Origin: Acinetobacter rongchengensis
Lineage (GTDB): Bacteria > Pseudomonadota > Gammaproteobacteria > Pseudomonadales > Moraxellaceae
Assembly: GCF_003611475.1 (NCBI RefSeq)
Contig: NZ_RAXT01000003.1
Location: 62,001-126,000, forward strand
Direction of reading: 5' to 3'
DNA: 64,000 nucleotides
Shown here: piece by piece, positions 1-64,000 of the stretch
How positions within the stretch are numbered: the stretch's first letter is position 1
Layout: each line of letters begins with the position of its first letter
Notes under the pieces: generated by a model
Database searches by the model: none
Seen by the model: the letters and a program-made list of their open reading frames with translations, nothing else
Told to the model about the DNA's origin: nothing
Program-made: the position numbers and the translations under genes

Positions 1-272
1 TTAGTTGCAACTTGATAAGTTTGATATTCACAAGGTATCGCAAATTGCTCAACTTGTTGTTTGATATAGGCCGCAACACGATCTAACTCTTGCACATTTT
101 GATGGTTTCTAAATGCATGCGGCGCAATAATATGATTTAAATAATTTTTTAATCGATAAGGATCGGCTTGACGATACATATTGTTATCAGCATAACTGTG
201 TATTGAAATACAGCCTACTAAAAACAGCATAAACCGTTTGAAAATCGTATTGAAGACGTCTTGAAATTGCAT
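1..272 (-). CDS. M28-family peptidase, N-terminal fragment (cut by window edge)
   Basis: The minus strand reads open from an ATG at 272 to the window edge, 90 codons and 2 bases, so only the N-terminus is present. The first 27 or so residues contain a hydrophobic stretch (FMLFLVGCISIHSYA) that looks like a signal sequence. After it come a basic segment (YRLKNYLNHI) and a helix (VQELDRVAAYIKQQVEQF) followed by a YQTYQV strand. This arrangement is typical of the start of secreted zinc aminopeptidases of family M28, where the helix precedes the first strand of the peptidase domain. The zinc ligands would lie outside the window, so the family call is an inference from the N-terminal pattern only. 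Confidence 0.5.
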   Translation of the reverse strand, partial: MQFQDVFNTIFKRFMLFLVGCISIHSYADNNMYRQADPYRLKNYLNHIIAPHAFRNHQNVQELDRVAAYIKQQVEQFAIPCEYQTYQVAT

Positions 273-308
273 CGATAAACCTAATTTTGAATGTTAATGC
301 ACTAATTG

Positions 309-350
309 CTTGTTATTTAAACCTTGTTATTTAAACCTTGTTATTTAATA
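309..350. repeat. Three tandem copies of a 14-bp repeat
   Basis: The unit CTTGTTATTTAAAC occurs at 309-322 and 323-336, and a third copy at 337-350 differs only in its last two bases. The array lies in the spacer between the divergent peptidase fragment and rlmH, about 75 bases upstream of the rlmH start. Confidence 0.85.
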
Positions 351-426
351 AACCATCCTGATTCTCATCCTGAGAAAGATCAATATAGCGTTATAATGCA
401 CTATTGCCACGTTAGAAATTGTTAAT

Positions 427-909
427 ATGAAAATTCGTATTCTTACCATTGGTCAAAAAATGCCTGCTTGGGTACTTACAGGTTTTGAAGACTATTTCAA
501 ACGCATTCAACCTTTTGTACAGACACAAATCCTTGAATTACCCATGGCAAAACGTGGCAAAAATGATTCAGAAGCAGATATTTTGAAGTATCGTCAGATT
601 GAAGGTGACAGCATATTAGCCGCGATAAAACAAAATGAAGTTTTAATCGCACTTGAAGTGGGCGGTCGTGAGTTTAGTACAGAGAAACTCGCTGAAACCA
701 TGAAAACATGGATGCTTGAAGGAAATGATGTCGTTTTAGCGATTGGCGGGCCAGATGGTCATTCGGACGCTGTACGTAAAGCAGCGGCTTGGCACTGGTC
801 ACTCTCCAAACTGACCTTACCGCATCCTATGGTTCGAGTTATGCTCATCGAACAGCTTTATCGTGCAATGACGATTAACCATAATCACCCATACCATCGG
901 GCGGGTTAA
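427..909 (+). CDS. rlmH: 23S rRNA (pseudouridine1915-N3)-methyltransferase RlmH
   Basis: RlmH is a small SPOUT-class methyltransferase that uses S-adenosylmethionine to methylate pseudouridine 1915 in helix 69 of 23S rRNA on assembled 70S ribosomes. The 160-residue product has the usual family length. It shows the family start MKIRILTIGQKMP, the central VLIALEVGGREFST segment, the SAM-site loop AIGGPDGH and the C-terminal knot region LIEQLYRAMTINHNHPYHR. The start is the first ATG and matches the conserved N-terminus. It stands alone on the plus strand, divergent from the peptidase fragment and with a 315-bp spacer behind it. Identification is secure from these motifs. Confidence 0.95.
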   Translation: MKIRILTIGQKMPAWVLTGFEDYFKRIQPFVQTQILELPMAKRGKNDSEADILKYRQIEGDSILAAIKQNEVLIALEVGGREFSTEKLAETMKTWMLEGNDVVLAIGGPDGHSDAVRKAAAWHWSLSKLTLPHPMVRVMLIEQLYRAMTINHNHPYHRAG

Positions 910-1224
910 AACTTGATTTGCATATTGTGTGATAGAGTCTAATAAACACGATGAGCGTTGCATAGATGCAACATACTGTTGAAATAAAAGGGCTTATATC
1001 ATCGTTGAATTTTTGACATTATCGTTGTTAGAAATTAGACCGTTGTTAAACGATGTCAAATATGCATATATCTATTTTTTAATCCAAAAAATTAGCTATA
1101 TCATAATGATATAAATTAGATGATTCATCCCCAATCTGTTCTTGATTATTTTAAATCAGCAACTGAATAGATTTAACCAAACTCAGTTAAATTTTTGAGT
1201 GCATACCAGTTTTAGGCTATCGAT
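910..1224. other. Intergenic spacer rlmH to dioxygenase, no gene seen
   Basis: This AT-rich spacer of 315 bp has stop codons in every frame and no convincing terminator. It presumably holds the promoter of the dioxygenase gene at 1225, but I cannot assign the boxes with confidence. Confidence 0.5.
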
Positions 1225-2001
1225 ATGAATTTACAAACACTCCCTGGTTTATTTATTTCACACGGCTCACCTATGCTCGCGCTTGATCCTGAACAAGTGG
1301 GGCCTGCATTACATCGTTTAAGTTTAAACCTTCCAAAACCACATGCGATTATCGTTATGTCAGCCCACTGGGAAAGCGATGCACTCGAAGTAAATACAGG
1401 TGTGCGCCCTGAAACATGGCATGATTTTAGAGGGTTTCCTCCAGCACTTTATGAAATGCGATATCCTGCCCCAGGTCATCCTGAACTTGCAGAAGAAATC
1501 CTTCATTTATTGGCTGAAGCGCACATTCCTGCGCATGCGAACAGTACTCGACCACGTGATCACGGGGTTTGGATGCCGTTATTGCACATGTATCCAGAAG
1601 CAGATATTCCCGTGGTTGAAATTTCATTGCCAATGAATATGAATGCCGATGAAATCTATAAAATTGGTCAAACTTTAGCACCTTTACGTGAAAAACAAAT
1701 TTTATTGATTGGTTCAGGCAGTATTACCCATAACTTGAGAGAACTTTCTTGGAATGGTCATAATGACAAGGTCCCTGAATGGGCATCGACCTTCCGTAAT
1801 TATGTGGTCAATAAATTAACACATAGTCAATATGATGCTGTTTTAGACTGGCAAGATATTCCCTATGTTGCAAAAAATCACCCAACGATTGAGCACTTTG
1901 CACCACTGTTTTTTGCAATGGGGACAGGCCCGCGTTTCAGTGTTGTACACAGTAGTTTTTCTATGGGTGCATTAGGCATGGATATCTATCGTTTTGACTA
2001 A
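1225..2001 (+). CDS. DODA-type extradiol ring-cleavage dioxygenase (YgiD-like)
   Basis: The 258-residue protein belongs to the class III extradiol dioxygenases related to plant DOPA 4,5-dioxygenase and E. coli YgiD, which use one metal ion to open catechol-type rings. The expected metal-binding histidines are visible in their usual contexts: GLFISHGSPM (near residue 13), VMSAHWES (near 48), GSGSITHNL (near 170) and HPTIEHFAPL (near 226). Length fits the family (about 260). The start is the only ATG ahead of the conserved LPGLFISHGSP segment. It is monocistronic between two spacers. The natural substrate cannot be read from the sequence. Confidence 0.88.
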   Translation: MNLQTLPGLFISHGSPMLALDPEQVGPALHRLSLNLPKPHAIIVMSAHWESDALEVNTGVRPETWHDFRGFPPALYEMRYPAPGHPELAEEILHLLAEAHIPAHANSTRPRDHGVWMPLLHMYPEADIPVVEISLPMNMNADEIYKIGQTLAPLREKQILLIGSGSITHNLRELSWNGHNDKVPEWASTFRNYVVNKLTHSQYDAVLDWQDIPYVAKNHPTIEHFAPLFFAMGTGPRFSVVHSSFSMGALGMDIYRFD

Positions 2002-2148
2002 TATAAACAATTTCATCACATTTTTTTAATTTTTGTTTAAGTTTTAGCTGAATGGATACATATTGAAACTGAATTCATAAAATGTATCCATATCTTTTAA
2101 GGACTGATGCCTTATCCTATAGCCATACTTCTTAAATGTGATTACAAA

Positions 2149-2928
2149 ATGAAATTCAAATATTTAGCTTTGGCTGTTCTTCCATTCGCACTTGCAGCAT
2201 GTCAATCTGGGGATATTCAAACTTTAGGTGATACTGCTGTGAAAGTATTACAACAACAAAGCAATGCCAATCAGACATTGAGTGCTTATCAATGGTCATA
2301 CCAACCCGCTGGTTCGACAAAACCGATCGTTTTAAACTTTGATGAACAACGTCTAAGTATTGCGACAGGTTGTAATACACAAGGTTCTTCTTGGAAAATT
2401 GAAAATGGCCTACTTTCAGTGGGTAGTTTAATGAGTACTCAGATGATGTGTTCGCCTGAACTGATGAAACAAGAACAATTTTCAACGGCCCTATTCCAAG
2501 AGCGTAAAGTTCCATTTGTACTCGACACTGCGAATCCTGAAAAACCAACACTCACATTGATTGCTGCAACGGGTGAAAAAGTTGTATTTACAGGTCAAAT
2601 GACTGCGGAAACTAAATATCAGTCTGAAGGACAAACCATTTTCTTGGAAATTAGCCCCGAAACCAAAGAATGTTCAGCGGGTGTAATGAAGAAACAATGT
2701 TTACTGGTCCGTGAAATTAAATATGCAGATAACGGCGTAAAAACCCAAGTCGATAAAGACTGGACTTTCTTCTATGACGATATCGAAGGCTTTACGCATC
2801 GTCCAAATGAGCGTCAGGTGGTTCGTATCAAACGTTATGAAATCAAAAATCCTGCTGCTGATCAGTCAAAATATGCGTATGTACAAGATATGATTATTGA
2901 ACGTGAGTCTGTAAAAGGAACGCTTTAA
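2149..2928 (+). CDS. META and DUF4377 domain lipoprotein
   Basis: The product is a secreted lipoprotein of 259 residues. The upstream in-frame ATG at 2107 would put 14 non-signal residues in front, so the start at 2149 (MKFKYLALAVLPFALAAC) is preferred. The lipobox LAAC ends at Cys18. Residues about 40-130 resemble the META (HslJ-like) domain, with the ATGCNTQGSSW and MSTQMMC segments and two cysteines. The C-terminal half (ILEISPETKECSAGVMKKQCLLVREIKY and following) resembles DUF4377. META proteins are linked to heat shock and antibiotic tolerance in other bacteria, but no activity is established. A strong hairpin terminator follows the stop. Confidence 0.8.
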   Translation: MKFKYLALAVLPFALAACQSGDIQTLGDTAVKVLQQQSNANQTLSAYQWSYQPAGSTKPIVLNFDEQRLSIATGCNTQGSSWKIENGLLSVGSLMSTQMMCSPELMKQEQFSTALFQERKVPFVLDTANPEKPTLTLIAATGEKVVFTGQMTAETKYQSEGQTIFLEISPETKECSAGVMKKQCLLVREIKYADNGVKTQVDKDWTFFYDDIEGFTHRPNERQVVRIKRYEIKNPAADQSKYAYVQDMIIERESVKGTL

Positions 2929-2953
2929 GTTCTTCATACTTTAAACATGAGTA

Positions 2954-2984
2954 AAAAAACCGATGCTTTTGCATCGGTTTTTTT
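2954..2984. terminator. Intrinsic terminator shared by convergent genes
   Basis: The stem AACCGATGC / GCATCGGTT (2958-2966 with 2971-2979) has a TTTT loop, with T-runs to the right and A-runs to the left. It can therefore serve both the META lipoprotein gene and gdhA, which converge here. Confidence 0.9.
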
Positions 2985-3008
2985 CAATACGAAAGAATAT
3001 ACTAAAAA

Positions 3009-4352
3009 CTAAAAAACACCCTGAGCGAGCATGGCATCGGCAACTTTGACAAAGCCTGCGATATTAGCTCCATTGACATAATTGACTGTGCCATCTTCCT
3101 GAATACCATACTTCATACAATTACGATGAATTTCTTTCATAATCGCATGTAAGCGTTCATCAACTTCTTCAAAAGTCCATCCTAAACGGATCGCATTTTG
3201 AGACATTTCAAGACCTGATGTGGCAACACCACCTGCATTAGATGCTTTGCCAGGCGCATAAAGAATCTTCGCTTCAACAAATTTTTCAACAGCATCCAGT
3301 GTAGAAGGCATGTTTGCCCCTTCAGCAACACAAATCGTACCATTTGCCAGTAGCATTTCTGCATCTTTCTCATTTAATTCATTTTGAGTAGCACAGGGTA
3401 ATGCGATATCACACTTGATTGACCAAGGACGTTGCCCTTCCAAATACTCAAAACCATGTTTAGATGCAAACTCAGAAATACGACCACGTTTTACATTCTT
3501 AAGTTCCATGACTTCTGCTAGCAACTCGTTGGTAAAGCCATCTTTTAGGTAAACCGTACCATTTGAGTCTGAAAGTGAAACCACTTTCGCCCCCAAATAC
3601 ATGGCTTTTTCTGCGGCAAATTGAGCTACATTGCCCGAACCTGAAATCGTCACAATTTTGTCTTTAAAGCTTTGACCACGTGTTTTTAGCATTTCCTCAG
3701 CAAAATATACCGTACCAAAACCCGTTGCTTCAGGGCGGGCTAAAGAGCCACCAAAAGATTGCCCCTTGCCTGTAAATACACAAGAAGTATCATTGCTTAA
3801 TTTCTTCATCATCCCTGCCATATAACCGACTTCACGGCCGCCTACACCAATATCACCTGCAGGAATATCCGTATTTGAGCCTAAATGACGATACAGTTCT
3901 ATGACCAAAGCTTGGCAGAAACGCATAATTTCACCTTCAGATTTCCCCTTAGGGTCAAAGTCTGAACCGCCTTTACCGCCCCCCATAGGTAAGGTCGTTA
4001 AAGCATTTTTAAAAGTCTGCTCAAAGCCTAAAAACTTTAAAATAGAAAGATTGACAGATGGGTGAAAACGCATTCCCCCTTTGAAAGGCCCAATTGCAGC
4101 ATTAAATTGAACACGGAACGCACGGTTTACTTGGGTTTGTCCTTGATCATCTACCCATGCAACGCGGAATTGAATTACACGTTCAGGCTCAACCAATCGC
4201 TCTAATAAACCATGTTGAGCATATTCAGGATGCTTTTCAATAAATGGCCACAAACTGGTCATTACTTCTTCAACAGCTTGTAAGAACTCAGGTTGATTAG
4301 GATCACGTGCTTTAACGTAATTTAAGAAGTCATTTAGGCTAGTATATTTCAA
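3009..4352 (-). CDS. gdhA: NADP-specific glutamate dehydrogenase
   Basis: GdhA carries out reductive amination of 2-oxoglutarate with ammonium, the low-affinity ammonium assimilation route. The 447-residue length is that of the hexameric bacterial enzyme. Visible motifs are the substrate-domain glycine loop PMGGGKGGSDFDPKGKS with the catalytic lysine, the upstream GPFKGGMRFHPSV segment, and the nucleotide-binding ISGSGNVAQFAAEKA in the C-terminal Rossmann domain. The ATG at 4352 gives the usual N-terminus (MKYTSLNDFLNYVKARDP). It is divergent from the RnfB-like gene across an AT-rich spacer. The link to the TCA genes at 13-28 kb is metabolic only. Confidence 0.96.
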   Translation of the reverse strand: MKYTSLNDFLNYVKARDPNQPEFLQAVEEVMTSLWPFIEKHPEYAQHGLLERLVEPERVIQFRVAWVDDQGQTQVNRAFRVQFNAAIGPFKGGMRFHPSVNLSILKFLGFEQTFKNALTTLPMGGGKGGSDFDPKGKSEGEIMRFCQALVIELYRHLGSNTDIPAGDIGVGGREVGYMAGMMKKLSNDTSCVFTGKGQSFGGSLARPEATGFGTVYFAEEMLKTRGQSFKDKIVTISGSGNVAQFAAEKAMYLGAKVVSLSDSNGTVYLKDGFTNELLAEVMELKNVKRGRISEFASKHGFEYLEGQRPWSIKCDIALPCATQNELNEKDAEMLLANGTICVAEGANMPSTLDAVEKFVEAKILYAPGKASNAGGVATSGLEMSQNAIRLGWTFEEVDERLHAIMKEIHRNCMKYGIQEDGTVNYVNGANIAGFVKVADAMLAQGVF

Positions 4353-4684
4353 CGCACAATCCTCAGTAAAAATGAATCAAAGATGGGCAATATTTTTTTA
4401 AAAAGATACATTTTGGCGCAAATCATTTAATCCCTTTTATAGAAAAATCACAACAACTTTTCAATATTTTTAAAATATTATTTATTTTCAATGAAATAAA
4501 TTTTAATTAATAAATTTTTGTTTATATATTCAGTCTATTTTTTAATGATTTATTACAGATAAAATGCATTATTTATGAACATATTTAGCCTTATTTTAGG
4601 TCAAAAAAATACGATAAAAATATGCTAAAATACCCAACTTATTTCTCTTGTTTTTACCTTTTCAGGCTAGCAAATTTTTATCAA
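4353..4684. other. Divergent AT-rich spacer gdhA / RnfB-like gene
   Basis: This 330-bp region has very high A+T with long A and T runs and no ORF of its own. It must carry the promoters of both flanking genes. If the ATG at 4622 were used instead of 4685, the RnfB-like protein would gain 21 N-terminal residues. Confidence 0.5.
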
Positions 4685-5482
4685 ATGAATTCGCAAATTT
4701 CTCTTATTCAGCAAGTGGACGCACTGCTTCCCCAAACTCAATGTGGTCTCTGTGGTCATCGTGATGGCTGCCTCCCTTATGCACAATCTATTGTCCAAGG
4801 TGAAGATGCCAATAAATGTGTTCCCGGTGGTCAGCCTGTTGCAGATGCATTGGCAGAACTGCTTAACCGAGAGAAACTCACTGCTGAAGAAAGTGTATGG
4901 CCTATACAAACAGATGGCCGACCACAACGTATGAAAGCGGTGATTCGTGAAGACGAATGTATTGGCTGTACCAAATGTATAAGTGCTTGCCCTGTAGATG
5001 CCATCATTGGATCAGGTAAATTGATGCATACTGTACTGACTGATTTATGTACGGGTTGTGAGCTTTGTATCCCTCCTTGTCCTGTCGACTGCATTGATCT
5101 GATTGAAGATATTCAACCATTACCTAATGAAGAACATCGCATTTTAGAACAGAATGATCTAAGAAATCGTTACTATGCACATATTCAACGTGAAGAAAAA
5201 CAACGAATTCACCGTAAAGGTCCAGTCGTTCGTGCAGAAATTGATACACAATTATTTGCACAATTTTCTACGCAAGTCCAAGCCGTTCCATCTATAGAAA
5301 TTAGTCAAAAACCAACTGAAACCACAACAGCAATTGATGCTAAAACCACAATTGAGTTAGCAAAACTTCGTACTCAAATTAAAAAACTGGAAAAGCAACT
5401 CTCTATACGAATGGATGATAAAAAATTAGTGCAGTTGAATGAACTACAACAACAATTAATCTCACTACAAAATCATCAATAA
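4685..5482 (+). CDS. Stand-alone RnfB/RsxB-like iron-sulfur protein
   Basis: The protein of 265 residues resembles the cytoplasmic part of RnfB. Near the N-terminus is the four-cysteine Fe-S motif of the Rnf/Fdh type ([14 protein letters not shown] with a later CVPGG). Then come two ferredoxin clusters, [15 protein letters not shown] and [15 protein letters not shown]. The C-terminal third is Lys/Gln-rich and ends in a predicted coiled coil ([22 protein letters not shown]). The N-terminal membrane anchor of true RnfB is absent from this start, though an upstream in-frame ATG at 4622 adds hydrophobic residues ([12 protein letters not shown]). No other rnf genes are nearby. It lies 10 bp ahead of nth, whose ribosome-binding site overlaps its stop, so the two are co-transcribed. 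Its electron partner is unknown. Confidence 0.85.
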
Positions 5483-5492
5483 GGAGCATATT

Positions 5493-6182
5493 GTGACTGT
5501 TAAAAATATGACGAAAAAGCAGATCCAAACTTTTTTTGAAATTCTACGTGAACAACGTCCACATCCTGAAACTGAATTAAATTATTCTTCTCCATTCGAG
5601 CTATTGGTCGCAGTCACCCTTTCAGCTCAAGCAACAGATTTAAGTGTCAATAAAGCAACGGATAAGTTATTTCCAATTGCCAATACACCTGAAAAAATTT
5701 ATGCACTGGGTGTCGATGGCTTGAAAGAATATATAAAAACCATTGGTTTATACAACTCTAAAGCTGAGAATGTGATCAAAGCGTGTAAAATCCTGATTGA
5801 AAAACATCAAAGCCAAGTTCCCAATAATCGTGCTGATTTAGAGGCGCTACCTGGGGTTGGACGCAAAACTGCCAATGTGGTACTCAATACAGCATTCGGT
5901 CAAGCAACTATGGCTGTCGATACACATATCTTTCGAGTAGGAAATCGTACAGGTTTGGCTGTAGGTAAAAATGTTTTAGAAGTAGAACATCGACTAATTA
6001 AAGTGATTCCTAAAGAATTTATTTTAGACTCACATCATTGGTTAATTCTGCATGGGCGTTATTGTTGTATAGCACGTAAACCCAAATGCGCTGAATGTGT
6101 AGTCTCGCATGTGTGCAATTGGCCAGATAAATATGAGTTTGGCGCGCATCGTCAAATTAAAACAAAGAATATTGAAGTTTAA
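5493..6182 (+). CDS. nth: Endonuclease III
   Basis: Nth is the base-excision-repair glycosylase/AP lyase that removes oxidised pyrimidines. The GTG at 5493 is chosen because AAGGAG at 5481-5486 sits 6 bases upstream; the ATG at 5508 is too far from it. The helix-hairpin-helix LPGVGRKTANVVL carries the catalytic lysine, AVDTHIFRVGNRTGL carries the catalytic aspartate, and the 4Fe-4S loop CCIARKPKCAECVVSHVC is near residue 200. At 229 residues it is slightly longer than E. coli Nth (211), mainly in a basic C-terminal tail. Pairing with an Rnf-like ferredoxin gene recurs in gammaproteobacteria, where rnf operons often end in nth. Confidence 0.95.
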   Translation: MTVKNMTKKQIQTFFEILREQRPHPETELNYSSPFELLVAVTLSAQATDLSVNKATDKLFPIANTPEKIYALGVDGLKEYIKTIGLYNSKAENVIKACKILIEKHQSQVPNNRADLEALPGVGRKTANVVLNTAFGQATMAVDTHIFRVGNRTGLAVGKNVLEVEHRLIKVIPKEFILDSHHWLILHGRYCCIARKPKCAECVVSHVCNWPDKYEFGAHRQIKTKNIEV

Positions 6183-6394
6183 AATAGACTTGGTTTTAAC
6201 TTTTTCATGATGGTACCCATTCCATCCATGGAATCGTTAGATTAATCGAAGCGTAAATCCGTTAATTTTTAAGGTATAGAAATAAATAGTTAATTTCAAA
6301 ATATTCAGTTCGTCGCTCATTGAGTGACTAAGCTGCTAAAACACCAATAACACCATAATTTCAAATTTTACTTTCAAATATTTGAATATACATA

Positions 6395-6616
6395 TTATTT
6401 ATTGTTTTGATCTTCAAAATTCTTTTTCATTTGCTCAAGACGCTTCCATTCTTCTGCGACTTGCGGATGAATTTGATAATCCCCTGTTTTTCTCAATTCA
6501 CGACGCTGTTGTAGCTCTTCTTTTTGCGCTTTGCGTAACAGTTTAAAGCTCATAAAAACTAAGCCAAACAGAAATACAATACTTAAAATAACCAAGGCAA
6601 TTAATGCAATTTTCAT
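6395..6616 (-). CDS. Small single-span membrane protein, unknown function
   Basis: The product has 73 residues: one N-terminal transmembrane helix (IALIALVILSIVFLFGLVFM) followed by a highly charged, helical cytoplasmic tail (KAQKEELQQRRELRK and EEWKRLEQMKKNFEDQNNK). Strong compositional structure and a sensible start suggest a real gene, but I recognise no family. It is downstream of adk on the same strand, with adk's terminator between them, so it probably has its own promoter or depends on read-through. Confidence 0.6.
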   Translation of the reverse strand: MKIALIALVILSIVFLFGLVFMSFKLLRKAQKEELQQRRELRKTGDYQIHPQVAEEWKRLEQMKKNFEDQNNK

Positions 6617-6634
6617 TGTCTGCGCTACTCTAGC

Positions 6635-6669
6635 AAAAAAAAGAGACCTAATATGAATCAGGTCTCTTT
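6635..6669 (-). terminator. Intrinsic terminator of adk
   Basis: The stem of 10 bp (6640-6649 with 6660-6669, AAAGAGACCT / AGGTCTCTTT) is followed on the minus strand by an uninterrupted run of U, just after the adk stop. Confidence 0.88.
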
Positions 6670-6706
6670 GATTGTCAAAGCTTTAAATCACGCTCTGAAT
6701 ATGATT

Positions 6707-7372
<666 letters not shown>

Positions 7373-7443
7373 TCATTTAAAACAAAATGTATGATACCGT
7401 TTGCCATGACAAATTTATATTTGTCATTGGAATGGCATCTAAA

Positions 7444-8760
7444 TTATATGAAAGCCACAAACAAATGTATTAAACCTGCAAAAAATCCAGTGACACCGCC
7501 CAATACAATCAAAATCCATTCGTCTTCCCTAAAAGCGGGACGTAATAAGTTCTGAAATTCTGTCGGTGTTAATTCACGAATACGTTCTTTAAACATCTGA
7601 AAAATTTTCTTTGCTCGGCTCGCATTAAACGCAGGGTCGCAAACAGGTACCATCGTAATTTCAATTGATCGATCAATCAAGTCTGTCTTGAGCTTTGCGT
7701 ATTCACTCGGGCCTATTGACAATTGTAAAGCAGTACGAATTAAAGGCGATTCCATAATAACATTGACATGACGTTTGATAATACGTCGTGTTTTGTCTTT
7801 TTTGGGCCCATACATCATTTCGCTCATAATTGATTTTAACGTAATTAGGTCTTCTGTGACTACACTTGCAAAAACATCAGAAACTTCTTCTTGACGCTTC
7901 ATAAAAGCACCTTGCACATTATACGTTCCGATGCGAGGAATGACAGGCTTAATCCATGGAAATTTGCGATTTTTAGTTAACTCGAAAAATTGCGGATAAC
8001 GTACATAATGCGGTTCTACAGGGTTAAACACCATCCAAATAGCAATCCAGTTGGTCAAGAAGCCCCAAATTGCAGCGAAAAATGGCACAGTCCAGTGTTG
8101 TGGCACAAACACATAGACGAACATTTGGAAAATACCAAAGAATGCACCAATGGCTGCACTAATATGCCAAATGAAGTTAATTTCTTTTTGTCCCACTTTA
8201 AGGAACATGTGAACCATTAAACGACGATCGCCTTCCATTTGACGAACAATCATTTCTTTCATATCCACCAAAGATTCGACACTCATCGTGAGTTCTGTCA
8301 CGAGGTCTTTGAGAATCCCTGGCATCTGTTTATGTGCTTGACTGTAAATTCTACGCTTAATCGAATAAGGCAGGTTTTCCCACAAAGTTGCATTACGATC
8401 GATCATCACCTCATCAATCAAATGTTCCAACTCAAAACCGACTTGCTCACCGATGATACGAGCCATGTCTTCAGGATCCATAGCCTCAAGAAACTCCTTG
8501 AGTGATCCTAATTTTGACAGGGTATTATCAGTAATAATACCAGAGATGCGTCCAGCTTTACGTGGCACAATACCCTGCCAACCTACGGGCAATGGACCAA
8601 TATGAAAACCCCAGAATTGAATTGGATAAAAGACCATTTTCAAGGCCATCCACACGTGTGCCCATGTTACAAAGGCGGTCACGGGAATGATACTTAATAT
8701 GGCAAGATGATCTGGTCGGGCTGTAAAAGCGTGCCACAAATCACTAACGTATTCCAACAT
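7444..8760 (-). CDS. DUF445 family membrane protein
   Basis: The protein of 438 residues has transmembrane segments near the N-terminus (HLAILSIIPVTAFVTWAHVWMALKMVF), in the middle (HISAAIGAFFGIFQMFVYVFV and the next helix) and at the extreme C-terminus (LIVLGGVTGFFAGLIHLFVAFI). The segment GFLTNWIAIWMVFNPVEP matches the signature of DUF445 (YheB/YjiN-type) proteins. The soluble parts are charged and helical. Function is unknown for the family. It is upstream of adk on the same strand. Confidence 0.75.
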   Translation of the reverse strand: MLEYVSDLWHAFTARPDHLAILSIIPVTAFVTWAHVWMALKMVFYPIQFWGFHIGPLPVGWQGIVPRKAGRISGIITDNTLSKLGSLKEFLEAMDPEDMARIIGEQVGFELEHLIDEVMIDRNATLWENLPYSIKRRIYSQAHKQMPGILKDLVTELTMSVESLVDMKEMIVRQMEGDRRLMVHMFLKVGQKEINFIWHISAAIGAFFGIFQMFVYVFVPQHWTVPFFAAIWGFLTNWIAIWMVFNPVEPHYVRYPQFFELTKNRKFPWIKPVIPRIGTYNVQGAFMKRQEEVSDVFASVVTEDLITLKSIMSEMMYGPKKDKTRRIIKRHVNVIMESPLIRTALQLSIGPSEYAKLKTDLIDRSIEITMVPVCDPAFNASRAKKIFQMFKERIRELTPTEFQNLLRPAFREDEWILIVLGGVTGFFAGLIHLFVAFI

Positions 8761-8824
8761 GCATGACTCTCGTATTTATTTCAATATTTGCGGGCAAAAG
8801 GTATTCATAACATCATTATCAATT

Positions 8825-9367
8825 TTAAAAACCTACACTAAGTGTGTAAGAAAATTGTATTTGGGGTCTTGTTTCCACAATCATCTTGCCATTTTTATCA
8901 TGTAATTCACTACCTGCGCCAATGCCTACACTGAAAGTACTGATACGCTCTTTATTTAATAAGACATAAGACAAATCGCCACCTGCACCATATTGAACTT
9001 CATCTTTTCCATCTACAGATTTACTTTGCAAAGATCCGCCATAAACACCCAGGTAAAAACCATTTTTATCCGTTCCATTCAAAGCAACGGGTATACGATA
9101 ACCAATCTGCCCACCAAATGCATGATCATCATTATAAAAAGAACCTAGTTTAACGTAAGCAATACCATAAGGGTTTACCCACTCACCATTCACATGAATC
9201 ATTTTCTGTGTAACACCAGCCCCTAGATTCCATTTAGATGCATCTTCTGGTTTAATTTTTGCTTCTGGTAAAAGCTTTTCCACATCTCTTGGCAAACTTT
9301 CTCTGCTGGTCGCATGTGCAAAATTTCCTATTGCTAATAGCAATAATAAGGGAAATATTTTTTTCAT
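8825..9367 (-). CDS. Secreted beta-rich protein, probable outer-membrane barrel
   Basis: The product of 180 residues has a signal peptide MKKIFPLLLLLAIGNFAHA. The ATG at 9367 is preferred to the in-frame one at 9379 because GGAG lies 7 bases before it. The mature part alternates hydrophobic and polar residues with many glycines (GGQIGYRIPVAL, GFYLGVYGGSL, YGAGGDLSYVLL, FSVGIGAGSEL) and ends FSYTLSVGF. A C-terminal phenylalanine is characteristic of barrels inserted by the Bam complex. I do not recognise a family; it could also be a small YfaZ-like porin. It stands alone between the DUF445 gene and the divergent mrdA. Confidence 0.65.
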   Translation of the reverse strand: MKKIFPLLLLLAIGNFAHATSRESLPRDVEKLLPEAKIKPEDASKWNLGAGVTQKMIHVNGEWVNPYGIAYVKLGSFYNDDHAFGGQIGYRIPVALNGTDKNGFYLGVYGGSLQSKSVDGKDEVQYGAGGDLSYVLLNKERISTFSVGIGAGSELHDKNGKMIVETRPQIQFSYTLSVGF

Positions 9368-9609
9368 TATTTTCTCCATTACCCCTAATCTTTTACTTAG
9401 GTCGAATTTATTTATCCGTAATTTTTTGACTTTAACAGAATTATTTTATCACTCATATACAAATCACCATAAATTTACTGTCTGCAAAGTCAAAGTCATC
9501 TATATTTTTCATTTAGAATGTTAGGTTTTTTTATAATTACCCGCATTTTTGGGGTAAAATGTTTCGCCCCGCAATAATCTCTCTTTTGAGTACTTTAAGC
9601 CGACGACGT

Positions 9610-11703
9610 ATGAAGCAGCAGTTTCCTCTCAAAAATGTTCAACAAGAAAAACGCATTTTTCGCAGCCGAGTGTTTTTTGCGATTGGAATCGTGTCTTTTT
9701 TTATGTGCCTTCTGGTTTCACGTTATGCTTATTTGCAGATTTTCCATCATCAAGAGTTTAGTGAGGCTTCGGACAAAAACCGTATTCGTTTACAACCGAT
9801 TGCCCCTGCTCGTGGTTATATTTATGATCGCAACGGTATTCTACTTGCAGACAATTACCCAGTTTTTACAGCAACACTTAGCCGAGCAGATGTAGAAGAT
9901 ATTGACGAAACAGTTCAACGTCTGACCCCTATTTTAAATCTTAGTGAAGAAGATATTGATCGTTTTAAGAGTCGAATTAAAACGTCTAAGAAAACAGAAC
10001 GTGTCACCTTAAAACTCAATCTCACTGAAACAGATATTGCACGTTTTAGTGAAATCAAGTTTCAGTTTCCTGGTGTCAATATTGAAACGCAGATGACACG
10101 CTACTACCCACATGGTGAATTATTTGCCCATGTGATTGGTTATGTCGGTCGTATTAACGATAAAGAATTAAAAACAATTGATAAAGACAGTTATGCGGGC
10201 ACTAACCTGATCGGGAAAATTGGTGTTGAAAAATCCTATGAGGATTTATTGCATGGTATGCCAGGTTATGAGTCGATTGAAGCAGATGCACACGGAAATG
10301 TACTCCGTCATTTAGGTCGTAAAGAATCGACTCGCGGCAATGATTTATATCTATCACTAGATTATGGTTTACAAACCATTGCAGCAGAACAACTGAAAGA
10401 TCGCCGTGGAGCAATCGTCGCGATTGACCCACGAACTGGAGAAATTCTTGCTTTAGTCTCAAGCCCTAGTTTTAACCCCAATTTATTTGTTACAGGAATT
10501 GGTACTGCTGACTATAGCGCCTTACGCGATAATTTAGATCAGCCTTTATATAACCGTGCTGTTCAAGGCTCTTACCCACCCGGCTCTACAATTAAACCGA
10601 TGGAAGCTATGGGTGGAATTCATTACAAAACGGTAGACTGGAATACCGCTATTTCTGACCCAGGCTATTTCCATTTACCAGGTGATTCACACAAATTTCG
10701 TGACTGGAAAAAAACTGGTCATGGTAGCGTCAATATGCACAAATCCATTGTCGTGTCTTGCGATACTTATTTTTATATTCTTTCTTATCAAATGGGTATC
10801 GATAAGATGAATGAATGGATGCGTCAATTTGGTTTTGGTGAAAAAACTGGGGTAGATTTACCAAGTGAAAGTACAGGTTTATATCCAAGCCCTGAATGGA
10901 AAATGCGCACTCGAAAAAGCAAATGGCTAAAAGGTGAAACCATTTCAGTCAGTATCGGTCAGGGTGCATTTACAGCAACACCATTACAATTGGCCATGGC
11001 AACTGCAATTACAGCCAACCACGGCGCACATGTGATCCCACATGTATTACGTGAATCTAAAGGTGCTAAAAAGCATCCTGTACTCAATGCACCTACAGGT
11101 AAAATTAATTTCAGTGGGACAGATGCCGATTGGGTCAAAATGCGGGATGCTATGGTCGATGTCATCCAAACAGGTACAGGACGTGGTATTCGTACACCGA
11201 TGTATCAAATTGCAGGTAAAACAGGTACAGCACAGGTTAAAAGTATTGCGCAAGGTAAACGCTATAACGAAGCACTTTTAACTGAACGTCAACTCGATCA
11301 TGGTTTATTTGTCGGTTTCGCACCAGCTGAAAATCCTGAAATCGCTATAGCTGTCATTTGGGAAAATGGTAAACACGGTGGTTCAGCAGCTCAACTTGCA
11401 CGTCCAGTATTTGATTATTGGTTATTAACACGCAAGAAAAAACCATTGGTACCACTGAGCCATCAAATGAGTGGCGGTTTGATGACTGCGGGAATTAAAC
11501 CGGGTGAATTACCGAGTGGCGATGTAACATTATCAGCCAATCCGAATGCTATGCCTAAGCCCAAACCAAATACAGCACCTCAAAATACCGCAACACAGCA
11601 TACAACTCGTACCAATACTGGCAATACCAGCAACTCAACAGCTTCGACACCTACACCGCAAACGACGGCTTCACCAGCAACTCAGGCAGATATTAGTGAA
11701 TAA
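9610..11703 (+). CDS. mrdA: Penicillin-binding protein 2 (elongasome transpeptidase)
   Basis: PBP2 is the transpeptidase of the rod-shape elongation complex and a beta-lactam target. The 697-residue product starts MKQQFPLKNVQQEKRIFRSRVFF, matching the known Acinetobacter PBP2 start; the ATG at 9559 would add 17 residues. There is one transmembrane helix near residues 28-46, then the non-catalytic pedestal with its RGYIYDRNG motif. The transpeptidase domain has the active serine in GSTIKP (Ser326), SCDTYFY and KTGTAQ. The C-terminal 60 or so residues are Thr/Ala/Pro/Asn-rich and look disordered. The usual partner rodA is not next to it; rsmD overlaps its end. Confidence 0.95.
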   Translation: MKQQFPLKNVQQEKRIFRSRVFFAIGIVSFFMCLLVSRYAYLQIFHHQEFSEASDKNRIRLQPIAPARGYIYDRNGILLADNYPVFTATLSRADVEDIDETVQRLTPILNLSEEDIDRFKSRIKTSKKTERVTLKLNLTETDIARFSEIKFQFPGVNIETQMTRYYPHGELFAHVIGYVGRINDKELKTIDKDSYAGTNLIGKIGVEKSYEDLLHGMPGYESIEADAHGNVLRHLGRKESTRGNDLYLSLDYGLQTIAAEQLKDRRGAIVAIDPRTGEILALVSSPSFNPNLFVTGIGTADYSALRDNLDQPLYNRAVQGSYPPGSTIKPMEAMGGIHYKTVDWNTAISDPGYFHLPGDSHKFRDWKKTGHGSVNMHKSIVVSCDTYFYILSYQMGIDKMNEWMRQFGFGEKTGVDLPSESTGLYPSPEWKMRTRKSKWLKGETISVSIGQGAFTATPLQLAMATAITANHGAHVIPHVLRESKGAKKHPVLNAPTGKINFSGTDADWVKMRDAMVDVIQTGTGRGIRTPMYQIAGKTGTAQVKSIAQGKRYNEALLTERQLDHGLFVGFAPAENPEIAIAVIWENGKHGGSAAQLARPVFDYWLLTRKKKPLVPLSHQMSGGLMTAGIKPGELPSGDVTLSANPNAMPKPKPNTAPQNTATQHTTRTNTGNTSNSTASTPTPQTTASPATQADISE

Positions 11704-12256
11704 TAAAGTAAAGAATCAACTACGTATTATTGGTGGAGAATGGAAACGTCGTGTTCTCCCCTTCGCCGATGTTGATGGCTTACGTCCAACACCTGATCGT
11801 GTGCGTGAAACCTTGTTTAATTGGTTAATGTGGGATATTCAAAATGCCAAGGTACTCGACCTCTGCGCAGGCTCAGGTGCACTCGGTTTTGAAGCATTAT
11901 CTCGTGGCGCTCAGCAAGTGATCATGGTTGAACCGAATCCCAAACAAGCTAAAATATTAAAAGAGAACATTCAATTACTGAAAGCTGAAAATTGCCAATT
12001 AAAACAACAAACGGCTCAGCAGACTTTATTGAGTATGAATGAACAATTTGATCTGGTCTTTCTAGATCCACCATATAGCCTTAACTTATGGGAAGAACTC
12101 GCTCAAAAAGTTGATCAATATCTTAAAAATGATGCTTTGATTTATGTAGAAGCAGATCGTGCACTACATCAACTGACTTTACCTGCATCATGGCAACTAC
12201 AAAAACAGACGAGAGCTGGTGTTGTACATGCTGGGCTATTTAAAAAAATAATTTAA
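11696..12256 (+). CDS. rsmD: 16S rRNA (guanine966-N2)-methyltransferase
   Basis: RsmD methylates G966 of 16S rRNA in the small subunit. The reading frame is open far upstream inside mrdA, but conservation begins at QLRIIGGEWKRR. The GTG at 11696 is the likely start and overlaps the mrdA stop by 8 bases, implying translational coupling. Motifs are the RPTPDRVRETLFNWL segment, the SAM-binding LDLCAGSGALGFEALSRGA and the catalytic DPPY (VFLDPPY). Length of 186 residues fits the family. A terminator hairpin follows. Confidence 0.92.
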   Translation: MNNKVKNQLRIIGGEWKRRVLPFADVDGLRPTPDRVRETLFNWLMWDIQNAKVLDLCAGSGALGFEALSRGAQQVIMVEPNPKQAKILKENIQLLKAENCQLKQQTAQQTLLSMNEQFDLVFLDPPYSLNLWEELAQKVDQYLKNDALIYVEADRALHQLTLPASWQLQKQTRAGVVHAGLFKKII

Positions 12257-12302
12257 ATAATTGTTTGAAGAATCAATCTAAAAAATAAATATTTATGCAA
12301 TA

Positions 12303-12328
12303 AAAATGGGCTGTGATAGCCCATTTTT
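12303..12328 (+). terminator. Intrinsic terminator of mrdA-rsmD
   Basis: The perfect stem AAAATGGGCT / AGCCCATTTT (12303-12312 with 12318-12327) has a 5-base loop and T-tract, 47 bases after the rsmD stop. Confidence 0.85.
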
Positions 12329-12360
12329 CACATTAAAACATGCAAATATTGAGTAATATT

Positions 12361-12594
12361 TCAATCTTGTCTATCTCGACGATCTTTATTCCAATCACGA
12401 TGGCCATGATCGTATCGATCATCATCATGCTGATGCTCCCAACGATGTCGATCACTTCGCCCCCAGCGACCATCAGAATCATGTCTATGCTCATGGCGTT
12501 GATCATAACGATCAGGATAATCATCATAAGGGGCAACGATGCATCCTGTGAGAGAAACACCCACTAAACTTAGCAGTAGTACTTTTTTGATCAT
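12361..12594 (-). CDS. Small His/Asp-rich lipoprotein
   Basis: The product has 77 residues. It starts with the lipoprotein signal MIKKVLLLSLVGVSLTGC, cleaved before Cys18. The remainder is almost entirely Asp, His, Arg and Tyr in DR/DH/HR dipeptides, with about 12 histidines and 17 aspartates in 59 residues. This composition suggests metal binding or an unstructured envelope linker; I do not recognise a named family. A long open frame also exists on the opposite strand here, but only this one has a signal peptide and a plausible start. It is monocistronic. Confidence 0.65.
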   Translation of the reverse strand: MIKKVLLLSLVGVSLTGCIVAPYDDYPDRYDQRHEHRHDSDGRWGRSDRHRWEHQHDDDRYDHGHRDWNKDRRDRQD

Positions 12595-12732
12595 GGCTGA
12601 ACATCCTATTCGACGAATAGGTCTACTTTAATGAAAGAGGATGAATATCAATGCAAGCTTATGTTTCAAGTTGTAGAACATTCATCATTTTTTATCCATG
12701 ATTGAAAAGTTATAAATATGATTATTTACAAA

Positions 12733-13296
12733 TTAATAAGTTAAAGTTCGAACCCAATACAACCGTAATAGCTGACCACGATCATAAGGAAAACTCGAAA
12801 TATATTCATAACCTAGCTTATTTAAAGCATTAATTTTAAATTCCATACCATACCCAAAGGAAATGGTTAATTCAGTGCCACTGCTATTTGTATTGGTTGG
12901 GTTTAACAACGTATTTTTCAGTTGTTGCATGTTATATGCGGTGTAATTGAAAATTCTCAGTCGATCATTTTCATAAAATTGATTGTTCAGAATTGAATAG
13001 TCCATTACTTGTTGATCATGTTCTTCAGCAAGTTTTTTCTGTTCAGTTGCTTGTTCAAAAAAATCATTTTTTTGTTGTTCATTTATATTATTGCTTAGGC
13101 TATTTTCATGTGTTTGGATATTAAATAGCGCTTCTTGTTCAAACTCAGGTAGTGCTTCAGTCACCTTGTTATTGATATAAATAAATTGTTGGTTGGGCTC
13201 TAAAGTCGATTCTTGATCTACAAACAACATATCAGCTGCATAACCCTGCCCGATCATAATAAAAGACAGGACTAAGCTATATGTGATACTTTTCAT
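12733..13296 (-). CDS. Secreted protein of unknown function
   Basis: The product of 187 residues has a signal peptide MKSITYSLVLSFIMIGQGYAA. The mature N-terminal half is rich in Gln, Asn and Glu (helical, QEALFNIQTHENSLSNNINEQQKNDFFEQATEQKK). The C-terminal third is beta-like (GTELTISFGYGMEFKINALNKLGYEYISS, then QLLRLYWVRTLTY). Ending in alternating aromatic residues suggests an outer-membrane or surface strand, but the protein is too short for an ordinary porin. I do not recognise it. Confidence 0.55.
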   Translation of the reverse strand: MKSITYSLVLSFIMIGQGYAADMLFVDQESTLEPNQQFIYINNKVTEALPEFEQEALFNIQTHENSLSNNINEQQKNDFFEQATEQKKLAEEHDQQVMDYSILNNQFYENDRLRIFNYTAYNMQQLKNTLLNPTNTNSSGTELTISFGYGMEFKINALNKLGYEYISSFPYDRGQLLRLYWVRTLTY

Positions 13297-13529
13297 TTGA
13301 ATTTCATCTTGTTAAAGACAAGTTTTTAAAATATAGCACAATTATAATTTTAAATAAGATGCAGTCATATAAATCGGTTTATTTTAGTGATCTATCTTTT
13401 AATCTTCATAGCGATGCTTGTTTTAACGCTTGTATCAATCAAAAAAATTCTCATATTGGTAATATAATAGAATTTCTTATATATCAGTATGATAAAAACA
13501 ATAGATATATTCACAACAGGCTTTCAATC

Positions 13530-13660
13530 ATGACAATACCTAGTCAAATTGTTATTGTCACTGGCCGTGCATGTGGTATGGACTCAGCATTACCCACACA
13601 CTAATTCACAAAGGTGCTCGAGTTGTTGTGTACTATTTCAATTTTACTGATGCTGTATGA
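13530..13660 (+). pseudogene. Remnant of a short-chain dehydrogenase N-terminus
   Basis: An ATG at 13530 begins TIPSQIVIVTGRACGMDSAL, which is the start of an SDR Rossmann fold (VTGxxxGxGxAL) with the glycines partly lost. The frame hits a stop at about 13602. After a frameshift near 13588 the next frame continues HTLIHKGARVVVYYFNF, the second strand of the same fold, and then stops at 13658. No further SDR sequence follows. This is best read as a decayed 5-prime fragment of a dehydrogenase gene. Confidence 0.6.
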
Positions 13661-13772
13661 ATGGTTTTCATGGTCACGTGTAGTGATGAGTCAAAACTGA
13701 ATTGTTGATAGTTGAAAGTGGTTTAGTGAAAAGTTGATTTATTTAAATCTTTTCAACATTCATTTCAAAATC

Positions 13773-13801
13773 AAAAAATGGGAGTCAATTGACTCCCATT
13801 T
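13773..13801 (-). terminator. Intrinsic terminator of sucCD
   Basis: The perfect 11-bp stem AAATGGGAGTC / GACTCCCATTT (13776-13786 with 13791-13801) around AATT is followed on the minus strand by six U. It lies 27 bases after the sucD stop. Confidence 0.9.
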
Positions 13802-13827
13802 CTGTATTGAATTTAAAACGCTATGTT

Positions 13828-14718
13828 TTAAACTAAACCTTTACTTTTCAATACTTCATGCATAGTTGAACCAAGTTCAGCAGGGCTACGAGTGTAAGCC
13901 ATTCCCGCTCTTTCAAATGCAGCGAATTTCTCTTCAGCAGTACCTTGACCACCAGAAATAATCGCACCTGCGTGACCCATACGTTTGCCTTTAGGTGCAG
14001 TTACACCAGCGATGTAACCCACTACAGGCTTAGTCACGTTAGATTTGATATATTCAGCAGCTTCTTCTTCTGCTGTACCACCAATCTCACCGATCATGAT
14101 GATCGCTTCAGTTTGTGGATCTTCTTGGAATAATTTTAAGCAGTCAATTTGGTTCATACCTGGAATTGGGTCACCACCGATACCGATACACGTTGACTGA
14201 CCTAAACCAAGTTTAGTGGTTTGCGCAACAGCTTCATATGTCAATGTACCAGAACGAGAGATAATCCCGATTTTACCCGGTTGATGAATATGGCCTGGCA
14301 TAATACCGATCTTACATTCACCCGGTGTGATAATTCCTGGGCAGTTAGGACCGATTAAACGTGCATTATTACCATACGTTTCAAGGTAACGTTTAGCTTT
14401 CAGCATATCTAAAGTAGGTACGCCTTCTGTAATCACAACAATCAGCTCAACACCTGCGTCAATTGCTTCAATTACAGAGTCTAAAACAAACGGTGCAGGT
14501 ACATAAATTGATGTTGCATTCGCACCTGTTTCTTTTACTGCTTCACGCATAGTATTGAAAACGGGTAAACCAATATGGGTTTGACCACCTTTACCTGGTG
14601 TTACACCACCCACAACTTTTGTGCCGTATGCAATTGCTTGCTCAGAATGGAAAGTACCATTCTTACCAGTGAAACCTTGTACCAATACTTTTGTGTCTTT
14701 ATTTACTAATACGCTCAT
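13828..14718 (-). CDS. sucD: Succinyl-CoA synthetase alpha subunit
   Basis: SucD binds CoA and carries the phosphorylated histidine of succinyl-CoA synthetase, the substrate-level phosphorylation step of the TCA cycle. The 296-residue protein shows the CoA-binding [15 protein letters not shown] near the N-terminus, the central [17 protein letters not shown], and the active-site [10 protein letters not shown] with the phospho-histidine near residue 248. It starts 12 bp after sucC and is the last gene of the block. Confidence 0.97.
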
Positions 14719-14730
14719 GATTGATACTCC

Positions 14731-15897
14731 TTACGCTTTCACTGCAGCAACAATTTTTTCTGCGGCATCAGCCAAACCATTCGCAGAAATTAATTTTAAA
14801 CCTGATTCATCAAGTAATTTTGCACCTAACTCAGCATTGTTCCCTTCTAAACGAACAACCACTGGTACAGTAACATTTACTTCTTGAACCGCTGCAATAA
14901 TTGCTTCCGCAATCATGTCACAACGTACAATACCGCCAAAGATATTGATCAGAACGCCTTGTACTGAAGAGTCAGAAAGAATAATTTTGAACGCTTCAAT
15001 TACGCGGTCTTTAGTTGCACCACCACCTACGTCAAGGAAGTTTGCAGGCTGTCCACCATACAGCTTGATGATGTCCATGGTTGCCATTGCAAGACCAGCA
15101 CCATTCACCATACAACCAATGTTGCCTTCAAGTGCAACATAGTTCAGGTCAAATTCAGATGCTTTTAACTCACGCTCATTCTCTTGAGATTTATCACGCA
15201 TTGCTGCGATCTCAGGTAAACGATACAACGCATTTGAGTCGATACCCACTTTGGCATCTACACACAGGATGTCGCCATTTTCACGAACTGAAAGTGGATT
15301 AATTTCAAATAAAGCAAAATCATTGTCGATAAATGCTTGATATGCAGCTGTCATGATTGTTACAAATTGGTTGATTTGCTTGTCTTTTAAGCCCAATTGG
15401 AATGCAACATCACGCGCTTGGAATGGAAGTAATCCAACCAATGGATCTACTTCAACTTTGATAATTTTTTCAGGTGTTTCTTCTGCAACTTTTTCAATTT
15501 CAACACCGCCTTCAGTCGATGCCATAAAAGTCACACGACGGCTTGAACGATCAACAACCGCACCGAGGTATAATTCACGTTCTACAGGATACACGTCTTC
15601 ACAAACAAGAATGCTATTTACAGGTTGACCATTTGCGTCTGTTTGATAAGTAACTAAACGAGTACCTAGAAGATTTTTTGCATACTCAGCTGCTTCTTCT
15701 TTAGATTTAACAACTTTTACGCCACCAGCTTTACCACGTCCACCAGCATGAACTTGTGCCTTCATGACAGCGAATTTACCTTCAATTTGATCAAAGGCTG
15801 CTGCTGCTTCTTCTGGTGTTGTAATCAAAATGCCTTCTTGAACTGGCATACCATATTTTTTTAACAGCGCTTTCGCTTGATACTCATGTAAATTCAT
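14731..15897 (-). CDS. sucC: Succinyl-CoA synthetase beta subunit
   Basis: SucC is the ATP-grasp subunit that binds nucleotide and succinate and pairs with SucD. Its 388 residues equal the E. coli length. It begins [19 protein letters not shown], has [16 protein letters not shown] in the ATP-grasp region, FEINPLSV with a magnesium ligand, and the C-terminal [16 protein letters not shown] loop. It is separated from lpd upstream by 166 bp holding two hairpins, so sucCD may be transcribed partly by itself. Confidence 0.97.
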
Positions 15898-15997
15898 TTT
15901 TTACCTTTTACTACTTTTCACATTGTTATGACACACCAATAATTAGACATCCATCTCACTAACTATTAGCATTTATTAAAATTTGTTTTTCTACCTG

Positions 15998-16029
15998 TAG
16001 ACAATGATTCAGCACTGAATCATTGTCTA
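15998..16029. repeat. Perfect 14-bp inverted repeat between lpd and sucC
   Basis: TAGACAATGATTCA (15998-16011) and its exact complement (16016-16029) enclose GCAC. The hairpin lies immediately downstream of the lpd terminator on the minus strand, without a following U-run, so it is not a simple terminator. It could stabilise the 3-prime end, act as an operator for sucCD, or be a mobile repeat. Confidence 0.8.
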
Positions 16030-16034
16030 AATCC

Positions 16035-16060
16035 AAAAGAGCGGTCGAAACCGCTCTTTT
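16035..16060 (-). terminator. Intrinsic terminator after lpd
   Basis: The 11-bp stem AAAAGAGCGGT / ACCGCTCTTTT has a CGAA-type loop, 4 bases after the lpd stop. On the minus strand the U-run is short, so termination may be partial. Confidence 0.75.
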
Positions 16061-16063
16061 ATT

Positions 16064-17548
<1,485 letters not shown>

Positions 17549-17576
17549 TCACAAGTCTTAAACTATCTATTTCAAC

Positions 17577-17623
17577 TCGTGAAAGCCCCCCTCTGACAAA
17601 GGGGGATTTAGGGGGATTTTTAA
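17577..17623. repeat. Dispersed hairpin repeat (GGGTTAGGGG type)
   Basis: A CCCCC... / ...GGGGG stem (about 17586-17605) is followed by ATTTAGGGGGATTTTT. The same layout of pyrimidine-purine stem plus TTAGGGG tail recurs near 51378 and 53198, so this is one copy of a dispersed intergenic element. It lies between sucB and lpd. Confidence 0.65.
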
Positions 17624-17631
17624 GTATTAAA

Positions 17632-18843
17632 TTATAGGTCAAGGATAAGTTTAGCAGGCTCTTCAAGTAACTCTTTAACGGTTACCAAGAAACCTACAGC
17701 TTCTTTACCATCAATCATACGATGGTCATAAGAAAGCGCTAAGTACATCATTGGAAGAATTTCAACTTGACCATTTACAGCCATAGGACGCTCTTGGATT
17801 TTGTGCATACCTAAAATTGCAGTTTGTGGTTGGTTCAAAATCGGTGTTGAAAGTAATGAACCAAAAGTACCACCATTGGTAATTGTGAATGTACCACCTG
17901 TCATATCTTCGATAGACAATTTACCTTCACGCGCTTTAGCAGCATATGCAGCAATACCAGATTCAACTTCAGCATAGTTCATACGATCTGTATCACGTAA
18001 TACAGGAACCACTAAACCACGATCAGAAGAAACAGCAACACCAATGTCATAATAACCGTGATAAACGATATCATCACCATCAATTGAAGCATTTACAGCA
18101 GGATAGCGTTTAAGCGCTTCAGTCACTGCTTTAACGAAGAATGACATGAAGCCTAAACGAGCACCATGACGTTTTTCGAAAGCATCTTTATATTGCTTAC
18201 GCATTTCCATGACTGGCTTCATGTTCACTTCGTTAAACGTCGTTAACATTGCAGTTTGCTGAGTAGCAGCAAGAAGACGCTCAGCAACACGCTTACGTAA
18301 ACGTGTCATTGGAACGCGTTTTTCAATACGTTCACCTACAGCCACGCTCAATGGTGTTACATTTGCTGCTGGTTTCGCTTGATGATTTGCAACATCTTCT
18401 TTCGTGATGCGACCACCACGACCAGTACCATCTACATCAGCAGCAGAAATACCTGTTTCTGTTAATGCTTTACGCACTGCAGGAGCTTGATCTTGTACTT
18501 GAGCACGTTCTACGACTGGTGCAGCACCCGCTTCAGTTTGTGAAGAAGCTTGTTCAACTTTTTGTTCGCTTTGAACAGATTGAGTTTGAGCAGCACCTGA
18601 AACAGCACCCTCTTCAAACATCGCAATCACTTCAGAAGAAAGAACCGTATCACCTTCATTTTTGATGATTGCAGAAATTGAACCATCAGCAGGAGCAACA
18701 ACCTCTAAAACAACTTTATCTGTTTCAATATCACAGATCACTTCATCACGTGAAACAGCTTCACCTGGTTGTTTGTGCCAAGTTGCAATTGTTCCGTCAG
18801 CAACTGACTCTGGAAATACCGGTGCTTTAATTTCGGTTGCCAT
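17632..18843 (-). CDS. sucB: 2-Oxoglutarate dehydrogenase E2 (dihydrolipoyl succinyltransferase)
   Basis: SucB forms the core of the 2-oxoglutarate dehydrogenase complex and transfers succinyl groups from lipoamide to CoA. The 403-residue protein has one N-terminal lipoyl domain with the modified lysine in [10 protein letters not shown] (Lys43), and an Ala/Gln/Glu-rich linker (about 80-110). The peripheral-subunit-binding domain follows ([29 protein letters not shown]). The catalytic domain ends with [13 protein letters not shown] containing the active histidine. Its ATG shares one base with the sucA stop (TAATG), giving translational coupling. Confidence 0.97.
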
Positions 18844-21692
18844 TATTTAGTTTCTCCTGATTGATCAGCTACGATCGCAAGTGCGTCATTCACGAGCTGA
18901 GCTTGTTGTTTTGCATGTAAATATGGTGAACCACAAGCCGGTGCAGCAGAAGCATCACGACCTGCATAACTAATGCGAATTTGTTTACCAGAACTCATTA
19001 CACCTTCATATAAACGAGGCGCGATGAATAACCAAGCACCTTGGTTCTTCGGCTCTTCTTGACACCAAACAAGCTCTTGAATGTTCGGATAAGTCGCAAG
19101 AACTTCAGCAATGCGTTTTTCTGGGAATGGATACAACTGTTCAACACGTACAATTGCAACGTTCAAATTCTCTTCACGACGTTTTTCAAGTAAATCGTAA
19201 TAAACTTTACCGCCACAAAGCACCAAACGTGTTACATCAGCTTTGTTGATTTGATCCACTTCATCAATCACAGTCTGGAATGAACCAGTTGCGAGCTCTT
19301 CTAAAGTAGACGTTGCTAATTTATGACGAAGTAACGATTTCGGTGACATGACGATCATTGGTTTACGAATTGGGCGAATCGCCTGACGACGCATTGCATG
19401 GAAAATCTGTGCAGGCGTAGTCGGTGTGATCACTTGCATATTGTCTTCCGCACAAAGCTGTAAGAAACGCTCTAAACGTGCTGAAGAATGCTCAGGACCT
19501 TGCCCCTCATAACCATGCGGAAGAAGCAATGTTAAACCACAAACACGTTCCCACTTGGTCTCACCAGATGAAATAAATTGGTCAATTACCACTTGCGCAC
19601 AGTTTGCGAAGTCACCAAATTGAGCTTCCCAAATGATCAAGCTTTTTGGCAATGTCGTTGCATAACCATATTCAAAAGCAAGCACCGCCATTTCTGACAA
19701 TAATGAGTCATAAACTGCAGTACGAGGCTGGTTTTCTTTGATATGGCACAATGGAATATAAACAGAACCATCAACTTGGTTATGTAATTTTGCATGACGG
19801 TGTGAGAAAGTACCACGACCAACGTCTTCACCCGTCAAACGAACCAAATAACCATCATCAAGGATCGTTGCATACGCTAAAACTTCTGCAGCACCCCAGT
19901 TTAATGGCATTTCACCCGTTTGCATTTTCAAACGATCATCAATCACTTTTGCAACTTGACGTTGCATCACGAAGCCTTCAGGAAGCTCACGCATTTTTAC
20001 GCCAAGCTCTTTCAAGCGCTCGATTGGGAATGTTGTATCCCAAACGTCTGTATATTCATGCCCTAAATAAGGCTTCCAATCTACAAACATTTTTTCATTT
20101 GGTTCAAGCACTAAAGCATTCGCAACATGGTTACCTGCTTCAAGATCTTCACGATATTTTTCAACCAAAGCATCTGCATCTGCACGATCTAATACTTTCT
20201 CTTGTACCAATTGATCTGCATACAAGGTACGTGTAGTCGCTTTTTTATTGATGACTTGATACATCATTGGTTGTGTTGCTGCTGGTTCGTCTGCTTCGTT
20301 ATGACCACGACGACGATAACAGAACATATCAATCACAACATCTTTACGGAATGTATGACGGAAATCATGTGCCAATTGAGCAACAAATAAAACAGCTTCA
20401 GGATCATCACCATTTACATGGAAAATAGGCGCCTGAATCATTTTTGCAATATCGGTACAGTATTCTGTAGAACGCGCATCACGTGGATCAGATGTAGTAA
20501 AACCAACTTGGTTATTTACAACGATATGAACCGTACCACCTACGGTATAACCACGCGTTTGTGACATTTGGAAGGTTTCTTGGTTTACACCTTGACCTGC
20601 AAATGCAGCATCACCATGCACAATGATTGGTAATACATCATCACCACCAATATCTTTACGGCGTACTTGACGAGCACGTACAGAACCTTCAACCACAGGC
20701 CCTACGATTTCTAAGTGCGATGGGTTAAATGCCAATGCCAAGTGAACTTCACCACCTGGAGTCATCACATTTGAAGAAAAACCTTGATGGTATTTAACGT
20801 CACCTGAACCTTTTTTATTCAGTGATTTACCTTCAAACTCACCAAATAAGTCAGCAGGGTTTTTACCCATAATGTTGACAAGTAAGTTTAAACGACCACG
20901 GTGTGGCATACCAATCACGACTTCTTTACAACCTACAGCGCCTGCACGTTGAATAAGTTCGTTTACCATTGGAATAAAAGATTCACCACCTTCCACACCA
21001 AAACGTTTTGCACCAACGTATTTATTGCCAAGGAATTTTTCTAAACCTTCAGCAGCGGTTAAACGCTCAAGCACATGTTTCTTTTGATCAGCAGAGAAAT
21101 TGAATTGACCGCGAGCGCTTTCAAGACGTTGTTGAATCCAGCGTTTTTCTTTGGTATCAACAATATGCATATACTCAGTACCAATAGAAGCACAATATGT
21201 TGCTTCCATTGCATTGACCATTTCGCCTAAAGTTGCTTCAGATTTGCCAATTGCAAGATTGCCTGCATTAAATACAGTGTCTAAGTCCGACTTGGTTAAT
21301 CCATGTGCTGCAAGATCTAAATCAGGCACATCTTCACGCTTAGCCAAACCGAGTGGATCAAGTTTTGCTTTTTGATGACCACGGTTACGGTATGCAGCAA
21401 TCAGTTGTAATACACCAATTTGACGACGTTCATGCTCAGTACTTACTTCACTTTGCACAACAGGCTGAATACGATTTGAATTACGACCTAGTAATAAGAA
21501 TTGCTCACGAATATTTCCGTGCGGTTGATCACCTTTAGGGAATTTATCGAAATATTGACGCCAATCCTCACCTACTGAGGTTGGAGAAGAAAGGTACTGT
21601 TCGTAAAGCTCTTCAATATACGCTGCGCTATCAGCGGAAAGTTCAGTGTCAAGACGCAGTGCGTCAGCAACTTCTTGCATTTGTGGACCCAT
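18843..21692 (-). CDS. sucA: 2-Oxoglutarate dehydrogenase E1
   Basis: SucA is the thiamine-diphosphate-dependent decarboxylase of the complex. The 949 residues include the N-terminal [19 protein letters not shown] docking region, the [17 protein letters not shown] segment, the ThDP-binding GDAAFAGQG...NNQVGFTTS, and the C-terminal [23 protein letters not shown] loop. An internal ATG four codons downstream (MQEVADAL) is an equally good start and fits Acinetobacter homologues better. It is the first gene of the sucAB unit, with a 562-bp spacer to sdhB. Confidence 0.97.
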
Positions 21693-22254
21693 TTCCTATT
21701 GCAAAAAACATTACAGGATGCCTTTTAAGCACTCCCATGATTGATTATGCCAAATCGGTAAATTGACATTCACCCACTAGGTACTCGTGACCACGGGGCG
21801 CTATAAACATTAGTTTTGACTAATGTATACAATGAATCATAACGCCCTCAATGGCATCATTACTCACCTATACTCAACCGCAGTTGAGCAATTTTTTGCA
21901 AATCGACTTAGAAAAAACAAAAAAGGGATTTGCTTTTTCTAAAGCGACTTATCAGAAGAAGTTATATATTATTTATAAACTGTTCTGAATCAGACTTATG
22001 TAGATAAAATGTACCAAAATCCAGTACGTTTTTCACATATGTTCATTTGTTAAATGCTAACATGAACTGTAGCTTGAATTGATTTTTTTGACACATACCA
22101 CTCATAAATTGGCGAAATACATACAAGAAATAATCAAATATCATTCATCCATTTATATAAAAAATTCACCTATCCGATCATTTTACCTATTTCACCATAA
22201 AATCAATAAAAAAAGAGCGCACATCAAATGATGCACGCTCTTTCATACACAGTA
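21693..22254. other. Spacer between sdhB and sucA with terminator and likely suc promoter
   Basis: The spacer holds the sdh terminator at its right end and no ORF. An 8-bp inverted repeat, ACATTAGT / ACTAATGT (21807-21814 with 21819-21826), is followed on the minus strand by TTATAG, a possible -10 box, about 110 bases before sucA. I infer that sucAB has its own promoter here. Confidence 0.5.
22206..22243 (-). terminator. Intrinsic terminator of sdhCDAB
   Basis: The 8-bp stem AAAGAGCG / CGCTCTTT (22212-22219 with 22236-22243) is extended by an inner CATC/GATG pairing and followed on the minus strand by seven U, 12 bases after the sdhB stop. Confidence 0.88.
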
Positions 22255-22965
22255 TTAACCCGCTTGGTCGAGCAACATGCTACGGATGTGACCGATTGCT
22301 TTTGTTGGGTTCAAACCTTTTGGACATACAGATACACAGTTCATAATTCCTTTACAACGGAACAATGAGAATGGATCATCAAGACGTGATAAACGATCTT
22401 GAGTCGCTGTATCACGTGAATCAATAATGAAACGGTATGCATTCAACAATGCAGATGGACCCAAGAACTTATCAGGGTTCCACCAGAATGATGGGCATGA
22501 AGTTGAACAACATGCACATAAAATACATTCATACAAACCATTCAAATGATCACGCTCTTCAGGAGACTGTAAACGCTCCTTCGGTGGCGCTGGTTGATTA
22601 TTGATTAGGAATGGCTGAATTTTGTCATACTGATCGTAGAACTGATTCATATCCACAACTAAATCTTTAACCACTGGCAAACCCGGTAATGGACGAATCA
22701 CGATTTTTTCAGGTAAATCGTTCAAGTTCCATAAACAAGCAAGACCATTTTTACCATTGATGTTCACACCATCCGAACCACAAATACCTTCACGGCAAGA
22801 GCGGCGGAATGTTAATGATTCATCTTGTACTTTTAACGCAAGAAGTGCATCAAGCAACATACGGTGCTTATCAGTCAATTCAAGCTTAAAAGTTTGCATG
22901 TACGGTGCTTTATCCTTATCAGGATCATAGCGGTAGATTTCGAATGTACGAGTGCCTCTACTCAT
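22255..22965 (-). CDS. sdhB: Succinate dehydrogenase iron-sulfur subunit
   Basis: SdhB passes electrons from FAD in SdhA to ubiquinone through three Fe-S clusters. The 236-residue protein shows the 2Fe-2S ligands in CREGICGSDGVNINGKNGLAC, and the ferredoxin-type clusters in CILCACCSTSCPSFWW and CKGIMNCVSVCPKGLNP. It is the last gene of sdhCDAB, 14 bp after sdhA, and is followed by a terminator. Confidence 0.97.
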   Translation of the reverse strand: MSRGTRTFEIYRYDPDKDKAPYMQTFKLELTDKHRMLLDALLALKVQDESLTFRRSCREGICGSDGVNINGKNGLACLWNLNDLPEKIVIRPLPGLPVVKDLVVDMNQFYDQYDKIQPFLINNQPAPPKERLQSPEERDHLNGLYECILCACCSTSCPSFWWNPDKFLGPSALLNAYRFIIDSRDTATQDRLSRLDDPFSLFRCKGIMNCVSVCPKGLNPTKAIGHIRSMLLDQAG

Positions 22966-22979
22966 CTTTATTCTCCCAA

Positions 22980-24878
22980 TTAGAATGTACGTGGCTTAGG
23001 TTCAATAGCTTCAACAGTCAATGGGCTGTAACGTACTGGTTTATATTCAAGATGGTTATCACTTGAATACCACAATGTATGTTTCATCCATTCATCATCA
23101 CGACGACCATAAGAATAAGTCGGGTGATCCGCTGGTAACTCATAGTCAACAACTGTATGCGCACCACGGCACTCTTTACGAGCAGCAGCAGAAATCAAGG
23201 TTGCTTTTGCGACTTCGTATAAGTTCTCAACTTCCAAAGCTTCAATACGCGCCGTATTAAATACTTTAGATTTGTCTTTTAAGTAAATGTTGCGAACACG
23301 TGGTTCAATTGCAAGAATTTGCTTAACACCTTCATCAAGCAACGCTTGCGTACGGAATACACCCGCATGATCTTGTACGATGTCACGAATTGCATCAGCA
23401 ACTTCTTGAGCATTTTCACCAGAAGTCGAATCGTCAAGTTGACGAATACGCTTCATTGTATTTTCCAATGCATTAGTAGGTACTGGCGTGTACTCATCAC
23501 CATGATGCTTAGTTACATAATCAATGATATGTTCACCAGCAGCTTTACCAAATACCACCAAGTCAAGTAGTGAGTTTGTACCTAAACGGTTTGCACCATG
23601 TACAGATACGCAAGAACATTCACCAATTGCATAAAAACCTTTAATTGGTTTCGTATAGTTCATTTTGCCGTTGGTTGTATATTCTTTGGTATTTTGATCA
23701 TAACCTGCATGGAAGCCTTCTTCATTTGCTTCAAACTCAGGAACAACCACTTGACCATGAATATTCGTTGGAATACCACCCATTTGATAATGGATTGTTG
23801 GTACAACTGGAATCGCTTCTTTGGTGATATCGACGTTTGCGAATTTTTTACCAATCTCAAATACAGATGGTAAACGCTTCATAATCGTATCAGCACCTAA
23901 GTGAGTCATATCTAGAAGGATATAATCACCTTTAGGACCACAACCACGACCTTCTTTGATCTCTTGGTCCATTGAACGTGATACGAAGTCACGCGGAGCC
24001 AAATCTTTCAAAGTTGGAGCATAACGCTCCATGAACGGTTCGCCGTCTTTGTTACGAAGGATTGCACCTTCACCACGACAACCTTCAGTTAACAATACGC
24101 CTGCGCCCGCAACACCTGTTGGGTGGAACTGCCAGAATTCCATATCTTGTAATGGAATACCTGCACGAGCTGCCATACCAAGACCATCACCAGTATTGAT
24201 ATATGCGTTTGTAGATGCACGGTAAACACGACCCGCACCACCAGTAGCGAACAATGTTGCTTTTGCTTGGAATACTGCAATTTTGCCTGTTTCTTGGTCA
24301 ATTGCAGTTACACCAATAACTGCACCTTCATCATCACGGATCAAATCAAGTGCGATCCATTCAACGAAGAATTGTGTACCCATTTTCACGTTGCTTTGAT
24401 AAAGCGTATGAAGAAGCGCATGACCTGTACGGTCAGCTGCAGCACATGCACGTGGAACAGCTTTTTCACCATAGTTTGCAGAGTGACCACCAAATGGACG
24501 TTGGTAAATCGTACCATCCGCATTACGGTCAAAAGGCATCCCCATGTGTTCTAATTCATAAACAACTTTAGGCGCTTCACGACACATAAATTCGATTGCA
24601 TCCTGGTCACCTAACCAGTCAGAACCTTTTACTGTGTCATAGAAGTGATAGTGCCAGTTATCATCTTGCATATTACCAAGAGATGCACCGATACCACCTT
24701 GTGCCGCAACAGTATGAGAACGTGTTGGGAATACTTTAGTCAGAACAGCAACCTTCAAACCAGCTTGTGCAAGTTGATAAGAAGCACGCATACCTGAACC
24801 ACCACCACCTACGATGACTGCATCGAAAGCTTGGCTTGGAATATTTGAATAATCTTCTTTAGGGGTTATAGCGCCCAT
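22980..24878 (-). CDS. sdhA: Succinate dehydrogenase flavoprotein subunit
   Basis: SdhA oxidises succinate to fumarate at a covalently bound FAD. The 632-residue protein has the dinucleotide fold VIVGGGGSGMRASYQLA, the FAD-linked histidine in FPTRSHTVAAQGG (His55), the substrate-site HPTGVAGAG and RGEGAILRN segments, and GANRLGTNSLLDLVVFG. The N-terminus extends about 15 residues before the Rossmann fold, within the family range. It begins 12 bp after sdhD. Confidence 0.97.
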   Translation of the reverse strand: MGAITPKEDYSNIPSQAFDAVIVGGGGSGMRASYQLAQAGLKVAVLTKVFPTRSHTVAAQGGIGASLGNMQDDNWHYHFYDTVKGSDWLGDQDAIEFMCREAPKVVYELEHMGMPFDRNADGTIYQRPFGGHSANYGEKAVPRACAAADRTGHALLHTLYQSNVKMGTQFFVEWIALDLIRDDEGAVIGVTAIDQETGKIAVFQAKATLFATGGAGRVYRASTNAYINTGDGLGMAARAGIPLQDMEFWQFHPTGVAGAGVLLTEGCRGEGAILRNKDGEPFMERYAPTLKDLAPRDFVSRSMDQEIKEGRGCGPKGDYILLDMTHLGADTIMKRLPSVFEIGKKFANVDITKEAIPVVPTIHYQMGGIPTNIHGQVVVPEFEANEEGFHAGYDQNTKEYTTNGKMNYTKPIKGFYAIGECSCVSVHGANRLGTNSLLDLVVFGKAAGEHIIDYVTKHHGDEYTPVPTNALENTMKRIRQLDDSTSGENAQEVADAIRDIVQDHAGVFRTQALLDEGVKQILAIEPRVRNIYLKDKSKVFNTARIEALEVENLYEVAKATLISAAARKECRGAHTVVDYELPADHPTYSYGRRDDEWMKHTLWYSSDNHLEYKPVRYSPLTVEAIEPKPRTF

Positions 24879-24890
24879 GACATCTTCCTA

Positions 24891-25256
24891 TCAATTCGCC
24901 CAAAAAATCTGGATTGCCCAGATCGCATATGCAATAACAGCAATAATCACTGCTGATGTTAATACAATGCGTAAACCTGAAGCTGAAGGACCCATTTGAC
25001 GAGTAGTCACATAATCAGTGAATACCTGCCACATACCAATCCAAGCATGCGCAACAAGTGATAAGACTGCCAATAAAGATAAAACCTTCATTGGTAAAGT
25101 CATCATAAAGCCATTCCATTGTTCAAAGCTGAATCCACCATTACACAGAATCCAACCCAATACCACAACAGTATAAACAGCTAATACAACAGCACTAACG
25201 CGTTGGATATACCAATCACGAGAACCTGAACCCGTTAAACCTGTAGCACTTTTCAT
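24891..25256 (-). CDS. sdhD: Succinate dehydrogenase membrane anchor subunit D
   Basis: SdhD is a three-helix membrane anchor that helps bind haem b and quinone. The ATG at 25256 shares one base with the sdhC stop (TAATG) and gives 121 residues (MKSATGLTGSGSRDWYIQRVSAVV). The upstream in-frame start inside sdhC is unlikely. The helix LSLLAVLSLVAHAWIGMWQVFTDY carries the expected haem-ligand histidine and the conserved Asp-Tyr pair. Confidence 0.93.
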   Translation of the reverse strand: MKSATGLTGSGSRDWYIQRVSAVVLAVYTVVVLGWILCNGGFSFEQWNGFMMTLPMKVLSLLAVLSLVAHAWIGMWQVFTDYVTTRQMGPSASGLRIVLTSAVIIAVIAYAIWAIQIFWAN

Positions 25257-25654
25257 TAGAGAACAATCCATACAAATGATGCGATTACAGAAATCGCAGC
25301 CAAGATTAATGCGATAGTTGCTGCTACGCGGCCACTTTGAAGCTCTTCAGCAAAACCAAGATCTGCGAGTAAGTGTTTAATACCCATAATAAAATGGAAT
25401 AATAAACCAGCGACAAATACCCATACGATGAAGCGAACAATGAAGCTATCAAAAATAGCTTGAACTTGAGCAAAACCTTCAGGCGAAGACAAAGACTTAT
25501 CTAATAGCCACAAAAGTACCGGTACGAGTAAAAATACGATGACACCTGAAAGACGGTGTAGAATTGATGCAATAGCCACAGGGGATTTTAAGTTTACATC
25601 TAAAACTTGACCCATGGACAAATTGACAGGTCTGTTGCTTTTCACAGCGGGCAT
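25256..25654 (-). CDS. sdhC: Succinate dehydrogenase cytochrome b556 subunit
   Basis: SdhC is the other anchor subunit, with three helices over 132 residues. The family signature SPVAIASILHRLSGV holds the quinone-site serine and arginine, and HFIMGIKHLLADLG contains the haem-ligand histidine. It is the first gene of sdhCDAB. Just upstream is a terminator-like hairpin, which may regulate entry into the operon. Confidence 0.95.
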   Translation of the reverse strand: MPAVKSNRPVNLSMGQVLDVNLKSPVAIASILHRLSGVIVFLLVPVLLWLLDKSLSSPEGFAQVQAIFDSFIVRFIVWVFVAGLLFHFIMGIKHLLADLGFAEELQSGRVAATIALILAAISVIASFVWIVL

Positions 25655-26735
25655 CCTGTAAGTAAAAACTCCATCCGGAGTTTGTTGGAATTAATTCGAA
25701 GGAAAGCTAGCATTGTCAGACAAAATGAATTGACTGAACTTTAAACGACATCGAATTATAAAACGTCAACTGTCAAAACACAAACAATCAAAATTAGCTT
25801 TTTCTTTAAAAATCACTCAAATAAGAATCATTTACATTAATCTTAAAATGAATCAATAACCAAACCCATATAAGTCACTTGTACCTTTATATGCTATCTC
25901 TTTATTTTTTATAGAGTTTGCATAAACCATTTTGATACATCATTACCACTTATATTTTTTTGATAAATTTAGACTAAAGCACAAGCTTACGGACAAAAGC
26001 GTCCTAATATTTTTTCATTCCTTTTTGTTTATTATTTATTTCCTTTTTGTTTGGAATCTATACCGATTATGTCGATTAAAAATAACCCTTTATTTCTTTT
26101 TTTAATATTCAACATTTTATTCAATGATTTAACGTGACTGATTTTAATAAGAAAGAACAACTTAGTGTGTGAATAATGAATAAATAACATATCGTTTTTC
26201 GCGCAATTTGATTAAAATAGAATCAATTTAATTATTAATTCTCGTTTGATCTGATTATTTTTTAAACTACCAAATGCATTATTTAAACTATTTTTTAATC
26301 AGTTAAGCATTAAAATGCAAATAAATATTTCAACAATCATATTGATCATTTTCCGAATCTTTTACAGCACAGAATGTATGTAAGCTATGATATTTATATG
26401 ATTTTAATATTTTCATTTGATTTGTTTTAAATTACAAAAGTGCTGCAATAAGAGTGAAAAATATTGTTTATGACCCATGCATTCTAATTATTTTTCTGCA
26501 CCTTCTTTGGAATTTCCCTTATTATACTGACCGACACTGAAATGCGATGTTCAATTTAGTTGCCTTTTCGCAACTAACTTACCGTTGAAACGTCATTTTT
26601 TCATCCATAAGTATAATTGACAAAATTTTAGTGCTCATTAAGCTTATTAGCTAATCTCGACTCGTCTAATTCGCACATTAAAATATGATTATGCGACATT
26701 AGATACAACATTCACCAGGACAGGAGATCTATTGA
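25655..26735. other. Long divergent spacer sdhC / gltA without a gene
   Basis: This 1081-bp stretch is very AT-rich, with stops in all frames and no signal of a conserved protein. It holds the divergent promoters of sdhCDAB and gltA. Near sdhC are the leader hairpin and a palindromic TTGTCAGACAA (25713-25723). Near gltA, CAGGACAGGAG (26716-26726) provides a strong ribosome-binding site. Confidence 0.6.
25664..25683 (-). promoter_or_regulatory. Terminator-like hairpin in the sdhC leader
   Basis: AAACTCC (25666-25672) and GGAGTTT (25677-25683) form a 7-bp stem around a 4-base loop. On the minus strand five U follow, and the sdhC start lies about 10 bases further. This is the layout of a leader attenuator or of a hairpin next to the ribosome-binding site; no alternative pairing is obvious to me. 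Confidence 0.5.
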
Positions 26736-28010
26736 ATGTCTGAAGCAACTGGCAAAAAAGCCGTATTACAGCTTGATGGCAAAGAAATTGAATTACCAAT
26801 TTACAGCGGCACATTGGGCCCAGATGTAATCGACGTTAAAGATGTATTGGCCTCGGGTCACTTTACTTTTGATCCTGGTTTTATGGCTACTGCTGCTTGC
26901 GAGTCTAAAATTACATTTATCGATGGCAACGAAGGTGTTCTTTTACACCGTGGTTATCCTATCGCACAATTGGCGACTCAAGCAGACTACTTAGAAACTT
27001 GCTACTTATTATTAAATGGCGAGCTTCCAACTGCTGAACAAAAAACTGAATTTGATGCAAAAGTTCGCAACCACACTATGGTTCATGACCAAGTCAGCCG
27101 TTTCTTCAATGGTTTCCGTCGTGACGCTCACCCTATGGCGGTGATGTGTGGTGTTGTTGGTGCACTTTCTGCGTTCTATCACAACGGTTTTGATGTTGAA
27201 AACGTTGACCACCGTGAAATTACTGCTGTTCGTTTAGTTGCTAAAATTCCAACACTTGCTGCTTGGACTTATAAATATACAATCGGTCAACCATTTGTAT
27301 ATCCACGCAATGACTTGAACTACGCAGAAAACTTCTTGTACATGATGTTTGCTACTCCAGCAGACCGTGACTATAAAGTTAACCCTATTCTTGCAAAAGC
27401 AATGGATCGTATCTTTACGCTTCATGCAGACCATGAACAAAATGCATCTACGTCTACAGTACGTTTAGCAGGTTCTACGGGTGCTAACCCATACGCATGT
27501 ATCGCTGCGGGTATTGCTGCACTTTGGGGCCCTGCTCATGGCGGCGCGAACGAAGCTGTTCTTAAGATGCTTGATGAAATCGGCTCTGTAGAAAACGTTG
27601 CTGACTTCATGGAAAAAGTGAAAACTAAAGAAGTTAAACTTATGGGCTTCGGTCACCGAGTTTATAAAAACTTCGATCCACGTGCGAAAGTGATGAAAGA
27701 GACTTGTGACGAAGTGCTTAGCGCACTTGGTATCAACGATCCACAACTTGAGCTTGCGATGGAACTTGAACGTATTGCGTTGTCTGACGAATACTTCATC
27801 AAACGTAACTTATACCCTAACGTAGACTTCTACTCAGGTATCATCCTTAAAGCGATTGGTATCCCGACTGAAATGTTTACTGTAATTTTTGCTCTTGCAC
27901 GTACTGTTGGTTGGATCAGCCACTGGTTAGAAATGCACAGCGCACCTTACAAAATCGGTCGTCCTCGTCAGCTTTATACTGGCGAAGTTCAACGCGATAT
28001 CAAACGTTAA
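26736..28010 (+). CDS. gltA: Citrate synthase (type II)
   Basis: GltA condenses oxaloacetate and acetyl-CoA to citrate. The 424-residue length is that of the hexameric, NADH-sensitive Gram-negative enzyme. The N-terminal beta domain ([28 protein letters not shown]) is present, followed by [12 protein letters not shown]. The active-site histidines are in [24 protein letters not shown] and [14 protein letters not shown], and the catalytic aspartate is in PNVDFYSGI. The start follows a strong AGGAG. A terminator follows the stop. Confidence 0.97.
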
Positions 28011-28034
28011 TTCGTTTTTCGCTGATCGAACAGA

Positions 28035-28060
28035 AAACCACCCTCTTGGGTGGTTTTTTT
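28035..28060 (+). terminator. Intrinsic terminator of gltA
   Basis: The stem ACCACCC / GGGTGGT (28037-28043 with 28048-28054) has a four-base loop, followed by a run of T, 27 bases after the gltA stop. Confidence 0.92.
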
Positions 28061-28168
28061 ATGAGAAATTTAAATTAAAACATCACAAATTTAAAAGAAC
28101 ATGCATAGAATAACAACAGCATTAAAAAACCAATTCCAATCGGTACAAATGATAGAAGTTAAATCAAA

Positions 28169-29971
28169 ATGAACAGCAAAGACTCACTCGAAAAACTTAA
28201 ATTATTACGTGCAGAAATGCAAAAACATCAGATTGATGCTTTTGTTGCCATGAGCGCTGATCCACATATGTCAGAATATTTACCTGATTACTGGAAAGTC
28301 CGTTTGTGGCTGACTGGATTTACAGGTTCAGTAGGTACGATTGTAATTACTCAAGACTTTGCTGGTTTATGGGTCGACGGACGCTACTGGGTTCAGGCGG
28401 AACAGCAATTGCTCAATACGGGTTTTGTTTTGCAGAAACAAACAGCTGAAGAATCATCAACCCATCTTGCATGGTTGACAAAAAACTTAGAAAAAAATGC
28501 TAAGATTTCTGTGAATGGTCAAACAATTTCTGTACAGCAATTCGATGCACTCAAGCAAATTGCCAAACAAAATCATTTCCAAATTGAAACACAGCTCGAC
28601 TTAATTGATCAAATTTGGGACGATCGCCCTACTCTACCTGTAGAAGCTATTTGGCAAATGCGCAGTGATCTTACTGCACAAACTCGTTTAGAAAAAATTT
28701 CACATATTCGTCAAGCTTTACATGAAAAAAATGCATCAGCTCATTTTATTTCTGCACTGGATGATATTGCATGGATCTTCAACTGCAGAGGAAGTGATGT
28801 TGAATATAACCCTGTGTTCTTAGCACATTTATTTATAGATCAACATCGTACTGTACTTTTTATTGATGCAGCAAAACTTTCAACTGAGCTAAAAACTCAA
28901 TTCAATGATGAACACATTGAAATACAAGCCTATGAGCAAACTCAGAACTTTTTAACCCAACTCAAAGATCAACATGTTTTAATTGACCCTGCAAAAGTTT
29001 CAATTTTACATGCACAAACAATCATACAACATAATCAATTGATTCAAGATATTAACCCAAGTACTTTATTTAAATCACAAAAACATGACCTAGAAATTGC
29101 GCATGTAAGAAATGCTATGCAAAAAGATGGTGTTGCACTGTGTCATTTCTTTCATTGGTTAGAGACTGCATTAAAAACGCAACAGCCGATCAATGAACTC
29201 GATATTGATAAAAAAATCACAGCTTTTCGTGCGCAACAGTCTGGTTTTATTGGCTTAAGTTTCTCTACCATCGCAGGATTTAATGCCAATGGTGCACTTC
29301 CACATTATCGAGCAACTGAAGAAAATTATAGTGACATTCAAGGTGATGGGTTACTACTGATTGATTCAGGTGGCCAATATGAAGATGGCACCACAGACAT
29401 TACTCGTGTCGTACCGATTGGTCAGCCAAGCGCGCAACAGAAGCGTGATTACACACTTGTTTTAAAATGCCATATCGCATTGGCGCAAACTGTTTTCCCT
29501 GAAGGTATTGCTGCACCGTTATTAGATGCAATTACTCGTCAGGCGCTTTGGAAGCAAGGTTTAGATTATCGACACGGTACTGGTCACGGCGTCGGCTATG
29601 CGCTCAATGTACATGAAGGACCACAAGTCATTTCTTATTATTCACCTGCGACCATCTATACAAAACTACATAAAGGTATGATTACTTCGAATGAACCCGG
29701 TTTATACCATGAAGGCAAATATGGTATTCGTATTGAAAATCTAGTCGTGAATCAGCCTAAAGTGTTTCAAGATCAAACTTATGGTCATTTCTTAGAATTT
29801 GAAACGCTTACACTTTGCCCGATTGACCAAAGCTGTATTGTTTTAGATTTATTATCCAATGATGAAAAGTCTTGGTTAAACCAGTATCATCAAATGGTTC
29901 GTGAGCGTTTATCCCCTGATCTAAAAGGTGAGGTTTTAACGTGGCTCATCAATAACACTCAACCAATCTAA
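28169..29971 (+). CDS. Xaa-Pro aminopeptidase (aminopeptidase P, M24B family)
   Basis: The enzyme removes N-terminal residues next to proline, using two metal ions. At 600 residues it belongs to the long, eukaryote-like three-domain aminopeptidase P type rather than the 440-residue E. coli PepP. Two creatinase-like N-terminal domains (about 1-290) precede the pita-bread domain. Metal ligands are visible in LLIDSGGQYEDGTTDITRV (two Asp), GTGHGVGYALNVHEGP (His) and NEPGLYHEGKYGIRIENL (two Glu). It is monocistronic downstream of gltA. Confidence 0.9.
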   Translation: MNSKDSLEKLKLLRAEMQKHQIDAFVAMSADPHMSEYLPDYWKVRLWLTGFTGSVGTIVITQDFAGLWVDGRYWVQAEQQLLNTGFVLQKQTAEESSTHLAWLTKNLEKNAKISVNGQTISVQQFDALKQIAKQNHFQIETQLDLIDQIWDDRPTLPVEAIWQMRSDLTAQTRLEKISHIRQALHEKNASAHFISALDDIAWIFNCRGSDVEYNPVFLAHLFIDQHRTVLFIDAAKLSTELKTQFNDEHIEIQAYEQTQNFLTQLKDQHVLIDPAKVSILHAQTIIQHNQLIQDINPSTLFKSQKHDLEIAHVRNAMQKDGVALCHFFHWLETALKTQQPINELDIDKKITAFRAQQSGFIGLSFSTIAGFNANGALPHYRATEENYSDIQGDGLLLIDSGGQYEDGTTDITRVVPIGQPSAQQKRDYTLVLKCHIALAQTVFPEGIAAPLLDAITRQALWKQGLDYRHGTGHGVGYALNVHEGPQVISYYSPATIYTKLHKGMITSNEPGLYHEGKYGIRIENLVVNQPKVFQDQTYGHFLEFETLTLCPIDQSCIVLDLLSNDEKSWLNQYHQMVRERLSPDLKGEVLTWLINNTQPI

Positions 29972-29984
29972 CACCCTACCGATA

Positions 29985-30017
29985 AAAAAGGATATAAATT
30001 AGCTCTTTATATCCTTT
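29985..30017. terminator. Bidirectional terminator between convergent genes
   Basis: The perfect 12-bp stem AAAGGATATAAA / TTTATATCCTTT (29987-29998 with 30006-30017) is followed on the minus strand by a U-run. It suits the end of the monooxygenase operon better than the peptidase gene. Confidence 0.78.
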
Positions 30018-30140
30018 CAATATAATGCAACGAATCATCAAAACTCATGATTCAATAGGTCGTTAAACTTTAAAACGGTCTTTAATTGAGTCTTCTTTAA
30101 TGGCGTATTTTAAAATCATGAACCGATCTAAAGGATAACT

Positions 30141-31961
30141 TTAAGACGCTATATCGTAATGTTTCAAATCTAGTGTTTTTAGCTGACTCTTCAATTGTTT
30201 CAACGACCAAGGCCATGCCGCAAAATTGCGACCATTCTCATCCAAATAATAAGACTTACAGCCGCCTACATTAAATACAGTGCTTTGTAGCTGTTTTTGG
30301 ACTTTAATATTGTGTTTACGAATCACGTCTTTTTTAATTTCAAAACGAGTGAATTTCAAATCACGCATTTTCAATAAACCATCTACAATATAGTCAATTT
30401 GTGCTTCTGCAATTCCAATAAATGAATCATAAACAAGAATATTTGGCCCTAAAACAAGGAATGCATTTGGAACCTTTTCAATACTTGCACCTAAATATGC
30501 TTCAGGAGAGCTACCTTTCCAACGTTCAGCAAGTGTTTGACCTGTTGTATCATAAACTCGCTTACCGATAGGCGGATGAGAAACTTCAAAGCCTGTTCCC
30601 CAAATGATGACATCAACTTCATGTCGTTCACCATTTGCAGCAATCAGCGTATTTCCATCTATTTCAATTAGTCCGTGTGGAATCAAATGAACATTGTCTT
30701 GCTGTAGTGCTGGATAATAATTATTGGCGAATAATAAGCGCTTACAACCAATGGCAAAGTTTGGAGTGACATTCTTACGCAATTGATCATCATCAATTTG
30801 CAATTTCAGCAACTGTTTACTGAGAAAACTGATCGGTTCAAGTACTTTGGGATGACGCAATCCAAAATTAATACCATTTAAAATTTGAGCAATACTATTA
30901 CGCCAAGTCTGTTGAATGATTGGAAATTGAGCAGCAATCTGCTTGGCTCTATCATTCAACTGCATATCCGCCTTCGGTAATACCCATGGTGCAGTCCGTT
31001 GAAATACAAATAATTGTTTAACTTTGGGTTGAACTTGTGGAATAAATTGGATCGCCGATGCACCTGTACCAATCACGGCAACACGCTTATTGGTCAAGTC
31101 ATAATCATGATTCCAACGTGCTGAATGGAACATTTCACCTTTGAAGCCTTCAATCCCTTTCAATTTTGGCATAGACGGCTCCGTGATCGGCCCCGTGGTA
31201 AACAGTACCGTTCTCGCTTGATATTGCCCTTTAGAGGTTTCTAAATTCCAAATATGTTTGGCTTCATCCCATCGCGCACTGATTAACTCATTGTTAAATT
31301 CAATTTTTTCGCCCAAATCATATTTCTCAACCACTTCTTCTAAATAACTCAGAATCTCAGGCTGTTTTGCAAATAAATGGCTCCATTTATGACTTGGCGA
31401 AAATGAGAATGAATACAGTGCTGAAGGTACATCGCAGCCGCAACCCGGATAATTATTATCACGCCACGTCCCGCCTACACGGCTGGCTTTTTCCAGTACG
31501 ATATAATCCTGATAGCCTGCTTGCTTCATTTTATAAGCCGCTGCAATTCCTGAAATACCCGCACCAATCACAATGCTGTCATAGGTATGCACTGGGATAT
31601 CCGCTTGTGTTCCAGGTACTTGTTTATTGGCAGTTTTAGCAGCAGTTTGAGTCGTGTTTTTAGCCTTTACAGTCGTTTGGCGCTTGGTTTTCTGTGCAGA
31701 TTCAGTTTGAGGTTCAATTTTAATTTCTGCTTTTACTACACGTGATTGAACGCTTTTAGTTTCATCATTTTGTGCTTCGGCTTTTTTTACTTCAATCCTT
31801 TTTGCTTCAAGCTTATTTTCCTCGAGGCTTTTCGGTTCTAAACTTTCAAGCTGAGTAACTTGTTTAATGTCTTCAACTGTTGTTTGAGTTGTTGATTGCT
31901 TCGACTTTTTTTCAGCCGTACTGTCGTCCAACAAAGTATCTAAAGTTGCTTGTGTATTCAT
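30141..31961 (-). CDS. Baeyer-Villiger-type flavin monooxygenase with charged N-terminal extension
   Basis: The 606-residue protein has about 125 Lys/Glu/Gln/Thr-rich residues (predicted disordered) before a class B flavin monooxygenase of normal size. The FAD-binding GAGISG is at 133-138, GGTWRDNNYPGCGCDVPS near 163-180, the Baeyer-Villiger fingerprint FxGxxxHxxxW at 273-283 (F273, G275, H279, W283) and the NADP-binding GTGASA near 298-303. Such enzymes insert oxygen into ketones to make esters, or oxygenate heteroatoms. It is the last gene of a three-gene operon, 17 bp after the SDR gene. The sequence is of the cyclohexanone/EthA type, not AlmA-like. Substrate unknown; long-chain or lipid-derived ketones are a guess from context. 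Confidence 0.85.
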   Translation of the reverse strand: MNTQATLDTLLDDSTAEKKSKQSTTQTTVEDIKQVTQLESLEPKSLEENKLEAKRIEVKKAEAQNDETKSVQSRVVKAEIKIEPQTESAQKTKRQTTVKAKNTTQTAAKTANKQVPGTQADIPVHTYDSIVIGAGISGIAAAYKMKQAGYQDYIVLEKASRVGGTWRDNNYPGCGCDVPSALYSFSFSPSHKWSHLFAKQPEILSYLEEVVEKYDLGEKIEFNNELISARWDEAKHIWNLETSKGQYQARTVLFTTGPITEPSMPKLKGIEGFKGEMFHSARWNHDYDLTNKRVAVIGTGASAIQFIPQVQPKVKQLFVFQRTAPWVLPKADMQLNDRAKQIAAQFPIIQQTWRNSIAQILNGINFGLRHPKVLEPISFLSKQLLKLQIDDDQLRKNVTPNFAIGCKRLLFANNYYPALQQDNVHLIPHGLIEIDGNTLIAANGERHEVDVIIWGTGFEVSHPPIGKRVYDTTGQTLAERWKGSSPEAYLGASIEKVPNAFLVLGPNILVYDSFIGIAEAQIDYIVDGLLKMRDLKFTRFEIKKDVIRKHNIKVQKQLQSTVFNVGGCKSYYLDENGRNFAAWPWSLKQLKSQLKTLDLKHYDIAS

Positions 31962-31978
31962 ATCGTTGTACTCAACTG

Positions 31979-32824
31979 TTATTTTACGTACTTATTAAAT
32001 AACGGATAACCGATCCCCAACACTTTTGCATACAGCGTTGGCGAAGCACGTTTCATCATCCAAAATAATTTTGCGTCAGGTTGTGGAATGGTATACAACT
32101 GATTTGCATCCAAAGCATTCAGCGTTTTAATTGCCACTTTATCACTGGTGATAAATGCATGATTCATCAATAAATCATCAGCAAGTCCTGCATAATGCTG
32201 AGGTAAACGCCCATTTTTCATAATATTTGTAGGCACTAAAGTAGGACACAAGACATTGACACGAATCTGATCTTGGCGTAATTCAGCAGATAGCGTTTCC
32301 GAAAGAGCCAATACACTCGACTTCGTCACGTTATAAGCGGTCATTTCAGGTGCGGCAGTATAGCCTGCTGCTGATGCAACATTAATGATTGCGCCATAAC
32401 CTTGCTGCTTAAATTTAGGTACAAAATAATGGCAACCATGGATCACGCCCCACAAATTAACATGCATACACCATTGCCAATCTTCTAATGAAACCTCATC
32501 AAACTTACCGCCTAAGCCCACACCGGCATTATTAATCAACAAAGTCACAGGATGATCCATCAACTTTTCAGCATTTTCAGCTAAAGCTTGTACTTGCTCT
32601 TTTGCTCCAACATCACATTGCACCGCAAACGCTTTGCGCTGAGTTTGTGAAGTAATTAGATTGACGGTTTCTTGTGCGGCATCCAAGTTAATGTCTGCGC
32701 AAACCACTGTCCCACCACGTTTTGCCAATTCCATAGCAAAACTGCGCCCTATACCACTTCCCGCACCCGTGACAACTGCATAAGCATTTTGGCTAGGTTT
32801 AGGTTTTTTAGAAAAAATTCCCAT
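31979..32824 (-). CDS. Short-chain dehydrogenase/reductase
   Basis: This classical SDR of 281 residues has the NAD(P)-binding VVTGAGSGIGRS near residues 18-29, NNAGVG, the catalytic serine in NVASAAGY and the YxxxK pair in AYNVTKSS. A C-terminal extension of about 50 residues (LFWMMKRASPTLYAKVLGIGYPLFNKYVK) is typical of SDRs acting on lipid-like substrates. It lies between the PF10118 gene and the monooxygenase gene in one operon. A plausible role is to interconvert the alcohol and ketone that the monooxygenase uses. Confidence 0.88.
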   Translation of the reverse strand: MGIFSKKPKPSQNAYAVVTGAGSGIGRSFAMELAKRGGTVVCADINLDAAQETVNLITSQTQRKAFAVQCDVGAKEQVQALAENAEKLMDHPVTLLINNAGVGLGGKFDEVSLEDWQWCMHVNLWGVIHGCHYFVPKFKQQGYGAIINVASAAGYTAAPEMTAYNVTKSSVLALSETLSAELRQDQIRVNVLCPTLVPTNIMKNGRLPQHYAGLADDLLMNHAFITSDKVAIKTLNALDANQLYTIPQPDAKLFWMMKRASPTLYAKVLGIGYPLFNKYVK

Positions 32825-32871
32825 GATTTAAATCCATTTATGATTCATTTTGTAGGCTGAACCGAATAATT

Positions 32872-33831
32872 TTATGTACGTAACGCAGGTGTAAATTCCT
32901 TGGTTAAATATGGGGTAAGCAAGCCCGTTTCTGGGTGAAGCAATCTTTCTTTGTAATATTCTAAAAATGCTGTAGTGTCGTGGTCATTCGGATGAAAATC
33001 TGGACGTAAATAATCAAAAATATGTTTTAAACTACTGCCATACACCCCATCTTTTAAGCCAAAAATAAGCTGCAAGCTATACGGCATCTCTCTCCAATAA
33101 CTGAGGCTAATCAAGTTTTTAGGATTTCGATAAAAAGGGACTAAAAATGAAGCCACAGAAATCAGCACGAGAATGGTGATGAGTGCAGGGAAAAATCCAG
33201 CGATACGCAAAGCATAACTATTTGACAATGATTGAAAAACATCAAAGGCAATATCTTTATGCTCTGATTCTTCGAGCATATGCCACATCCAAATTGCACG
33301 TTGCTTTTCATCTTGTGAACGGAAGAAAATCTCCTCGTGATTCATCATGTATTCGGCCAAAACAGCTGTGAAATGTTCAATACCCGCCATCAACGACAAT
33401 TTCATCGGTTGTGGTAAACGGTTAAATCCATAATCAAAAGCCCAACCTGCCCACACTCGAAATAATTTGACAGGCAAATCTTTTTCAATAAAAGCATCAT
33501 TCAACTCTTCATGCATTTTTGAATGAATCGCTTCCTGACCAATCAATGAAGTGACTCGTTGCTTTAGTAATGGATCTGTAATGAAATCACGATGGTAACG
33601 TGCTGTATCAATCACAAGATCTTCACCACGGGTCAAAAAAATAGACAATGACGCAAAATAAGCACTAGCCAATTCTGCATCCATATAAAATTTGTGATCT
33701 ATCTTTGTAGCATCAAAATCAAATTTCATATGACGAATAGGAATGATTGGAGATTGTTTTTCCAAACTGAACGGGGCAGCTGCAAAGAATTTGGCAGCTG
33801 CTTTTTTAAGAGGTTTAGTTACAAGTTGCAT
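32872..33831 (-). CDS. Predicted metal-dependent hydrolase, PF10118 family
   Basis: The 319-residue protein has paired Glu/His motifs of a ferritin-like di-iron fold: GQEAIHSKMHEEL near residue 98, GIEHFTAVLAEYM near 147 and MLEESEHKDIAFD near 184. A hydrophobic segment (FFPALITILVLISVASFLVPF) follows. The family is annotated only as predicted metal-dependent hydrolase; the motifs would also suit an oxygenase or desaturase-like activity. It is the first gene of the operon with the SDR and monooxygenase. Its start follows a GC-poor 0.9-kb spacer. Confidence 0.8.
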   Translation of the reverse strand: MQLVTKPLKKAAAKFFAAAPFSLEKQSPIIPIRHMKFDFDATKIDHKFYMDAELASAYFASLSIFLTRGEDLVIDTARYHRDFITDPLLKQRVTSLIGQEAIHSKMHEELNDAFIEKDLPVKLFRVWAGWAFDYGFNRLPQPMKLSLMAGIEHFTAVLAEYMMNHEEIFFRSQDEKQRAIWMWHMLEESEHKDIAFDVFQSLSNSYALRIAGFFPALITILVLISVASFLVPFYRNPKNLISLSYWREMPYSLQLIFGLKDGVYGSSLKHIFDYLRPDFHPNDHDTTAFLEYYKERLLHPETGLLTPYLTKEFTPALRT

Positions 33832-34730
33832 GATAAATACTCTTTATTCGTTTATGGGAAATCCGTTTCCTAAATAAAACGCAACGTCAAATTCAGGATC
33901 TAGATCGCCTTTTGAGTAAAAAAACGACTGTGATATAAAGAAATTAAGGCATGCAGTGCCAATAATAATTAGCATTTAAGGTCAATCGGTTTGCAATTTA
34001 TGACTATTTCACTGAACTGTCAGACAATTATTCGTACAGATTGCCCCTACTGATAAGGAATGACCCAAGAGGATAATTTTCAAATTTATCCTATGAAAAA
34101 TCACATATGAAGAAATGACTCGTAGACGCCATTTATTCAATTTATTTCACTTAAAAAGTGATTTGAATACTCGTTATGTTGATCTTTAATTATGCTTCAA
34201 CTCATAAGACCCTTTGATCGGCAAAAAATGCTGAAAAGCGCAATCGCTTTTAAATACGTGAACAGAAACATGATTATCTGTGAATCTGAAACATGGCAAT
34301 AAGATGATTTAAAATAAGTACACTGCCCTCATTCGTGATTCACATTGCATTAGATCAATATGAATTTTGGCACAAGCACAGCGGTTTATTGATTACAGTT
34401 TAAGTTGTACTCAAAAGAACCTTATTGTAAGTGTGCGTCACATACCAGACGAAGAACAAGAACAGCCTGAATTCGTTTTAGAAATGACTCGAGACTTTGT
34501 TAAAACGAAAACATAAATTAAAGACAACTTCTATGTAACACTTTTACCATTGGACTGTTTCGATTAGACTGCCACTATAAAAGTGTTGCATTGAACATGA
34601 CCATTTTTGACAATTTCTCGATTCAACATATCCATATAATTTGATGACAACTATGAATAATAAAGTACCATTTTCGAACAGCATCTTGATTTATAAACAA
34701 GTATTCTTTTGTTTTTAAGCGGTGAATTAC
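33832..34730. other. Spacer upstream of monooxygenase operon, with shared palindromic element
   Basis: No intact gene is seen in this 0.9 kb. TGTCAGACAATTATT at 34018-34032 is shared with the rubA upstream region. An open stretch at 34364-34516 encodes NLIVSVRHIPDEEQEQPEFV and ends in a stop, but has no start codon with a ribosome-binding site; it may be the tail of a lost gene. Confidence 0.45.
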
Positions 34731-35231
34731 ATGTTGAACTTTTTAGCAAGCTTCGCCCGCCTCCTTAAATTAGATCAATTTAAAGTACGTGGACTGACCG
34801 ATGGTGAAATTCAAATCAGTCAAACCGTGTTTGGTGATTTGATTGATTATGCAAAAGTAAAAGTTCTCAACCACCCTTATTTGCCTTGGCAACCTGTTGG
34901 GATTTTAATGGCGCCGAACGGTTATATTCATTTAAAAGATGCAGATTATTGTGAAGATTTTTCCTGCCAAAGTCTTAGTGATCAAGCAACTTTTATTCAT
35001 GAAATGGCACATATCTATCAACATCAACGCCATGAAAATGTACTGCTCAAAGGCGCACTTTTACAAAGTGCTTTGTACTTGACTGGTGGAAAATACAATC
35101 CTTATCGCTATACCTTGGTCAAAGGTAAACCGTATTTTGATTACAACATTGAGCAACAAGGTGATATTGCACGAGATATTTATCTAAAACGTATAGAAAA
35201 TATTATCTTGAATCACTCAAATCCAAGATAA
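34731..35231 (+). CDS. Putative HExxH zinc metallopeptidase-like protein
   Basis: The product of 166 residues carries a zinc-peptidase motif, FIHEMAHIYQHQR (HEMAH near residue 95), preceded by a beta-rich segment and followed by a short helical tail. No signal peptide is evident. An in-frame GTG three codons upstream is possible, but the ATG at 34731 has GGTG at a good distance. The third zinc ligand is not obvious. Small proteins of this kind are sometimes annotated as Vgr-related in Acinetobacter; I cannot confirm a secretion link and no such genes are nearby. Confidence 0.65.
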   Translation: MLNFLASFARLLKLDQFKVRGLTDGEIQISQTVFGDLIDYAKVKVLNHPYLPWQPVGILMAPNGYIHLKDADYCEDFSCQSLSDQATFIHEMAHIYQHQRHENVLLKGALLQSALYLTGGKYNPYRYTLVKGKPYFDYNIEQQGDIARDIYLKRIENIILNHSNPR

Positions 35232-35616
35232 AAGTTTTGTGTCTATTGGACGCATTAAGATAAACGTGAAGTGAATCACAAATTAAAAACCAGTTGTTTA
35301 TATTCCGTTACAGAGCATCAAAATAATTGAAAAATAACTGGTTTATGTTGAAAAAATGCACTACATTCGTGCTGTCAATATCGGTGTTTTGAATAAACTG
35401 AAGGAATAACTAGCTTCTCACTTTTTTTTAGTTAAAATACCCAATATCTGAAATTTTTGCACTGCAAGAAAATAAAGATTTTTAATCATTGATGATGATT
35501 TTATAGTTTCGCCGTTTGGCAATTTTTTGTGTCTATATATGCACATGTTGAATAACTATATTTTAAAAATCAACTAAATGCATGTAATTACCCTATTGGA
35601 ATAGGATTTGGTTTAA
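35232..35616. other. Spacer before nadE, no gene seen
   Basis: This 385-bp AT-rich stretch has no ORF and no clear terminator; it presumably contains the nadE promoter. A well-placed purine-rich stretch (AATAGGAT) sits 10 bases before the nadE ATG. Confidence 0.45.
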
Positions 35617-37242
35617 ATGAAAAGTTTTAAAATTGCACTTGCGCAATTCTCTCCATTTGTTGGTGATATTGAATCTAATGTTCAAAAGATGATTGAACAG
35701 GCCAATCAAGCCAAAAAGCAAAATGTTGAAATTATTGTTTTTCCTGAACTTTCTACTATAGGTTATCCTGCAGAAGATTTACTTTTACGTCCAAGTTTAG
35801 CAAAACGCACTGTACACGCTTTTGAACAACTTGCTGCTGTTAAAGACATCGTTATGGTCTTTGGTTTTGTCAACCTTGCTGAAGATGGTCATCGCTACAA
35901 TTCAGCAGCAGTCATGAAAGACGGACAAGTACTTGGGGTTTATAACAAACAGAACCTACCAAACTACAGTGTTTTTGATGAAAAACGTTATTTTAATGAA
36001 GGTCATCAACATCTTGTATTTGAATACTTAGGGCATAAATTTGGTGTATTGATTTGTGAAGACGTTTGGTCACTTACCACCGTACAACAACTTGCTCAAC
36101 TGAATGTTGAAAGTATCTTGGTGCTCAATGCTTCACCTTATGAAGTGGGTAAACCGCAACACCGTATTACCACGTTAAAAGAATTAGCAAAACAATTGAA
36201 TGTGCATGTGGTCTATGCAAACCAAGTCGGTGGACAAGATGACTTGATTTTTGATGGCACCAGCTTTGTCATCAATCATTCAGGTGATGTTGCATTCCAA
36301 GCGCCAAGCTTTAAAGAAGATCTGTATATTGTCGATTATCAAGCGGAAGAAAAGGCATATAAAGTCTTAGAATCGGCACCTGCTTTAGACACCATAGCTG
36401 AAATTTATCAATCTTTAGTTTTAGCAACACGTGACTATGTACAACGTTCAGGCTTCCCAGGGGTAATCTTGGGTTTATCTGGTGGTATTGACTCAGCACT
36501 GACACTTGCGATTGCAGTAGATGCAATTGGCGCGGATAAAGTACAAGCGGTGATGATGCCTTATACCTACACTTCACAAATTAGTGTAGAAGATGCAACG
36601 GAACAAGCTCAGCGTATGGGTGTAACCTTTGGTATTGCTGAAATTCATCCAATCGTGAACAGTTTCATGCAAACACTCTATCCATTCTTTGGTAATGCGC
36701 CTGCGGATACAACTGAAGAAAACCTTCAAGCACGTGCTCGCGGTACATTGCTGATGGGCTTGTCCAATAAGTTTGGGAATTTAGTCCTTGCAACAGGCAA
36801 TAAATCTGAACTTTCAGTGGGTTATTGCACACTTTATGGTGACATGGTAGGTGGTTTTGCGGTATTAAAAGATGTTTATAAAACCATTGTTTTTGAATTG
36901 GCAAAATACCGTAATAGCATTGCTGAAACACCTGTGATTCCTGAACGTGTAATCACTCGTCCACCTTCAGCTGAGCTTCGTCCAGATCAAAAAGACCAAG
37001 ATTCTTTACCTGCTTATGATGTACTTGATGCGATTCTTTATGCTTATATTGAAGAAGACCAAAGTCAAGAAGACATCATTGCCAAAGGTTTTGAACGTGA
37101 AGTGGTTGAAAAAGTCATTCGTCTCGTTGATCGCAATGAATATAAACGCCGCCAAGGTTCAATTGGTCCACGCATCAGCTCACGCGCATTTAGCCGTGAA
37201 CGTCGTTATCCAATTGTAAATGGCTGGAAAGCAGGTATATAA
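35617..37242 (+). CDS. nadE: Glutamine-dependent NAD+ synthetase
   Basis: NadE amidates nicotinic acid adenine dinucleotide to NAD. The 541-residue form couples an N-terminal nitrilase-type glutaminase to the synthetase. The catalytic triad is visible as FPELSTIGYPAEDLL (Glu), YNKQNLPNYSVFDEKRYF (Lys) and GVLICEDVWS (Cys). The C-terminal domain has the ATP pyrophosphatase loop GLSGGIDSALTLAI and NKSELSVGYCTLYGD. An unknown gene starts five bases after its stop. Confidence 0.95.
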   Translation: MKSFKIALAQFSPFVGDIESNVQKMIEQANQAKKQNVEIIVFPELSTIGYPAEDLLLRPSLAKRTVHAFEQLAAVKDIVMVFGFVNLAEDGHRYNSAAVMKDGQVLGVYNKQNLPNYSVFDEKRYFNEGHQHLVFEYLGHKFGVLICEDVWSLTTVQQLAQLNVESILVLNASPYEVGKPQHRITTLKELAKQLNVHVVYANQVGGQDDLIFDGTSFVINHSGDVAFQAPSFKEDLYIVDYQAEEKAYKVLESAPALDTIAEIYQSLVLATRDYVQRSGFPGVILGLSGGIDSALTLAIAVDAIGADKVQAVMMPYTYTSQISVEDATEQAQRMGVTFGIAEIHPIVNSFMQTLYPFFGNAPADTTEENLQARARGTLLMGLSNKFGNLVLATGNKSELSVGYCTLYGDMVGGFAVLKDVYKTIVFELAKYRNSIAETPVIPERVITRPPSAELRPDQKDQDSLPAYDVLDAILYAYIEEDQSQEDIIAKGFEREVVEKVIRLVDRNEYKRRQGSIGPRISSRAFSRERRYPIVNGWKAGI

Positions 37243-37247
37243 ATTTA

Positions 37248-38303
37248 GTGGACTTAAATCACTCGTCATCCCATTCGAGCATTGCTCAAGAACTTGCTCA
37301 AGCCTTGTTGCTTGAGCAAGTTGGCTTTATTAAAAAACAATTATTGGATGAAAATAATTCCAAATACTTAGAGAACTTTATTGCGCAGGTTTATCAACAT
37401 TCGGATCAAATCCTACTCAAGGACATGATTCAACTTGAACAATTACAAAACGTTGTTCAAAAATATGCTTTTGAATTAAATTTAGGCGCAGAGATTCTTG
37501 AATTTATTGGTTTTTCTGCCCAAAAAGTCCATCATTATGCAGTCAATAGTGACACGAGTTTTAAAGATTTACTTAGCGATGATTCTTTTGACTTATGGTT
37601 GTCTAAAATCTTAGAACTACAACAATTTAGAGATTATATTCAGGAAAATTTACAACATAATCCGCAAATACAACAAGTCAGTCTACAACTTGCCAATCAG
37701 ATTGTAGAAAGTAATACCCCTTGGTTAAATCAACTACGCCAATACAATATTAAACAAAATCGTTTCGGCGCAAAAGTTTTAAGTTTTATTCAAGATCAAC
37801 AACAAAATATTGAGCTCAAGTTAGAGCAGCAACTGGGTTCCGCAATCCGCAAACAACTCAGCAAAATCATTTTATTACCCAATGAAGATCTTGCTAATAT
37901 AGCTACACATTTATGGACAGATATTAAGCAACGCTCGCTTAAAGAAACTTTCTCACAATTTCAGCCCATTGATTTTGAGGAGTTTTTCATTCTGGTTTAT
38001 GAATCATGGAAGCAACTCCGTCAAACAGATTATATGCAACAAGTTATTTTAAATGTCGTTGAAGCATATTATCAATATTTCGGTGAATATAACCTACAAG
38101 AGTTACTCCTTTCTGTGGGTATCAATGAAAATGATTTATTCATTGAAGCTCAACGCTTTGCACCACATAGCTTAGCGGCTTTAGAGCAACATGGTTTATT
38201 GGATGACTTAATCAAACCATTAATTGCTCCATTTTATTTAGATGAACATACACAGCGCTTTATTGAAAATTTTTTAAAAAACCGGCAAACACCATCACCT
38301 TAA
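37248..38303 (+). CDS. Unknown helical protein co-transcribed with nadE
   Basis: The product of 351 residues is predicted to be all-helical, rich in Gln, Leu and Asn, with no signal peptide or transmembrane span. It starts with GTG five bases after the nadE stop, so it is almost certainly in the same transcript and may be translationally coupled. Repeating segments such as QLEQLQNVVQKYAFELNLGAEIL and ILLPNEDLANIATHLW suggest helical repeats. I recognise no family and cannot infer activity. Confidence 0.7.
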   Translation: MDLNHSSSHSSIAQELAQALLLEQVGFIKKQLLDENNSKYLENFIAQVYQHSDQILLKDMIQLEQLQNVVQKYAFELNLGAEILEFIGFSAQKVHHYAVNSDTSFKDLLSDDSFDLWLSKILELQQFRDYIQENLQHNPQIQQVSLQLANQIVESNTPWLNQLRQYNIKQNRFGAKVLSFIQDQQQNIELKLEQQLGSAIRKQLSKIILLPNEDLANIATHLWTDIKQRSLKETFSQFQPIDFEEFFILVYESWKQLRQTDYMQQVILNVVEAYYQYFGEYNLQELLLSVGINENDLFIEAQRFAPHSLAALEQHGLLDDLIKPLIAPFYLDEHTQRFIENFLKNRQTPSP

Positions 38304-38812
38304 AGCTGTTCAATAAAAACTAAATAATCGAATAAGCCATTATTGTAAATAACCTTTACTTTATTTTTGATTAAATAACTTTTCTAATTACTTTATATCG
38401 TTCTTTCATTCTTATTTAATCATAATGTTGAATTCACTTGCTGAATTACACCCTTTCACTCAAGAGCAAAACTAAAAATAGTGCTGATGTGGCTTATCAT
38501 ACATACTCGTGATTAACTTACTGTAAATATTCATACAATGTAAGGCGCACAACCTTATTACACCATCTCTGAAATACAATTTTAAAGCGTCTTACTGAGC
38601 CTATATTTGCATCAAGATAGTTTTATTAATAACAATAGTTTTCATATGAACATGAGCGATTGCATCAGCATGGCAACATGAAGCTAAATATTTTATTTGT
38701 TTAAATATTAAACAAATTATGGCTTGATTTTAAAGATGATTATCAAATAAACCTATTTATAGCGATCAAATAAGTATAAAATTTCGCGACCGATTTATTA
38801 TAATTTTTCGTG
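38304..38812. other. Spacer without a recognisable gene
   Basis: This AT-rich 509 bp between the nadE transcript and a small lipoprotein gene has scattered short frames only. I see no terminator with a proper U-run. Confidence 0.45.
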
Positions 38813-39154
38813 ATGAAAATCTCAATTTTACTCAGTATTATCTTTATTTTAACTGGATGTGTTATTGGCACATCCAGCGAGATTAAAACTGCTGAAAAAC
38901 TATTAAAGCAATTTAAATGTAGCAATATTGAAACAACTCAACTTAGCCATAGCAGCATGACCAGCTACCATGAACATTCATTGGCTGTGAGTAAAGAAAA
39001 AGCGACGTCTTATATTGAAAGCTATAAATCTGGTAATGAATTATTTAAAATTCCTTTAGATGAAGTTGTTCAACAACAATACGATGTGTATAAGTCAGCG
39101 TGTGAATCCTTGGGCGGTGTGCAATCTCAGTCAGAGACCAATCCTCTAAACTAA
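38813..39154 (+). CDS. Small lipoprotein of unknown function
   Basis: The product of 113 residues starts MKISILLSIIFILTGC, with the lipobox LTGC ending at Cys16. A GTG one codon upstream is also possible. The mature part is helical and polar (EIKTAEKLLKQFKCSNIETTQL, then KEKATSYIESYKSGNELFKIPLDEVV) and contains two further cysteines. It is monocistronic and convergent with the acyltransferase gene. No family is recognised. Confidence 0.6.
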   Translation: MKISILLSIIFILTGCVIGTSSEIKTAEKLLKQFKCSNIETTQLSHSSMTSYHEHSLAVSKEKATSYIESYKSGNELFKIPLDEVVQQQYDVYKSACESLGGVQSQSETNPLN

Positions 39155-39230
39155 ATCCCCTTATTTGAATTACTTAGGCTATTTTGATGCCGATCATAGC
39201 ACTCAAGCTTATATATTCTATGTGTTAAGT

Positions 39231-39265
39231 AAAAAAGGATCAGCACTCTATATGTACTGATCCTT
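39231..39265 (-). terminator. Intrinsic terminator of the acyltransferase gene
   Basis: AAGGATCAG / CTGATCCTT (39235-39243 with 39257-39265) is followed by six U on the minus strand. It lies between convergent genes and may also slow plus-strand transcripts. Confidence 0.82.
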
Positions 39266-39336
39266 GTTCAAATATTGATGTTTAATCATTATATTTTTCA
39301 AATTAGACTTTAAAAGACTTCTTTCTAAAGATTCAT

Positions 39337-39945
39337 TCAGTCTTCATTGGTTTTATGAAAACGTGTATCTACACTAAATAATTCTGGGTATTTGGGATTA
39401 ATCTGAGCATAAAATGCCATAATCTCTGCCATATCCTTTTCATAATCCCCCGTCGGATAAACAATTTTACCAATACCTGTTTTCTTTTTGGCATAGTCCA
39501 TATAAGCCAATGCAATTGGAACACCTGCGCTCATCGCCACATGATAGAAACCCGTTTTCCAATTTTCTTGTTTAGAACGTGTACCTTCTGGTGTCACTAA
39601 CATCACCAATTTAGGATGCGTCTTAAATAAATCACTCATCAACTGGACCATACTTGGTCGTGCTTCACCGTCTTGTTTCGGACGACGATCAATACCTATA
39701 CCGCCCATTGCACGTACAAAAGGACCTAAAGGTAATTTCATATAACTGTCTTTGATCGTGATTCGAACATTAACACCCAAAGCTTTTAACGCCAAACGTG
39801 CATAAAGTGCATCCCAGTTACTTGTATGTGGTGCAGCAATCATGACACATTGGTCTATGGTTAAATCCCAATGATTGTCAATTTCCCACCCCATTAAACC
39901 TAAACTTTGTTCAGCTAACTTTTCAAACACAATACACACCAACAC
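39337..39945 (-). CDS. PlsC-like 1-acylglycerol-3-phosphate acyltransferase family protein
   Basis: The 202-residue protein has the acyltransferase catalytic motif APHTSNWDAL (H-x4-D) near residue 39. The acceptor-binding block FVRAMGGIGIDRRPK and the third block VTPEGTRSKQENWKTGF follow. It is shorter than PlsC (about 245) and has no strong transmembrane helix, as in the family of small acyltransferases related to phospholipid or lipid A synthesis. Acyl donor and acceptor cannot be read from sequence. It is monocistronic. Confidence 0.8.
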   Translation of the reverse strand: MLVCIVFEKLAEQSLGLMGWEIDNHWDLTIDQCVMIAAPHTSNWDALYARLALKALGVNVRITIKDSYMKLPLGPFVRAMGGIGIDRRPKQDGEARPSMVQLMSDLFKTHPKLVMLVTPEGTRSKQENWKTGFYHVAMSAGVPIALAYMDYAKKKTGIGKIVYPTGDYEKDMAEIMAFYAQINPKYPELFSVDTRFHKTNED

Positions 39946-40652
39946 AGAAAATTTGCTGCGAATTGTACCAATGCACGTTGAATAAAAAAGCTTTTTTTGA
40001 TGAATAATTAGTCAATTAATATATAAATGTATAAGGTATTATCAAACATACTAAGTGTTTATGAATCAATAAAATAGGTGAATTTTCACATGTTAATTAT
40101 TTCTTCTTAAAAAATATTGAATCCAACGTTTTTCTCTACAATAATTATCAAAATGTATTTTTATGATTGAAACATAGCATTGGAATTATCAATCACTTAA
40201 TACACGCCCCAACTTTCTGTATACATTTCAACTGGTATAAATGCATCATCCATTTCCACGCTGTGTCTAAAACAAGTCGCCCTGCTCATTCAAATTTTAA
40301 CGGTTTTGTATGCTTATCAACCTTAAGTATGTTCTCACGGTCAATTCAATTGCATATCAAATCTAATTTCGATGGTTTTGTTTAAATCAACTTACTTTAA
40401 ATCATAATCATATGGTTGATATATAAGAACAACATATTTAACGAAATGTATCATAAAAAGTCAGATCAAAATAAAGGGTACAATCCATACAAGTTCGCAA
40501 TCTTAATCTGTGGAAAAAATCCACAAATACTACATATTATATCAATTCATTACATGATTCTTATGTTGCTAAAATCACGATATTTATATGCTTAAGTAAA
40601 TACAACTCCCTGTTTTGCGTGATTTTTACGCTTAATCATATTGGTGCAAACA
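39946..40652. other. Spacer without a recognisable gene
   Basis: This 0.7-kb AT-rich region is divergent between the acyltransferase gene and the NlpE-like gene. Short open frames show no protein-like composition. Promoters for both neighbours are expected here. Confidence 0.45.
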
Positions 40653-41141
40653 ATGAAAAAAACCATCATAGCATTGTCTATTGTCACGCTGCTTCTTACA
40701 GCTTGTGCAAAACCAACACGAAATGCATCTGAAGATATTCAAACGACAGCTCAAACTCAAGCTGCCGCTAACTATGAAGCTGCAACGCCGACTATAGATT
40801 CTGAGCATAATGCTCAAACAAGTTTAGATTGGGCTGGGGAATATATCGGTTTATTACCATGTGCAGACTGTTCTGGTATCCAAACCAAGTTAGTATTGAA
40901 TCAAGATAATACCTATGAATTAACAGAACAATATCAAGATAAAGGTGATGGTAAAGCATTTAAATCTCAAGGTATTTTCAACTTTGATACATCAGGCTCA
41001 ATCATCACCTTGGATCAAAATGCAGAAAATCGTAAATTTTTTGTAGGTGAAAACTTTATTGAAGCTCGTGAATTTGAAACAGGTGCAAAAATCGATGGTC
41101 CGCTTGCTGACCATTACCAACTACACAAAGAATTAAAATAA
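40653..41141 (+). CDS. NlpE-like copper-resistance lipoprotein
   Basis: The 162-residue lipoprotein starts MKKTIIALSIVTLLLTAC (lipobox LTAC, Cys18). After a Thr/Ala/Gln-rich linker, residues about 60-160 form the N-terminal NlpE domain, with WAGEYIGLLPCADCSGIQTKLVL including the CxxC pair. NlpE senses envelope stress and surface contact in E. coli. The C-terminal OB domain of full NlpE is absent here, as in many relatives. The frame is open four codons further upstream with TTG, but the ATG fits the signal peptide. Convergent with aceA. Confidence 0.82.
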   Translation: MKKTIIALSIVTLLLTACAKPTRNASEDIQTTAQTQAAANYEAATPTIDSEHNAQTSLDWAGEYIGLLPCADCSGIQTKLVLNQDNTYELTEQYQDKGDGKAFKSQGIFNFDTSGSIITLDQNAENRKFFVGENFIEAREFETGAKIDGPLADHYQLHKELK

Positions 41142-41231
41142 GCTTAGACGATGGATTCAAATCTTAGAATATTTCAAAATCAAATTTTAGCGATTAGAAA
41201 TTTGATTTAAAACGATAAATATCCACCCAAT

Positions 41232-41260
41232 AAAAAACCCTGCTTAGGCAGGGTTTTTTT
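41232..41260. terminator. Bidirectional terminator between NlpE-like gene and aceA
   Basis: CCCTGC / GCAGGG (41238-41243 with 41248-41253) around TTAG is flanked by an A-run on the left and a T-run on the right, so it can end transcripts from both sides. Confidence 0.9.
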
Positions 41261-41275
41261 GAATCAATTCAGATC

Positions 41276-42880
41276 TTAGTGAGCTGAGAATTGGTTCATT
41301 GTGTTTTTAGCATCATCGTGCGCTTTAAGAGCGTTATCACCAGAGAAGATTTCTTTGTGATCATCACCGATATCAGAACCAGCCATTGCTTGGTGTTTAA
41401 CACATGCGATACCACCGCGGATTTCTTTACGTTGTACGCCAGCAACATAAGCCAACATACCTTCAGAACCGAAGTAACCTTGTGCAAGCTCATGTGTAGA
41501 AAGCGCAGCAGTGTGGTAAGTCGGAAGTGTAATCAAGTGATGGAACACACCCGCTTCACGAGAAGCATCTGCTTGGAATGTACGTACTTTTTCATCAGCA
41601 TCAGCAGCTAATTCAGTGTTGTCGTACTCAGCGCTCATTAATTTAGCACGGTCGTAAGCAGAAACGTCTTTACCTTCAGCAACCCAACGGTCGTAAGCTT
41701 GTTGACGGAAGTTTAAAGTCCAGTTGAATGATGGGCTGTTGTTATAAACAAGCTTAGCATTTGGAACTGTTTCACGTACACGGTTAACCATATGAGCGAT
41801 TTCTTCAACGTTTGGCGTTGCAGTTTCGATCCAAAGAAGGTCTGCACCATTTTGTAAGCTAGATACGCAGTCAAGTACAACACGGTCAATTTGAGTGTCA
41901 GCACGGAACTGATATAAGCCAGAAGCCAAACGCTTAGGACGGTGTAATTTACCATTACGTTTGATCAAGATTTCATCTTCTTGAGCATCAGCAATGTCAA
42001 TTTCAGTTGTATCTAAGTAGCTGATATATTGAGAAGCGATGTCGCCTGGCTCTTTAACCACTGGGATTTTTTGAGTCAAGTCTGCGCCTTCAGAGTCAGT
42101 ACGCGCAACGATGATACCGTCATCAAGACCCATTTCTAAGAATGCATAACGTAATGCATGGATTTTAGCGATGAAGTCTTCATGTGGAACTGTTACTTTA
42201 CCAGCTTGGTGACCACATTGTTTCGCATCAGATACTTGGTTTTCAATTTGAAGCGCACAAGCACCAGCTTCGATCATTTTACGAGCAAGTAAGTAAGTCG
42301 CTTCTTCGTTACCGAAACCAGCGTCGATGTCAGCAATAATTGGCACAACGTGAGTTTGGAAATTGTCGATTTGAGCAGTGATTTCAGCAGCTTTAGCAGT
42401 ATCACCCGCTTCGTTTGCTTTTTTAAGCGCACGGAATAAATCGTTTAATTCTTTCGCATCAGCTTGACGTAAGAAAGTGTAGATTTCTTCGATCAATGCA
42501 GGTACTGAAGTTTTTTCGTGCATAGATTGGTCAGGAAGAGGACCGAATTCTGAACGAAGTGCAGCAACCATCCAACCTGAAAGGTAGATATAGCGACGTT
42601 CAGTAGTACCGAAATATTTTTTGTTCGCAATCATTTTTTGTTGTGCGATAAAACCGTGCCAGCAACCTAATGATTGAGTATATTTGCTAGAATCAGCATC
42701 ATAAGCAGCCATATCACGACGCATAATCGCAGCTGTATATTTAGCAATATCTAAACCAGTTTTGAATTGGTTTTGCATTTGCATACGTGCAGCGTCTTCT
42801 GGGCTAATATCGCGCCATGTGCTGCCGAATTTTGCTTTTAATTCGCGGATTGCATCAATCGCTGTTTGATATGTACTCAT
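41276..42880 (-). CDS. aceA: Isocitrate lyase
   Basis: AceA splits isocitrate into succinate and glyoxylate, the entry to the glyoxylate shunt needed for growth on acetate, fatty acids and alkanes. The 534-residue length matches the longer isocitrate lyase type of Acinetobacter and Pseudomonas. The catalytic loop is seen as DAKQCGHQAGKVTVPHEDF (KxCGH form), with the metal-site IIADIDAGFGNEEATY and the C-terminal KLVYNNSPSFNWTLNF. It is monocistronic; malate synthase is not in the window. A LysR gene is divergent 640 bp away. Confidence 0.96.
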   Translation of the reverse strand: MSTYQTAIDAIRELKAKFGSTWRDISPEDAARMQMQNQFKTGLDIAKYTAAIMRRDMAAYDADSSKYTQSLGCWHGFIAQQKMIANKKYFGTTERRYIYLSGWMVAALRSEFGPLPDQSMHEKTSVPALIEEIYTFLRQADAKELNDLFRALKKANEAGDTAKAAEITAQIDNFQTHVVPIIADIDAGFGNEEATYLLARKMIEAGACALQIENQVSDAKQCGHQAGKVTVPHEDFIAKIHALRYAFLEMGLDDGIIVARTDSEGADLTQKIPVVKEPGDIASQYISYLDTTEIDIADAQEDEILIKRNGKLHRPKRLASGLYQFRADTQIDRVVLDCVSSLQNGADLLWIETATPNVEEIAHMVNRVRETVPNAKLVYNNSPSFNWTLNFRQQAYDRWVAEGKDVSAYDRAKLMSAEYDNTELAADADEKVRTFQADASREAGVFHHLITLPTYHTAALSTHELAQGYFGSEGMLAYVAGVQRKEIRGGIACVKHQAMAGSDIGDDHKEIFSGDNALKAHDDAKNTMNQFSAH

Positions 42881-43517
42881 GATATTTTCCTGTAATAATA
42901 TTAGGATTTCATCAATCGAAGGGCCAAATCCACTCGGTATTTGATTGTTCAGACTTAGAACACTTCGTTGTTATGAACTAAGCTTAGTTTGACTACATCA
43001 ATTAATCCAATATTCTCAGTTAATTTTCAGTATTTATTTAAAAAATACATAGATCAAAACCGTATTATAATTATATTTTAAAATTATAAACAATTGTTTA
43101 ATATAACTTTTATATATTTTAACATTTTCATAATATGTCTAAAAATAGAACATTTCATTGTTTTTATATTGATTAGACTTAAGTCTGAACATGTAACAAA
43201 ATCACTTGAATTACGACTTTTAAGCGATAATATGATGATGTTTCAAGTAACCACCTATTTTCAAACCATTCGAAATTACAAAGCTTCCGCGCAATTTTAT
43301 AGATTCCTCATCCAACTACAATCAAGCAAGTTTCCTGAGAATGAATGTGCATCTTATTATGTTTATTTAGGCTGTAATGTGCTCTATTTGAATTTTTCGA
43401 ATATATACTCAATGATGTAAATAAGATGATGTTTTTTTCATCTGCTTTTCACACAAGATCATTTCCTTATGGCATAATCTAAAACGATTTCAGAATTTTA
43501 TTTTCGGTATTTATTTT
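42881..43517. other. Divergent spacer aceA / LysR gene with a 14-bp palindrome
   Basis: AACTAAGCTTAGTT at 42976-42989 is a perfect palindrome about 100 bases upstream of aceA and is a reasonable operator candidate. The rest is very AT-rich. An open frame at 43094-43420 has low-complexity, Phe/Tyr/Ile-rich translation and no ribosome-binding site, so I do not call it. Confidence 0.45.
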
Positions 43518-44507
43518 ATGAATCTGGAGCGGGTCGACCTTAACCTTCTAATCTATCTTGATGTTCTTCTACGTGAAAAAAATGTAACTCGTGCAGCTGA
43601 ACAGTTAGGTGTTACCCAGCCTGCGATGAGTAATATTTTACGTCGTTTACGTAATTTATTTAATGATCCACTTTTAATTCGCTCATCTGAAGGTATGACT
43701 CCTACAGAACGTGCATTAGAGTTACAACCTCGTATTCGTGATGCGCTTTCTGATTTATCGATGATTTTAGAGCCTCGTACAGAGTTTCGACCTTATACAT
43801 CAAATCGTGTATTCCGTATCATGACTTCTGATTATGCAGAAGCGACCTTAGTACCACGTTTAGTCAAAGCATTACGTTCTGAAGCACCGAATGTCGTTCT
43901 CGACTTTTTAACCCCAAGTGACGTGTCATACCGTGACATGGAACAAGGTAAAGTTGACTTGGCGATTAACCGATTCAATGAAATTCCACAAAGTTTTCAC
44001 CAAGTTTTAGTTTGGCGTGATAGTTTTTCATGTTTATTGAATAGCAAACACCCTGCTGCAAGCAATTTGAACCTAAAAAGCTATTTAGATGCACAACATA
44101 TTTGGGTATCTAAAACTGGGATGGGCGTCGGCTTTGGTGTCAACCCGGAAAAGCAAGCAGGTTTAGGTTGGATTGATCAAGCTTTAGAGCGTATCGGGCA
44201 AAAACGTAAAATTTCAGTCTTTACTCGTCACTATCAAATGCCTGCTTTATTGGCATCCAATGTAGACTTGATTGCGACTTTACCGACCCGTATTGCACGT
44301 TTACAAGCCAAAAGCCAAAATTTATTGATTAAAGACCCACCTTTTTATATTCCTGAATTTGAATTAAAAATGGCATGGTGTCCTTTACTTCATCATCACC
44401 CTGCACATCGTTGGTTAAGACAATTGATCCTTTATGTTGCACGTCAAATGATTGAAGAAGAAAATCGTGAATTTATGCAAAATAATTCTCATTTTTCTCA
44501 ATATTAA
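43518..44507 (+). CDS. LysR-family transcriptional regulator
   Basis: The 329-residue protein has the winged helix-turn-helix at residues 1-65 (VDLNLLIYLDVLLREKNVTRAAEQLGVTQPAMSNILRRLRNLFNDPLLIRS). A periplasmic-binding-protein-like effector domain follows, from RVFRIMTSDYAEATLVPRLV on. The DLNLL start and the NxxRLR pattern resemble the NodD/NahR branch. Its target is not certain. It is divergent from aceA but 640 bp away, and it may instead regulate itself or a distant gene. Confidence 0.9.
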   Translation: MNLERVDLNLLIYLDVLLREKNVTRAAEQLGVTQPAMSNILRRLRNLFNDPLLIRSSEGMTPTERALELQPRIRDALSDLSMILEPRTEFRPYTSNRVFRIMTSDYAEATLVPRLVKALRSEAPNVVLDFLTPSDVSYRDMEQGKVDLAINRFNEIPQSFHQVLVWRDSFSCLLNSKHPAASNLNLKSYLDAQHIWVSKTGMGVGFGVNPEKQAGLGWIDQALERIGQKRKISVFTRHYQMPALLASNVDLIATLPTRIARLQAKSQNLLIKDPPFYIPEFELKMAWCPLLHHHPAHRWLRQLILYVARQMIEEENREFMQNNSHFSQY

Positions 44508-44653
44508 TAAAATTTTCTTAAATTCTGATTATTTCAAGATTATACTCATTTCAAATCGGTAGTAAGTCAGTGACTTACTACCACTTCCTTTTATGTGTTA
44601 ACTTATTATGTATTCATAACTTCTCATAATAATGATGATCCGCAGGTGGATAC

Positions 44654-45976
44654 GTGAGCCTCTTCCAGAATATCGTAATCATCGTCATTCTCATTGCAGG
44701 AGCAGGTTTTTTATCTTTAACTGAAATCGCACTTGCTGGTGCGCGTAAAGTTAAACTCAAAATTCTTGCAGAATCAGGCGATGAACGTGCTCAAAAAGTT
44801 TTAGATTTACAGCAAAATTCAGCTGACTTTTTTGCTGCCTCTCAAATTGGATTAAATGCTGTCGCTATTCTTGGTGGTATTTTAGGTGAAGGCGCATTTC
44901 GCCCCTATTTCTTTGAATTTGTTTCTCGTTTCTATGTCGGTGATTGGGCTGAAACCATTAGCTTTGTGCTTTCATTTACCTTAGTCACATCGTTGTTTAT
45001 TCTTTTTGCAGATTTAATGCCTAAACGTTTGGCAATGATTGCACCTGAAAAAATCGCTGTATCAGTCATTGAGCCAATTCAGATTTTTATTGTGGTATGT
45101 AAGCCTTTAGCTTGGTTTATCAATGCGATTGCGAATTTGTTATTCCGCTTATTTAAAGTCAATACTACACGTGAAGATAACATCACATTTGATGATATTT
45201 CTGCGGTGATGGATGCAGGTGCGCAAGCTGGTGTTTTACAAAAGCAAGAACATCATTTTATTGAAAATGTATTTGAACTTGAAGAGCGTAACGTTCCTTC
45301 CAGCATGACTACCCGTGAAAACGTGGTGTATTTTACTTTGAAGGAATCAGAAGCCAGTATTCGTCAAAAATTGGCCGAATACCCGTATTCAAAATTTTTG
45401 GTATGTAGTGAAAATATTGACAATGTCATCGGTTATATTGATGCGAAAGATATTCTAGTACGTATTCTCAATAATCAATCCTTACTTCAGTTAAATGAAA
45501 ATACCATTCGTACTGTTCTGACTATTCCAGATACATTAACCCTTTCTGAATTGCTAGACCGCTTTCGTTCAACCAAAGAAAAATTTGCAGTGGTGATCAA
45601 TGAGTACGCACTGGTTGTAGGCGTAATTACTCTTTCAGATATCATGATCACTGTTATGGGAGATTGGGTCATACCAATTGAAGAAGAGCAGCAAATTATT
45701 AAGCGGGATAATAACTCATGGTTAATTGAAGGTAGCACTCCAATTGAAGACATGAAACATGCCTTAGCTATCGACGAAATGCCTGATGAAGAAAGTTATG
45801 AAACTCTGGCTGGTTTTATGATGTATCAGTTACGTAAGATTCCTAAGCCCGCAGATACTGTGATTTTCGGCGGTTATAAGTTTGAAGTGGTTGATGTCGA
45901 TCATTTTAAAATAGACCAACTTTTGGTTACTCGTCTGCTTGAAAGACCTGAACTAGAATCAACTGATGAGCCTTAA
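44654..45976 (+). CDS. CNNM/CorC-type membrane protein (hemolysin family)
   Basis: The 440-residue protein has an N-terminal CNNM (DUF21) membrane domain with about four helices (NIVIIVILIAGAGFLSLTEIALAGARKVKLK is diagnostic). A CBS pair follows, at about 205-325 (MTTRENVVYFTLKES and VINEYALVVGVITLSDI), and a C-terminal CorC/HlyC domain. Such proteins are tied to magnesium or cobalt efflux. Translation starts at a GTG preceded by AGGTGG. It is monocistronic with a terminator after it. Confidence 0.88.
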   Translation: MSLFQNIVIIVILIAGAGFLSLTEIALAGARKVKLKILAESGDERAQKVLDLQQNSADFFAASQIGLNAVAILGGILGEGAFRPYFFEFVSRFYVGDWAETISFVLSFTLVTSLFILFADLMPKRLAMIAPEKIAVSVIEPIQIFIVVCKPLAWFINAIANLLFRLFKVNTTREDNITFDDISAVMDAGAQAGVLQKQEHHFIENVFELEERNVPSSMTTRENVVYFTLKESEASIRQKLAEYPYSKFLVCSENIDNVIGYIDAKDILVRILNNQSLLQLNENTIRTVLTIPDTLTLSELLDRFRSTKEKFAVVINEYALVVGVITLSDIMITVMGDWVIPIEEEQQIIKRDNNSWLIEGSTPIEDMKHALAIDEMPDEESYETLAGFMMYQLRKIPKPADTVIFGGYKFEVVDVDHFKIDQLLVTRLLERPELESTDEP

Positions 45977-46492
45977 CCTTTCACTTAAATTTTACTTTTA
46001 AATCAGAGATTAAATATAAACCAAACAAATAGTTTTGTTTGGTTTTTTATTTTTATTAAAAAATCAGCACAAAAAATATGCAAAAGTATATTTCATCACA
46101 TTTTAGAAAATAGCCTATTTTCAACACAAATCTGCTATAAAGCATGCCATACAAGGCTTTCACTGAGTAGCAAATCTCTATTTTTAACAACATTTATATA
46201 TAAATTTTAGAAATATGAAAAATATCTAAAGTTTATGAATCAAAGAATAGATAAATAAAATTAAGAAAAAACAATTATTTAAAAATATGCACCATTTTGG
46301 ATATAAAATTTCATAAACCCATAAACCATTGTTTAATAAATACTATTTATTTTAAAAATAATCATCATTTCAATATTTTTTTTTATATATTTTAATTCTT
46401 ATCATAAATCTTTAGCATCCATCCATAAATACCCACAGTACCAAAACATCAAAAGACTTTCAAAAGTTAAAGTCTTACTCAAGGATTGAACC
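45977..46492. other. Spacer upstream of citrate transporter gene
   Basis: After a terminator at 46019-46048, about 440 bp of AT-rich DNA precede the citrate transporter gene. No ORF is seen. CAAGGA a few bases before the ATG serves as ribosome-binding site. Confidence 0.45.
46019..46048 (+). terminator. Intrinsic terminator after CorC-type gene
   Basis: AACCAAACAA / TTGTTTGGTT (46019-46028 with 46035-46044) is followed by a T-run. Confidence 0.82.
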
Positions 46493-47833
46493 ATGTTAAC
46501 CGTATTAGGTTTAGGCATGATCTTGTGCTTTATGTACTTGATCATGTCCAGACGAATGACTGCTCTTGCTGCTTTAACGCTTATCCCTATTTTATTTGCT
46601 CTCATTGCTTACGGTTTAAGTTTTTACGTCGATAGTTTAGCGCATATTGAAATCAAAGAACTGGGCGAAATGATGCTTGAAGGTGTGAAAAAACTTGCAC
46701 CAACTGGCGTTATGTTACTCTTCGCAATTCTTTACTTTGCCATCATGATTGATACGGGTTTATTCGACCCTTCTGTCAAATTTATTCTAAAACTGGTGAA
46801 AGGTGATCCTCTCAAAGTCGTGATTGGTACAATCACACTTACGCTGATTGTGTCATTAGATGGTGATGGTTCAACCACTTATATGATCTGTGTGGCTGCA
46901 ATGCTTCCACTCTACAAGCGCTTAGGCATGAGTCCATTAATCATGGCATGTTTAATGATGCTCGCCAGTGGAATCATGAACCTCACGCCTTGGGGAGGCC
47001 CGACTGCACGTGCAGCGAGTGCATTGCATGTAGACCCAAGTGATGTATTTATCCCAATGATTTTACCAATGGTCTTTGCAATCATTTGGTTATACTTCCT
47101 CGGCTATATGTATGGACGCATGGAACGTAAACGTTTAGGTATTGTCGAACTCGATATTAGCCATGGCGACAATATTCAGATTTCAACCAACCCTGAAGCA
47201 AACCGTGCAAATCTAAGATGGTTCAATGCTTTATTAACATTGACATTAATGGTTTGTCTTGTAAAAGGTGTATTGCCAATGTCGATTCTCTTTATGGTCG
47301 CATTGTGTATTGCACTGGTGGTGAACTATAAAGATATCGACATGCAAAAAAGCTTGGTTGCTAACCATGCAGGTAGTGCCTTGAACGTTGTCGGTATCAT
47401 TTTCGCAGCCGGTATTTTCACGGGTATTCTGTCTGGTACTGGTATGGTTGATGCGATGTCTAAGGAATTGGTTGCCATTATTCCTGAAAGTATGGGGCCT
47501 TATTTAGCACCTATTACAGCCATTGTGAGTATGCCTTTGACATTCTTTATGTCGAATGATGCATTCTACTATGGCGTTCTGCCTATTCTTTCTGAAGCAG
47601 CAAGTCATTATGGTATTACCCCTGTGGAAATGGCGCGTGCTTCAATCGTGGGACAGCCTGTACACTTACTTTCACCTCTCGTTCCATCGACTTATTTATT
47701 GTGTGGATTAGCAGGTATTGAATTTGGACAACATCAAAAATTCGCAATTAAGTGGGCGATCATTACGTGTTTGGTGATGTTAGTAACCGCTTTGATTTTT
47801 GGTATTTTCCCACTCTATTCAACACTCGGTTAA
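46493..47833 (+). CDS. CitMHS-family citrate transporter
   Basis: The 446-residue polytopic protein has about 12 hydrophobic segments. Signatures of the CitM/CitH type carriers include TLTLIVSLDGDGSTTYMICVAAMLPL, LASGIMNLTPWGGPTARAASAL and PLTFFMSNDAFYYGVLPIL. These carriers import citrate complexed with a divalent metal, driven by protons. A citrate importer supplies the TCA cycle genes elsewhere in the window. It stands alone between a terminator and another terminator; no two-component regulator is adjacent. Confidence 0.92.
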   Translation: MLTVLGLGMILCFMYLIMSRRMTALAALTLIPILFALIAYGLSFYVDSLAHIEIKELGEMMLEGVKKLAPTGVMLLFAILYFAIMIDTGLFDPSVKFILKLVKGDPLKVVIGTITLTLIVSLDGDGSTTYMICVAAMLPLYKRLGMSPLIMACLMMLASGIMNLTPWGGPTARAASALHVDPSDVFIPMILPMVFAIIWLYFLGYMYGRMERKRLGIVELDISHGDNIQISTNPEANRANLRWFNALLTLTLMVCLVKGVLPMSILFMVALCIALVVNYKDIDMQKSLVANHAGSALNVVGIIFAAGIFTGILSGTGMVDAMSKELVAIIPESMGPYLAPITAIVSMPLTFFMSNDAFYYGVLPILSEAASHYGITPVEMARASIVGQPVHLLSPLVPSTYLLCGLAGIEFGQHQKFAIKWAIITCLVMLVTALIFGIFPLYSTLG

Positions 47834-47880
47834 TAGATTGAGAGAGCAATGATGATTCCTGCTCACTCCTGAAATAGAAA

Positions 47881-47907
47881 AAAGCACCATTCAATGGTGC
47901 TTTTTTT
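47881..47907 (+). terminator. Intrinsic terminator of the citrate transporter gene
   Basis: AAAGCACCAT / ATGGTGCTTT (47881-47890 with 47894-47903) has a three-base loop and T-run. A-runs on the other side may also serve the convergent gene at 47972. Confidence 0.9.
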
Positions 47908-47971
47908 GACTCTATAACTTGTCCAAAATCAACTGAGTATTAGAAGTTTTCTTCCTAGTTCAACTTAAAAT

Positions 47972-48484
47972 TTAATTGCCACCATAAAGATGAATCAATT
48001 GATCAAGTACAGCTTGATAATGAATTGAAATATCTTCTTCTAAGGTTTTATAAGCACTGTCGAATTGTACCATTGGCCAACCTTCCTTCCAAAAAGGAAA
48101 AATGTTGTGTAAATCACGTGTTACTGTCGCATCTTCACGCGTAATTGCTTGTGCAATTTGCGCAAGTACTTGTGCTGTTTCCGCACCATCAATTGCTAAA
48201 TAATCGATACCACGTACTTTTAAAATTCGGATACGGTCTTTCTTATAACGGATTTTCTTGGCTTGGGCTTCATTTAAATCTAAAGCTAAAGTCACAGCTT
48301 CAACAAACTTCTCTTCGAAACTATCATTCAGTGCAACCAAAGCTTGTTTATGTGCTTCCTGACGCCCTGCTTTTCCACCATCACGAATGATTTTTTTTGC
48401 TTCAACATTCAATTCATCCGATTTCATCGATTGAAGAATGTCTAAAATTTCAATATCACTTAATGATGCAGAAGAGTCGGTCAT
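47972..48484 (-). CDS. Unknown cytoplasmic protein
   Basis: The frame is open to 48610, but the ATG at 48484 has AGGA five bases before it and begins a normal polar sequence (MTDSSASLSDIEILDILQSMK), so 170 residues are called. The protein is mixed alpha/beta without membrane spans or signal peptide. Segments KKIIRDGGKAGRQEAHKQAL and KKIRYKKDRIRILKVRGIDYLAID are basic and could bind nucleic acid. I recognise no family. It is convergent with the citrate transporter gene. Confidence 0.65.
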   Translation of the reverse strand: MTDSSASLSDIEILDILQSMKSDELNVEAKKIIRDGGKAGRQEAHKQALVALNDSFEEKFVEAVTLALDLNEAQAKKIRYKKDRIRILKVRGIDYLAIDGAETAQVLAQIAQAITREDATVTRDLHNIFPFWKEGWPMVQFDSAYKTLEEDISIHYQAVLDQLIHLYGGN

Positions 48485-48778
48485 GGGAGTCCTAAAAGAT
48501 AAATAAATAGATTGAGTATTTTCGCATAATTTTGAAATTAAATCAGAGATAATCTTCATCCCACACGATCTAGATAGAAGGATTAACTCACGTTCTTCAA
48601 ACTTAATCATTTATTTAAAATTAAGCTTTAATCGATACTGTACTCGATTTGTTGATAAAGTCTTATGGGTTGATAAATCCCTGTTTATTGATAGAACATA
48701 GAGATACACAATTCTGTACTTTCTAAGTCATGTGAATTTTGCTATTGATGGATCAGACGATAAAAATGGAGAAATCGA

Positions 48779-49789
48779 ATGAAAGCAGTTGCCTATAAAA
48801 AACCTTTGCCTATTTCACAGCCTCATGTTTTTTCAGATATTGAAATAGAAAAACCAACTGCAACTGGACATGATCTGTTGGTTGAAGTGAAAGCCATTTC
48901 CATCAACCCTGTTGATATTAAAATGCGCCAACGCACTTCAAGTGAAAATGAAACATGGAAAATTCTAGGACATGATGCAGTCGGTATTGTCAGGGCTGTA
49001 GGTGAACACGTTCAGCACTTTAAAATCGGCGATGAGGTTTTTTATGCGGGTTCAAATCAGCGTCAAGGATCTTATGCAGAATTTCAATTGGTGGATGAAA
49101 GAATCGTCGGCTTAAAACCCAAGAATCTCAGTGATGCTGAAGCTGCTGCCCTGCCTTTAACCTCAATTACGGCGTGGGAAATGTTATTTGACCGTCTAAA
49201 AGTACAAGAAGCCCTTGATTTAAATGCAGTCATTTTAGTGATTGGCGCTGCGGGTGGCGTCGGTTCGATTGCGGTACAACTTTTAAAAACATTAACCAAC
49301 CTTAAAGTCATTGCAACTGCCTCACGTCCTGAGTCAAAAGCATGGTTAGAGTCGATTGGTGCAGATTATATTATTGATCATCATCAGCCTTTGGAACAAC
49401 AAGTGCTTGATTTGAATATTGGCTTACCTGATTATATTTTTTCAATTACAGGTACAGCGGGTTATACCCAGTCGATTGCTAATTTAATTGCACCACAAGG
49501 TCATTTTGGTTTAATTGATGATCCTGACAATTTTGTGATCAATCCTTTTAAAATCAAGTCTGTAGCAATTCATTGGGAATCTATGTTCACACGTTCAACA
49601 TTCCAAACACATGATATGTCTCGACAAAGACAGATTTTAAATCATCTCGCTGAATTGGTTGAACAAGGTAAAATTAAAACCACACTTTCTGAGAACTTAG
49701 GTGTGATTAATGCTGAAAATATTGTGAAAGCACATACCCTCATCGAGAGTGGAAAGAGTATTGGCAAAATTGTATTAGAAGGGTTTTAG
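48779..49789 (+). CDS. MDR-superfamily zinc-type alcohol dehydrogenase-like oxidoreductase
   Basis: The 336-residue protein has the GroES-like fold (residues 1-120, with INPVDIKMRQRTSSENETWKILGHDAVGIV) and a Rossmann domain with VIGAAGGVGSIAVQLLK near 158. Catalytic-zinc ligands of true alcohol dehydrogenases are missing, which places it with zinc-independent quinone-reductase or enoyl-reductase-like MDR enzymes. GGAG is eight bases upstream of the ATG. It converges with a second MDR gene behind a shared terminator. Substrate unknown. Confidence 0.85.
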   Translation: MKAVAYKKPLPISQPHVFSDIEIEKPTATGHDLLVEVKAISINPVDIKMRQRTSSENETWKILGHDAVGIVRAVGEHVQHFKIGDEVFYAGSNQRQGSYAEFQLVDERIVGLKPKNLSDAEAAALPLTSITAWEMLFDRLKVQEALDLNAVILVIGAAGGVGSIAVQLLKTLTNLKVIATASRPESKAWLESIGADYIIDHHQPLEQQVLDLNIGLPDYIFSITGTAGYTQSIANLIAPQGHFGLIDDPDNFVINPFKIKSVAIHWESMFTRSTFQTHDMSRQRQILNHLAELVEQGKIKTTLSENLGVINAENIVKAHTLIESGKSIGKIVLEGF

Positions 49790-49856
49790 ATTTGAATTAG
49801 GCTTTTATTTACGTTTTTTATCTCTAGCTTTTACCTATAGGTTTTTGGTTAAAAAT

Positions 49857-49887
49857 AAACGCCTCATTTCAATAGAAAGAGGCGTTT
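49857..49887. terminator. Shared terminator of two convergent oxidoreductase genes
   Basis: AAACGCCTC / GAGGCGTTT (49857-49865 with 49879-49887) forms a 9-bp stem, flanked by A- and T-rich runs on either side. Confidence 0.8.
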
Positions 49888-49921
49888 ATTCATCGTCATA
49901 TCAACAAAATATAAATTGTAT

Positions 49922-50914
49922 TTAAATCACTTCAACCACAACTTTACCAATATGTTCACCTGTATCCATAATTGCATGCGCATCTTGGATTTGATCAAAT
50001 TTAAAGGTTTTATAAATCATCGGTAAACATTCACCTTTTGCCCACAATGGTGCAACCTGTTGTTGTATGCCTTGTGCAATTTCCGCTTTTTCCGTCGTCG
50101 TTCTTGCACGCATGGTCGAACCAGTAATGGTCAATCGTTTCATCATGATTTGACCGAGTGAAATCTCTTTGGCTTTTGCACCTGCCAAGAAAGCGATATA
50201 AACCAAACGTCCATCACGACGTAGTAAGCTTAAGTTCTTTTCTAAATACGGTGCGCCAACCATATCAAGAATGATGTCTACACCTTCATTATTGGTTTTT
50301 TCTTGGATGGCTTTTTCAAAATCTTGGGTTTTATAGTTAATCGCATCGGTTAAATCTGCGATAGCGTGTACTTTTTCATCTGACCCCACAGTCGCAAAGG
50401 TCTTGATGCCAAATGATTTACATAGCATCAGTACCGTTGTTCCGATCCCACTTGCGCCACCATGCACCAATAACGTCTCGCCTGCTTTGGCCTTAGCCAT
50501 TTGGAATACATTTGCCCAAACAGTGAAGAATGTTTCTGGAATAGCTGCAGCTTGTACAAAGCTCACTCCTTCAGGGATGGTTAAGGTTTGGCTTCGCGGC
50601 ACAACACAGTATTCTGCATAACCCCCACCGTTGGTTAAACCACAAACTTTATCACCAACTTTAAACTGGGTAACATCTGCACCAACTGCTTCTACAACTC
50701 CGGCAACTTCTAAGCCGGGTACTGGTGTTACGCCTTTAGGCATTGGGTATAAGCCTTGGCGTTGTAAAATATCAGGACGGTTAATACCAAATGCATGTAC
50801 TTTTACCAAGACTTCATCTGCTTTTGCTTGTGGGATTGCAACCGTTTCATAAGCGAGTTTATCTACGCCACCAGGTTCTGTAATGATGACGTGTTGCATG
50901 GTTGCCTGAGACAT
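49922..50914 (-). CDS. NAD(P)H-quinone oxidoreductase (PIG3-like)
   Basis: The 330-residue MDR protein begins TMQHVIITEPGGVDKLAYE and contains GINRPDILQRQGLYPMPKGVTPVPGLEVAGVV, which is characteristic of the PIG3 quinone oxidoreductase group. The NADPH-binding LLVHGGASGIGTTVLMLCKSFG lies near residue 148. A well-placed GGAG precedes the ATG. Upstream is a repeat-rich spacer next to cysN. Likely role: two- or one-electron reduction of quinones or enones. Confidence 0.88.
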   Translation of the reverse strand: MSQATMQHVIITEPGGVDKLAYETVAIPQAKADEVLVKVHAFGINRPDILQRQGLYPMPKGVTPVPGLEVAGVVEAVGADVTQFKVGDKVCGLTNGGGYAEYCVVPRSQTLTIPEGVSFVQAAAIPETFFTVWANVFQMAKAKAGETLLVHGGASGIGTTVLMLCKSFGIKTFATVGSDEKVHAIADLTDAINYKTQDFEKAIQEKTNNEGVDIILDMVGAPYLEKNLSLLRRDGRLVYIAFLAGAKAKEISLGQIMMKRLTITGSTMRARTTTEKAEIAQGIQQQVAPLWAKGECLPMIYKTFKFDQIQDAHAIMDTGEHIGKVVVEVI

Positions 50915-51293
50915 GGTTCGCTCCTAAGTCTTTCAATACTTTTCAAGTTTTATGTATAGAAACATAAAACTTTGTGGCTTTGAAGAATAGTGGACTTATG
51001 TATGAAAGTTTAAATGTTTTGGGAGTGTGGATGATTGGATGAGATGATTGATTTGAGACGATCAGCGCAATTTCAGAAATCATTTGGTTTTAAGATCGGT
51101 ATTTTTTTGAGTTTTAATAAGCTGAATAAGTCATGAATTTCTTAGATGGTTTGTTCTTCATACAGATAATAGGTCGTTAAATAAATTCTAGATCTCCCTC
51201 ATTTTTAAAGATAAGGAGCATGCTCCGTAAGAAGGAAGGATGAAAAAATCGCCTTACGGCGCGTAATGTTGATCATTTAAGCCTTTTGAAATC

Positions 51294-51330
51294 CTCCTTA
51301 TCCCTCCTTTTAAAAAGGAGGGATAAGGAG
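51294..51330. repeat. 37-bp near-perfect palindrome (18-bp arms)
   Basis: The arms at 51294-51311 and 51313-51330 are exactly complementary with one central base. The right arm ends GGAGGGATAAGGAG. It lies 160 bp downstream of cysN and belongs to a cluster of purine/pyrimidine-strand hairpins. Confidence 0.88.
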
Positions 51331-51375
51331 CACTGCTGTGCAAGGAATCTAAAATTATTCTAAATTCTCAACCGT

Positions 51376-51412
51376 TCCCCCTCTTTCTTAAAGAGGGGTT
51401 AGGGGAGATTCT
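51376..51412. repeat. Dispersed hairpin repeat (GGGTTAGGGG type), copy downstream of cysN
   Basis: CCCCTCTTT / AAAGAGGGG (51378-51386 with 51390-51398) is followed by TTAGGGGAGATTCT. The same architecture occurs at 53198-53234 and, more divergent, at 17577-17623. Confidence 0.8.
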
Positions 51413-51488
51413 TAGATGAATAGCTACTAAATTACTCTTAACTGACTGGCATTAGCCTCACAGCGGGTTCTTCAATCCATCCAATCTC

Positions 51489-53102
51489 TTACAGACGAAC
51501 CAATTCCACAATTTTCTCAGCCAATTCTTCAACAGCATCTTGTGCAAATACTACATCCGCACCCTGTTCAGCATCGGTAATCACTACGATACCAGTCTGA
51601 CGAAGTAACGCAACTTGCTCAGCAGAAAGACCAGCTTTTGCAATCGCAACGACACCCTGTTGAATCAACAGACTTTCAAGCGCTTGAGCATTTTCAAGTG
51701 CTTGAGTAGACACAGCCACTACAGCAGGTTTTTGACCTAAACGTGCAGCACGATCTTCAGCAGTGACAGGTTCATTGTGAGCAGTCCATTCAACTGCAGC
51801 TTCAACCATACCTGCGCCAACAGTGACATTGCTTAAACGGTCGATAAAGATAAACGAACCTGTATAACGACTATCTTGATAACGGTCAAATACTACAGGT
51901 GCATCAAATTCAACATCGATATCCGCAATCGCATTCAACTCAAGTTGATCAACCTGAGTATGCTCAAGCGTATTCACATTGGTGCGATAGTTAATTTTAG
52001 ATACTTTCGCAGGAATAGTCTGAGTACCAATCTTGATATTATATAGCTTACCAATCACTAACGGTTGGTCAGTCATCCACACCACAGAAGCACGTACAGA
52101 ACGAGATAATAATGGTTGTTCACCTGCTTTCACTAAAACATTACCACGTGAAATATCAATCTCATCGTTCAATGTTAAAGTCACCGCTTGACCTGCAATC
52201 GCATGTTCAAGATTGCCATCAAAAGTCACAATTTCTTTCACTGTCGATTTCTTGCCTGATGGTAAAGCCACGATTTCATCGCCAACTTTAACTTCACCTA
52301 AAGCAATTGTTCCACAGAAACCACGGAAATCAAGGTTTGGACGATTAACATACTGCACAGGGAAACGGAACTCATAGGCACTGGTATCACGCGTAATTTC
52401 AACCGTTTCTAAGGTATTCATCAACGTTTTGCCCGTGTACCACGGCGTATTTGGAGATGGATTCACCACGTTATCACCATTTAACGCTGAAATTGGCGTA
52501 AAGATGATATTGGCAGGCTTACGATCACCCAACTGATTGATGAAATGATTATATTCCGCTTGGATTTCATTAAAACGCGCTTCTGAAAACTCAACCAAAT
52601 CCATTTTATTAATTGCAACAACAATATTGCGAATACCCAAAAGGCTTGCAATAAAGGTATGACGACGAGTCTGGGTTTGTACGCCATAACGTGCATCAAT
52701 CAGGATAATTGCCAAATCAGCAGTCGACGCACCTGTTGCCATGTTACGGGTATATTGTTCATGCCCTGGTGTATCTGCAATGATGAACTTACGTTTTTCT
52801 GTTGAAAAATAACGATAAGCTACATCAATCGTAATACCCTGTTCACGCTCAGCTTGTAGGCCATCTACAAGTAATGCCAAGTCTGGCGCATCACCTGTCG
52901 TACCTACTTTTTTAGAGTCACGTGTAACTGCTTGCAACTGATCTTCATAAATTAGTTTTGAATCATAAAGCAAACGACCGATTAGTGTTGATTTACCATC
53001 ATCCACGTTACCGCAGGTTAAAAAGCGTAAAAGGTCTTTATTTTCATGCTGTTTTAAATATGCCAAGATGTCTTGGCTAATTAATTCTGATTGATGAGAC
53101 AT
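51489..53102 (-). CDS. cysN: Sulfate adenylyltransferase subunit 1, with degenerate C-terminal CysC-like tail
   Basis: CysN is the GTPase subunit that with CysD makes adenosine 5-phosphosulfate from sulfate and ATP. The GTPase motifs [31 protein letters not shown] and NKMDLV are intact. Domains II and III follow to about residue 450. The 537-residue length exceeds the E. coli protein (475). The extra 84 residues start [11 protein letters not shown] and end [13 protein letters not shown]; these resemble the start and end of the APS kinase domain fused in CysNC proteins, but the kinase P-loop is missing. So kinase activity is not expected here. It is 140 bp after cysD, with two hairpins between. 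Confidence 0.93.
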
Positions 53103-53150
53103 TGCTCAAAACTCCACAAATTCTTTAGAAATCGGTTTAATCCCTCTCAA

Positions 53151-53171
53151 TCTCCCTTTAAGAAAGGGAGA
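53151..53171. repeat. Hairpin repeat between cysD and cysN
   Basis: TCTCCCTTT / AAAGGGAGA (53151-53159 with 53163-53171) has a 3-base loop. It is in the same purine/pyrimidine-strand style as the neighbouring repeat at 53198. Confidence 0.8.
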
Positions 53172-53197
53172 CTTGACTCCGTTCTATTTCGGGAATT

Positions 53198-53234
53198 CCC
53201 CTTCTTTCATAAAGAAGGGGTTAGGGGAAGATTC
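53198..53234. repeat. Dispersed hairpin repeat (GGGTTAGGGG type) between cysD and cysN
   Basis: CCCCTTCTTT / AAAGAAGGGG (53198-53207 with 53211-53220) is followed by TTAGGGGAAGATTCT. It lies directly behind the cysD stop, so it could act as an intercistronic mRNA stabiliser or partial terminator within the operon. Confidence 0.82.
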
Positions 53235-53242
53235 TGAAATGT

Positions 53243-54157
53243 TTAGAAATAACCTTCTTGCTTTTTCTTTTCCATCGAGCCAGCTTCATCATGGTCAATC
53301 ATACGACCTTGACGCTCTGAACTGGTAGCCAAAAGCATTTCTTGGATAATTTCAGGCAATGTTGTTGCAGTAGATTCCACCGCACCTGTCAATGGATAAC
53401 AGCCTAAAGTACGGAAACGTACCGATTTCATTTGCGGAACTTCGCCTTCTTTTAAACGCATACGCTCATCATCCACCATGATCAGTGTACCGCTACGCTC
53501 AACCACTGGACGCTCAGCAGCTAAATATAAAGGAACCAAAGGAATACTTTCTTGGTAAATATATTGCCAAATGTCTAATTCAGTCCAGTTTGACAATGGG
53601 AATACACGAATACTTTCACCTTTATTCACTTTACCATTATAAAGATTCCACAATTCTGGACGTTGGTTTTTAGGATCCCAACGGTGTTTAGAATCACGGA
53701 AAGAATAAACGCGCTCTTTAGCACGTGATTTTTCTTCATCACGACGTGCACCACCAAATGCAGCATCAAACTGATACTTGTCCAAAGCCTGTTTTAAACC
53801 TTGGGTTTTCATGATGTCGGTATATTTAGAACTACCATAATCGAATGGGTTTACACCTGCATCACGACCTTCTTTATTTTGATGCACAATCAGATCAAAA
53901 CCATGTTCTTTTGCCATGTTGTCACGGAATGTGATCATGTCTTTAAACTTCCAACCTGTGTCGACATGCAACAGTGGGAAAGGAAGTTTTGCAGGATAAA
54001 ATGCTTTTAAAGCAAGATGCAGCATCACTGCTGAGTCTTTCCCGATAGAGTAAAGCATCACTGGATTTTCAAATTCAGCGGCAACTTCACGGATAATATG
54101 AATACTCTCAGCTTCAAGCTGTTTTAGATGAGTAAGTCTTTCCTCAGATATAGACAT
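53243..54157 (-). CDS. cysD: Sulfate adenylyltransferase subunit 2
   Basis: CysD is the adenylyl-transferring subunit of ATP sulfurylase, of the PAPS-reductase-like ATP pyrophosphatase fold. The conserved start [23 protein letters not shown] and the phosphate loop [15 protein letters not shown] (SxGKDS form), plus [18 protein letters not shown], identify it. The ATG at 54157 gives 304 residues; one three codons earlier is possible. It heads the cysDN transcript and is divergent from a GNAT gene. Other cys genes are not in the window. Confidence 0.96.
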
Positions 54158-54297
54158 TGACAGCACCAGCTCACAAAAAAGTGTACTTATTACACATATT
54201 AAAATTTATATTCATTATAGTGATTTAACGAGAATTCTTTTGCTTGTTTTTTTATATTGATATATAAAAACATCATAAACAAAATTTAGAATTTGCA

Positions 54298-54741
54298 ATG
54301 AACACACAAATTTTCGCATTAGAAGACATTACTTTTGAACAATGGCTTCCACTTTGGCAAGCTTACTTAACTTTTTATAAAACACAATTGAGTGACGAGC
54401 AAATAAGATTATCTTGGAAGAGAATCACAAATCCTGAACAAACCGATATCTTTGGTTTTGCAATAAAAATTGATGAGAATGTGGTTGGATTTGTCCATCT
54501 AAATTCACATATAAGCACATGGACAAAGTTACCTTATTGTTATTTACAAGATTTATATGTTGATGAACAGTTTAGAAATCAAGGATTAGCACGAAAACTG
54601 ATTGAATATTGCTATGAATTTTGTACTGGTAAATTTGATCGAGTGTATTGGTTAACCCATGAAACAAATACCGCCGCACAATATCTTTATGACCGTATTG
54701 CAAGTAAAACAGGGTTTATTCATTACAAGAAAACCTTGTAA
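54298..54741 (+). CDS. GNAT-family N-acetyltransferase
   Basis: The 147-residue protein shows the GNAT fold. The strand VVGFVHLNSH is followed by LQDLYVDEQFRNQGLARKLIEYCYEF, where Q/RxxGxA binds acetyl-CoA, and the C-terminal TNTAAQYLYDRIASKTGFIHYKK. The N-terminal region (ITFEQWLPLWQAYLTFYK) is typical of small amino-group acetyltransferases. The acceptor is unknown. It is divergent from cysD and shows no operon partner. Confidence 0.85.
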   Translation: MNTQIFALEDITFEQWLPLWQAYLTFYKTQLSDEQIRLSWKRITNPEQTDIFGFAIKIDENVVGFVHLNSHISTWTKLPYCYLQDLYVDEQFRNQGLARKLIEYCYEFCTGKFDRVYWLTHETNTAAQYLYDRIASKTGFIHYKKTL

Positions 54742-54785
54742 TCCTTTATTGATATAGCGTTAAACAACATAAATAAATCATAGAC

Positions 54786-54814
54786 AAAAAAAAAGCTTAC
54801 TCTCTCAAGTAAGC
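54786..54814 (-). terminator. Orphan intrinsic terminator
   Basis: A 7-bp stem with nine U on the minus strand. The plus strand has no U-run after the stem, so it does not serve the GNAT gene upstream. Confidence 0.85.
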
Positions 54815-54885
54815 GATCAATCGCACATAAAGCACAAAGTGGAGGTCTTGTACTTAAAGTTGGAGTACCCTTCTTTATTCTAATT
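54786..54885 (-). ncRNA. Candidate small RNA of about 100 nt
   Basis: On the minus strand a -35-like TTAACT (54921-54916) and a -10-like TAGTAT (54897-54892) are 18 bases apart. About 100 bases later a stem GCTTACT / AGTAAGC (54814-54808 with 54801-54795) is followed by nine U (54794-54786), an excellent intrinsic terminator. No minus-strand gene lies between this and the next terminator at 55042. Inside the unit GTACT / AGTAC (54868-54864 with 54854-54850) forms a hairpin with a CCAACUUUA loop, and an unpaired GACCUCC segment is complementary to ribosome-binding sites. This is what a trans-acting small RNA looks like. It might belong to the C4-like sRNA group reported in Acinetobacter, but I cannot verify that. 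Confidence 0.5.
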
Positions 54886-55041
54886 AAAGTCATACTAAAG
54901 AAGTTGTTTAATCATAGTTAAAAAATTCATGAAAAAACATCCCTAGAATTGGGTATTTTTTTATAAAAAAATTGCATTAAAATAGTAAGTTTTATCTTTC
55001 AACTAAAACAAACTGCACATTTTAAAATTAATTTTTAACAA

Positions 55042-55074
55042 TAAAAAAAGACTTATTTTATTCAAAATAAGTCT
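55042..55074 (-). terminator. Intrinsic terminator of the Wzi-family gene
   Basis: AGACTTATTTT / AAAATAAGTCT (55049-55059 with 55064-55074) is an 11-bp perfect stem followed by seven U on the minus strand, about 150 bases after the stop of the Wzi-family gene. Confidence 0.85.
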
Positions 55075-55085
55075 ATAAAAGTTCA

Positions 55086-55217
55086 AAGCAAGTCTTGTAA
55101 AACAATTCAAGCTTTGAGGGTAGGAATAACTTCTTTAATTAAGGTTGATTAAAGAAGTCAATTCATCCTAAGCTTTGAATAGCATCGTGTATATACCTAC
55201 AATTAGGTATTTTTTTA
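55086..55217 (+). ncRNA. Possible plus-strand small RNA (weak)
   Basis: A TATAAA at 55074-55079 could be a -10 box (the -35 is poor). Downstream are an outer stem TCAAAGC / GCTTTGA (55083-55089 with 55111-55117), a 10-bp hairpin CTTCTTTAAT / ATTAAAGAAG (55130-55139 with 55148-55157) and a terminator TACCTA / TAGGTA (55194-55199 with 55204-55209) with seven T. It ends a few bases before the stop codon of the convergent Wzi-family gene. The hairpins could equally belong to the 3-prime UTR of that gene on the other strand. Confidence 0.25.
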
Positions 55218-55222
55218 CTTAC

Positions 55223-56680
55223 TTAATAACCAATTAATGATTTATCTAAAGGGATTTCAACACCCACAGAAACACCACCATCATTTCCATGTACATCGGA
55301 ATCACTCACCCAACCATTAATTTTCAAAGGAAGTGTTGGCTTGATATAATGCGTCCAAGTCACATCAAGTGCTTTAATTTTGTCATTTTCAGGAAATGCT
55401 AAATTAATTTGATCCGCACCAAATTGGCTTGAAGATTGGTTTACTTTGGCATACATCATACGACCTGATAAACGGTTCATTAAGTCAAAGCGAATATCTC
55501 CACCGACTGAAACCATTTCACCATCCCCCCCGATTGCATGTCCTAGTGGAAAGCCATGTTGGTAGTATCCATCTTGATAAATATAATGATTATATGAAAC
55601 ACCTTTTACATCACCATTGGTCGTTGTATCTGCCCATTCTGCATAAAGTTGGTACGGTAAATTTTTAAAACTTGAAGAATAATCTACACCAGCCAAATAC
55701 ATTTTTTTCGATGGTAATAATCCTGCTTCATCCTCACCGACATATTGCCCATAAAAACTAACAGGGATATTTAGTAGTTGCTGAAGATTTAATCGTGCAT
55801 CAAAGCCAGCGATTTGATTTGATTTATCTAAATCACCATTTTCAAAATTATCATTACCTTTAATCGCATTCCACAGTGAATCTAAACTCTCAGAGCGGCC
55901 TTCTCCCCCCCACTGTAAGACCCGAGATGCGCCCAACTCAAGATATTCTAAAGGTTGGGCTGTTAAACGGAAACCTAATAATTTTGTATCAGGCACGGCT
56001 GTATAATCATCCAACTGACCACCAAAAGCTTGATATTGCCAAGGGCCAATCCAAGATAACCACGGTGTTTCAAATGCTTTTTGCTCAGCACGTTGTACAG
56101 TGAATCCATAGACAGGGCGACTCGCATCACCACGGATTAAACTGCCATCATGTCCTGGCCCCCAATAGGTAGGGATTTGACCTGCGATCACCCATTGATT
56201 CCAAAGCTTACCCGCAATGTATGAACCCTCAACATTGACATCATGACCATTGTCAATTAATGGGTCTTTTTCACCATTTACACGAAGCTTAGCGTCCCAA
56301 TTCGTACCGCCTGCATTGAACTCTAAAGAACCCACATATTGCGCCTTGGTATCATCACCAAATGCTTGGGGAATATTTTTTTGATCAGACTCTGCAAATA
56401 AACCTAACTTTGCAGTTTGATTATCCGTTTTTAATGCATTTTGAATCGAATCTATGACTTTTTGTTGTGTGTTATTAGCAACTTTTGCTTGAGATAAAGC
56501 ACGTTGAATTTCATCACCACTCATTGGCCAAGTCGATGTGCTGATTTGAATCACACCTTGCTGATTTAACCAATTTAAATCTGTACGAATGTCTTCATTA
56601 TTCAGCACAATACCTTGCGCAAAAACAGGAAGAGACATTCCCAATAATACAGCGGCGTAAAGTGATTTTCTTAAATACAT
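55223..56680 (-). CDS. Capsule assembly Wzi-family outer-membrane protein
   Basis: The product of 485 residues has signal peptide MYLRKSLYAAVLLGMSLPVFA; an in-frame TTG five codons upstream is less likely. After a helical N-terminal segment (RTDLNWLNQQGVIQISTSTWPMSGDEIQRAL) comes a long barrel region with the family pattern (QWVIAGQIPTYWGPGHDGSLIRGDASRPVYGFTVQRAE). Wzi is an outer-membrane barrel that helps attach capsule to the surface in E. coli. No capsule genes are adjacent, so a porin-like role is also possible. Monocistronic, with a terminator 150 bases behind. Confidence 0.82.
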   Translation of the reverse strand: MYLRKSLYAAVLLGMSLPVFAQGIVLNNEDIRTDLNWLNQQGVIQISTSTWPMSGDEIQRALSQAKVANNTQQKVIDSIQNALKTDNQTAKLGLFAESDQKNIPQAFGDDTKAQYVGSLEFNAGGTNWDAKLRVNGEKDPLIDNGHDVNVEGSYIAGKLWNQWVIAGQIPTYWGPGHDGSLIRGDASRPVYGFTVQRAEQKAFETPWLSWIGPWQYQAFGGQLDDYTAVPDTKLLGFRLTAQPLEYLELGASRVLQWGGEGRSESLDSLWNAIKGNDNFENGDLDKSNQIAGFDARLNLQQLLNIPVSFYGQYVGEDEAGLLPSKKMYLAGVDYSSSFKNLPYQLYAEWADTTTNGDVKGVSYNHYIYQDGYYQHGFPLGHAIGGDGEMVSVGGDIRFDLMNRLSGRMMYAKVNQSSSQFGADQINLAFPENDKIKALDVTWTHYIKPTLPLKINGWVSDSDVHGNDGGVSVGVEIPLDKSLIGY

Positions 56681-56902
56681 GCACTTATTTCTCAAATTTA
56701 ATTAACCGTGACACATTAATTTCTTTACACACATTTTGCAATGAAGAAATTGTGTTCTTATTTCCTTCATCAAGACTTTGAATGACGAAAATCAGCCTCT
56801 TTTTATTTTGAATGTTTAAAGACGAAAGCCGTTAAGCTAAAGAATGAAAATGACTAGAGGAAAACTGTATTTATGAATAACTACACACTAAATACAAGCA
56901 AT

Positions 56903-56934
56903 AAAAAACCGAGTCCATGAATGAACTCGGTTTT
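56903..56934 (-). terminator. Intrinsic terminator of lysS
   Basis: AAAACCGAGT / ACTCGGTTTT (56905-56914 with 56925-56934) is followed by U-run on the minus strand, 38 bases after the lysS stop. Confidence 0.88.
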
Positions 56935-56971
56935 ATATATATATGAATCTATTTTTAAAAATAGAAAAATA

Positions 56972-58498
56972 TTAATTTTTATGACGCATATGCGGGAACA
57001 AAATAACATCACGAATACTTGGTGCATTGGCAAATAACATCACCAAACGATCAATACCAATACCTTCACCCGCTGTCGGTGGTAAGCCATATTCTAAAGC
57101 TTCAACAAAGTCTGCATCATAATGCATCGCTTCATCATCACCTGCATCTTTTTCTTCAACCTGAGCTTGGAAACGCTCTGCTTGGTCAATTGGATCGTTT
57201 AACTCTGAGAAGCCATTGGCAAGTTCACGACCACCAATGAAGAACTCAAAACGATCTGTAATATGTGGATTGTTATCATTACGACGCGCCAATGGAGAAG
57301 TTTCCGCTGGGTATTCAGTAATAAATGTTGGCTGACGCAGTTTAGTTTCAACTGTTTCTTCAAAGACGATAGTTTGAAGTTTACCCAAGCCAAAACCTGG
57401 TTTGACCTGTTCTTTCAATTCTTCTTTAACAAACTTTGCCAAGAATTCACGATCTGAAACATTTTCAGGTGTAAAGCTTGGGTTATTTTCAAGAATTGCA
57501 TCAAACATTGAAATTTTCTTATATGGCCCTTTGAAGCTATACACTTCATCACCATACGGCACATCTGTAGAACCTAAAATATCCACAGCCAATTTCTCAA
57601 GCATGCTTTCAGTTAAAGCCATTAAGTCTTTATAGTCAGCATAAGCTTGGTAGAATTCAATCATAGTGAATTCTGGGTTATGACGAGTTGAAACACCTTC
57701 ATTTCGGAAGTTACGGTTAATTTCAAAAACACGTTCAAAGCCACCCACCACTAAGCGTTTTAAGTAAAGCTCAGGTGCGATACGTAAGAACAATGGCATA
57801 TCTAATGCATTATGATGCGTCTCAAACGGACGCGCAGAAGCCCCACCTGGAATCACATGCATCATTGGTGTTTCCACTTCCATAAAACGTTCATTGCTTA
57901 AATATGCACGAATACCAGACACCACTTTTGCACGAATCTCAAAAGTTTTACGTGTTTCTTCATTCACAATTAAATCTAAATAACGTTTACGATATTTCAC
58001 TTCAGTATCATTCAAACCGTGGAATTTATCTGGAAGTGGGCGTAAGGATTTAGTTAACAATTCAAAATGTTCAATATGCACATAAAGATCGCCTTTGCCT
58101 GAACGGCCAAGATAACCTTGAACAGCAATAATATCACCAAGGTCTAAACCTTTAATCGTTTCAAGCACTTCAGGAGCAAGTTCTTTACGTGGAACATACA
58201 ACTGAATACGGCCTGTCATGTCTTGGATCACGATAAATGAACCACGGTTCAACATCACACGACCCGCGACGGAAACATGAACTTGTTCACCAGCTTCAAT
58301 TTCTTCTTTAGATTTATCAGCAAACTGTTCTTGTAAATCTTGCGCATAATGCTCGCGCTTAAAGGTGTTTGGCCATGGGCTAACACCGGTTTGTTTGGCT
58401 TGATCTTGTATTTGCTTGAGCTTGGCATGACGCTGCGCAATTAAATCGTTTTCGGAAATGTGTTGTTCAGAAGTCGATTGAGCGTTACTTTGCGCCAT
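56972..58498 (-). CDS. lysS: Lysyl-tRNA synthetase (class II)
   Basis: LysS charges tRNA-Lys. The ATG at 58498 ([19 protein letters not shown]) has GAGG five bases upstream; the frame is open 12 codons further. The 508-residue protein has an OB-fold anticodon-binding domain (about 65-180, [28 protein letters not shown]). The class II catalytic motifs are [20 protein letters not shown] (motif 1), [20 protein letters not shown] (motif 2) and [12 protein letters not shown] (motif 3). It is monocistronic. Confidence 0.96.
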
Positions 58499-58602
58499 CT
58501 CTGCCTCGATTAAATTAAAAAACGGAAGTTGCATAGCATAGCAGATTTACAACATAATGCGTATGCATATAACACAACGATCAATGTAAAAATTAAAAAA
58601 TC

Positions 58603-59304
58603 ATGAATAAATACTGGCAAGGATTCGCTCAAAGTATCATTTTCACTCATATTTTTTTGTTTTCCACAGCAAGTACTGCGGAGAAACGTATCGTCATGAG
58701 TAATACTCGAACAGACTTACCCACTCAAATAGAAACCACCAATATTAAAAATCAGGGTTATATTTGGCAATTGGAGATCACGCCAAATCAGAACTCTCGA
58801 CAAGTACATGTCAAATTGATGAACCCTAATTCTAAGATAGATATTCTGAATACCAGAGCATTGGAAATTGCTAAAAAAATAAACTTAGAAAACTTACCTC
58901 TTGTCACCGATGATTTTAAGAACAAATCCTTGAATCTAGATGAAGAACAAATCGCTTTAACAAAATATTATTATGGTAAATACATACTTTTTATAAAATT
59001 TCCAGAAACAGTACTCTATGCGGTCAAGCCTAATTTTTCACAGTTACAAAGCGAATTAGAACCCTTTTGTTTACAAAAAAATGAAGCACAATTGGAAGCT
59101 CCAGAAAATATCAGCATTCATGCTCATTTTTCAGTCGATTTTAATGGCAATATCCAAAGCATTCGCTATTCCCCTACGATCAATAGCAAAATGCGCCCAA
59201 TCTTAGAGCCCTTATTGAAAAAAATTCGTTTTTATCCTCGAAATGAGAATGGGAAACCTAAATCATTTTCAATAGAACAGCCAATTATCATCCAATGCCA
59301 ATAA
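58603..59304 (+). CDS. Secreted protein with TonB C-terminal-like domain, unknown role
   Basis: The 233-residue product has a signal peptide (about 1-26, SIIFTHIFLFSTASTA). The central part is unassigned. The last 65 residues (ISIHAHFSVDFNGNIQSIRYSPTINSKMRPILEPLLKKIRFYPRNENGKP and the final IIIQC) follow the TonB C-terminal pattern of strand, dGxV turn, helix, RFxPxxxNGKP and final strand. It lacks the membrane anchor and proline-rich spacer of TonB, so it is not a standard energy transducer. It is divergent from lysS with no operon partner. Confidence 0.6.
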   Translation: MNKYWQGFAQSIIFTHIFLFSTASTAEKRIVMSNTRTDLPTQIETTNIKNQGYIWQLEITPNQNSRQVHVKLMNPNSKIDILNTRALEIAKKINLENLPLVTDDFKNKSLNLDEEQIALTKYYYGKYILFIKFPETVLYAVKPNFSQLQSELEPFCLQKNEAQLEAPENISIHAHFSVDFNGNIQSIRYSPTINSKMRPILEPLLKKIRFYPRNENGKPKSFSIEQPIIIQCQ

Positions 59305-59383
59305 GTTGATCATCTTTTTTAACCAAAGACCCACTTTTAATATTTACCTATGTTAATTCGTCCGTTAAAACTCGAAAAAATTC

Positions 59384-59824
59384 TTATTTTTCTTCCGCCA
59401 ATTGCTTAATCACTGCAAAACCTTGCTGAAAACCTTGATCCATAATCGTTTTATATTGCTCTGAAGTATCAACTTGAGCGAATAAATGTGTCACACCATT
59501 ATGTTCACTTAAAAAATATTGTTCTAAACTACCACAGCACTGTTGCGCATCCTCACTGCTACGATCAACAACACCATTCTTTAACATGCCTTGATGCTGA
59601 AATACCACCTTTTTGAACTGCTCTAATTCAGTGATCGTTGCAAGCATGCCATCACCACTTGCATCTTGAAACAAGGTTTCACCACCAATTTTCCAGTCAG
59701 ATTGCATACGAGAACTGGGTGAGAAGAAGCGCGTCCATTGTGAATAAGTATGTGTATCCCACATCACATTCCACACTTTTTGCGCATTTGCATCAATATC
59801 AATTTCATATTGTAGCGTGATCAT
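59384..59824 (-). CDS. SRPBCC (START/Bet v1-like) family protein
   Basis: The 146-residue protein begins MITLQYEIDIDANAQKVWNVMWDTHTYSQWTRFFSPSS, the usual N-terminal pattern of SRPBCC or AHSA1-like ligand-binding proteins. Strand segments (ITELEQFKKVVFQHQG and GVTHLFAQVDTSEQY) follow, with a long C-terminal helix (MDQGFQQGFAVIKQLAEEK). It may bind a hydrophobic ligand; nothing more is evident. The start at 59824 has GGTG upstream; an adjacent TTG is possible. Confidence 0.8.
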   Translation of the reverse strand: MITLQYEIDIDANAQKVWNVMWDTHTYSQWTRFFSPSSRMQSDWKIGGETLFQDASGDGMLATITELEQFKKVVFQHQGMLKNGVVDRSSEDAQQCCGSLEQYFLSEHNGVTHLFAQVDTSEQYKTIMDQGFQQGFAVIKQLAEEK

Positions 59825-60122
59825 CAATTCACCTATGAATAATACTGCTGTAGTTATCGAGATTAACCTATTCGGTATACAGATTGATTATTTTTTGTTA
59901 AAACAAGATAAAAAGAGTTGATAAAATTAAAAAATATCAAATTAAATTAGATACTTAAAATATAAATAGAAATACTTAGACCAAAAGCTAAGTTATAAAA
60001 AGCTCATAGCTCAGTACAATAAGCTGAGAACAAAATAGTTGAAATGTAAAGTTTTTCACATTTCTTAAAGGTGACTATTTCACTCTTGACGTAATAAATA
60101 AAGACACTATGAAAGCGATAAA

Positions 60123-60629
60123 ATGATGAGTAGCCATTCAAAGATTTTATTTTTACATGGATTAGATTCTTCCAAAGAATCTACCAAGTTCCATGCCATA
60201 GATGCTGAAAAAAAGTATTGTATAGAAGTCGATTATCGAAACCTGAATTTTAAAACTGTTGAAGATTTTTACCATGACACGATCGACAAAATAAAACCTG
60301 ACTTGCTGATTGGGCATAGCTTAGGCGGCTATTGGGCATTGAGAATGTCTCAGTCTCATCGTATTCCAACCATTATCGCCAATCCAAGTTTAAGTCCAGA
60401 TTTTCGGGCAGATTATCCAGCCATCAATGAGCATGATTTAGAACATGACATTCCACAAATTGCTTATATTGAACTGGGTGATGAAATTCTAGATATGTAT
60501 GCAGCAACTTCACTACTTGAAACATATATGCAAATCGACGCAGTTGAAGGTGGACATCACCGTTTGGCACAGCCAGAAAATTTAAATCGGCTGATTGAAT
60601 ATATGGAACAAACCTTTATTTCACGATAA
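60123..60629 (+). CDS. YqiA/YcfP-type alpha/beta hydrolase
   Basis: The 168-residue small alpha/beta hydrolase begins ILFLHGLDSS and has the nucleophile elbow LLIGHSLGGYWAL (serine near 63), IIANPSLSPD, and the catalytic histidine in VEGGHHRLAQPENL, with an aspartate likely in ELGDEILD. This matches the YqiA/UPF0227 group of short esterases. Substrate is unknown. It is convergent with apt. The ATG one codon downstream may be used instead. Confidence 0.82.
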   Translation: MMSSHSKILFLHGLDSSKESTKFHAIDAEKKYCIEVDYRNLNFKTVEDFYHDTIDKIKPDLLIGHSLGGYWALRMSQSHRIPTIIANPSLSPDFRADYPAINEHDLEHDIPQIAYIELGDEILDMYAATSLLETYMQIDAVEGGHHRLAQPENLNRLIEYMEQTFISR

Positions 60630-60674
60630 AATTACATGATAACTAAGTTCTTTTGAAAATCACTTCCTATAAAT

Positions 60675-60708
60675 AAAAAACCACTTAATATGCTCGATAT
60701 AAGTGGTT
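60675..60708. terminator. Bidirectional terminator between the esterase-like gene and apt
   Basis: AACCACTTA / TAAGTGGTT (60679-60687 with 60700-60708) is flanked by an A-run that gives U-run on the minus strand for apt. Confidence 0.82.
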
Positions 60709-60756
60709 CTTCATTAAAAAATCTATTTTCAAACGATTAATCAAATATGAAGCGTT

Positions 60757-61302
60757 TTAAGCAACAGCTTGCGCTACAGGTTTAGAATTTTCATCTAAAA
60801 CTGACCAAACGTTCATACCTAAATCTTGATGTAAATCAGGTAAATCTAGAAAAATACTTGCACCAAGTACGGTATGTTCACATTTGTGCATCAACTGATT
60901 GACAGCTTTTAAAGTACCGCCTGTCGCCAAGACATCATCCACAATAATAACTTTTTGTGGCTGAATATCCGCCGATATTTCTAAACGATCCATACCATAT
61001 TCTAAACTATAACCAACACCAATCACTGGCGGTGGCAACTTGCCTGCCTTACGTACCAACAGTAAGCCTTTACCTGTGCGTTGCGCGAGTAAGCTTGCCA
61101 AAACAAAACCACGTGCTTCAACTGCAACAAAACTTTCGACTTCAGCTAATTGTTCTGCTGGTATGCTTGCAATTAAGGCATCAGTCAATTCAACAAGATT
61201 GTTCATAAACAAAGGTGTTAAATCATAAAAACAAATACCAGGTTTTGGGAAATCTTGGACAGTACGAATACCTGACCACAATAAAGTAGACATTTTCATC
61301 AT
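60757..61302 (-). CDS. apt: Adenine phosphoribosyltransferase
   Basis: Apt salvages adenine to AMP with PRPP. The 181-residue protein has FPKPGICFYDLTPLF, the conserved VAVEARGFVLASLLA, the flexible-loop segment VRKAGKLPPPVIGVGYSLEYG, and the PRPP-binding VIIVDDVLATGGTL. In-frame ATGs exist at 61302, 61299 and 61293; the last gives MSTLLWSGIRTVQDFPKPG. No strong ribosome-binding site decides among them. It is monocistronic. Confidence 0.93.
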   Translation of the reverse strand: MMKMSTLLWSGIRTVQDFPKPGICFYDLTPLFMNNLVELTDALIASIPAEQLAEVESFVAVEARGFVLASLLAQRTGKGLLLVRKAGKLPPPVIGVGYSLEYGMDRLEISADIQPQKVIIVDDVLATGGTLKAVNQLMHKCEHTVLGASIFLDLPDLHQDLGMNVWSVLDENSKPVAQAVA

Positions 61303-61814
61303 TAAGGGAGATTGGAAGAGAAAGATAATATGTGAATTTTAACGCTTTCCCAGTTAAAAAAACAGCAACTCTTTTAACAGAGCTTTCATGAAATGATTTA
61401 AGTACTTGAAAATTCATGACACATTTTTAGATAAAATAATGGGTATATAAAGTATGCATTCAAAAATCTATTTTCAATTCGCTGAGGTAGAAATCATCTT
61501 TTTGAAAATGTTTTAAAATCAAATCATTTATCATAGAGCTTTAATCTTTTTCACTCAAAGAAGATCAAGTATCAGATAATTGTCAGACAATTATTTGCAA
61601 AATTAGCCCAAACAACACAGCTTTTGTCCTTCTGAGCCATTCAGCTTTGCGCTTAGTGAGATAAACTCCGATATTTACTTTACTTTAGACACATAACTGC
61701 GTAAAAATTTAGAAAAATATGTACACCTATGAATTGCATATTATTTGAGTCAAGCAGTAGATGGAATTTTACTGGCAGAATAAACAAATTACCTGTCAGA
61801 TATCGGAGAGTCAG
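61303..61814. other. Spacer upstream of rubA with palindromic element
   Basis: No gene is seen in this 512-bp region. A 19-bp palindrome with 9-bp arms (ATAATTGTC / GACAATTAT, 61576-61594) lies 220 bases before rubA and shares TGTCAGACAATTATT with the monooxygenase operon upstream region. Confidence 0.5.
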
Positions 61815-61979
61815 ATGAAAAAATATCAGTGCATCGTTTGTGGTTGGATCTATGACGAAGCAGCAGGTTGGCCACAAGATGGCATCGCAGCAGGTACCAA
61901 ATGGGAAGACATCCCAGATGACTGGACTTGTCCCGACTGTGGCGTTTCTAAAGCCGATTTTGAAATGATAGAAGTCTAA
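61815..61979 (+). CDS. rubA: Rubredoxin
   Basis: This 54-residue redox protein has one iron bound by four cysteines: CIVCGW and CPDCGV, each in CxxC form. It is of the AlkG-2 length rather than the two-domain form. The ATG at 61815 follows GGAGAG; the open frame extends 18 codons further up without family similarity. In Acinetobacter rubredoxin passes electrons from rubredoxin reductase to alkane hydroxylase. The reductase gene follows, but an intrinsic terminator lies between. Confidence 0.95.
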
Positions 61980-61992
61980 AAAATGAATTTGA

Positions 61993-62017
61993 GACCATGT
62001 TTACATGGTCTTTTTTT
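61993..62017 (+). terminator. Intrinsic terminator between rubA and rubB
   Basis: GACCATG / CATGGTC (61993-61999 with 62004-62010), a four-base loop and seven T form a textbook terminator, 14 bases after the rubA stop. Confidence 0.88.
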
Positions 62018-62190
62018 ACGAGTCATTCTAAATTCATTTTTTATTCACCCCTCAAGACTTCTTTGCTTGAAATAGATTGAACAGCCGATCTGATAAGATC
62101 ATCCGCGATTAAATTCTATTTAAAATATTTTTGTGAATATAAAGCGAAGAAGTCAATCATAATAACCATTTAATCCGCATGGAGAAAAAT

Positions 62191-63381
62191 ATGAAACCGA
62201 TCATCATCGTAGGCTCTGGCATGGCAGGCTATACCCTCGCAAGAGAATTTCGTAAATTAGACGCTGAACAAGAATTGGTGATGATTTGCGCTGATGATGC
62301 GGTGAATTATGCTAAACCAACTTTATCCAATGCATTAGTGGGAAAAAAAGCACCTGAACATATTGGTTTAGGTGATGCTGAAAAAATGAGTACGCAATTA
62401 AATATGCGTATTGAAAAAGATACATGGGTAAAATCTATTGATGCAACCAACCACCAATTGGTTATAGAACAACAAGGTCAAAGTTCAACACAAGAATATT
62501 CAAAATTAATCCTTGCTGTAGGTGCAAATCCAATTCGTTTGGCCATCGCAGGCGATGGGAGTGATGATATACATGTCGTCAACTCGTTGATGGACTATCG
62601 TGCATTTAGAGAAACGTTAGACAATTGTACTACGGGTGAATGTGATGATAAACGTGTGGTCATCCTCGGTGCAGGTTTGATCGGTTGTGAGTTTGCCAAT
62701 GACTTACAAAATACAGGTCATCAAGTGACAGTCATCGATTTAGCACCACAACCTTTAGGTCGATTACTACCAAACCATGTTGCTCAAGCCTTTCAAGAAA
62801 ATTTAGAAGAATCTGGGATTAAATTTGTATTGGGTACAACTGTAGAAAAAGTCTCTAAATCTGATCGTGGCTATATTGTTTCGCTGGCAAGTGGTCAATC
62901 TTTACAGGCAGATGTGGTGCTATCTGCAATTGGTTTACAACCCAACACGGCATTGGCAAAGCAAGCAAATATAAAAACCAGTCGTGGTGTGATTACCAAT
63001 ACTTTATTGGAAACCAATCAAACTGATATTTTTGCAATTGGGGATTGTGCAGAAGTGAATGGAACATTGTTGCCATTTGTGATGCCTATTATGCAACAAG
63101 CACGTGCTTTGGCAAAAACATTAACTGGTCAAACCACCAATGTACACTACCCTGCTATGCCTGTTGCTGTGAAAACACCTGCTGCCCCACTAACCGTTCT
63201 TCCCGCACCAATCGATGTTGAAGTGACTTGGGAAAATGAAGAATTTGATGATGGTATGCTATCTAAAGCAATTGATGCAGACGGTACGCTACGTGGCTTT
63301 GTACTTTTAGGTGCAACCGCCGCTAAACAACGCTTAGCGTTGACTAAACTCGTTCCTGACTTGATTCCTGCATCAATTTAA
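62191..63381 (+). CDS. rubB: Rubredoxin-NAD(+) reductase
   Basis: RubB is an NADH-dependent flavoprotein that reduces rubredoxin for alkane hydroxylation. The start at 62191 (MKPIIIVGSGMAGYTLAREF) has GGAG six bases upstream. It has FAD-binding IVGSGMAGYTLA, NAD-binding VVILGAGLIGCEFANDL near residue 150, the DIFAIGDCAEVNG segment and the family-specific C-terminal domain (VKTPAAPLTVLPAP). It has 396 residues, the usual length. It is separated from rubA by 211 bp and followed by the esterase gene after 63 bp. Confidence 0.94.
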   Translation: MKPIIIVGSGMAGYTLAREFRKLDAEQELVMICADDAVNYAKPTLSNALVGKKAPEHIGLGDAEKMSTQLNMRIEKDTWVKSIDATNHQLVIEQQGQSSTQEYSKLILAVGANPIRLAIAGDGSDDIHVVNSLMDYRAFRETLDNCTTGECDDKRVVILGAGLIGCEFANDLQNTGHQVTVIDLAPQPLGRLLPNHVAQAFQENLEESGIKFVLGTTVEKVSKSDRGYIVSLASGQSLQADVVLSAIGLQPNTALAKQANIKTSRGVITNTLLETNQTDIFAIGDCAEVNGTLLPFVMPIMQQARALAKTLTGQTTNVHYPAMPVAVKTPAAPLTVLPAPIDVEVTWENEEFDDGMLSKAIDADGTLRGFVLLGATAAKQRLALTKLVPDLIPASI

Positions 63382-63444
63382 GGTTTAAATAGGAAAGGAT
63401 ATTTTTTAAACAAAATATAATCCTTGTTGAATAGGAAAATAACA

Positions 63445-64000
63445 ATGAATAGCGCGCTTCAATTTCAAAGCTCACCGTATACCGCATTTATGCAAGAATC
63501 CACGGTGGATTTAGGTAACGGTATTCAATTACACATTGAAGCAGGTGGTAATCCAGATCATCCAACAGTGATCTTGATTATGGGATTGGGTGCGCAAATG
63601 TTATTTTGGCCAGATTTTTTTTGTAAATCGCTAATCGATCATGGTTTTCGTGTCATTCGTTTTGATAATCGTGATATTGGATTATCATCAAAAGTTAGGC
63701 ACAAAGGTCCTCGCCTAAATGCTGTTAAATTGATGGGTCGTTTTGCCTTAGGTTTACCTAATGATGGTGCACCTTATAATCTATATGACATGGCCGATGA
63801 TGTTGCACTACTGATTGACCGCTTGGGAATAGAAAAAGCACATATTCTCGGTGCTTCGATGGGCGGTATGATTTCACAAATTCTTGCAGCAAAGTATCCT
63901 GAAAAAATTGAGAAACTCGGTTTATTATTTACCAGTAATAACCAGCCTTTACTCCCCCCTCCTTTTCCAAAACAACTGTTTAGCCTGATTGGCAAGCCCG
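63445..64000 (+). CDS. EstB-like alpha/beta hydrolase, N-terminal part (cut by window edge)
   Basis: The first 185 codons are present. The oxyanion region is LIMGLGAQMLFWPDFF, the strand RVIRFDNRDIGLSS follows and the nucleophile elbow ILGASMGGMISQILA carries the active serine. The catalytic acid and histidine lie beyond the window. In Acinetobacter ADP1 an esterase gene, estB, is reported directly downstream of rubAB, and this gene has the same place and kind. Identity to estB is inferred from position and family, not from an alignment. Confidence 0.82.
   Translation, partial: MNSALQFQSSPYTAFMQESTVDLGNGIQLHIEAGGNPDHPTVILIMGLGAQMLFWPDFFCKSLIDHGFRVIRFDNRDIGLSSKVRHKGPRLNAVKLMGRFALGLPNDGAPYNLYDMADDVALLIDRLGIEKAHILGASMGGMISQILAAKYPEKIEKLGLLFTSNNQPLLPPPFPKQLFSLIGKP

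Follow-up and report, generated by a model that had tools for sequence, protein, structure and literature searches.

The minus strand downstream of the capsule assembly gene wzi in Acinetobacter rongchengensis carries two tandem units, A and B (54786-55209 of the 64,000-nt stretch analysed, hereafter the window), and unit B is very probably a genuine small-RNA gene, judging from comparison with related sequences. The likely explanation for the locus is that tandem copies of a small RNA are activated by a NarL/FixJ-type response regulator, that RNA A, from the older copy, blocks filC of a Fap-like fibre system and that RNA B has been retargeted. Sequence comparison shows the family, its structure, the operator with its spacing and the complementarity between linker and filC; transcription, regulator binding, activation as opposed to repression, translational repression and the target of B are inferred.

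Two tandem small-RNA candidates downstream of wzi

Unit B (54786..54904, minus strand, 119 nt), the candidate of the first-pass annotation, comprises hairpin 1, a diverged linker, hairpin 2 and a terminator, and is recognized by our covariance model R1. Its sister copy, unit A (55043..55158, minus strand, 116 nt), is matched by the same model and is kept in genomes G064 and G174. Upstream of both lies wzi, encoding a capsule assembly protein of the Wzi family (55223..56695, minus strand; PF14052, E 7.5e-101), and on the other side is a convergent GNAT acetyltransferase gene (54298..54741, plus strand; PF00583). The minus strand between these two genes had been described as empty, and we likewise found no convincing gene there. 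The intrinsic terminator with nine U reported for the candidate (54786..54814, minus strand) was confirmed by a terminator scan, with a stem of eight pairs at 54814-54795 followed by nine T. It was the best of four terminator-like sites on both strands of 54000-55800, where 0.7 were expected. The scan demands at least three G-C pairs, and the terminator of unit A (55043..55074, minus strand), an A+T-rich hairpin and T run seen in the predicted fold, is hence unlisted.

Other details of the first description had to be revised. The proposed -35/-10 pair with 18-bp spacing is best fitted by TTAACT-18-TAGTAT at 54921-54892, which has 8 of 12 matches and is equalled by other pairs; the promoter scan lists none there on the minus strand, and the conserved promoter lies elsewhere. 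The RNA start, placed at about 54885, is most likely at about 54904, as indicated by a palindrome at 54955-54939 and a -10 box, TATGAT, at 54916-54911. The GUACU/AGUAC hairpin can be drawn, yet it is missing from the predicted folds and is broken by a 2-nt deletion in the closest relative, G064. The segment GACCUCC, read as single-stranded, is present, and the full-unit fold places it mostly within the apical loop of hairpin 2, ACCUCCAC, which is identical in G064. Since the folding energy of the unit B stretch is ordinary (z -1.19), the case was decided by comparison.

A shared three-hairpin architecture

The units have a common architecture, in which hairpin 1 is followed by a linker (UAUUCCUAC or AAUUCCUACC in most units), hairpin 2 and, last, the terminator hairpin. 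The 5' end of the RNA, (A/G)CUUCUUUA or a variant, forms hairpin 1, whose helix is paired in 131 of 134 cells across 15 units and whose loop contains GACC in 11 of them. In unit B this helix (CUUCUUUA...UAAAGAAG; 54870..54903, minus strand) is recovered by folding and belongs to those kept across the 15 units. The linker is unpaired and hairpin 2 is variable in sequence; in unit B the core of hairpin 2 (54830..54855, minus strand) was delimited from the fold, unpaired probabilities and comparison with G064. In the predicted fold, three hairpins leave a C-rich linker exposed.

We built R1 from seven units of other species, leaving out those of the window. In 137 kb, it recovered unit A with 42.8 bits (E 4.6e-6) and unit B with 34.6 bits (E 2e-4), unrelated matches reaching up to 26.6 bits. 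R1 also scored up to 49.9 bits on the opposite strand of units from other species, more than it gave our own A and B, because the hairpins are nearly symmetric; the strand was therefore assigned by the T run, the operator and the -10 box. With stricter filters, the search of 175 genomes reported 11, of which ten contain true units and the other, G140, was judged a false hit; both G064 and our own unit A were missed. Two hits were rejected because they look like the end of a gene followed by a terminator: G140:C1:116686, which contains the word GTTATTCCTACC and scores 34.6 bits, equal to unit B, and G000:C185:11063 in the own genome (33.6 bits). As the score of unit B is level with hits judged false genome-wide, the argument for this unit depends in part on its promoter and position.

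In a structure-fitted alignment of the 15 units, 95.4% of cells were paired, and 23 of 33 pairs showed the compensatory pattern of changes on both sides (53 cells). Among 500 shuffles of the alignment, the highest values were 85.9% paired cells, 14 pairs and 20 cells; the shuffles do not preserve relatedness, and an alignment fitted to the model structure leans towards it. When all units were aligned with MAFFT, RNAalifold did not recover hairpin 2. The Rfam 15 search gave no window match at the gathering score, and relaxing it to E 10 brought no convincing match in the region; sub-threshold PyrR matches on both units, which we rejected, probably reflect two hairpins plus a terminator. Comparison supports the original proposal of a small RNA well: the 15 units show covariation, and their promoter is conserved.

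Distribution of the family

Across 175 genomes, 15 units came to light, distributed over 11 Acinetobacter genomes and always located downstream of wzi. The own genome, G064, G087 and G119 carry two units each, and G024, G065, G088, G109, G112, G151 and G174 one each. DNA downstream of wzi was read or scanned at 130 places (30 loci and 100 stretches), fewer than the wzi matches, which include second copies and fragments, and 118 of these places have neither units nor an operator scoring above 9.9. The 42 genomes that lack a wzi match at E 1e-60 were covered by the DNA and model searches only.

In the DNA search of the 175 genomes, unit B with its upstream region (54786-54960) had full-length matches in just two, the own genome and, at 90% identity, G064. 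Unit A is better conserved, being 95% identical in G064 and 76% in G174, directly downstream of wzi; it also has partial matches elsewhere, of which those in G065, G088, G109 and G112 lie directly downstream of wzi. Searching one genome per species across 84,980 species with an exact core pattern, a strict query that some known units escape, returned five contigs, all from Acinetobacter, including A. silvestris, A. piscicola and A. sichuanensis. Within the own genome, the DNA search detected only chance-level pieces besides the locus itself. Leaving aside such pieces and the hits judged false, the units occur at the wzi locus only and not as many dispersed copies per genome. A mobile or phage origin was considered and dropped after blastn gave no match in plasmid or phage collections.

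Two loci show variations on this arrangement. In G119, the second unit is followed by a third operator-like palindrome and then by a decayed unit that keeps its terminator, forming an array of three (L062). In G031 (L045), an operator (19.2) at the same spacing downstream of wzi precedes a different RNA, a long hairpin GCTAAAATCGCTTCTT/AAGAAGCGATTTTAG without the UUCCUACC linker; the filC complement described below is also lost in this genome.

Operator and promoter of the units

In 14 of the 15 units a palindrome near TACCYRAWYNYAGGKAT begins 51 nt before the first conserved RNA base, and in G151, the remaining one, 50 nt before it, which places its centre at about -43 relative to the RNA start. 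Its sequence has diverged in G087_B and G119_B. A box of the form TANNAT ends 7 nt before the RNA in 13 of 15 units, the exceptions being GAGAAT (G109) and TAAACT (G087_A), and no -35 box is apparent in the units' promoters. In the window, the operator of unit B, TACCCAATTCTAGGGAT (54939..54955, minus strand), and its -10 element TATGAT (54911..54916, minus strand) have their counterparts before unit A in TACCTAATTGTAGGTAT (55193..55209, minus strand), located by pattern search and matrix scan, and TAGGAT (55165..55170, minus strand), located by comparison of the units. Both operators helped to build the scoring matrix, with which B scores 24.7, the top of the whole window, and A about 22.8-23.7; the next independent site scores 15.1.

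Weak sites carry little information. A loose operator pattern allowing two mismatches occurred at 44 places in the own genome, no more commonly than its reversed control (50), so that only strong sites are meaningful. When 30 of the 44 places were scored, the top three were B, A and the promoter of a regulator gene on contig C24 (about 18.3-18.5), followed by a site of 16.3. The exact word TACCCAATTCTAGGKAT occurs nine times in the 175 genomes, against none for the reversed pattern, and three of the nine are the units themselves.

The promoters bear on whether the units might mainly be elements of the wzi 3'-UTR, the terminator of A ending the wzi mRNA and the units being processed or read through rather than having a regulated promoter of their own. 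The wzi stop codon is only 13 nt from the operator of unit A, no minus-strand terminator is listed between the two by a scan that also misses A's own A+T-rich terminator, and every unit found sits downstream of wzi. However, the operator and -10 box stand at nearly fixed spacing in 15 units, including B, which lies behind the terminator of A, and most of the wzi places surveyed (118 of 130) have no units or strong operator. We consider the 3'-UTR reading improbable and favour promoters belonging to the units.

Strong operators also occur in other contexts. In G073, G113 and G164 (L191, L193 and L194), the exact operator is followed roughly 100-120 nt on by another conserved long hairpin, of the GGCCTTTTGATGATTT...AAATCATCAAAAGGCC type with GGGGAA in its loop, which in L191 lies beside a thiamine-phosphate synthase gene. 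The hairpin may represent a further small-RNA family that shares the regulator. In G082 (L023:1500-1590), an apparent operon for a fimbrial subunit and a chaperone, named by reading, is preceded by two operator-like sites of opposite orientation (21.2 and 19.6), and a site with one mismatch to the exact word lies upstream of it.

A NarL/FixJ-type response regulator as the probable activator

In G002, the exact word TACCCAATTCTAGGKAT lies in the promoter of a response-regulator gene whose product combines a receiver domain with a LuxR-type DNA-binding domain. Next to this gene, in divergent orientation, stands a chaperone-usher operon (SCPU, PapD_N and usher domains) with an operator of its own (24.4), and the locus (L325:1998-7632) contains a further site of 17.3 at 3706. 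We then scanned 300 nt upstream of the genes for the best 30 matches to the G002 regulator; G002 had been chosen for its operator, the other 29 had not. An operator of at least 12.0 was found upstream of 28 of these 30 NarL/FixJ-type regulator genes, and none above 6.2 upstream of 30 wzi genes (0 of 30). The site therefore looks autoregulatory for the NarL/FixJ-type family. The RNA promoters and the regulator's own promoter share a binding site, as genes of one NarL/FixJ-type regulon would, and the presence of the palindrome upstream of regulator genes suggests that such a regulator probably activates the small RNAs. The left half of the palindrome is similar to the NarL heptamer TACYYMT.

The own genome has two homologues. 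The gene on G000:C24 (47%) is followed by two histidine kinases, one of them with a sub-threshold 7TMR-DISM match, and has the site of about 18.3-18.5 located 63 nt before the start of its reading frame; that on G000:C68 (57%) has a weaker site of 14.5 in the opposite orientation. At E 1e-35, regulator homologues were found in 10 of 11 unit-bearing genomes and in 78 of 164 others (Fisher p 0.009, phylogeny ignored); G024 has a unit and no homologue at this threshold. Three genomes have another regulator homologue close to the wzi/unit locus, some 7.5-8.2 kb away from wzi (G088:C14, G109:C7 and G112:C35).

According to our model, the response regulator, in the own genome probably that of G000:C24, would bind the palindrome, whose centre lies near -43, and would activate transcription from a promoter with a -10 box and without a visible -35 box. 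Another regulator might bind the palindrome instead, or the regulator might repress the units: the palindrome was assigned to it by sequence comparison, and NarL-type proteins can repress. Against this, the same site recurs in the regulators' own promoters (28 of 30) and before the G002 chaperone-usher operon, and activation would agree with an operator at about -43 in a promoter that has a -10 box but lacks a visible -35 box. We hold both variants to be unlikely and retain activation by the NarL/FixJ-type regulator as the working model.

filC as the predicted target of unit A

The first-pass annotation had suggested a trans-acting RNA that pairs with ribosome-binding sites, and for sister unit A such complementarity was found, between UUAUUCCUACCC and the filC leader. 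We searched the 11 unit-bearing genomes for the linker complement near start codons (GGTAGGAATN{2,11}ATG). There was no overall excess, with 35 places against 33 for the reversed control; seven of the 35 fall on the strand opposite to the units themselves, and a single common gene accounts for ten more, one in each of ten genomes. In the own genome, this gene is filC (NCBIfam NF050079, 700.9 bits, cut-off 630), which stands in the order filA-filB-filC-filD and is weakly related to the Fap amyloid transporter FapF. The core complement in the filC leader is exact in 10 of the 11 genomes with units and has one mismatch in G174, while the exact core word occurs in only 2 of 59 unit-less genomes with a filC-like start (Fisher p 2e-9, phylogeny ignored). 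These 59 come from a hand list of filC-like starts whose homology was not checked individually, and relatedness among the unit-bearing species confounds the co-occurrence counts.

In the own genome, UUAUUCCUACCC of unit A pairs with GGGUAGGAAUAA of the filC leader over 12 nt that include the likely ribosome-binding site. The linker itself, UAUUCCUACCC (55118..55128, minus strand), is the predicted seed: its unpaired probability is 1.0 throughout, and positions 31-41 of RNA A are fully unpaired in the predicted ensemble. The linker-filC duplex was calculated at -19.5 kcal/mol, a value reached by none of 1000 shuffled linkers (mean -8.2, minimum -16.7). For the whole RNA A, 1 of 200 shuffles matched its pairing with the filC leader, and six other leaders were unremarkable. 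The unit A linker is both predicted to be unpaired and complementary to an mRNA leader, a combination for which no instance was found with unit B. By base-pairing with the filC ribosome-binding site, it would block translation of filC inside the fil operon. For fil itself, six of the seven regions examined have no upstream operator scoring at least 11, and that of G113, a genome without units, has one of 11.7.

The units could also be real RNAs that act elsewhere, for example through protein binding, the filC match then reflecting shared ancestry of the leaders. Two genomes with no unit at wzi, G004 and G029, carry the same complement in the filC leader, the genomes that do have units are related to one another, and the own linker would pair almost as well with the filC leaders of unit-less G060 and G085 (-18.8 and -18.5 kcal/mol). 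On the other hand, the match coincides with the exposed linker common to most units, linkers with UACCC (own_A, G064_A and G174) face filC leaders with GGG, and in G031, where the unit has diverged, the filC match is lost too (n = 1). Shared ancestry is a real possibility, albeit one we doubt, and filC remains our predicted target of unit A.

Divergence of unit B

In unit B the linker has changed to GGGUACUCCAAC, and in G064 to GGGUAUCAAC, which is 2 nt shorter. With this divergence, pairing with filC is lost (143 of 200 shuffles pair as well). The hairpin-2 loop ACCUCCAC (54839-54846, minus strand) is exposed in the predicted ensemble and identical in the own genome and G064, and the main stems are predicted in both, which makes this loop a candidate seed. 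The suggested action on ribosome-binding sites found no standout target here. Among seven leaders, unit B paired with none better than shuffles did, and the pattern GTGGAGGTN{2,12}ATG occurred at six places in the own genome and four in G064 (reversed control, seven and five), nothing convincing among them. Two of these places are common to both species and, by reading, seem to fall within the end of an upstream reading frame. If ACCUCCAC is the seed, the targets of unit B would be mRNAs with GUGGAGGU near their start.

The main alternative is that unit B is a decaying, non-functional duplicate. Its linker has diverged and is shortened by 2 nt in G064, its full-length match is confined to two close species, and the third copy in G119 looks decayed. 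Decay is nonetheless rather unlikely in our estimation, as the operator, -10 box, stems, loop ACCUCCAC and terminator of unit B are kept in both species. Most likely, unit B is a retargeted tandem copy, diverged and under the same control, which would expose its hairpin-2 loop and probably act on another mRNA. The A/B pair may serve as a natural example of how a seed diverges once a gene has been duplicated in tandem.

Comparison with known systems

On this account, a small-RNA family without an Rfam match gains a concrete putative regulator, a promoter code, an RNA structure and a predicted target, in a genus with few characterized small-RNA targets. More speculatively, an undescribed two-component fibre switch might operate in Acinetobacter, in which the regulator would activate chaperone-usher fimbriae in some species and, in this clade, a tandem set of small RNAs silencing the Fap-like Fil system at filC; duplication would leave copies such as B free to gain another seed and target while still controlled in the same way. 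An open-access literature search, supplementary small-RNA lists lying outside it, found, among the papers it listed, no description of this RNA family, of small-RNA control of fil or of the regulator, and the family might conceivably be identical with a listed A. baumannii small RNA.

The likeness to C4 antisense RNA (RF01695) raised at first did not bear out: the permissive Rfam search up to E 10 gave no C4 match, and the units have three separate hairpins ending in a terminator, not the C4 fold. They resemble C4 and the A. baumannii Group 1 small RNAs (Weiss et al., PMC5320573) in that these too are recurrent Acinetobacter RNAs proposed to cover ribosome-binding sites. Group 1 is reported to comprise 21 similar sequences, whereas our units occupy one locus and differ from Group 1 in architecture (PMC5320573). 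Aar of Acinetobacter, about 100 nt long and reported to repress mRNAs including carO by sequestering ribosome-binding sites (PMC11472050), is similar in size and in the mode predicted for unit A, and different in target. On the protein side, the G002 NarL/FixJ-type regulator adjoins a chaperone-usher operon, as in FimZ-type fimbrial regulation, and FimZ is among the NCBIfam matches of the C24 regulator. That regulator falls far under the FimZ cut-off (78.8 against 271 bits), however, and is accompanied by two histidine kinases. In circuit logic the units would resemble RprA (activated by RcsB), RsmY/RsmZ (activated by GacA) and Qrr, trans-acting small RNAs under response regulators, some of them tandem or redundant; RcsB and GacA are themselves NarL/FixJ-type regulators. 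Like these, the units would channel two-component output through small RNAs, but where RsmY and RsmZ present GGA decoys, our units present a C-rich, anti-Shine-Dalgarno linker.
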